Below are positions 1 to 28,851 of a DNA stretch of 28,851 bases, in pieces (the stretch's first letter is position 1; each line of letters starts with the position of its first letter). This stretch comes from a virus: IMG/VR virus record IMGVR_UViG_3300027759_000327, positions 1 through 28,851 of that record, one strand, 5' to 3'. The notes beneath the pieces were generated by a model. That model searched no databases, was not told where the DNA came from, and worked only from the letters and a program-made list of their open reading frames with translations. Position numbers and translations under genes: made by a program.

Positions 1-126
1 GCTGGCTCACAGAGTGAGCTTGCTCGTATCCTCGGCATAACTAGGGCTGCTGTCTTTCATTGGAAGACAATCCCTAAACTACGCATTTATCAACTAAAAG
101 AACTCAGACCAGAGTGGTTCAAATGA
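1..126 (+). CDS. Cro-like helix-turn-helix repressor, C-terminal part (5' truncated)
   Basis: The first 41 codons of the window are open in frame 1 and end with TGA at 124-126, so the gene begins outside the window. Residues about 2-22 of the visible part (starting GSQSELARILGITRAAVFHW) match the helix-turn-helix of small Cro/YdaS-type phage repressors: a Q-SELA first helix, a G-I-T turn and an A-V-x-x-W recognition helix. The ending, with a conserved ELRPEWF, is also usual for Cro-like proteins of proteobacterial phages. It would bind an operator and control early transcription. The stop overlaps the start of the next gene (ATGA), implying coupled translation. A Cro homologue hints at a temperate ancestry, but no integrase or CI gene is in view. 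Confidence 0.75.
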   Translation, partial: AGSQSELARILGITRAAVFHWKTIPKLRIYQLKELRPEWFK

Positions 127-497
127 CTCAACAAGTAATTATTCGGGCTTTGCAGAATGGCTCACTTACAGCACAAGAGATGGAAAACTTAACTGGAATT
201 CCTAGAACTTCTATTGTGGCTGCTTGCAAAAAAATGTTCCGCAAGAAAGAATTAACTATGGAGAAAATCAAGATTGGACGCTCTTGGGTCTGTAAGTACA
301 CCTTAGAGCCTCGCATGATTGAGGCTACCAAAGCCGCTAACGATGAGCCTTACAACAAGCTAAACCCATTTGATATTCGTAATGCCAAGGGCATTTTTAC
401 ATCAACTGAATACCGAGTAATGAAGCAACAAGCTAACCAGTTCTACAAGGGCAATCCATACTTTACTTCTGGTATCACAAATAATCAGAAAATATAG
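123..497 (+). CDS. Small winged-helix-like phage protein
   Basis: This frame gives 124 residues from ATG at 123, chosen because that ATG overlaps the upstream stop as ATGA; a GTG nine bases earlier is possible. Residues about 10-60 read like a winged helix: a first helix, then T-A-Q-E-M-E-N-L-T-G-I-P-R-T-S-I, a recognition helix rich in Lys/Arg, and a following wing. The rest is hydrophilic and of no recognised family. Position directly behind a Cro-like gene and ahead of the replication initiator suggests a DNA-binding early regulator, which is an inference. It is followed by a 111-base leader region rather than by an overlapping gene, so it probably ends a short operon. Confidence 0.6.
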   Translation: MTQQVIIRALQNGSLTAQEMENLTGIPRTSIVAACKKMFRKKELTMEKIKIGRSWVCKYTLEPRMIEATKAANDEPYNKLNPFDIRNAKGIFTSTEYRVMKQQANQFYKGNPYFTSGITNNQKI

Positions 498-503
498 TAT
501 AAT
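475..503 (+). promoter_or_regulatory. Candidate promoter for the replication operon
   Basis: A consensus -10 box TATAAT lies at 498-503, inside and just after the stop of the preceding gene. The hexamer at the matching -35 position with a 17-base spacer (475-480, TCACAA) is poor, so activity would rest on the -10 or on an activator. It heads the 5' leader of the replication gene. Confidence 0.45.
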
Positions 504-608
504 TTTTTGAAGCATGGATAGATACGAAGTCATGAGCGTATCGAAAAGAGAGCCTCCCCTCCTTCCATTGTTTCTTTTTGTAAGTGGGTGGACAGAGCGA
601 GGAAAATT
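504..608 (+). promoter_or_regulatory. 5' leader of the replication gene with dyad and pyrimidine tract
   Basis: The gap between the early regulator and the initiator holds an inverted repeat GATACG (521-526) / CGTATC (537-542) with a 10-base loop, then a CU-rich tract (553-565) that could pair with the GAGGA ribosome site at 599-603. An alternative reading is a 53-codon frame from ATG 514 to TAA 675 that overlaps the initiator; its Shine-Dalgarno sequence is weak, so I do not annotate it as a gene. Confidence 0.35.
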
Positions 609-1319
609 ATGCTTTTACAGCCAAAAAATTGGGCAGTCTTTCAACATTACAAAGACAGATGCCCCCCTTGGATAAAACTACATCGTGACCTGTTAAACGA
701 TAGGTCTTATATGCGCTTGCCTATTGCTAGCAAAGCACTAGCACCTATGCTCTGGTTGCTTGCAAGTGAATCAAAAGATGGCGTTTTTGATGGCTCACTA
801 GATGAGCTAGTCTTTCGTCTGCACATTACCAAAAAAGAATATCAAGATGGTATTAAGCCATTGATTGATAACGACTTTTTTATACTTGTTAGCGGAGTGC
901 TAGCAGAACGCAAGCAAAGTGCTATCCCAGAGACAGAGGGAGAGACAGAGAAAGAGAAAGAGACAGAGACAGATACGCCAGAAGGCGTTTCAATTGAAGT
1001 TTGGGATTCTTTTGTTAAACAAAGAAAAGCACGAAAGGCACAGATTACTGAACGAGTAATGAAGTCAATCCGAGAGCAAGCAAAAATTGCAGGTTGGACT
1101 CTGGATAACGCTTTAAACGAAATTGTTGTTCGTAACTGGCAAACATTTAAATCTGATTGGGTTGCTGTTAAACCAAACCCTGCCGACAGAGTAAGGCTCA
1201 CAGTTGCGCCATCAAATGAGCCTGACCCTGCTTTGGAAAAGATTAAAGCTGATGCGAAAAAGGCTGCGCCAATGCCAGACTTTGTTCGTCAGTTTGCTCA
1301 ACAAGTGAGAAAAGCATGA
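609..1319 (+). CDS. Phage replication initiator (lambda O / DnaT-like)
   Basis: The protein has 236 residues from ATG 609, chosen for the GAGGA site five bases upstream; an in-frame GTG at 588 is less likely. The N-terminal part carries the PPWIKLHRDLL...LP-ASKALAPMLWLLASE pattern seen in phage replication proteins with a winged-helix origin-binding domain. A highly acidic linker of Glu/Thr/Lys (about residues 108-124) follows. The C-terminal part, starting W-D-S-F-V-K-Q-R-K-A-R-K-A and ending W-Q-T-F-K-S-D-W-V, is the small domain common in DnaT/replisome-organiser proteins that contacts ssDNA or helicase loader. It should recognise the origin and recruit host DnaB. The linker-coding DNA holds iteron-like repeats, as in lambda O. 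The stop overlaps ATG 1316 as ATGA. Confidence 0.75.
   Translation: MLLQPKNWAVFQHYKDRCPPWIKLHRDLLNDRSYMRLPIASKALAPMLWLLASESKDGVFDGSLDELVFRLHITKKEYQDGIKPLIDNDFFILVSGVLAERKQSAIPETEGETEKEKETETDTPEGVSIEVWDSFVKQRKARKAQITERVMKSIREQAKIAGWTLDNALNEIVVRNWQTFKSDWVAVKPNPADRVRLTVAPSNEPDPALEKIKADAKKAAPMPDFVRQFAQQVRKA
930..1023 (+). other. Candidate replication origin: iteron-like repeats inside the initiator gene
   Basis: GAGACAGAG occurs at 930-938, 942-950 and 960-968, with a one-mismatch copy at 966-974. A perfect hairpin ACGCC (975-979) / GGCGT (984-988) and an AT-rich dyad TTTGTT / AACAAA (1011-1023) follow. This matches the lambda arrangement of iterons plus AT-rich DNA within the O gene. The same bases encode an acidic linker, so low-complexity coding is the alternative. 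Confidence 0.4.
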
Positions 1320-1337
1320 ACTTTGAGTGGCCTACAA

Positions 1338-1553
1338 ATGACTCCAGCAGAATTAGAACACTTCAAGGACTGCGAAGCGAGAGAGTGGATACGCAGATTC
1401 AACAAAAAGAAATTGACGATTGGCTCAAGCAAAGCGTTGCTATGGTGGCAGGGTGTGTGCGTGGACTTGGAACGAATCAGAGGAAAGTCAGATACTTTGC
1501 TTTTGAGGGACAGAATGACGAGGTTACGAAATGAGGAGAGCAGCAAGAGTTGA
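1338..1553 (+). CDS. Small DUF7696-like phage protein
   Basis: The reading gives 71 residues from ATG 1338, with a GAGTGG site seven bases before it. The sequence starts MTPAELEHFKDCEAREWIRR and continues with a Trp-Trp pair and an ERIRGK motif, a pattern I associate with the small DUF7696-type proteins found beside phage replication genes; this is from memory and not searched. Its function is unknown. It overlaps the next gene by 23 bases. A competing frame, 1316-1534, begins and ends in ATGA overlaps with its neighbours and yields 72 residues of less familiar sequence; only one of the two is likely the main product. Confidence 0.6.
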   Translation: MTPAELEHFKDCEAREWIRRFNKKKLTIGSSKALLWWQGVCVDLERIRGKSDTLLLRDRMTRLRNEESSKS

Positions 1554-1797
1554 TGCTAACCAAGACCAGATAGTTTCTGCCTTGCGAGGTGCTGGCGCAT
1601 ACGTCTGGATTATTGGCTTACCAGTTGACCTTTTAGTTGGCTACAAAGGGCATACCTTCTGCGTGGAGGTGAAATCAGGGCCTAGAAAGCGTTTAACGAA
1701 GCTACAAGCCGACTTTTTTGAGAATTGGTCTGGTAGTACCTTGGCGAGAATAGATTGCCCAGAAGCAGCACTAAGAATGATTGGAGTAGTCAAGTGA
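1531..1797 (+). CDS. VRR-NUC / Holliday-junction-resolvase-like nuclease
   Basis: This 88-residue protein carries the PD-(D/E)xK nuclease core: N10 in the first helix, D33 in P-V-D-L-L-V-G, E46-V-K48 on the following strand and T56-xx-Q59 in the next helix. That arrangement and the short length fit stand-alone VRR-NUC-type proteins, which in phages act on branched DNA such as Holliday junctions before packaging or during replication. It sits in the replication operon; its start overlaps a small-frame stop as ATGA and its own stop overlaps the next start as GTGA. The whole catalytic set is present, so it is probably active. Exact substrate cannot be told from sequence. Confidence 0.75.
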   Translation: MRRAARVDANQDQIVSALRGAGAYVWIIGLPVDLLVGYKGHTFCVEVKSGPRKRLTKLQADFFENWSGSTLARIDCPEAALRMIGVVK

Positions 1798-2126
1798 AAG
1801 CACCATACAAAGCCATCGAATTTATCATTGAAAATTCATGCAAATTTGCTGAGGCTAAGGCTCAAAGGGTTTTTATAGAAAATTACTTGCGTACAAAAAA
1901 ATCTTTGTTGATGAAAGAGGCTATGGCAAGAGGCATAGATTCTGGTGTAGCACAAGAGCGTGAGGCTTATGCCCATCCAGAGTACGAAGAATTATTAAGA
2001 GGCTTACAAGAGGCTACCATTCGTGAGGAGACCCTGAAATACATGATGATTGCTGCCCAAATGAAGGCAGATATATGGCGGTCTGAGCAAGCAAGTGAAC
2101 GTCTTGGCGTAAAAACTACAGAGTAG
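1794..2126 (+). CDS. Conserved phage early protein, helical
   Basis: The frame yields 110 residues from GTG 1794, chosen because GTG overlaps the nuclease stop (GTGA); no ATG lies nearby. It is almost wholly helical in appearance, with heptad-like charged segments, a K-K-S-L-L-M-K segment, then A-Q-E-R-E-A-Y-A-H-P-E-Y, and a final E-x-W-R-xx-Q-A helix. I recognise this as a common small protein of phage replication modules but know no function for it. A role supporting recombination or replication is suggested only by its place behind the nuclease gene. The module ends here; an 87-base gap with a promoter follows. Confidence 0.65.
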   Translation: MKAPYKAIEFIIENSCKFAEAKAQRVFIENYLRTKKSLLMKEAMARGIDSGVAQEREAYAHPEYEELLRGLQEATIREETLKYMMIAAQMKADIWRSEQASERLGVKTTE

Positions 2127-2158
2127 GTATAAACACCTAGTAAATACTTTGTTTAGTT

Positions 2159-2167
2159 TGCTATACT
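2159..2167 (+). promoter_or_regulatory. Extended -10 promoter
   Basis: TG-C-TATACT at 2159-2167 is an extended -10 element 47 bases before the next start codon. No -35 box is visible at the usual distance. It would start an mRNA with a leader of about 40 bases, carrying AAGGA at 2202-2206 seven bases before the ATG. Confidence 0.5.
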
Positions 2168-2213
2168 TACGTCAGCCCAAGCAATTCGCAAGGGTACTTT
2201 TAAGGACTACAAA

Positions 2214-2465
2214 ATGAAATACGAATTTGACACAACTACTGGCGAAGGCTCTGTAATCGTTACTGTCGTGATGACATACGAGACAGACGAAGAAGGCACT
2301 TACAACGAGAACATCGATGAGGTCTGGTTTGAAGGACGTAATGTCATGGGCATCTTTACTGAGGCTCAATTCCGTGAGTTAGAGATTGAGGGCTGTATGC
2401 GTCTTTCTAAGCATATCTTGGAGGAAGCTGACCATGCAAAAATCATGGCATACGAGCATCAGTAA
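2214..2465 (+). CDS. Acidic hypothetical phage protein
   Basis: This 83-residue protein has a good ribosome site (AAGGA, 2202-2206) and its own upstream promoter. It is acidic throughout, with Asp/Glu clusters at residues 24-36. The N-terminal half looks like beta strands (S-V-I-V-T-V-V-M-T-Y) and the C-terminal half is helical. I do not recognise a family. Acidic early proteins of this size can be DNA mimics that block host nucleases, but nothing specific supports that here. It heads a set of overlapping small genes running to 3018. Confidence 0.6.
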   Translation: MKYEFDTTTGEGSVIVTVVMTYETDEEGTYNENIDEVWFEGRNVMGIFTEAQFRELEIEGCMRLSKHILEEADHAKIMAYEHQ

Positions 2466-2550
2466 ACAGGCAGTTTGGCGACTAATTGTCGCTTTCCTAG
2501 TGGCGTTTTGGTCTGGAGTAATCTACTTAATAAGGTTTTTGTATGACTGA
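2434..2550 (+). CDS. 38-residue single-span membrane protein
   Basis: A short frame from ATG 2434 to TGA 2550 has a strong GGAGG site nine bases upstream (2420-2424). The product has a basic N-terminus and one hydrophobic segment at residues 14-33, then a short charged tail, so it should sit in the inner membrane with the N-terminus inside. It overlaps the previous gene by 32 bases and the next by 8, filling what would otherwise be a 77-base gap. It could be a superinfection-exclusion or regulatory peptide; its function is unknown. Confidence 0.55.
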   Translation: MQKSWHTSISKQAVWRLIVAFLVAFWSGVIYLIRFLYD

Positions 2551-2764
2551 ACTTTTAAAAGCGTTTGGCTGGCGCAAGCGTCAAACTAACGAAATAGTAG
2601 GAAAAATCAGAAATGACACTCTTGAAGAAGTAGCACAAGAGTTTGAGCAGATGAAGCCATTTGGGGACACAGCACATAGTTTTGCTTCTTATGTCCGAAA
2701 TAAGAAAGTCTGCCCTCCTTGCTATGGAAACTGTAACGAAGGCAGAAACTGCCCTGCCAGATGA
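2543..2764 (+). CDS. Small phage protein with C-terminal Cys cluster
   Basis: The 73-residue product starts at ATG 2543. Residues about 18-54 form an amphipathic helix followed by F-G-D-T-A-x-S-F-A-x-Y-V-R, which I have seen in many small phage early proteins. The end carries four cysteines in C-P-P-C-x-G-N-C-N-x-G-R-N-C, close to a zinc knuckle, and finishes with P-A-R. A zinc-binding role in nucleic-acid contacts is plausible but unproven. The TGA at 2762-2764 overlaps the ATG of the next gene, so the pair is translationally coupled. Confidence 0.65.
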   Translation: MTELLKAFGWRKRQTNEIVGKIRNDTLEEVAQEFEQMKPFGDTAHSFASYVRNKKVCPPCYGNCNEGRNCPAR

Positions 2765-3018
2765 ACAACAGACCCAATAACAGGGAACGGCTGCACTTGG
2801 CAAAGATTAAAGAAATGCCTTGTGGGGTCTGTAATGCTTCACCGCCAAGCGATGCACACCATATTGTTCAACATAATCAATACTTATGTATTCCTTTATG
2901 CAAAGATTGCCATCAGGGGTCATTTAATGGAATACATGGGCAAGCTAGGATTTGGAAGGTTATGAAGCTAGACGAGATGGATGTTTTAAATCTAACGCTT
3001 GCAAATCTTTTTAGATAG
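2761..3018 (+). CDS. Ref/DUF968-like HNH-type zinc protein
   Basis: The protein has 85 residues. It carries C21-G-V-C24, the paired H33-H34 in D-A-H-H-I, C47-K-D-C50 followed by H51, and N56...H59-G-Q. These are the zinc ligands and His-Asn-His positions of the small Ref family (recombination-enhancement nuclease of phage P1) and related DUF968/HNH proteins. Such proteins cut DNA, in Ref's case at RecA-bound D-loops. Placed at the end of the replication block, it probably assists recombination-dependent replication. The start is set by ATGA overlap. A strong terminator follows 37 bases after the stop. Confidence 0.7.
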   Translation: MNNRPNNRERLHLAKIKEMPCGVCNASPPSDAHHIVQHNQYLCIPLCKDCHQGSFNGIHGQARIWKVMKLDEMDVLNLTLANLFR

Positions 3019-3054
3019 CGCACAATGGTAAAACTCAGTTGCCATTGAGACTTT

Positions 3055-3081
3055 AGAGGGACTTGTTCCCTCTTTTTTTTT
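3055..3081 (+). terminator. Rho-independent terminator ending the early block
   Basis: A perfect 7-base stem AGAGGGA (3055-3061) / TCCCTCT (3067-3073) with a 5-base loop is followed by eight more T residues. It lies after the HNH-like gene. A weaker repeat CAATGG (3023-3028) / CCATTG (3042-3047) precedes it. Confidence 0.9.
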
Positions 3082-3091
3082 GTGAGATAAT
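3063..3091 (+). promoter_or_regulatory. Candidate promoter overlapping the terminator
   Basis: TTGTTC at 3063-3068, 17 bases before GATAAT at 3086-3091, with an extended TG at 3083-3084, makes a fair sigma-70-type promoter. It would start the next gene block (ATG 3115). Its -35 box lies within the loop and second arm of the terminator. Confidence 0.5.
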
Positions 3092-3114
3092 AAATAAACT
3101 CCATAGGGATAACC

Positions 3115-3600
3115 ATGTCTGGTTTACTTGAGCCTTCCGTAAAAATTGAGATTGAGATACAAAGCCAAGAAAAAAAAGGCGAAGCGTGTCCAGTTGCCAC
3201 AGGTGACGTATCTGTCAATCTTGAGAATCGTCAAAAGGGCATTGATAAGGCTAACTATGGCCCAATGAATCCTAATGAGGCAAATGCTGGCTACTGGCGT
3301 GAAGTCTCAAAGGTATGGCGAAACTCCCCAGAACAGGCTAAAAAGTCTCGTTGCGGAAACTGCGCTGCTTTCATTCAAACCACAAAAATGATGGATTGCA
3401 TTGAATCAGGCTTGGCAACAGGTGATAGCGAGACTGACGCTTGGGAAGTCATTGAAGCTGGTGACTTAGGTTACTGCGAGATTTGGGACTTTAAGTGTGC
3501 TGCCAAACGTACTTGTACGGCTTGGGTAACTGGTGGCCCGATTACTGACGATTCTGAAATGGCTAACTCTGATATGGGAGAAGACAATGGGGACGACTAA
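3115..3600 (+). CDS. Cysteine-rich phage protein (possible Fe-S or zinc protein)
   Basis: This 161-residue protein has a short disordered N-terminus and then a domain at about residues 55-145 with six cysteines: C80-xx-C83, C95, C121, C128 and C134. The surrounding W-E-V-I-E-A-G-D-L-G-Y-C and the W-V-T-G-G-P-I segment look like those of a small conserved family of environmental phages, which I recall loosely as resembling high-potential iron-sulphur proteins. Cofactor and function are unproven. The tail is acidic. It starts after its own promoter and overlaps the next gene. It opens the packaging/virion half of the genome, so a virion role is possible. Confidence 0.65.
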   Translation: MSGLLEPSVKIEIEIQSQEKKGEACPVATGDVSVNLENRQKGIDKANYGPMNPNEANAGYWREVSKVWRNSPEQAKKSRCGNCAAFIQTTKMMDCIESGLATGDSETDAWEVIEAGDLGYCEIWDFKCAAKRTCTAWVTGGPITDDSEMANSDMGEDNGDD

Positions 3601-3727
3601 TATGCAAGCGGCTGAGATGATGGGACTTTATCCTAGTCTAACCGCCAAAAAGAAACCTGCGCCTAAACCCATGCCTATCCGTGGTGAGCGTACAGCAAAG
3701 AACAAAGCAAAGAAGCCTAAGAAATGA
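3587..3727 (+). CDS. Small basic Lys/Pro-rich protein
   Basis: The product has 46 residues from ATG 3587, chosen for the GGGAG site at 3576-3580; ATG 3602 is an alternative. Residues 1-17 carry M-Q-A-A-E-M-M-G-L-Y-P, while the rest is a run of Lys, Pro and Arg that should be disordered and positively charged. This suggests contact with nucleic acid or with an acidic partner. No family is recognised. It overlaps both neighbours (14 bases upstream, ATGA downstream), so it belongs to the same operon. Confidence 0.5.
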   Translation: MGTTNMQAAEMMGLYPSLTAKKKPAPKPMPIRGERTAKNKAKKPKK

Positions 3728-3975
3728 TTAAACGAGGCTCAGAGCAGTTTTCTGGCTACAACAAGCCTAAGAAGACTCCTGACCATCCTACCAAGTCTCA
3801 CGCTGTATTGGCTAAGTCTGGTGAGGATGTAAAACTCATCCGTTTTGGTCAACAGGGTGTAAAAGGCTCTCCTGATGGCAGTAAGCGTAACGAAGCATTT
3901 AAGGCTCGTCATGCTGAGAACATTGCCAATGGTAAGATGAGTGCAGCGTATTGGGCTAACAAGGTTAAATGGTGA
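3724..3975 (+). CDS. Conserved small basic phage protein
   Basis: The 83-residue product begins with an ATGA overlap. Its second half holds V-K-L-I-R-F-G-Q-Q-G-V-x-G-S, then F-K-A-R-H-A-E-N-I and G-K-M-S-A-A-Y-W-A-N-K-V-K-W at the end, a pattern that recurs in small proteins near the terminase of many marine and freshwater phages. Its function is unknown to me. The charge is strongly basic and no membrane segment is visible. Position between a basic peptide and the DUF6496-like gene suggests these three act together, perhaps on DNA or in the capsid. Confidence 0.65.
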   Translation: MIKRGSEQFSGYNKPKKTPDHPTKSHAVLAKSGEDVKLIRFGQQGVKGSPDGSKRNEAFKARHAENIANGKMSAAYWANKVKW

Positions 3976-4154
3976 ATACTATGATGAAAACTAAACTGAA
4001 CAAAGCTGGACAGAAAAAAGTTGGTGCTGTAATGCACGAGTTTGGCAAAGGCGAACTGCACTCTGGTAAGGGCGGTAAAGTAGTTAAAAATCCCAAGCAG
4101 GGTATTGCCATTGCTTTAGCTGAAGCTGCTCGTAAGATGGGCAGAATGAAATAA
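3969..4154 (+). CDS. DUF6496-like small basic protein
   Basis: The protein has 61 residues (57 if ATG 3981, which has GGTGA upstream, is the true start). The central V-M-H-E-F-G-K-G-E-L-H-S-G-K-G-G-K-V-V-K-N-x-K-Q-x-I-A-I-A-L-A-E-A is the hallmark of DUF6496, a short Lys-rich family widespread in phages and bacteria. The first half is basic and the second a short helix, so nucleic-acid binding is likely, though the function is not established. It overlaps the previous stop, and its TAA shares a base with the next ATG (TAATG). Confidence 0.75.
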   Translation: MVNTMMKTKLNKAGQKKVGAVMHEFGKGELHSGKGGKVVKNPKQGIAIALAEAARKMGRMK

Positions 4155-5638
4155 TGGCTGACTTGAGGGCTACTCCTTACGCTAACCCATTAACAGGGTT
4201 ATCTAACGATGCTATCCAAGGCTTACTTGCGTTCATGCAAGATAAGAGGCGCACTCAGCAACTGCAAGGTCTGGGTAATTTGTTGGAAAGCACAGGAATA
4301 CCTAAGACAGTAGAGAGAGCAGCATACGCAGATAGTCCTAGAGGTTTGTTAGACGCATTGACCAACGTCAACAGGGCTAACGTACCATTGCTAAAGCCAG
4401 AGACTGCTGAAGCATTACTGACACTATCTCCAATGCCATCAGGTGCAAATAAAGCAGCTATGGCTGCTGGTAGGGCTGGTGAGCGAGTAGCTGAGAGAGT
4501 AGTACCACAGATTATGGAACGAGGTGGTCTTCCTGCTGAACTATTGCAAGATTTGTCACAGGGTACTCAAAGTGCTGTCTATCGTCAAACTACGCCATTA
4601 AAACCTGACCCATCTGTAGGCACTCGGTTTGAGCGTCAGTTCATGGGTGGATTGTTAGACAAAACACCAATTAAGTTAGAAGACTACCAAGGCTCAAGCG
4701 TAATGATTATGCCTTGGGATAGCACAAGCAGAAATTATAAAATTCTTGGCGTATCTGACGAAGCATTGGCAAACCCAATAATTACGCATGGTGGTCAAGA
4801 TTACGCTAGAGACTTAGCCCACATAGAGCAAGGTATTGCTGGCGCATCTAATTTAGGTATTGCGAAGCGTATCCGTGACAGAGACAAGATGGCTCGAATG
4901 GAAAACGTAGAAGCTGGTGGAACTGGTGAGATATTGCACCTACCAGTAACAATGGGTTCTGGCTCTGAGAATTTCTCTGTTATGCCTGTAGAAGTATTAT
5001 TAAACTTTGCAGACAAAGCAAACCTTTCAAAAGAATCTCTTAAAGAGTTTGACGATAGCATTAGAAACTTTAAGGTAGCCAAGGGCAAAGGCGAAGACCG
5101 CAAGGTAAGCTATCCGTTTAAGGACTTTAAAGGAATTATGTCTGAAGAAGGCAGAATTCAAATGTATTCTGGTGAAGGCGTAGGTTCAACAGCAGGTGAA
5201 TTGCGTAAAGCTATTACAGACAGGTTCTATCTTAAAGAAAACCAAGAAAAGTTTGGTTTTAATGCTGAAGATATAAGCGCAGCATTGACAGACCCTGCGT
5301 TAGTTGGTGTACCAAAAGGCTATGTTGGCAATACAGTAATTTTGTCAACACCAGAAGGAATGCACTTGCGTCCATCTGTTAACAGAACGTATAACACCGA
5401 CTTTACAGGTCAGTATGAAGGCACACTAGGTCAAAGTCTACCAGTTGAGGTGCTATTGGCTGAAAAGTTTGGTTTGCTTGGTAATGAGTTTGCTGGCAAG
5501 ACAGGCGACATTAGAAACATGGTTCTTGGCGCACTTGAGAAGCGCAAAGAGGGTGTATCTCAAATTGTAGATGAGCAAATGATTGAACGCTACTACAAGT
5601 ACCTAGCAGACCAAAAAAGTAAAGGTCTACTCGACTGA
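4154..5638 (+). CDS. Polyvalent-protein-like phage protein (494 residues)
   Basis: This long protein lies just before the terminase genes. Residues about 160-260 contain S-V-M-I-M-P-W-D, a strand-rich stretch, and I-I-T-H-G-G-Q-D-Y-A-R-D-L followed by an Ala-rich helix. That resembles a block of the large polyvalent-protein-associated domains: effector proteins that phages and conjugative elements deliver with their DNA. The N-terminal 100 residues look like a helical carrier and the C-terminus (from about 330) is mixed alpha/beta. No catalytic motif is obvious. If the assignment is right, it is co-injected and acts early against host functions; a plain virion protein is the alternative. Its last 12 bases overlap a leftward gene. 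Confidence 0.55.
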   Translation: MADLRATPYANPLTGLSNDAIQGLLAFMQDKRRTQQLQGLGNLLESTGIPKTVERAAYADSPRGLLDALTNVNRANVPLLKPETAEALLTLSPMPSGANKAAMAAGRAGERVAERVVPQIMERGGLPAELLQDLSQGTQSAVYRQTTPLKPDPSVGTRFERQFMGGLLDKTPIKLEDYQGSSVMIMPWDSTSRNYKILGVSDEALANPIITHGGQDYARDLAHIEQGIAGASNLGIAKRIRDRDKMARMENVEAGGTGEILHLPVTMGSGSENFSVMPVEVLLNFADKANLSKESLKEFDDSIRNFKVAKGKGEDRKVSYPFKDFKGIMSEEGRIQMYSGEGVGSTAGELRKAITDRFYLKENQEKFGFNAEDISAALTDPALVGVPKGYVGNTVILSTPEGMHLRPSVNRTYNTDFTGQYEGTLGQSLPVEVLLAEKFGLLGNEFAGKTGDIRNMVLGALEKRKEGVSQIVDEQMIERYYKYLADQKSKGLLD

Positions 5639-5785
5639 ATCGTAGAGACTGAGAAGCATCGACTCAATGTTGCGCTTTGCATCTTCCAGTAGGATAGACA
5701 AGTCATCGTTAGATAACTTCATGGCTTCTTCATCAAGGTCAATGTTTAAAACGCTTGGACTTACTTTGTCTATGATGACTTTCAT
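5627..5785 (-). CDS. Lone reverse-strand small protein (moron candidate)
   Basis: The only leftward gene inside the main block gives 52 residues from ATG at 5785, with AAAGG five bases upstream on that strand (5795-5791). A good promoter sits at 5844-5816. The product is mostly acidic and helical: a short strand M-K-V-I-I-D-K-V, then L-D-E-E-A-x-K-L-S-N-D-D-L-S-I-L-L-E-D-A and an E-S-M-L-L-S helix. No family is recognised. Its own promoter, opposite orientation and place between two virion operons fit a moron that is expressed independently, for example from a prophage. Confidence 0.65.
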   Translation of the reverse strand: MKVIIDKVSPSVLNIDLDEEAMKLSNDDLSILLEDAKRNIESMLLSLYDSVE

Positions 5786-5815
5786 ATATACCTTTGTAGA
5801 CGTTATTGAACTATA

Positions 5816-5844
5816 ATTATCCCACATTATTCTTTGTATAGCAA
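5816..5844 (-). promoter_or_regulatory. Leftward promoter for the lone reverse gene
   Basis: On the minus strand TTGCTA (5844-5839) is followed after exactly 17 bases by GATAAT (5821-5816), 31 bases before the start codon. A perfect rightward TATAAT at 5812-5817 overlaps its -10, without a clear -35, so a divergent pair is possible. Confidence 0.6.
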
Positions 5845-5874
5845 CCTTGACCAACCCTAGAGGAGTCAAACAAA

Positions 5875-6117
5875 ATGGCACAAGTCGGAAGACCAATAAA
5901 CAAACTTCATCAGGAAGACGTACGCAAAAAGATTCAAGTAAGTCAATTACTAAATGTTTTGCAAAATCATGCACTTGGTGAAACTGAGGAACTTAGTCCT
6001 ACAAGGATGAAGGCTATTGAGATACTCTTGCGTAAATCAATGCCTGACATGGCTTCAGTAACCATAAGTGGCGACTCTGACCAACCACTCCAGCACATCG
6101 TTACATGGGCGAAGTAA
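5875..6117 (+). CDS. terS: Terminase small subunit
   Basis: The 80-residue protein starts at ATG 5875 behind AGGAG (5861-5865). It begins G-R-P-I-N-K-L and has helices with L-S-P-T-R-M-K-A-I-E-I-L-L-R-K-S-M-P-D, typical of small terminase-like proteins of podovirus-type phages, and it directly precedes and overlaps by 13 bases the large subunit gene. It should recognise the packaging site on phage DNA and load the motor. It is short compared with the usual 100-180 residues, lacking a large oligomerisation domain, so it may be a minimal version. The C-terminal I-V-T-W segment may contact the large subunit. Confidence 0.75.
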   Translation: MAQVGRPINKLHQEDVRKKIQVSQLLNVLQNHALGETEELSPTRMKAIEILLRKSMPDMASVTISGDSDQPLQHIVTWAK

Positions 6118-7367
6118 TCGAAATTCCCTATGCGCCAAGGGAACACCAACTAAAGGTTCACGAGTTACTGGAAGCACATAGGTTTGCAGTAGTTGTGGCT
6201 CACAGGCGTTTTGGTAAGACAGTTGCTGCTCTTAACCATCTAATCCGTGATGCGGTGCTAAACCAGAAGGAAGCCCCAAGGTATGCCTACATTGCGCCTA
6301 CCTACGGACAAGCTAAGAGGGTGGCTTGGGATTATCTTGTTAAATATACTGAACCTTTAGGTGGGACTAACAACATCTCAGAACTGAGAGTGGACTTCTG
6401 GGGTAGGCGAATCCAGTTGTACGGCTCAGACAATCCTGATTCCCTCCGAGGGCAATATTTCGATGGGGTCTGCCTTGATGAAATTGGTGACCAGAATCCT
6501 AAGATATGGACAGATATTGTTAGACCTGCTTTAGCTGACAGAAAGGGCTATTGCCTTTTCATTGGAACGCCTCGTGGACACAACCACTTTAAAGAACTGC
6601 GAGACAGGGCTGAGAAAGAGGATGGGTGGGGTTTGTTAGAGTTCAAAGCCTCAGAGACAGGGGTAGTGGATGACACAGAACTGAAGGCGGCTAAGAATGA
6701 GATGGGTGAGGATAAATACCGCCAAGAGTTTGAGTGTAGCTTTGACGCTGCTGTAGAAGGCTCTTACTATGGGCAAATGCTGAACGAATTAGAAGAAAAG
6801 AAGCATATGCAGGAGATTCCCAGAGAGGAATTGAGCAGAACTTTTACTGCTTGGGACTTGGGTATGGGTGACTCTACGTCTATCTGGGTGGCTCAGTTAG
6901 TGGGTACTGAGGTGCGACTGATTGACTATTACGAGAATCATGGCGTAGGTTTAGACCACTACGTTAAGTGGATTAAGGACAACGATTATCTCAAAGCTGA
7001 ACACATCCTTCCGCATGACGTTAGGGTCAGGGAACTTGGAACTGGTAAAAGCCGCATGGAAATGCTTGAAGACGCAGGGCTAGAAGTCAAGATTGCACCC
7101 AGAATGGGACTAGACGATGGCATCCAAGCAGTAAGGCGACTATTGCCAAGGTGTTGGTTTAATGTACCAAAAGTACAGATTGGCTTAAATTGTCTAAGAA
7201 ATTACCGCAGAGATTACGATGAGAAGCGTAAGATATTCTTTGAGCGTCCATTGCATGATTGGTCATCGCATGGCTCGGACTCATTCCGCTACTTAGCCCT
7301 TGGATTGGATGAAGGACATTCAACGTGGTCTAAGCCTATTAACTCAGCACCGAAATGGATTGTTTAA
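6105..7367 (+). CDS. terL: Terminase large subunit (packaging ATPase-nuclease)
   Basis: All elements of a two-domain large terminase are visible in 420 residues. The ATPase has a Walker A-like A-H-R-R-F-G-K-T at 32-39, a Walker B V-C-L-D-E at 122-126 and a coupling motif G-T-P at 154-156. The RNase H-like nuclease begins at T-A-W-D251 with a second acidic site in L-P-H-D305 and a third in the H-D-W-S-S-H-G-S-D-S-F-R-Y segment at 384-396. It binds the portal, pumps DNA into the procapsid and cuts it. The length is normal. It overlaps the small subunit by 13 bases, and its TAA shares one base with the next start. Confidence 0.95.
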   Translation: MGEVIEIPYAPREHQLKVHELLEAHRFAVVVAHRRFGKTVAALNHLIRDAVLNQKEAPRYAYIAPTYGQAKRVAWDYLVKYTEPLGGTNNISELRVDFWGRRIQLYGSDNPDSLRGQYFDGVCLDEIGDQNPKIWTDIVRPALADRKGYCLFIGTPRGHNHFKELRDRAEKEDGWGLLEFKASETGVVDDTELKAAKNEMGEDKYRQEFECSFDAAVEGSYYGQMLNELEEKKHMQEIPREELSRTFTAWDLGMGDSTSIWVAQLVGTEVRLIDYYENHGVGLDHYVKWIKDNDYLKAEHILPHDVRVRELGTGKSRMEMLEDAGLEVKIAPRMGLDDGIQAVRRLLPRCWFNVPKVQIGLNCLRNYRRDYDEKRKIFFERPLHDWSSHGSDSFRYLALGLDEGHSTWSKPINSAPKWIV

Positions 7368-7543
7368 TGTATGTACAAATGCAGGGCATAAATTTAGCCC
7401 CAAAGGTAAAAGAACTTGAAAAACGCATCGAAATGTTGGAAAATGTGGTAAAAGAGTTACAATCCACACCAAGACCGAAACTTGGTCGCCCTCCAAAGGA
7501 TGCACATGGAAACGAACGACTTGAAGTCGATACTGCAAGCTGA
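7367..7543 (+). CDS. Small coiled-coil protein with AT-hook-like motif
   Basis: This frame encodes 58 residues from ATG 7367, which overlaps the terminase stop as TAATG. Residues about 9-33 form a heptad-type coiled coil (V-K-E-L-E-K-R-I-E-M-L-E-N-V-V), and P-K-L-G-R-P-P-K at 37-44 resembles an AT-hook core (G-R-P). It overlaps the portal gene by 38 bases. Such small genes between terminase and portal are common in podovirus-type phages; the function is unknown, but a DNA- or terminase-bridging role is a fair guess. Confidence 0.6.
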   Translation: MYVQMQGINLAPKVKELEKRIEMLENVVKELQSTPRPKLGRPPKDAHGNERLEVDTAS

Positions 7544-9638
7544 AATTGATGACGCTATTGGCTTTATTGAGAGTGAAACAGTAGAGCAGCGCAAACAGGC
7601 TTTAGAAGCGTATCTCCGTCAACCTTATGGGAATGAGGTAGAAGGTAAGTCTTCAATCGTTACAGGTGAAGTTGCAGAAGCCATTGATGGTGCTTTGCCT
7701 TCCCTAGTCCGTATCTTTACAGGCTCAGATGATATTGTAGTTTTTGAGCCTCAAGGCCCGAAGGACGAAGCATCTGCAAAACAAGCGACACAGTATTGCA
7801 ACTGGGTTTTTAGCCGTGATAACGAAGGCGTGGCTATTCTCCATGATTGGTTCAAGGATGCTCTGCTTCAAAAGAACGGCATCATAAAAGCCTATTGGGA
7901 AGACAAAGAAGACATAACCAAAGAGCGTTACTTTGACTTGACTAACGATGAGTTAGCAATGCTGATGAGTGATGAGACTATGGAGATTGTCGAGCAAGAT
8001 ACGACAGAGTTCCCAATATTTGACCCAATGGGTCAGCCAGTTATAGACCCTATGGGTATGCCTGTGATGGGTGCTACTCATAACGTAGTTGTGCAACAAA
8101 AGAAAAAGTCAGGCAAGGTAACGATTGAGAACGTACCGCCAGAGGAGTTCTTGATTAGCAAAAAGGCTCGAACTATTGCTGATAGCCCATTTGTAGCCCA
8201 CAGACAGATGTTGACTCGTAGCACATTGATTGCTATGGGTTTCAACAAAGACCAAGTAGAGAGTTTACAGATGGGTGATGCTTTGGCTTATACGCCAGAG
8301 CGTGTGGCTCGTTATGCTGCTGGTGAGCAACCTTACCAAGTTCAGACTGATGACCCTTCAATGCAAGAGATTGAAGTCTTTGAGTGCTATGTCAAAACTG
8401 ATATAGATGGCAAGGGCATTGCTTCTCTGACTCAAGTTTTCTATGCGGGAAATGAGATTCTTCAAGATGAGAAGGGCAAAGAGATTATTGAGGAAACAGA
8501 CTATGTTCCTTTTCACTCAATTTGTCCTATTCCAATTCCGCACAAGTTCTTTGGTAACTCGTTAGCTGACAGAACAGTTGACCTACAGTTAATCAAGACC
8601 ACTATCACTCGTCAGATGTTGGATAACTTATATCTGACAAACAATGCTCGTGTGGTTGCGGTGGAAGGTCAAGTAAACCTTGATGACTTGCTTACATCTA
8701 CAGCAGGTGGTGTTATTCGTGCCAAGTCTCCTAATGCTGTCCAACAGTTAGTTGTGCAGAACGTAGCAAATCAGGCTTTCCCAATGCTTCAGTATCTGGA
8801 CACAGTACAGTCTAAGCGTACTGGTGTATCTGATGCTTCACAGGGTTTAGACCCTTCTATCTTGCAGAATGTCACGGCAGCAGCAGTAGCTTCTATGCAA
8901 CAAGCTGGCGCAGGTAAGATTGAACTGATTGCTCGAATCTTTGCTGAGACAGGCGTTAAGTCTTTGTTTAAGGGCATCCTTCACTTGCTCTGTAAGTACC
9001 AAGACAAGGCTCGAATGGTTCGTATGCGTGGTGAGTTTGTAGAGTTTGACCCTCGTACATGGGCTAACCAATATGACGTGTCTATCAACGTAGGTTTAGG
9101 TGCTGGAAACCGACAAGAGCAGATGGCTATGTTGTCGATGGTTCTTGCTAAACAAGAGCAGTTGATTGGTCAGTACGGCCCTGCTAATCCTTACGTTTCA
9201 CCTGCACAGTATCGTGGCACATTGGGGCGCATGGTAGAGATTGCAGGATTTAAGGATTCTGCTGAGTTCTACAAAGCAATTACGCCAGAGCAAGACCAAC
9301 AATTAAGTAATCCTCCTCCACAACAACAGCAGATGCCTCCAGAGGTTCAAGCATTGATGGCTAGAACTCAGGCTGAGATACAAGCCAACCAAGCTAAAGC
9401 ACAAGCTGACTTGCAGATGCAACAACAACAGATGCAGATTGATATGCAGATGGCTGAACAGAAGGCTGCTCTTGAAATGCAATTGATGCGTGAAAAAGAA
9501 ATGGCTAAGTTGCAATTAGAGCGTGAGAAACAACAGGCTTACTTTGCATTGAAGCAACAAGAGTTTGAAGCAGAAGCCCAATTGAAGGCAATGAAGATTG
9601 GTGCTGGCATTACATCCAACGTAGAGATTAGAGGTTAA
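7506..9638 (+). CDS. Portal protein (SU10/P22 type)
   Basis: The start is ATG 7506, with AAGGA at 7496-7500; the product has 710 residues. The N-terminal part with Y-L-R-Q-P-Y-G-N-E-V-E-G-K-S-S, I-V-T-G-E-V and the S-L-V-R-I-F segment is the wing/clip region typical of SU10-type portals. Residues about 360-480 carry the stem, including I-P-I-P-H-K-F-F-G and R-T-V-D. From about 600 on the sequence is Gln/Met/Ala-rich and coiled, forming the long barrel seen in P22-type portals. It makes the dodecameric ring at one capsid vertex, the docking point for terminase and later the adaptor. Length and motifs are intact. Confidence 0.9.
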   Translation: METNDLKSILQAEIDDAIGFIESETVEQRKQALEAYLRQPYGNEVEGKSSIVTGEVAEAIDGALPSLVRIFTGSDDIVVFEPQGPKDEASAKQATQYCNWVFSRDNEGVAILHDWFKDALLQKNGIIKAYWEDKEDITKERYFDLTNDELAMLMSDETMEIVEQDTTEFPIFDPMGQPVIDPMGMPVMGATHNVVVQQKKKSGKVTIENVPPEEFLISKKARTIADSPFVAHRQMLTRSTLIAMGFNKDQVESLQMGDALAYTPERVARYAAGEQPYQVQTDDPSMQEIEVFECYVKTDIDGKGIASLTQVFYAGNEILQDEKGKEIIEETDYVPFHSICPIPIPHKFFGNSLADRTVDLQLIKTTITRQMLDNLYLTNNARVVAVEGQVNLDDLLTSTAGGVIRAKSPNAVQQLVVQNVANQAFPMLQYLDTVQSKRTGVSDASQGLDPSILQNVTAAAVASMQQAGAGKIELIARIFAETGVKSLFKGILHLLCKYQDKARMVRMRGEFVEFDPRTWANQYDVSINVGLGAGNRQEQMAMLSMVLAKQEQLIGQYGPANPYVSPAQYRGTLGRMVEIAGFKDSAEFYKAITPEQDQQLSNPPPQQQQMPPEVQALMARTQAEIQANQAKAQADLQMQQQQMQIDMQMAEQKAALEMQLMREKEMAKLQLEREKQQAYFALKQQEFEAEAQLKAMKIGAGITSNVEIRG

Positions 9639-9640
9639 TC

Positions 9641-11170
9641 ATGGCTTATACACAGGCAGAAATAAATGCGGCACTAGCGGCTGAATTAGCCGCTAACCCT
9701 ATGGCATCTCAAGCTGGTTTAATTGATGTTGCCAAGTCTGCATATGGTTTGACAGATGCTCAAATCAATGCGGCTTTTGATACTATCGCTGGCTTTAATG
9801 CTCAAGGTCAATATGACCCTGCCGATTACATTGCTAATCGTGTAACTGGAACAGTTGACCCTCAATTGGTTGTAGATGCGGCTAATGCGGCTCGTGCTAA
9901 AGAGTACGCTGCAAATGTAGCGTTCTCAAGAGCCAACTCGGTACAGCACTCAGTTGTTAACCCTACAACTGGCAAACTTACACAGTTAAACGAGTATCAT
10001 CCCGACTTTAACCCTAATGACCCATTTACGTTGGCAATGTTAGGTCAGAAAGTTCTTGGTGGCGACACAGGTGCATCTAATTTCTTTTTAACAAACCCAC
10101 AGTATCGTCCACTAGCAGATGCTGCTTGGGCAGCAGAAAAAGCAAGATTAGATGCGCCAGCCTCGCAACAAGGTTTGCTAACTGCTACTGGACAAACAGG
10201 ACAAGCGCAAACACAAGCAGGGCAAGCACAAGCAGCTAGAACTTATACGCCAGCAGAAACTGCGGCTTATAACGCATTTAAATCTGGAGATATTGCGGCT
10301 GCCAATAACGCAATTCAGTCTGGAAAATTAACTGCGGCTCAAATTAAAAATAGTTTTGGTTTTACAGATGCTGATATTGCTTATTTGGCTAACAATTCTG
10401 GAATTAAGTTTTATACACCAACAACTGTAACAACTGGCGTTACTGGTGGAACTGTTGGTGGAACTACTGGAACTAATAGATATGCGGCTGGCGCAGTAGT
10501 CAATGCAAATGGCTCTGTAACAATTGGTAACAAAACATATACACCAGCAGAGGCAGCGTTATATAACGCTTACCTTGATGGCAACATGGCTGAGTTTAAT
10601 CGTTTGACAGCATTAAACAAGTTCACATTGCCAGATATGCAAGCAAAGTTTGGTTTGTCTGATGCTGACATGGCTTGGATAACCAATAATGCTGGTGGTC
10701 AGTTTTACTCTCCTACTGGGACAAAAACAGGAATTACAAACGTAATAAATACCATTGGTGGTAATCAAACACAAACAGCACCAGTTGGTCAATTCCGTGA
10801 GTTGTTCCCATCGTTTGCTGAATCTAAGCGTTTAGCAGGTCAGATGGTTGCTAATCGTCCAAGTACAGAGCAGATTGTTAGCATGATTAACTCCAATGCT
10901 GCTAGACCTGTTACTGTTGGAGGCGTAAATTATTCAGCACCAGAATCTGCCGCATACAATGCGTATATTAGTGGAAATATTCCTGAGTTCAACAGACTAA
11001 CTCAATTGAACCAACTTACAGCACCTGCTATGCAATCCAAGTTTTCATTGTCTGATGCTGATATGGCTTATATTACAAATAATAGGGGTGGTGTTTTTTA
11101 TAACCCAACTGGAACACAGCAAGCAGCACCGCCATCATTAAACAATGTCTTGAGCATGATTTCTAAGTGA
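9641..11170 (+). CDS. Virion protein with repeated ~60-residue modules
   Basis: This 509-residue protein has no enzyme motif but clear internal duplication. Residues 202-260, 300-359 and 431-490 are three copies of one module: Y-[ST]-x-[AP]-E-x-A-x-Y-N-A, a variable helix, then F-x-x-[ST]-D-A-D-[IM]-A-[YW] and a closing F-Y-x-P-T. A diverged fourth half (Y-T-Q-A-E... L-T-D-A-Q-I-N-A-A) sits at 3-46. Linkers are Gly/Thr/Gln-rich. It follows the portal with AGAGG before its ATG and precedes another low-complexity protein, so a structural or ejected role is likely. The modules may bind several equal sites, but this is inference. Confidence 0.6.
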   Translation: MAYTQAEINAALAAELAANPMASQAGLIDVAKSAYGLTDAQINAAFDTIAGFNAQGQYDPADYIANRVTGTVDPQLVVDAANAARAKEYAANVAFSRANSVQHSVVNPTTGKLTQLNEYHPDFNPNDPFTLAMLGQKVLGGDTGASNFFLTNPQYRPLADAAWAAEKARLDAPASQQGLLTATGQTGQAQTQAGQAQAARTYTPAETAAYNAFKSGDIAAANNAIQSGKLTAAQIKNSFGFTDADIAYLANNSGIKFYTPTTVTTGVTGGTVGGTTGTNRYAAGAVVNANGSVTIGNKTYTPAEAALYNAYLDGNMAEFNRLTALNKFTLPDMQAKFGLSDADMAWITNNAGGQFYSPTGTKTGITNVINTIGGNQTQTAPVGQFRELFPSFAESKRLAGQMVANRPSTEQIVSMINSNAARPVTVGGVNYSAPESAAYNAYISGNIPEFNRLTQLNQLTAPAMQSKFSLSDADMAYITNNRGGVFYNPTGTQQAAPPSLNNVLSMISK

Positions 11171-11177
11171 GAAAACC

Positions 11178-12176
11178 ATGAACTACGAACAACTGCGTGA
11201 ACTTGTTGGTGGCAGTAATCCTAAAGATATTTCTTATCAGGACATTATTTCTGGTATTCAAAGCCAATACGCACCACAGTTGAAGTCTTTGCCTACAAGG
11301 TCATTGCTAGACTATATTGGTGCTTTAGTGCCTGACCAACCAAGAATTGCTTATGGTTCTTTGTTGCAAGCACAACCTAGAAAATTACCAGAGCCTTTTG
11401 ATATTACTAAATACACAACTAAGACTGAAGGCGATACATCTACAACTACTGGTCTTACTGGTGGTGATAGTGGTGGCGATGGCGGTAATGTTGGAACTAC
11501 TGGAAACTCAGGGATTACTGTAAATGCTGATGGTACTGTTACGGCAAACACAGTAAACCAAGGTCTAGCATCAGTTGTTGGGATGGTTACTGGTTTACCA
11601 CTTGGATTGGTTGCGTCAATAACAAATGCAATAAATAATGCTACAGCCAATACTGCTAACGCAGCGATTACACAAGCAGACGTAGATAGCATAGCTACTA
11701 CTGGTAATACAGCAACTGCTGGCGCAACAGGTACAGGCGCAGCAGCCGCAGCAGCAGGAACGGCAGCAGCAGCAGCAGCAAGTGCAGCAGGAATGTCAGA
11801 TGCAGCCGCAGCAGCCGCAGGTCAAGCAGCAGCAAGTGCTACTGTAGGTGGCGCTTCTCCAGCCGCAGCAGCATCGGCAGCAGCCGCAGCAGCCGCAGCA
11901 GCCGATAGTGCAGGTAATAGTGGAATTGCAGGGGATACAGGGCCTAGCGGAATTGGTGATGGCGTTGGTGATGGAACTGCTTTTGCTAAAGGCGGTTTAG
12001 TTACCATGAACAGATTGATGGGTTCTAATCCAGTTGGTCAAGACGATGGTTATGCCTCATTGCAGTCTGGTGAGTATGTCATTAAGAAAAATGCTGTAGA
12101 TAAGTATGGTGAAGAATTCCTTGGGTTGCTTAACTCTGGAAAACTTACAAAGAAACAAATTAAATCTCTTTTATGA
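11178..12176 (+). CDS. Ala-rich virion protein with conserved C-terminal motif
   Basis: The 332-residue product has an ordered N-terminus (to about 70), a Gly/Thr linker, a hydrophobic Gly/Ala helix region (130-160) and an almost pure alanine tract at about 186-245. The C-terminal 60 residues contain K-G-G-L-V, Q-D-D-G-Y-A-S-L-Q-S-G-E-Y-V-I-K-K-N-A-V and G-x-x-F-L-xx-L-N. This ending is shared by many phage virion proteins, including some tape-measure and internal proteins, where it may be a targeting or assembly signal. It is probably a minor head or ejection protein. The stop overlaps the next ATG as ATGA. Confidence 0.6.
   Translation: MNYEQLRELVGGSNPKDISYQDIISGIQSQYAPQLKSLPTRSLLDYIGALVPDQPRIAYGSLLQAQPRKLPEPFDITKYTTKTEGDTSTTTGLTGGDSGGDGGNVGTTGNSGITVNADGTVTANTVNQGLASVVGMVTGLPLGLVASITNAINNATANTANAAITQADVDSIATTGNTATAGATGTGAAAAAAGTAAAAAASAAGMSDAAAAAAGQAAASATVGGASPAAAASAAAAAAAAADSAGNSGIAGDTGPSGIGDGVGDGTAFAKGGLVTMNRLMGSNPVGQDDGYASLQSGEYVIKKNAVDKYGEEFLGLLNSGKLTKKQIKSLL
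11738..11907 (+). repeat. GCN (Ala-codon) trinucleotide repeat tract
   Basis: About 170 bases consist largely of GCA and GCC triplets in frame with the host gene, encoding the alanine tract. Similar GCA/GCC mixes recur with small interruptions, so slippage-driven length change is likely. It is the lowest-complexity DNA in the window. Confidence 0.8.
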
Positions 12177-12415
12177 CCGACAAACACCTTTTGGCTCAAT
12201 GGGCTAAAAACTTACTAAATGATGACTTTTTCAAAGAAGTCATAGATAACTTGAAAAATGAACAGATTAGTGTGATAATTAACACAAGTGCAGAAGAATG
12301 TGATAGGCGTGAGGATGCTTATCGACATATTAAGACTTTAGAACTGATTACAGGACACCTAGAAGGTTTAGCCTCGGAAACTGTGATTAAAGAGAAGAAG
12401 TGGAAGATTCTGTAG
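12173..12415 (+). CDS. Small phage head-region protein
   Basis: This gene codes for 80 residues and begins with an ATGA overlap. It looks wholly helical: L-L-N-D-D-F-F-K-E-V-I-D-N-L, then a charged central helix with E-E-C-D-R-R-E-D-A-Y-R-H-I, and a final helix G-H-L-E-G-L. Small helical genes of this kind stand just before the scaffold gene in many podovirus-type phages. The function is not known; a chaperone or assembly factor would fit the position. The stop (413-415 of the 12000s) is itself part of a hairpin that starts the gap before the scaffold. Confidence 0.6.
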   Translation: MTDKHLLAQWAKNLLNDDFFKEVIDNLKNEQISVIINTSAEECDRREDAYRHIKTLELITGHLEGLASETVIKEKKWKIL

Positions 12416-12449
12416 GGTTTACCCTACCCTCCGTCCAGAAGGTTTCTGG
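12412..12449 (+). other. Tandem hairpins before the scaffold gene
   Basis: GTAGGG (12412-12417) / CCCTAC (12422-12427) with a TTTA loop, then CCAGAA (12435-12440) / TTCTGG (12444-12449) with a GGT loop. No T-run follows, so these are more likely mRNA processing or stabilising structures, or a leaky pause, than a terminator. Confidence 0.5.
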
Positions 12450-12467
12450 CGATTATTGAGATGACAA

Positions 12468-13391
12468 ATGGAAAACACCAACCCTAATGGGAGTGAAAGC
12501 CTAGATGTAAACCAAGCCGCTTCAGCGTTTGAGGGCATGATGGGTGATTCTGAGGAAGCTGACAACAGCCAAGCCGAAGGTCAACCAGAGGAACTTCAAG
12601 AGACTGACGAAGTTGAGTATTCAGAGGAATCTGATGAGCCAAAGCCTAGATATAAAGTCAAGGCATCTGGTGAGGAAGTCGAAGTAGAACTTGACGAACT
12701 TATTAAAGGTTATCAACAAGGTACGGACTACACTAAAAAGTCTCAGGCTCTAGCTGAACAACGTAAAGCAATTGAAGCTGAACGTGGTCACTTAGAGTAT
12801 GTAAAACAAGAACGACAGGCATACGCCCAGAAGTTGCAAGCCTTGGATAGCTTCCTTACGCAGCAACATCAGGGTGTTGACTTAGAAGTTTTAAAGGAAA
12901 CAGACCCTATCGGTTATGCGGTAGCGGTAGCTGAACAGAGCCAACGTGAGAAGCAGTTAGCAGTAGTCAGGAATGAACAGCAACGCATTGCCCAACAGCA
13001 ACAAGCCGAGCAACAAGCCTCTCTGCAAAACCATCTCCGTAATGAATCTGAGAAGCTAGTTAGTCTGATTCCTGAGTTAGCGACACCACAGGGTGATGCG
13101 GTACGGAAACAAATCCGTGACTATGCGAAGTCTGTAGGTTGGTCTGACCAAGAACTTAGTTCCGTGTATGACAGTCGTGCTGTGCATACCTTGTATAAAG
13201 CAATGAAGTATGAGCAACTTCAAAAGAGCAAACCAGAGTTGAATAAACGACTTGTGGCTGCCCCTAAGATGATGCGTAGTGGTACTTCTGCACCTCCTAC
13301 AAGGTCTGCACAAGATAAACAGGCTATGCAAAGGTTGCGTGAAACTGGAAAAGTTACTGACGCAGCAAAAGCATTTGAACGATTTTTATAA
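12468..13391 (+). CDS. Capsid scaffolding protein
   Basis: The 307-residue product has an acidic disordered N-terminus (residues 1-58), then Y-K-V-K-A-S-G-E-E-V-E-V-E-L-D-E-L-I-K-G-Y followed by Y-T-K-K-S-Q-A-L-A-E, which is a signature of podovirus-type scaffolding proteins. A long Gln-rich coiled coil runs at about 85-195, and the basic, helical C-terminus (K-M-M-R-S-G-T, then A-F-E-R-F-L) should bind the capsid subunit. It directs procapsid assembly and leaves before DNA packaging. Its place directly before the major capsid gene supports this. No protease is present nearby, so it may be released intact. Confidence 0.85.
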   Translation: MENTNPNGSESLDVNQAASAFEGMMGDSEEADNSQAEGQPEELQETDEVEYSEESDEPKPRYKVKASGEEVEVELDELIKGYQQGTDYTKKSQALAEQRKAIEAERGHLEYVKQERQAYAQKLQALDSFLTQQHQGVDLEVLKETDPIGYAVAVAEQSQREKQLAVVRNEQQRIAQQQQAEQQASLQNHLRNESEKLVSLIPELATPQGDAVRKQIRDYAKSVGWSDQELSSVYDSRAVHTLYKAMKYEQLQKSKPELNKRLVAAPKMMRSGTSAPPTRSAQDKQAMQRLRETGKVTDAAKAFERFL

Positions 13392-13409
13392 ATTTTGGAG
13401 TATTAAATT

Positions 13410-14354
13410 ATGGCTACCTATCAAACGTACACCGCTATTGGTCAGCGTGAAGACCTTACAGATGTTATTTATAACATCTCACCAACCGACACGCCCATGA
13501 TGAGTTCCATCGGCAAAACTAAAGCAACTGCTGTTTACCATGAGTGGCAAACGGACTCACTTGCAAGTGCTGCTTTAAATGTGACTGTAGAAGGTGCGAC
13601 AGCATCTGACATTACTATTTCTCCTACTACTCGTGTGGGAAATCGTTGCCAGATTTCACAGAAGACAATCAAGATTTCTAACACCTTGCAAGCTGTAGAT
13701 AAAGCTGGTCGTAAGTCTGAAAAGGCTTATAACTTGGCTAAAGCATCTGCTGAAATCAAGCGTGATATGGAATTGACATTGTTGAGCAACCAAGTTGCTA
13801 CCAATGGTAACTCCTCTACTGCTCGTGCTGCTGGTGGTTTGCAAGCATGGTTGGCTACCAACTACTCTGGCGGCACTTCTGGCGTTGCTGGTGCATCTGG
13901 TACAACTGCTCGTACAAACGGCACTAACCGCACTTTCACAGAAGCAATCTTGCAAACTGTTGTTAAGAGCGTTTATACCGCAGGTGGCAATCCTAAAATC
14001 TTGATGGTTACTCCTGCTCACAAGCAAACAGTATCAGGATTTGCTGGTATTGCTGCTCAGCGTTACATGGCCCCTACAAATGCCCCTACGACTATCATCG
14101 GGGCGGCAGATGTTTACCTGTCAGATTTCGGCACTCTGAGCGTTGTTCCCTCAAGGTTCATGAACAGCACTAACTCTGCTGACGATGTTGCTTTCTTGCT
14201 TGACCCTGACATGGCTGCTGTAGCTTATCTGCGTCCCTTCCAGACCAATGAGTTGGCTGTTACTGGTGACAACGAATCTACACAACTGTTGGCTGAGTTC
14301 ACGTTGGAAGTTCGTAACGAAGCTGCACACGGCATCATTGCTGACTTGACCTAA
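13410..14354 (+). CDS. Major capsid protein (DUF5309/SU10 type)
   Basis: The 314-residue protein starts at ATG 13410 behind a TGGAG site. The N-terminal D-V-I-Y-N-I-S-P-T-D-T-P-M-M-S-S-I and the W-Q-T-D-S-L motif mark the DUF5309 (SU10-type) HK97-fold capsid family; the C-terminal P-S-R-F-M and Y-L-R-P-F-Q-T region is also typical. No cleaved N-terminal pro-domain is apparent. A Gly/Ser/Thr-rich loop at about 143-172 may be the surface insertion. Subunits form the icosahedral shell around the scaffold. A strong terminator follows the stop, as expected for the most highly produced protein. Confidence 0.9.
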   Translation: MATYQTYTAIGQREDLTDVIYNISPTDTPMMSSIGKTKATAVYHEWQTDSLASAALNVTVEGATASDITISPTTRVGNRCQISQKTIKISNTLQAVDKAGRKSEKAYNLAKASAEIKRDMELTLLSNQVATNGNSSTARAAGGLQAWLATNYSGGTSGVAGASGTTARTNGTNRTFTEAILQTVVKSVYTAGGNPKILMVTPAHKQTVSGFAGIAAQRYMAPTNAPTTIIGAADVYLSDFGTLSVVPSRFMNSTNSADDVAFLLDPDMAAVAYLRPFQTNELAVTGDNESTQLLAEFTLEVRNEAAHGIIADLT

Positions 14355-14371
14355 TCATTAGGTGACTCCAA

Positions 14372-14409
14372 AAATGCCTCAGACTAACCCTCTGGGGCAT
14401 TTCTTTTTC
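14372..14409 (+). terminator. Rho-independent terminator after the capsid gene
   Basis: A 12-base stem (14372-14383 with 14391-14402; one G-T pair) with a 7-base loop is followed by CTTTTTCT. An odd perfect dyad ACCTAAT-C-ATTAGGT (14349-14363) lies just upstream over the capsid stop codon. Confidence 0.9.
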
Positions 14410-14418
14410 TAGCAAAAC

Positions 14419-14427
14419 TGATAGAAT
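14419..14427 (+). promoter_or_regulatory. Extended -10 promoter right after the terminator
   Basis: TG-A-TAGAAT at 14419-14427 lies only seven bases before the ATG at 14434. Transcription would begin at or next to the A of that ATG, so the mRNA could be leaderless. No Shine-Dalgarno sequence precedes the start. Confidence 0.45.
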
Positions 14428-14433
14428 TAGTGT

Positions 14434-14748
14434 ATGCAAAACCCTGTCAAATTTAGAGATTCTGTAGTCCATGCTGATGGCGAGGGCGGTATTGTTATTG
14501 AGACTAAACAAGACATTACAGGAATCATTGAGCAGAACAAAAAGGAATATAACTCCTTTGATGAACGTGCTAAATGGTCTGATGAGTTGTTTGGTAATAA
14601 GATAGCGTCTATTCCGTTTACAGTTATTGATGAACTCAATAAACAAGGCGTTATGCGTGGCTTTGATGTGATTGATGAGAAAAGATTTAAAGCGTGGTTA
14701 AACGAGCGTGATAACAGAGTTTTTAGAACTCGGACAGGAGTTGTATGA
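14434..14748 (+). CDS. Small head-tail region protein
   Basis: The 104-residue product has E-Q-N-K-K-x-Y-N-S-F-D-E-R-A-K-W, a central I-A-S-I-P-F-T-V-I-D-E-L and an ending F-K-A-W-L-N-E-R-D-N-R-V-F-R-T-R-T-G. These features recur in a small protein encoded between the capsid and adaptor genes in SU10/T7-like environmental phages; its role is unassigned, but head completion fits the position. There is no Shine-Dalgarno sequence, and the candidate promoter lies so close that initiation would be leaderless. The last bases overlap the adaptor start by four (ATGA). Confidence 0.7.
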   Translation: MQNPVKFRDSVVHADGEGGIVIETKQDITGIIEQNKKEYNSFDERAKWSDELFGNKIASIPFTVIDELNKQGVMRGFDVIDEKRFKAWLNERDNRVFRTRTGVV

Positions 14749-15365
14749 GTTTTGCTACCTACTCTGATTTACAGACTTCAATAGCCAATTATTTGGCTAG
14801 GTCTGACTTGACAAGCATCATCCCAGACTTTATTACTTTGGCTGAGAATCGTTTGCGTAGAGAACTGCGTATTCGTCAAATGCTTAAATCTGTTACAACT
14901 TTAACTGTCAAAGCTGATGCAACTGTAGAAGTACCTAGCGACTTCTTAGAGATTCGTGACTTTGTTGTGATGACAAACCCAATAACTCCATTGAGTTACT
15001 CTAGTCCTTCATCGTTATCCAATGACCCAAGAACATCAGAAGTTGGTGTTCCAAGGTCTTACACTATTCTTGCTTCTGAGTTTCAGTTAGCACCTTCCCC
15101 TGATGCTGTTTATACGTTAAAGATGCTTTATTACGCTGCGCCAGCATACTTGTCTAGCAGTAACACATCTAACGTATTTCTGACTACAGCCCCTGATGGC
15201 TTACTTTACGCTTCTTTGATTGAAGCTGAGCCTTATCTAATGAACGATGCTCGTATTAACACATGGGGAACTATGTACGATAGAGCAATTTCTTCTCTCA
15301 CCAAGTCTGATGAAAGCACTCAATACTCTGGTGTACCCCTGTCAATAAAATTAACATCAAGGTGA
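14745..15365 (+). CDS. Head-tail adaptor protein (SU10 adaptor type)
   Basis: This 206-residue protein begins S-F-A-T-Y-S-D-L-Q-T-S-I-A-N-Y-L-A-R-S-D and continues with I-I-P-D-F-I-T-L-A-E-N-R-L-R-R-E-L-R-I-R-Q-M, the conserved helical part of the SU10-type adaptor family. A middle section of strands (V-E-V-P-S-D-F-L-E-I) and a final four-helix region complete it. Adaptors dock on the portal ring after packaging, lock the DNA in and form the platform for the nozzle. Length and order with its neighbours are normal. Confidence 0.85.
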   Translation: MSFATYSDLQTSIANYLARSDLTSIIPDFITLAENRLRRELRIRQMLKSVTTLTVKADATVEVPSDFLEIRDFVVMTNPITPLSYSSPSSLSNDPRTSEVGVPRSYTILASEFQLAPSPDAVYTLKMLYYAAPAYLSSSNTSNVFLTTAPDGLLYASLIEAEPYLMNDARINTWGTMYDRAISSLTKSDESTQYSGVPLSIKLTSR

Positions 15366-15369
15366 AATC

Positions 15370-15756
15370 ATGGCTGAAATGTCTAACTACTTGGAAAATG
15401 CTCTTATCAATGTGACGTTGAGAGCAACTGCTTACACAGCACCAACAACTGTGTATCTTGCTTTATACACAACTGACCCAACTGATGCTGATACTGGTAC
15501 TGAATGTTCTGGTACTAGCTATGCTCGTCAAGCTGTAACTTTTGGTGCGCCTAGCAATGGTGCTTCTACAAATTCTGCTGCTATTGAGTTTCCTCAAGCT
15601 GGTGGCTCATGGGGAACAATTACCCACATTGGAATCCGTGATGCTTTGACTACAGGTAACTTGCTGTATCACTCACCACTAGACGCTTCTAAGACGATTG
15701 CAACTGGTGATGTGTTCCGTGTCGCTTCTGGTTCATTGAGCGTTACTTTGGCGTGA
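15370..15756 (+). CDS. Small conserved tail/virion protein
   Basis: The 128-residue product carries M-S-N-Y-L-E-N-A-L-I-N-V-T-L-R-A-T-A-Y and V-Y-L-A-L-Y-T-T-D-P-T-D-A-D-T-G-T-E, then Y-A-R-Q-A-V-T-F and a strand-rich end with I-T-H-I-G-I-R-D-A. This is a widely found small phage protein encoded among tail genes, often labelled tail fibre or tail component. It appears all-beta and may form a ring or fibre base. It stands just before the repeat protein, which begins one base after its stop, so the two are likely translated together and may interact. Confidence 0.7.
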   Translation: MAEMSNYLENALINVTLRATAYTAPTTVYLALYTTDPTDADTGTECSGTSYARQAVTFGAPSNGASTNSAAIEFPQAGGSWGTITHIGIRDALTTGNLLYHSPLDASKTIATGDVFRVASGSLSVTLA

Positions 15757-15757
15757 G

Positions 15758-16648
15758 ATGGCTGATTTACTGCCTCCGTGGACGATTGACTCGCTAGACA
15801 ATTTAAAGTCTAGCATTGATGACTTAACACTCACACTTGATAGTCCACTTTATACAACATCTGTAACCCTATGGGATGCCTATGGGTCTGTAACTGCGTC
15901 TGCAAGCGTTACAGCAGATGGCACAAGGGTTCAGAGTGGTAGTGGGGCAGTAGATGGTACAGCGACAGTAGTAGCAGACGCTATAAGGGTACAGTTAGCT
16001 AGCGCAAGTATTACTGTTAATACTGGTGTAGTTTGTGATGCAACGAGGGTGCAGTTTGGCTCTGGTGCTATTGATGGCAATGCTACTGTTACTGCTGATG
16101 CTGTTCGTGTCCAGTTTGCTAGTGGAAATATTACCGCTAATGCAGATGTAATAGCTACTGGAACTCGTGTCCAGTTTGGTATTGCAGATATAACTGGAAA
16201 TGCTACTGTTACGGCTCTTGGTGGAATCGTAGCAAATGCAGTAGCTTCTGTAACGGCTAATGCGACTGTAACGGCTGATGCTATTAGAGTGCAACTAGCA
16301 AGTGGTTCAGTTACTGGTAACGCAACAGTAGTAGCTAATGGTGGTTTGATTGTAGGTGCTGTAGCAAGCATAAACGCAAATGCTAATGTTGTCGCTAGTG
16401 CGTCTGCAATTTATGCAGGGGTAGCCTCGGTATCAGGTCTAGCAACAGTTACGGCTAAAGGTGTAAGGTTAGGTGATAACTGGACTTCAGTACCAGAAGA
16501 CACAAATACTTGGACACCAGTTTCTACAAATGGTAACAATTGGACTGTTGTTTCTAGTGATTCAAACACATGGACTCCAGTATCTGCTAATGACAATACA
16601 TGGACAATTCAGGCTCAAGGGTCAAATACATGGTTGAGACAAGGTTAA
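15758..16648 (+). CDS. Periodic beta-repeat virion protein (20- and 10-residue repeats)
   Basis: The 296-residue protein is almost fully repetitive. After a 40-residue N-terminus, residues 41-240 form ten copies of exactly 20 residues, with a core like G-N-A-T-V-T-A-D-A-x-R-V-Q and then A-S-G-x-I. Residues 241-296 are about 5.6 copies of a 10-residue unit with Trp at 242, 252, 262, 272, 282 and 292 (N-T-W-T-P-V-S-x-N-x). Strict periodicity suggests a beta-solenoid or a trimeric beta fibre, with the Trp part forming a second segment. It lies between a small tail protein and the nozzle-like gene, so it is probably a tail spike, fibre or capsid decoration. No known family was recognised. Confidence 0.65.
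   Translation: MADLLPPWTIDSLDNLKSSIDDLTLTLDSPLYTTSVTLWDAYGSVTASASVTADGTRVQSGSGAVDGTATVVADAIRVQLASASITVNTGVVCDATRVQFGSGAIDGNATVTADAVRVQFASGNITANADVIATGTRVQFGIADITGNATVTALGGIVANAVASVTANATVTADAIRVQLASGSVTGNATVVANGGLIVGAVASINANANVVASASAIYAGVASVSGLATVTAKGVRLGDNWTSVPEDTNTWTPVSTNGNNWTVVSSDSNTWTPVSANDNTWTIQAQGSNTWLRQG
15878..16477 (+). repeat. Ten 60-bp tandem coding repeats
   Basis: Residues 41-240 of the protein repeat every 20 residues without any indel, which is every 60 bases. The DNA copies have drifted: neighbouring units share the amino acid pattern more than the base sequence, so selection on the protein seems to hold the period. Confidence 0.8.
16478..16645 (+). repeat. About 5.6 30-bp tandem coding repeats with Trp
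   Basis: The C-terminal section repeats every 30 bases, each unit carrying a TGG codon preceded by an Asn or Thr codon (Trp at residue 242 and every tenth after). It abuts the 60-bp repeats without a gap. Confidence 0.8.
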
Positions 16649-16652
16649 GATA

Positions 16653-18092
16653 ATGGCTACACAACGAATAACACTTGGCGAATGGATGCCTGACCAAACA
16701 GGCTTATCTGGCTCATTGACAGACGCTAAAAATGTAGTGTCTCAAGCCATTGGGTACGGGCCACTCCCCTCGCCTGTATCATTTTCTAGTGCTGCTGCTG
16801 AAAACCTAACTTCTTTGTATGCTGGAAAAGCACCAGATGGCACTACATATTCATTTGCTGCTGGCGCATCCAAGATTTATACAGTTGGTTCATCTGGAAC
16901 ACTTACCCAAGTTAATACAGGTTTAACAACAGGCGCAAACGACAGAGTAAGGTTTACTCAGTTTGGTAAAACTGTTATTGCTTGTAATAACGCTGAAAAG
17001 CTAAAATCATGGGTGCTTGGAACGTCTAGCACTTTTTCTGATGTTGCAGCTAATGCGCCCATTGCTAAATTCATTACTGTAGTTCGTGATTTTGTGGTTT
17101 GTGCTAATACTTACGAAAGTTCTGTACAGCAACAATATCGTGTTCGTTGGTCAGCAATCAATGATGAAACAGATTGGACAGAGAATGTAAACACTCAGTC
17201 TGATTATCAGGACATTCCTGATGGTGGGCAGATTGTTGGAATCCGTGGTGGTGAGTTTGGTATAGTTCTGCTAGAGCGTTCAATATCTCGGATGACCTAT
17301 GTGGGTACTCCGTTTATCTTCCAGTTTGACAATATCTCTAGGAATAAAGGTTGCATGGTAGCTGGCTCAATTGCACAATACCAAGGTATAACTTTCTTTT
17401 TGTCAGATGATGGTTTCTATATGTGCGATGGACAGAATGTTGTTCCTATCGGTGCTGAGAAGATAGATAGATTCTTCCTTAGTGATGCTAGTGAGGCAGA
17501 CTATAAAACAATGTCTGCCACTATTGACCCTGTTCGCAAATTAGTAATTTGGAATTACAAATCAGTTGATGCAAATCGTAAGTTAATAATTTACAACTTT
17601 GCAACTAAGAAGTGGACTTATGCAGATGCAAATACTGATTACTTGGGTGAAGTCTCATCAGGCGCATTAACGCTAGAAGATTTAGATGCTATCTCAGGAA
17701 GCATTGACGCTTTGACAACAAGTTTAGATTCTTTGCTATTTATTGGCGGTAAATATTTCTTAGGTGGAACTTACGGAACTAAAGTTTACACATTTACTGG
17801 TGCAAATCTTACAGGGAATATTTCAACTGGAGATATAGATATAGGGGCTAACTCAGTAGTAACTCTAGCTAGACCTATTGTTGACAATGGTTCTGGTTCT
17901 ATTTCGATAGCTTCTCGTCAACTGTTAAATCAATCTGTCATTTATGGAACTTCTGTAGCAGCCGACTCTGATAACAGAGTTTCTTTGCGTAGTGCTGGTA
18001 GATACCATAGATTAAATCTAGTTCCTACTGGCTCTAACTGGAAAACTGCTGTTGCTGTGGATGTGGATATTACGCCACAAGGGGTTCGCTGA
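16653..18092 (+). CDS. Tail nozzle / DNA-stabilisation-like protein
   Basis: This 479-residue protein consists of repeated strand-rich blades (A-P-D-G-T-T-Y-S-F-A, R-V-R-F-T-Q-F-G-K-T-V-I-A, the R-W-S-A-I-N-D-E-T-D-W segment, G-G-E-F-G-I-V-L-L-E-R), fitting a beta-propeller as in P22 gp10-like and SU10 nozzle proteins. The C-terminus G-R-Y-H-R-L-N...V-D-V-D-I-T-P-Q-G-V-R is a typical ending for that group. A helix-like segment at 343-363 (with S-I-D-A-L-T-T-S-L-D-S) resembles one in the repeat protein encoded before it. It would extend the adaptor and plug the DNA channel. It shares one base with the next gene (TGATG). Confidence 0.7.
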   Translation: MATQRITLGEWMPDQTGLSGSLTDAKNVVSQAIGYGPLPSPVSFSSAAAENLTSLYAGKAPDGTTYSFAAGASKIYTVGSSGTLTQVNTGLTTGANDRVRFTQFGKTVIACNNAEKLKSWVLGTSSTFSDVAANAPIAKFITVVRDFVVCANTYESSVQQQYRVRWSAINDETDWTENVNTQSDYQDIPDGGQIVGIRGGEFGIVLLERSISRMTYVGTPFIFQFDNISRNKGCMVAGSIAQYQGITFFLSDDGFYMCDGQNVVPIGAEKIDRFFLSDASEADYKTMSATIDPVRKLVIWNYKSVDANRKLIIYNFATKKWTYADANTDYLGEVSSGALTLEDLDAISGSIDALTTSLDSLLFIGGKYFLGGTYGTKVYTFTGANLTGNISTGDIDIGANSVVTLARPIVDNGSGSISIASRQLLNQSVIYGTSVAADSDNRVSLRSAGRYHRLNLVPTGSNWKTAVAVDVDITPQGVR

Positions 18093-18871
18093 TGTTTAGA
18101 AGCCTACCTGCATTTGGTGGTGACCAGAGGGCTGTGGCTGAAGTAGTCCGTGGCATCATGGACGGAAAGACCAATAACACAGGGACTTTGACTCTGGCAA
18201 CTGGTGGGGCTTTAACTACCACTTTGACAGACCGAAGGATAGGCCCAGACAGCGTTATTATCTTTGTCCCTGCCTCTGCTGCGGCTAACGCTGACTATAT
18301 GCCTTATGGGGCGTTTCAGAGCCTTGTTGACCAAACTATTGCTACAGCAAATACTGCCTATGCAATGACGTTAGACACTACTGATTATTCCAATGGTGTA
18401 ACTCTGAGCAATAGTTCTAGAGTTAATGTAAAAAACGCTGGTGTTTATAATTTTCAATGGTCTGGACAGTTTCAAAATACAGATACACAAGAGCATGACG
18501 TAAGTGTTTGGTTGCGTAAAAATGGTACAAATGTCGTTGGCTCTACTGGCTTTATTGGTATTCCTAGTTCTCATGGTGGAATTGATGGACATATAGTCAC
18601 AGGATGGAACTACTTTATAGAATTAGTTGCTAATGACTATGTTGAATTATATTGGTCATCCCCAAGCACTAATGTTTCCTTACAGTTTTATGCTGCTGGA
18701 ACTAGCCCTACTAGACCAACAACAGCATCTGTCATTGCTACCATGAATTTGGTATCTCCTAATGCTTTGACAAATATCTACGCTAGTTCCCAAGGACAGG
18801 GTACGGCTACGATTACCCATTTTGCCAATTCAACGGCAAATAAGACGTATAGATATGCAATTATTGGTTGA
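18092..18871 (+). CDS. Virion protein with inserted jelly-roll domain
   Basis: The 259-residue product has an N-terminal part (1-70: R-A-V-A-E-V-V-R-G-I-M-D-G-K-T-N-N-T-G-T) and a C-terminal part (about 230-259: G-T-A-T-I-T-H...K-T-Y-R-Y-A-I-I-G) which together look like a short conserved virion protein of environmental phages. Between them, residues 74-222 form a strand-rich domain (G-V-Y-N-F-Q-W-S-G-Q-F, W-L-R-K-N-G-T-N-V, N-D-Y-V-E-L-Y-W) with the look of a C1q/TNF-like jelly roll, a fold phages often use for receptor or glycan binding. A tail-tip or capsid-surface adhesin is my inference. The start overlaps the preceding stop. Confidence 0.6.
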   Translation: MFRSLPAFGGDQRAVAEVVRGIMDGKTNNTGTLTLATGGALTTTLTDRRIGPDSVIIFVPASAAANADYMPYGAFQSLVDQTIATANTAYAMTLDTTDYSNGVTLSNSSRVNVKNAGVYNFQWSGQFQNTDTQEHDVSVWLRKNGTNVVGSTGFIGIPSSHGGIDGHIVTGWNYFIELVANDYVELYWSSPSTNVSLQFYAAGTSPTRPTTASVIATMNLVSPNALTNIYASSQGQGTATITHFANSTANKTYRYAIIG

Positions 18872-18892
18872 TTTTAATAATTTATGTATAAT
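18864..18892 (+). promoter_or_regulatory. Promoter for the ejection-protein block
   Basis: TTGGTT at 18864-18869 is separated by exactly 17 bases from a consensus TATAAT at 18887-18892. It overlaps the stop of the preceding gene and would give a leader of about 40 bases. Confidence 0.65.
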
Positions 18893-18894
18893 GT

Positions 18895-18924
18895 ATTCCG
18901 TGGATGACCCATCTCGGAATCCGA
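18895..18924 (+). other. Leader hairpin / dyad downstream of the promoter
   Basis: ATTCCG (18895-18900) and CGGAAT (18915-18920) can pair, extended by four more pairs inside (18902-18905 with 18911-18914) around a bulged base. A second dyad TCGGA-A-TCCGA overlaps it at 18914-18924. It may be an operator over the start site or a 5' mRNA hairpin. Confidence 0.45.
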
Positions 18925-18940
18925 ACTTTTAGGAGTAAAG

Positions 18941-19846
18941 ATGGCTACGACTTCCACATCTACAGTTGACCCCGCAATTGCACCATATTTAAGCTATGGT
19001 CTGCAACAAGCATCTAATTTATATGGTGCTGGTGGGCCACAATACTACACAGGCGAAACCTTTGTAGCACCCTCGCAAACTACACAAGCTGGCGTTCAAG
19101 CCTTAGAGACTCGTGCTTTAGCGGGTAATCCTTTAACTGGACTTGCTCAACAACAATTACAGGGTACTTTGGGTGGTGCTTATCTAAGTGGTAATCCATT
19201 CTTTCAAGGTGCATTTGCCCCTGCTGCACAAGCTGCACAACAACAATATCAACAAACACTAGGCGATATTGGCTCTAAAGCAAGCCTAGCAGGGCGTTAT
19301 GGCTCTGGTGTTATGGGTAACCTACAAGATAGGGCTACAGGTCAGTATGCACAAGCATTGACTAACACAGCAGGTCAACTTGCTTACCAGAACTATGAGC
19401 AAGAAAGAGCAAGGCAACAACAAGCTATTGGTGCTGCGCCTCAGTTAGCGGCTGCTGATTACCAAGACATTAACCAGTTGTTGCAAGCTGGTCAGTTGCG
19501 TGAAGGTTACCAAGGTCAGCAGTTAGGCGCAGATATTCAGCGTTTCAACTTCTTGCAAAACCAACCACAACAGAACTTGCAAAACTATATGTCATTGGTA
19601 TATGGCAACCCATTAGGACGAGTTGGACAAACTACTGCTAGTGGTTCTGCTGACACATCTGCATTACAAAATGCTCTTGGTTTAGCTGCTGTTGGCGGTG
19701 GTTTGTATAAGAACTTAGGTGGTTCAACTGGTATTAGCAACTTATGGAATAGTGGTAGCAATTGGTTAAACAGTAGCCCAACAGCTACATATAACGCAGC
19801 GACTAATTTTGCTGAAACTAATCCACTCGGTTGGCTTGACTGGTAA
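18941..19846 (+). CDS. Gln/Ala-rich internal or ejection protein
   Basis: This 301-residue protein starts behind AGGAG (18931-18935). It is rich in Gln, Ala and Gly, with P-Y-L-S-Y-G-L-Q-Q-A-S near the start, Y-L-S-G-N-P-F-F in the first third, a long Gln-rich helical centre (about 95-205) and a C-terminal Gly-rich patch. This matches proteins found between the nozzle and fibre genes of podovirus-type phages that I read as internal or ejected virion proteins. Such proteins leave the capsid first and help form the DNA channel across the cell envelope. No enzyme motif is present. It leads a three-gene set with its own promoter. Confidence 0.55.
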   Translation: MATTSTSTVDPAIAPYLSYGLQQASNLYGAGGPQYYTGETFVAPSQTTQAGVQALETRALAGNPLTGLAQQQLQGTLGGAYLSGNPFFQGAFAPAAQAAQQQYQQTLGDIGSKASLAGRYGSGVMGNLQDRATGQYAQALTNTAGQLAYQNYEQERARQQQAIGAAPQLAAADYQDINQLLQAGQLREGYQGQQLGADIQRFNFLQNQPQQNLQNYMSLVYGNPLGRVGQTTASGSADTSALQNALGLAAVGGGLYKNLGGSTGISNLWNSGSNWLNSSPTATYNAATNFAETNPLGWLDW

Positions 19847-19854
19847 GGACTAAC

Positions 19855-21231
19855 ATGGCTGGACTATTAGACATTTTCGGTACAGGCGGTGCAGACACAA
19901 TGGGTCTGTTGGGTATGTCACAAGCTGACATTGCTCGTAATCGTGACGATGCACAAGCGCAAGCCTTGTATGCCCTAGCAGGACGTTTATTCCAAGGTGG
20001 TAATACTGGACAGTCTATTGCTGAAGGTTTGCAACTAGGTCAGAAAGCCTATAAAGGCGGTATGCAAGAAACCTTGCAAAACCAACTTCAAAACGTACAA
20101 TTGCAAGACATGATTCGTAAGCGTCAGTTAGAGCAACAAGCGTTAGCTGAACAACAACGAATTCAAGGTGTTATTCAAGGTGCTGTAACTAAACCTCAAG
20201 AGATTTATGGCGAGGACATAATGGGTCAGCGTCAAGGTGAAGGAATGACTGCTGGTGGATTTGATTTGCAACGAGCAATGCCACAATTGATGGCTTCACC
20301 AGAAGGACGTAAAGCACTAACTGAGTTGATTGCTTCTCAAAAGGCTATGGGTGGTGAACTTACTACATTGGCTGAAGGTGCTAATCTTGTTCGTGTTAGC
20401 CCAACTGGACAAGTTGAAACTGTTGCTAAAGGCGCACCAAAGCGTGAGCCAATACCTACTGAAATTGCACAATATAACTTAGCAAAAAGCCAAGGTTTTG
20501 AAGGTAGTTTTTTAGACTTTGAAAAATCTAAGAAGCCATTGCAATATCAAGATATTGGTAACGCAATTGTTCAATTGGATTCAAATGGAAAAGAAGTTTC
20601 TCGTATTCCTAAAGGACGTGCGCCAGAAGGCCCTGTGAGTTTCCAAGCTGTAGAGACTGACCAAGGTTTGATGGCATTTAATCCTAGAACAATGCAAATG
20701 ACTCCAGTAATGGGGCAAGATGGCAAGCCACTTACTAAATCTGGAAAACCAACAGAAACTGAAACTAATGCTGCTGGATTTGCTGCTCGAATGGTAGCTG
20801 CAAACACAATTGCATCAAAACTAGCTACAGGGGCTGCGCCTAAAACTGGTGAAGCAATTACAAGCGTTATTCCTTTAATTGGAAAAGCAATCCCAGAGAT
20901 TATTCCTCAAGCTGTTGGTGGTTTATCTCCAGAGCGTAGGCAATACTTGCAAGCGGCTAACAACTTTATTCGTGCTAACTTGCGTAAAGAATCAGGTGCA
21001 GCAATTGGTGCTGATGAGTGGACTGCTGAGTTTATTAACTACTTCCCTCAATACAATGATGATGAGCAAACAATCAAGAATAAAGAAGTTTTCCGTAATA
21101 TTTTGACTCAAAATATGATTGGTGCTGCTGGTAAATCATTTAAAGCACCAAACATGACACCGCCAGAATCAATGACTGATACATATGGTTTAAATCCTAG
21201 ACTGCGTAATTCTTTGCGTGGAGGTCAATAA
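19855..21231 (+). CDS. Internal virion / ejection protein, second of three
   Basis: The 458-residue product begins G-L-L-D-I-F-G, followed by a helical Gln-rich section (residues about 30-115), a middle part with strand-like repeats (V-R-V-S-P-T-G-Q, then V-Q-L-D-S-N-G-K) and a conserved C-terminal helical domain with F-I-R-A-N-L-R-K-E-S-G-A-A-I and a following Y-F-P-Q-Y-N-D-D. The E-S-G-A-A-I motif is a marker of a phage structural protein family without assigned function. It shares a TAAGGA stop/ribosome-site fusion with its upstream neighbour. Role in DNA ejection is inferred from position and composition. Confidence 0.6.
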   Translation: MAGLLDIFGTGGADTMGLLGMSQADIARNRDDAQAQALYALAGRLFQGGNTGQSIAEGLQLGQKAYKGGMQETLQNQLQNVQLQDMIRKRQLEQQALAEQQRIQGVIQGAVTKPQEIYGEDIMGQRQGEGMTAGGFDLQRAMPQLMASPEGRKALTELIASQKAMGGELTTLAEGANLVRVSPTGQVETVAKGAPKREPIPTEIAQYNLAKSQGFEGSFLDFEKSKKPLQYQDIGNAIVQLDSNGKEVSRIPKGRAPEGPVSFQAVETDQGLMAFNPRTMQMTPVMGQDGKPLTKSGKPTETETNAAGFAARMVAANTIASKLATGAAPKTGEAITSVIPLIGKAIPEIIPQAVGGLSPERRQYLQAANNFIRANLRKESGAAIGADEWTAEFINYFPQYNDDEQTIKNKEVFRNILTQNMIGAAGKSFKAPNMTPPESMTDTYGLNPRLRNSLRGGQ

Positions 21232-23237
21232 TGGCTTACGAGAATGTTGAGCGAGTTCGTAAAAATCTTATCACGATGGTTGATAAGAACGCACCTATTG
21301 ATGATATTAACAAGTACCTAAAAGAAGAAGGATTTACCCAAGAAACTTTTACCAAGGCATTAGACCTTGTTAAACAATCTGGTGGTAGAACTTCTGAGTA
21401 TGGTGCAGGGCGTTCATTGGCTCAAGGCGCAACATTTGGATTTGCTGATGAACTTGAATCATTGATGAAATCATTGTCTGGTCAAGGTAGTTACGAGCAA
21501 AACTTAGCTGCACTTGAACTTGCTAAACAAAAGTATGGTCAAGAAAATCCGAAGACTGCATTAACTACTGAGATTGTAGGTGGTTTGCCATACGCATTAT
21601 TGCCATTTTTAGGAACAGCTAGATATGCACAAATGGCTAGAAATGCTGCACCAATGGTTCGTGCAGGAGTTACGGCTGGCGCATCTGCTGTCACAGGCGC
21701 ACTTACTGGCGCACTCGGTGGTGCTGGTAGCGCAGGGGTTGGTGAGCGTGTGGCTGGCGCACAAGCTGGTGGTACTCTTGGAGGTCTTGTAGGCGGTGCT
21801 GCACCTGCTGTTTCTAAAGGTATTGGAATGGCAGGTAGCAAAGTTGTTGACGTAACAAGTGGTATTCCTGTTGTCCAACAAGTTGGTAAGGCTGTAGGAT
21901 TAGCTACTGGTCAAAGCGTTGACTACGCAAATCGTGCAAAAGCTAAACTGTTAGAGGCTTTATATCGTGATAAGGTAAGCCCTGCTGACTTGGAAAAGAT
22001 GATTGCTGCTGCTACTAAGCCAGTAGGAATTGTTGATATTGCTGGTGAAAATGTTAAATCACTTGCTGATGTTGCTCAGAAGTATCCAAGCACAGCACGA
22101 CAAACAGCTAAGACTGCTCTTGAAGAACGAGCCGCAGGTCAAGGTGAACGTATCCAAGGTGATATTTCTAAATACTTAGGTGGCTTTACAGACCCCTTTG
22201 AATACACAACAGTAATTGCTCAAAGACAAAAACAATTGTCTTCTCCACTTTACAAAAAGGCTTATGCTTATGGTGAAGTAACAGAGCCTAACGTATTAAA
22301 GTATTTAGAACTACCACAGTTTAAAACTGCGGCTAAAGAGGCTCAAACATTGCTTGCGGCTGAAGGACGTACAGTAGATATGTCTCGTCCTACTGTTGAA
22401 ACTCTTGATAACATTAAGCGTGGTCTTGATGCTTTGATTGAAAAAGAAACAGATTCATTTGGCAAGGTTTCTAAATTAGGAACTATTTATAAGAATAAGA
22501 AAAATGAATTCTTATCTGAGTTAGATGCTGCTGTTCCTGATTTTGGTAGAGCGAGGGCTGCTTATGCAGGTGAAGCTGAACTTCTTGATGCTACTAAGCT
22601 AGGTAAAGACTTTTACAAGCAAACAGCAACAGAAGCAAACCGAACATTTGCAAAGCTATCTCCATCTGAGCAAGAGGCTTATAAAGTCGGTGCTTTGGAT
22701 GCTGTAAAAGAAAAGATTACAACAGCTAAAGATACTGCTGACATTCGTAAGCGCATATTTGGTTCACCAGCAGAGCGTTCACGAGTTTCTTCATTGTTCC
22801 CAGATGATGCTACTTTTAAGCAGTTTGAAAAAGACATGATGACAGAATCAATGATGCGTAAGACTCAAGAGAAAATCTTGGGTAACTCTGCAACATTTGA
22901 AAGACAGATTGCTGGTCAGTCTTTAGAAGCAGAGCCTAGCTTTATAGGTCAACTGATTGAGCAAGGCCCACTCAGGGGAACACTAGGTTATTTGAAAGCA
23001 CAAGGTCAAGGCGTGGCTGGTCAAACAGCAGAGGAACTTGGCCCCATGCTATTTAAACTTGGTGACCCAAGAGCAAATGTTGAGACATTAAAAGCCTTGA
23101 GTGCTTATGAAAAATACTTGCTAGACCTAGAAGCTAAGAAAGCTGCTGGATTAACAGGTGCATCTACAATGACAGGTCTTCTAAATACTGAAAAACCATA
23201 TCGTGTAGATTTAACTGGAATGGCTAACCCCGACTAA
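21231..23237 (+). CDS. Large internal virion / ejection protein with Gly/Ala membrane-active region
   Basis: This 668-residue protein has a helical start, then a [17 protein letters not shown] motif (59-74) shared with candidate ejection proteins of many phages. A Gly/Ala-rich hydrophobic zone at about 110-205 has glycine-zipper character and could insert into membranes. The remaining 450 residues are helical and charged. Position (third in the set, just before the tail fibre) and size fit an inner-core protein that extends the ejection channel. No lytic transglycosylase motif was seen, unlike T7 gp16. It shares a base with the preceding gene (TAATG). Confidence 0.6.
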
Positions 23238-23245
23238 GGACTGAT

Positions 23246-24889
23246 ATGCCCAAGACAAAGATTAGTGAATTTAGCGCAACCCCTGCTAATAACACAGACA
23301 TTGACTCAATTAACATTGCAGAGGGCTGTGCGCCATCTGGAATTAACGATGCTATCCGTGAGTTAATGGCTCAACTGAAGGACTTTCAGACAGGTGCTGT
23401 TGGTGACTCGTTTAATGGGCCTGTCGGCACAACAACGGCTGCTGCTGGTGCATTTACTACGTTAGCTGCCTCTAGCACACTTGCTGTTACTGGTGTGGCT
23501 ACGCTGACTGCACAACCTATATTGTCTAGCTTGACAGCAAGTAGGGCTGTGTTTACAGATGCCTCTAAAGGATTGGTTAGCAATGCTATTACTGGTACTG
23601 GCAATGTTGTTATGTCCACTTCACCTACATTGGTGACTCCTATCCTTGGAACGCCTACAAGCGGCACTTTAACCAATGCAACTGGCTTGCCTCTATCAAC
23701 TGGCGTTACAGGAACACTTCCCGTTGCCAATGGTGGTACAGGAACAGCAACTCCTAGTATTGTTGCAGGAACAAACGTAACTGTTACTGGCACATGGCCT
23801 AACCAAACCATTGCTGCATCTGGCGGTGGTGGTGGTTCTTCTGCTACGCCAACGACAGAAGGAACTGTTTATGCTAAGACTGACAATGCTTCATTGGCTT
23901 TTTTAGGTAATCTAGCAGGGAATTCAAATACAGGTGCAAATAGTGTTGCAGTTGGTTATGCTGCACTCACTACTAACAGCACAGGGGCAAACAATACAGC
24001 CGTTGGCTCTCAAGCCGCTTACACAAACAGCACAGGAACTTATGTAGCAGCTTTTGGTTATAAAGCACTCTATTACAACACTACTGGTAGTTACAACGCT
24101 GCATTTGGTGGCGAAGCAATGGGTTCTAACACTACTGGCGCAAACAATGTAGCCGTTGGTATTGCAGCATTAAATGCGAATACTACAGGTAATTATAATG
24201 TAGCAATTGGTCGTGAGGCTCTTGTTTCAAACACGACAGGTAGTGCTTTAACTGCCATTGGTTGGAGGGCTGGATATTCACAAAATACATCAGGAGATTG
24301 CTACAGCACATATGTTGGTTACTCTGCTGGTTCTCAAATTACAACTGGCGTTGCTAATGTTTGTTTAGGATGGCAAACTGGTCAAGTTTTAACAACTGGT
24401 GTTAGAAATATCTATATTGGATTTAACAATAGTGCTTCAGCTACTGGTGCTTCAGATGAAATATTGATTTCAACTCAAGCAGGGACTGCTGGCAAAGGCA
24501 GTTCTACTGGTTTTATTTCTGCTGGTGGTGGTGGTGTTTACCAAGGTAATAATGGTGCAACATGGTCTGTAACTTCTGACCGAAGACTCAAGAAAAACAT
24601 TGTTGACAATAATACTGGTCTTGACAAAATTACTGCTATTCAAGTTCGTAACTTTGAATATCGTTTGCCAGAAGAAATTACAGAACTTGCAACAACTAAT
24701 GCTATTAAGAAATCAGGCGTTCAACTTGGTGTAATTGCTCAAGAACTTCAAGCTGTTTTGCCTGAGTGCGTAAAGACAGAAGACACAGGCGTTATGTCTG
24801 TTGATTCAGATAACCTGACTTGGTACATGATTAACGCAATTAAAGAACTCAAGGCAGAACTTGACGCATATAAAGCATCACATCCATAA
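23246..24889 (+). CDS. Tail fibre with YadA-like repeats and S74 chaperone domain
   Basis: The 547-residue protein has a conserved attachment region at 1-50 (K-I-S-E-F, then [13 protein letters not shown]), a Thr/Gly-rich shaft to about 200, and repeated N-T-T-G-x-x-N-V-A-V-G-x-x-A-L units from 228 to 395 with a 17-residue period, like YadA-type trimeric head repeats. The C-terminal 100 residues are an S74 intramolecular chaperone: S444-D-R-R-L-K449-K-N-I with the Ser-Lys dyad, G-V-I-A-Q-E-L and the [10 protein letters not shown] end. It trimerises, then the chaperone is cut off. It should bind the host receptor. AAGGA precedes the ATG. Confidence 0.85.
23927..24400 (+). repeat. 51-bp tandem coding repeats in the tail fibre
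   Basis: N/S-T-G motifs recur at residues 228, 245, 262, 279, 296, 313 and 330, each 17 residues (51 bases) apart, and again at 366 and 383. The bases vary within units, so this is protein-level periodicity. Confidence 0.75.
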
Positions 24890-24897
24890 GGACTAAC

Positions 24898-25215
24898 ATG
24901 ACTACTTTCACAACCACAATTACAGCAATGTACACATTGCAACAACCTGACCCTAACTATGTTGTCAATGCGTTATGGAAAATAACTGGCGTGGATGGTC
25001 AATATACAGCGTCTATTGATAGCAGTACACGATTCAATTCTGCTGACCAAGAAGGTGCGGTCATTCCTTATGACCAATTAACAGAAGCAATTGTCATTGG
25101 ATGGATTCCAGCACAAGACATTTCTAACGCACAGGCTTGTGTGCAAGGTCAAATCAATTCATTGATTACTCCTCCAGTTAGCCCTGCAAATACTGCATTG
25201 CCTTGGTCTGCATAA
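24898..25215 (+). CDS. DUF7936-like protein next to the tail fibre
   Basis: The gene encodes 105 residues starting at ATG 24898, with AAGGA before it. The sequence I-T-A-M-Y-T-L-Q-Q-P-D-P-N-Y-V-V-N-A-L-W-K-I-T-G-V-D-G, I-P-Y-D-Q-L-T-E and the end T-P-P-V-S-P-A-N-x-x-L-P-W is what I know from DUF7936, a small family usually encoded beside phage tail fibres. It appears beta-rich at the start and helical later. A role as fibre chaperone or capping protein is likely but unproven. It shares the same spacing to its upstream stop as two other genes. Confidence 0.75.
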   Translation: MTTFTTTITAMYTLQQPDPNYVVNALWKITGVDGQYTASIDSSTRFNSADQEGAVIPYDQLTEAIVIGWIPAQDISNAQACVQGQINSLITPPVSPANTALPWSA

Positions 25216-25219
25216 AATC

Positions 25220-25447
25220 ATGGAAAACGAAGTTACCCATAAGCAAATCTACGATAGGCTCGTTGAAGTCGAAAATAAGGTAGATAGCATAGACAAGAAC
25301 ACAAAGGGTCTTGTAGAGGCTATGAAGGCTCTTGATGGGGCTTTTAAAGTCTTGGGATGGATTGCCTCTGCTGCCAAGCCTATTCTGTGGGTGGCTAGTC
25401 TAATCATGGCGGCTGGTGCTGTCTGGCAGACTTGGATTAAAAAATGA
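25220..25447 (+). CDS. Coiled-coil/transmembrane protein (lysis region)
   Basis: The 75-residue product has a coiled-coil N-terminus (residues 8-40, V-E-V-E-N-K-V-D-S-I-D-K-N) and a hydrophobic segment at about 45-71 ending in K-K. It should sit in the inner membrane by its C-terminal anchor. Similar small proteins are called holin-like or hemolysin-like in phage annotations. It begins the lysis region and overlaps the next small membrane gene as ATGA. Whether it is a holin, an antiholin or a tail-associated anchor cannot be told. Confidence 0.6.
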   Translation: MENEVTHKQIYDRLVEVENKVDSIDKNTKGLVEAMKALDGAFKVLGWIASAAKPILWVASLIMAAGAVWQTWIKK

Positions 25448-25536
25448 AAGATTGGGCTTTCGCTGTTACAAGCGCAGCCCTTTTCTGCATTACTGTCGTC
25501 TGGTGTTTTTACATCATCGTTTGGGCTATGACGTGA
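25444..25536 (+). CDS. 30-residue single-span membrane peptide
   Basis: A short frame between two coupled overlaps (ATG 25444 in ATGA, TGA 25534-25536 in GTGA) encodes 30 residues, nearly all hydrophobic from 4 to 28. The tiling with both neighbours is the main support. It may act with the holin set or be a small lysis regulator. Function unknown. Confidence 0.55.
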   Translation: MKDWAFAVTSAALFCITVVWCFYIIVWAMT

Positions 25537-25817
25537 AATGGGTGGCTGCACTTGTTTTAGTTCTAGCACTTCACTCCACAGGCAAAGACCTATGTAGTGT
25601 GCGTGAGTTTTACTCTATTGCTTGGGGCATCCATGACCCTACTGAGCGACATAGGCAAATGCTTGAGTGGCTTACAAAACATCAGCAATTATGTAAAAGT
25701 ACCGACTTTATCGTCATCTGGAATAATTTAAGTGAATGGGCTGGTAACTCTGATTCGCACTTGTTAAGAGCATTAGTTATATCTGGGTATAAGAACGCAA
25801 TTCAAAGGGAGAAATAA
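25533..25817 (+). CDS. Exported or membrane-anchored protein
   Basis: This frame gives 94 residues from GTG 25533, chosen by the GTGA overlap. Residues 1-14 form a signal peptide or anchor (K-W-V-A-A-L-V-L-V-L-A-L), followed by C21 and C54, S-I-A-W-G-I-H-D-P-T-E-R-H-R-Q-M-L and I-W-N-N-L-S-E-W-A-G. The mature part should lie in the periplasm. A spanin or exclusion role would fit the place, but it lacks the proline-rich lipoprotein features of Rz1 and a long coiled coil of Rz. The sequence pattern looks conserved in phages, without known function. Confidence 0.6.
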   Translation: MKWVAALVLVLALHSTGKDLCSVREFYSIAWGIHDPTERHRQMLEWLTKHQQLCKSTDFIVIWNNLSEWAGNSDSHLLRALVISGYKNAIQREK

Positions 25818-26050
25818 TGGATGCAATACGCCTTTTCCCAATGGTTAGACCATCTGGGTATCCTGACAAGACAGATGCCCTAGAGCGCAGAGTTGAGAAG
25901 CACCATGAAGAATATCGTGCTTTGTTGGAACAAAAGAAGGCTCAAGAAAAAATCCAAGATATAGGGTTTGAGATTTATACTAAAAAAGTAGTTCAAGAGC
26001 GACTCCGCATGGAGATATTTCAGAATCGTAAACTAGACCTTTATGTGTGA
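25817..26050 (+). CDS. Small helical phage protein
   Basis: The product is 77 residues starting in a TAATG overlap. It begins M-D-A-I-R-L-F-P-M-V-R-P-S-G-Y-P-D-K-T-D-A-L-E-R-R and then continues as a charged helix (about 20-65, E-K-H-H-E-E-Y-R-A-L-L-E-Q-K-K) that looks like a coiled coil. There is no membrane segment. It lies within the membrane-protein cluster and may be soluble. No family was recognised. Confidence 0.6.
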   Translation: MDAIRLFPMVRPSGYPDKTDALERRVEKHHEEYRALLEQKKAQEKIQDIGFEIYTKKVVQERLRMEIFQNRKLDLYV

Positions 26051-26056
26051 GGATAT

Positions 26057-26302
26057 ATGGAAGATTTAAGAGGCAGACTGACTTTCTATGTAACCTTCAT
26101 GGTTAGTGCAACATTGTGTATTTGTATTCTAGGAATGGTGGGTGCTTTCATTCTTGGTCTATGGGCAAAAGAGGTTGATAACTCCGAAATTTTTGCCCTC
26201 CTCTCACCAGCATTTCAAACCATTATTGGTGGCTTCATTGGTCTTTTAGCTGGTGTAAAGTTATCACATGACGAAGAAACTAAACATTGTAAAAGGGACT
26301 GA
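26057..26302 (+). CDS. Two-span membrane protein, holin-like
   Basis: The 81-residue protein has two hydrophobic segments, about 11-36 (with C-I-C-I-L-G-M-V-G-A) and 46-68 (I-I-G-G-F-I-G-L-L-A-G), separated by a short charged loop, and a basic, charged C-terminus. This is the layout of class II holins, which make inner-membrane holes that release a lysozyme lacking an export signal. The 3TM protein that follows has the same possible job, so one may be an antiholin. It ends in TGA overlapping the next ATG. Confidence 0.6.
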   Translation: MEDLRGRLTFYVTFMVSATLCICILGMVGAFILGLWAKEVDNSEIFALLSPAFQTIIGGFIGLLAGVKLSHDEETKHCKRD

Positions 26303-26799
26303 TGATGCTTGATATTCTTAGCGGTGGTTTACTAGGCTCTATTTTTGGTGGCATCTTTAGGATGGCCCCAGAAGTTCTTAAATGGATGGATAAGAAGAAC
26401 GAGCGTGAGCATGAACTAAATATGTTCAAGTTTCAATGCGACTTGGAAGCCCAACGTGGTCAACAGAAACTCGCAGAAATAGGCGCACAAAGAGAAGCTG
26501 CAATTGACGTAGGTGTGATGGATGCCTTTAACAACGCTATTACACAGCAAGCAGAGATGGTAAAAGCAGCGGGTGGATGGGTAGCCTCACTTTCTGCTTC
26601 CGTGCGCCCTGTGGTCACTTATTGGGTTCTGTTTGTTTGGTCATTCATCCATGTTTGGTTTGCATACAACGCTTGGTTAAATGGTGCGCCAGCAGTTGAA
26701 GTCTTCAAAACAATGATGACTCCAGACTTTTCTGCTTTGCTGTCAGGAACAATTAACTATTGGTTTCTTGATAGAACTCTGTCTAAGCGTGGCATATGA
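26302..26799 (+). CDS. 3TM holin (GTA-holin family-like)
   Basis: The 165-residue product has an N-terminal hydrophobic helix (4-20), a charged coiled region (28-65) and C-terminal spans at about 103-124 and 143-157 with S-V-R-P-V-V-T-Y-W-V-L and S-G-T-I-N-Y-W-F-L. This matches the family called holin of 3TMs, first described for gene-transfer-agent release. It would oligomerise in the inner membrane and let the lysozyme through. It is directly upstream of and overlaps by four bases the lysozyme gene. ATG 26305 is an alternative start three bases later. Confidence 0.75.
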   Translation: MMLDILSGGLLGSIFGGIFRMAPEVLKWMDKKNEREHELNMFKFQCDLEAQRGQQKLAEIGAQREAAIDVGVMDAFNNAITQQAEMVKAAGGWVASLSASVRPVVTYWVLFVWSFIHVWFAYNAWLNGAPAVEVFKTMMTPDFSALLSGTINYWFLDRTLSKRGI

Positions 26800-27239
26800 A
26801 CTTAGAACTGGCTGCATCTTTATGTAAGCAGTTTGAGGGGTTTAGAAGTAAACCCTATTTATGCCCTGCTAACGTAGCTACGATTGGTTATGGCTCTACC
26901 TACTATGCTGATGGGCGCAAAGTTACCCTTCAAGATAGCCCAATAGGTGAAGCTGTAGCTAGTGCCTTACTCATGCACGAACTTGAGCATACCTATTTAC
27001 AGGGTGCTTTGCGTAACTGTCCAATACTTATGACGGATGAGCGTAAGTGCAATGCCATTGTGGACTTTTGCTATAACTTAGGTATTGGCAGACTCCAAAC
27101 TTCTACTCTAAAGCGGAAAATCAATGCCCAAGATTGGGAAGGTGCTAAAGAACAACTGATGCTGTGGAACAAAGGCGGTGGTAAGGTTCTGGCTGGTTTA
27201 ACAAAGCGTAGAGTTGCTGAGTGTGCATTGTTAAATTAA
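26796..27239 (+). CDS. T4-type lysozyme (endolysin, GH24)
   Basis: The 147-residue protein has the GH24 catalytic region: E14-G-F, C23 and T29-I-G-Y-G. Spacing E-9-C-6-T equals the E11-D20-T26 triad of T4 lysozyme, but with Cys in place of Asp, as in P1 Lyz. C-terminal elements (D-F-C-Y-N-L-G, G-L-x-x-R-R-V-A-E) complete the fold. It hydrolyses the beta-1,4 bond of peptidoglycan. There is no signal peptide or SAR segment at the N-terminus, so it should need the holin for export. It starts inside the last codons of the holin gene. Confidence 0.9.
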   Translation: MNLELAASLCKQFEGFRSKPYLCPANVATIGYGSTYYADGRKVTLQDSPIGEAVASALLMHELEHTYLQGALRNCPILMTDERKCNAIVDFCYNLGIGRLQTSTLKRKINAQDWEGAKEQLMLWNKGGGKVLAGLTKRRVAECALLN

Positions 27240-27241
27240 AA

Positions 27242-27250
27242 TGTCATAAT
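27242..27250 (+). promoter_or_regulatory. Extended -10 promoter for the last gene block
   Basis: TG-T-CATAAT at 27242-27250 lies in the 30-base gap after the lysozyme. It has no -35 at a proper distance. AAGGTG at 27260-27265 precedes the ATG at 27270. Confidence 0.4.
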
Positions 27251-27269
27251 ATCCATATAAGGTGTTGAA

Positions 27270-27644
27270 ATGTCTAACATACCTACACCAGAAGACGCAC
27301 AAATCTTTGCACAAAGTGTCAGAAAATGGCAGCAAATTTTGAGTTTGTGTGATTGGCGAATTGAGAAGGGTAGTAAACCCGCTAAAGAAGCAATGGCTTC
27401 TGTGGAGTTTAACCAGACAGCTAGATTGGCTACCTATCGACTTGGTGACTTTGGTGCTGAAAAGATAACGCCTGATTCACTAGATAGAACTGCACTACAT
27501 GAGTTACTTCATATATTTCTATATGACTTGCTGTGTGTGGCTACAGACCCTAAATCTTCAGATGAGGAGATAGAGATGCAAGAGCATAGAGTTATCAATC
27601 TGCTAGAAAACTTACTCTCTAAGGATTCCAATGGGAAGTGCTAA
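27270..27644 (+). CDS. Metallopeptidase-like protein with HExxH
   Basis: The 124-residue product contains H77-E-L-L-H81 in a long helix (D-R-T-A-L-H-E-L-L-H-I-F-L), the zinc-binding motif of metallopeptidases, followed by E105-H106-R-V-I-N in a second helix that could supply the third ligand. The N-terminal part is a strand/helix mix. This small zincin-like protein occurs in many phages beside the phosphoesterase gene, but no substrate is known to me. It might process a host or phage protein. It overlaps the following gene by 14 bases. Confidence 0.65.
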   Translation: MSNIPTPEDAQIFAQSVRKWQQILSLCDWRIEKGSKPAKEAMASVEFNQTARLATYRLGDFGAEKITPDSLDRTALHELLHIFLYDLLCVATDPKSSDEEIEMQEHRVINLLENLLSKDSNGKC

Positions 27645-28617
27645 CGAAACCTGTACGGATACCGAGTTTATTCAACTATGGGGTCAACTTCAATCTGCTC
27701 AAAAAGTAGCTGACCATCTTGGCATTGCAAATAGGGCAGTTCATCTACGCAGAAGGTGGATTGAAAAGCACTACAACATGGCACTTCATGCAAGTGACCA
27801 TCGTGGTGTTAAATACGATAAAAACAAACCAAAATCTTTCTCTCCGCTAAAACAAGTAAATCTTGGCATATTGGACGGAACAGTTATTGTGTTCTCTGAT
27901 GCTCACTTTATCCCTGCACAGCGTACAACAGCGTTTAAAGGGCTTCTATGGGCTATCCAAGAGTTCAAACCCAAAGCGGTAATATGTAACGGAGATGCGT
28001 TTGATGGGGCATCTATATCACGACATGACGTAACTGACCAGCCACAAACTTCTGTCATCCAAGAACTAAAGGCTTGTCAGGGTGCATTGGGTGAGATTGA
28101 GGAAGCCGCTAAAGCAGCTAGGCACAATGTAAAGCTACTGTTTACATGGGGAAACCATGACGTTAGATTTGGTAATCGTTTAGCGCAACAAGCACCACAA
28201 TTTAAAGAAGTTCAAGGCTTTAAGTTAACAGACCATATCCCAGAGTGGGACTTCTGCTGGGCAGTCTGGCCTACCGAGCAATGTATTGTTAAGCATCGAT
28301 ACAAAGGTGGTATTCACGCTACTCACAACAATACTGTAAACGCTGGTGTGTCAATCGTTACTGGACACTTGCACTCATTAAAAGTCACTCCGTTTTCAGA
28401 TTTTAATGGCGTGCGATTTGGCTGTGATACAGGAACATTAGCCGAGACTGATGGCCCGCAGTTTACCTATGCCGAGATAAATCCTAACAATCATAGGTCT
28501 GGTTTCGTGGTGCTGAACTTTTTTAATGGTGAACTGTTATGGCCAGAAATCGTGGCTAAACATAGTGAAGACCATATCCAGTTCAGAGGGGACGTAATAG
28601 ACGTTTCTGCGTTTTAA
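27631..28617 (+). CDS. Calcineurin-like metallophosphoesterase with N-terminal HTH
   Basis: The 328-residue protein starts at ATG 27631, with AAGGA at 27620-27624. Residues about 13-47 form a helix-turn-helix (S-A-Q-K-V-A-D-H-L-G-I-A-N-R-A-V-H-L-R-R-R). The phosphoesterase core follows: S-D90-A-H92, G-D122-A-F-D125, G-N175-H176-D, then H229 and the G-H246-L-H248 motif. All metal-binding residues are present. In phages such proteins are thought to act as nucleases or phosphatases on DNA or nucleotides; the HTH suggests a DNA substrate. It could remove 3' phosphates, process ends or attack host DNA; the choice is open. Confidence 0.8.
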   Translation: MGSANETCTDTEFIQLWGQLQSAQKVADHLGIANRAVHLRRRWIEKHYNMALHASDHRGVKYDKNKPKSFSPLKQVNLGILDGTVIVFSDAHFIPAQRTTAFKGLLWAIQEFKPKAVICNGDAFDGASISRHDVTDQPQTSVIQELKACQGALGEIEEAAKAARHNVKLLFTWGNHDVRFGNRLAQQAPQFKEVQGFKLTDHIPEWDFCWAVWPTEQCIVKHRYKGGIHATHNNTVNAGVSIVTGHLHSLKVTPFSDFNGVRFGCDTGTLAETDGPQFTYAEINPNNHRSGFVVLNFFNGELLWPEIVAKHSEDHIQFRGDVIDVSAF

Positions 28618-28760
28618 TGAGTGCTTGGTTAATTATCTTAACTGGCGGTATCTACGCCTACATTGCTGCTGAACAACTCTACAGAGGAAATCCCTCTATG
28701 GCTGTTGTTTACGCAGGTTACGCCTTTTCTAATGTGGGGCTTTACCTTCTAGCAAAGTAA
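28617..28760 (+). CDS. Small two-span membrane protein
   Basis: A 47-residue frame begins in a TAATG overlap with the phosphoesterase stop. Residues 2-17 and about 28-46 are hydrophobic, with R-G-N-P-S-M-A-V-V-Y-A-G-Y-A-F-S-N-V between them, a pattern I remember from short phage membrane proteins. It looks like a hairpin in the inner membrane. No function is known. It ends 12 bases before the stop of a convergent leftward gene. Confidence 0.6.
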   Translation: MSAWLIILTGGIYAYIAAEQLYRGNPSMAVVYAGYAFSNVGLYLLAK

Positions 28761-28772
28761 GCCCCTATAAAT

Positions 28773-28851
28773 TTACTCAGCTACTTCTTCTTCTTCTGTA
28801 TCTTCTTCAAGTTCAATATCAAGTTCGTCAATTGCTTCATATTCAACTGCC
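28773..28851 (-). CDS. Leftward gene with acidic C-terminus (5' end outside the window)
   Basis: The minus strand is open from the window edge to TAA at 28775-28773, giving 26 codons: a partly hydrophobic start and then a Glu-rich tail ending E-V-A-E. The gene extends beyond the window. Acidic tails of this kind are found on phage ssDNA-binding and DNA-mimic proteins, but nothing else identifies it. It meets the rightward genes head-on, and no clear terminator lies between. Confidence 0.5.
   Translation of the reverse strand, partial: AVEYEAIDELDIELEEDTEEEEVAE

What the first reader, a model, noticed from the sequence alone, without database searches (positions are those of the whole stretch)
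15878..16645. Indel-free 10 x 20-residue then ~6 x 10-residue repeat protein
Counting residues shows an exact period of 20 from residue 41 to 240 and an exact period of 10 from 241 on, with Trp every tenth residue. The switch from 20 to 10 halves the period, so the Trp part may be one layer of the same geometry. Such regularity suggests a fibre or solenoid with measured length. I know no named family for it.
Basis: seen in the sequence. Interest (0 to 1): 0.65.

Follow-up and report, generated by a model that had tools for sequence, protein, structure and literature searches.

The report
Twenty-residue-repeat rope of phage tail fibre
A phage gene encodes a rope-like protein of ten 20-residue units that probably strings together copies of the neighbouring gene's bead protein into a tail fibre, and the same bead-plus-20-residue-repeat gene pair turns up in many unrelated phages.

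Summary
ORF 15758-16648 (+, 296 aa) has ten gap-free 20-residue units (residues 41-240; 43% identity at lag 20, never reached in 10,000 shuffles), then Trp decapeptides (Trp 242, 252 ... 292). Relatives number in the hundreds. In the window's own type the array has 10, 9 or 6 units, and Trp units number 2, 4 or 6 across the wider family.

The best explanation comes from the neighbour. The gene just upstream belongs to PF23140 (Podophage GP4 fiber I protein gp80; PDB 8jou_a). Among 227 relatives both genes are present (156) or both absent (71), never one alone, but this rests on only two independent changes. In loci seeded by three divergent gp80 proteins, the next gene downstream has a best period of exactly 20 in 28 of 81, against 3 of 147 upstream genes (p = 1e-11). 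These proteins fall into about 18 groups without detectable sequence similarity.

I conclude that this is a rope on which gp80-type beads assemble, about one 20-residue unit per bead subunit. It is probably not a free-standing solenoid: monomer models are poor (pLDDT 40, 48). Repeat-bead contact is inferred, not shown. GP4's rope protein is recalled from memory; I could not read that paper.

The parts
15758..16648 (+). rope-like repeat protein, 296 aa
   Evidence: ORF list and translation; periodicity; more than 300 relatives in IMG/VR
15758..15877 (+). N-terminal 40 residues, probable anchor; swapped for unrelated N-termini in Venkman-type and C72C1-type relatives
15782..15853 (+). 24-residue motif TIDSLDNLKSSIDDLTLTLDSPLY (residues 9-32), similar to a segment of the nozzle protein
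   Evidence: tblastn E = 0.001, 58% over 24 residues, against the nozzle gene of MW202710; the nozzle segment is conserved also in phages without the rope
15878..16477 (+). ten 20-residue units (residues 41-240)
   Evidence: unit consensus
16478..16645 (+). Trp decapeptides (residues 241-296), six Trp spaced by 10
   Evidence: spacing across 230 distinct relatives
15370..15756 (+). gp80-type protein (PF23140), 128 aa, proposed bead that assembles on the rope
   Evidence: Pfam E = 4e-52; PDB 8jou_a E = 3e-14, 10 chains; co-presence with the rope
14745..15365 (+). head-tail adaptor-like protein (phrog_2941), upstream border of the two-gene cassette
16653..18092 (+). nozzle / stabilisation protein, downstream border of the cassette
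   Evidence: phrog_3287; PDB 9nwi, 8zkk and 8zkm nozzle-type chains
17670..17741 (+). nozzle segment TLEDLDAISGSIDALTTSLDSLLF resembling the N-terminus of the rope

Best explanation
The protein is the scaffold ('rope') of a two-component tail fibre. The gp80-type protein encoded just upstream is the bead. Each 20-residue unit offers one binding register, most likely a beta-strand pair, to one bead subunit, so the number of units sets how many beads are strung and hence the fibre length. The N-terminal 40 residues, and probably the Trp decapeptides at the other end, anchor the rope to the tail or to another fibre part. Shown: the repeats, copy-number change in 20-residue steps, exact pairing of the two genes, and the recurrence of 20-residue-period proteins directly after gp80-type genes in unrelated phages. 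Inferred: that beads bind the repeats, the one-unit-per-subunit stoichiometry, and the anchoring roles of the two ends.
For: The upstream gene is PF23140, 'Podophage GP4 fiber I protein gp80' (E = 4e-52), and matches PDB 8jou_a, which has 10 chains. The two genes are adjacent in 110 of 118 window-type, 39 of 39 L082-type and 50 of 50 C72C1-type loci. Between adaptor and nozzle both are present in 156 loci, both absent in 71, one alone in none of 227; MW202710, whose nozzle is 71% identical, has lost or never had both. In 92 non-redundant loci seeded by three divergent gp80 proteins (Burkholderia JC1, Mycobacterium Archie, Sporosarcina Lietuvens), the +1 gene has best lag exactly 20 with shuffle p <= 0.01 in 28 of 81 (window-like loci removed), against 3 of 147 upstream genes, Fisher p = 1.3e-11. 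Those proteins form about 18 groups without BLAST similarity and carry different non-repeat parts, which points to selection by the shared partner. Best lag is also 20 in the gene after gp80 in BcepIL02, POI1126, PBC5, MEP401/402, phiM5 and others. Array length changes at least 6 times, by whole units, on a nozzle tree of the window's clade. Poor monomer models fit a protein that folds only on a partner. From memory, not read here: Zheng et al. 2023 (doi 10.1016/j.jmb.2023.168258) describe GP4 fiber I as gp80 dimers linked by an elongated rope protein.
Against: The co-presence rests on only 2 independent changes on the tree. About half of the gp80 loci show no 20-period protein within three genes downstream (46 of 86 do), and in Venkman-type phages other fibre genes separate the two. 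Virion evidence is mixed: BcepIL02 gp56 is annotated virion-associated, but JC1 gp54 was not among the proteins found by mass spectrometry (PMC9144972) and phiM5_18 lacks the proteome note that its neighbours carry. Low model confidence can also simply reflect a shallow, low-complexity alignment.
Confidence: 0.62

Rival explanations
1. A free-standing beta-solenoid or intertwined homotrimeric fibre: one coil or layer per 20 residues, with the Trp part as a shorter cap, and gp80 only as a neighbour.
For: Exact gap-free period and alternating small/hydrophobic strand pattern; two to three strands per unit in the models; copy number changes by whole units. A homotrimer would also give a poor monomer model.
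Against: Monomer pLDDT 40 and 48; beta-solenoids of this regularity usually model better than that. It does not explain why dissimilar 20-residue arrays recur directly after gp80-type genes.
Confidence: 0.2
2. A flexible tether that holds other tail fibres or spikes at a set distance, independent of gp80.
For: In Venkman-type phages several fibre genes lie between gp80 and the rope; similar arrays are fused to glycine-rich minor tail proteins and to DUF2313-like tail proteins.
Against: In most relatives gp80 is the immediate neighbour, and the two are never found apart between adaptor and nozzle.
Confidence: 0.1
3. An adhesin or receptor-binding protein, as the database label 'serine-rich adhesin' says.
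For: Annotation of three relatives and the location among tail genes.
Against: The label looks compositional; Pfam gives no adhesin domain; the repeat array evolves slowly (59-82% identity between orthologous units), unlike a host-range domain.
Confidence: 0.05

Closest known systems
Fiber I of Ralstonia podophage GP4 (gp80 beads on a rope protein; PDB 8JOU)
   Same: Same bead family (PF23140; 8jou_a) encoded directly upstream, in the adaptor-nozzle part of a podophage genome.
   Different: The window has Trp decapeptides that the Burkholderia positional relatives lack, and has no homologue of the small 8jou_D protein between rope and nozzle.
Lessievirus rope-position proteins (Burkholderia BcepIL02 gp56, JC1 gp54)
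   Same: Gene directly after gp80; best periodicity lag 20; BcepIL02 gp56 annotated virion-associated.
   Different: Different repeat sequence, different N- and C-termini, no Trp decapeptides; the JC1 periodicity alone is weak (p = 0.08).
Methylophilales phage Venkman gp51 and Zobellviridae MEP401/402 repeat proteins
   Same: 20-residue arrays; Venkman is a clear homologue with Trp decapeptides.
   Different: Other N-terminal anchors; other fibre genes in between (Venkman); a different C-terminus in MEP401/402.

Membership tests
GP4-type fiber I (gp80 beads on a rope) | gp80-family bead protein present | tested here: met
   PF23140 E = 4e-52; 8jou_a E = 2.7e-14
GP4-type fiber I (gp80 beads on a rope) | rope gene next to and co-inherited with the gp80 gene | tested here: met
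   adjacency; 156 both, 71 neither, 0 single, but only two independent changes
GP4-type fiber I (gp80 beads on a rope) | rope homologous to the GP4 rope protein | not testable with these tools
   GP4 record not held; no rope chain found in PDB by profile
GP4-type fiber I (gp80 beads on a rope) | bead subunits physically bound along the rope | not testable with these tools
autonomous beta-solenoid | confident solenoid model of the single chain | tested here: not met
   pLDDT 40 and 48
PF23140 (gp80) itself | Pfam match of the repeat protein | tested here: not met
   only the upstream gene matches; the repeat protein has no relevant family hit

The most novel reading that the evidence does not exclude
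A widespread phage fibre architecture in which a disposable rope of 20-residue units templates a countable number of gp80-type beads: unit number is a genetic ruler for fibre length, and the 20-residue period is imposed by the bead, so that sequence-unrelated ropes converge on it in podo-, sipho- and myophage-type genomes.
Probability: 0.45. Interest if true: 0.72.

Novelty: new variant of a known kind. Interest (0 to 1): 0.55.

Why it matters
If true, a simple rule (PF23140 gene followed by a 20-residue-period protein) would identify a two-component fibre in many phages whose repeat proteins are now hypothetical or mislabelled as adhesins, and would allow fibre length or bead number to be predicted from sequence. 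It would also explain how sequence-unrelated repeat proteins share one exact period. This makes a direct test of a length-encoding ruler in phage tails possible.

Tried and rejected
Tandem DNA repeat or recent duplication: rejected, TRF finds nothing there. Pfam hits to ProQ_C and ribosomal proteins: rejected as compositional. PDB hits 6xxe, 4opw, 3ljy and 7tfm: weak and compositional. A general 40-residue (dimer) super-period: lag 40 exceeds lag 20 in some groups only. A strict law of even Trp number: holds in the window's wider family (2, 4 or 6; 7 in one group whose extra Trp lies in an insert; two apparent singles are a missed first Trp), but phiM5_18, ctjtQ328 and L447 show three by eye. 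AlphaFold2 of the rope alone: two poor models, so no structure search was run. Bacterial genome contigs: no relative, so no host from that source. The GP4 paper itself is not held, and the paper searches found no text on its rope protein.

Full report
OBSERVATION. The reported stretch is residues 41-296 of a 296-residue ORF at 15758-16648 on the + strand. Residues 41-240 form ten 20-residue units without gaps; identity at lag 20 is 0.43 against 0.04 and 0.06 at lags 19 and 21, and none of 10,000 shuffles reaches it. Residues 241-296 have a 10-residue period with Trp at 242, 252, 262, 272, 282 and 292. The period is a protein-level feature: Tandem Repeats Finder sees nothing there.

RELATIVES. 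IMG/VR holds at least 310 relatives of the window protein. I collected 291 complete family members, 230 of them distinct. In the window's N-terminal type the first Trp lies at residue 242, 222 or 162 (10, 9 or 6 units), with one- or two-residue slips seen where the 20-mers meet the Trp part; Venkman-type proteins behave alike with another N-terminus. On a nozzle-protein tree of the window's clade the unit number changed at least 6 times and the Trp number at least 3 times, always by whole 20-residue steps. Trp units number 2, 4 or 6 in this family (one group has a seventh Trp inside an insert). Orthologous units are 59-82% identical between phages while units within the consensus protein are 47% identical, so the array is old and not homogenised.

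NEIGHBOURHOOD. Order in the window: terminase, portal, scaffold, major capsid protein, adaptor-like protein, gp80-type protein, repeat protein, nozzle-type protein, ejection-type protein, further virion genes and an S74 tail fibre. The gene just upstream is PF23140, 'Podophage GP4 fiber I protein gp80', and matches 8jou_a. It is adjacent to the repeat gene in most relatives. In loci where the adaptor-nozzle interval could be read, gp80 and repeat gene are both present in 156 and both absent in 71; none of 227 has one alone. The tree gives only two independent changes, so this is strong pairing but few events.

TEST OUTSIDE THE FAMILY. If the repeats exist for gp80, distant gp80 genes should have 20-residue-period neighbours. 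I fetched loci with three divergent gp80 proteins. In 92 non-redundant loci the gene immediately downstream has a best lag of exactly 20 (lags 15-30 scanned, shuffle p <= 0.01) in 28 of 81 after removing two window-like loci, against 1 of 75 and 2 of 72 for the two upstream genes; Fisher p = 1.3e-11. The positive proteins (30 including the two window-like ones) fall into 18 groups without BLAST similarity, while all their gp80 proteins join in one group. The arrays sit in different contexts: short proteins with Trp decapeptides, long glycine-rich minor tail proteins, and DUF2313-type tail proteins. Named phages give the same picture. About half of the gp80 loci show no such protein within three genes, so the rule is not universal.

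MECHANISM. I propose that the repeat protein is a rope along which gp80-type beads are strung, about one unit per bead subunit, with unit number setting fibre length. The steps shown are repeats, stepwise copy-number change, pairing and recurrence; bead binding and stoichiometry are inferred. Ten gp80 chains in 8JOU against ten units here is suggestive only, since the phages differ. The N-terminal segment resembles a conserved nozzle segment (24 residues, 58%, E = 0.001), which hints at docking on the tail. AlphaFold2 gave poor models for the chain alone, consistent with partner-dependent folding or with an uninformative alignment.

KNOWN WORK. I recall that Zheng et al. 2023 (J Mol Biol, GP4) describe fiber I as gp80 dimers linked by an elongated rope protein; the paper is not held here. 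[quoted passage not shown] I take chain g to be a gp80 copy, which was not checked. I found no text describing a 20-residue repeat linked to gp80, within an open-access library only.

Noticed in passing
11178-12173: 332-aa ORF with a long Ala/Gly-rich low-complexity middle (GCA/CAG-type triplets around 11739-11904) and a C-terminal stretch matching tape-measure PHROG profiles.
   Followed up: partly
17670-17741: Nozzle segment resembling the N-terminus of the repeat protein; conserved even in phages without the repeat gene.
   Followed up: partly
L426, L428, L433: About five 20-residue units just downstream of a gp80-type gene, fused to what looks like a DUF2313-type tail protein (the named phage Lietuvens has DUF2313 at that position), suggesting that the array can be grafted onto myophage-type tail proteins.
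   Followed up: partly
L085/L504 (MW202710): A close relative of the window (nozzle 71% identical, capsid protein 77%) lacks both gp80 and the repeat gene; adaptor and nozzle are nearly contiguous.
   Followed up: yes
L152, L153: Group with N-terminus YWEYGYAEG whose Trp part carries an insert that repeats a similar aromatic motif (FGYWELGYTDE).
   Followed up: no
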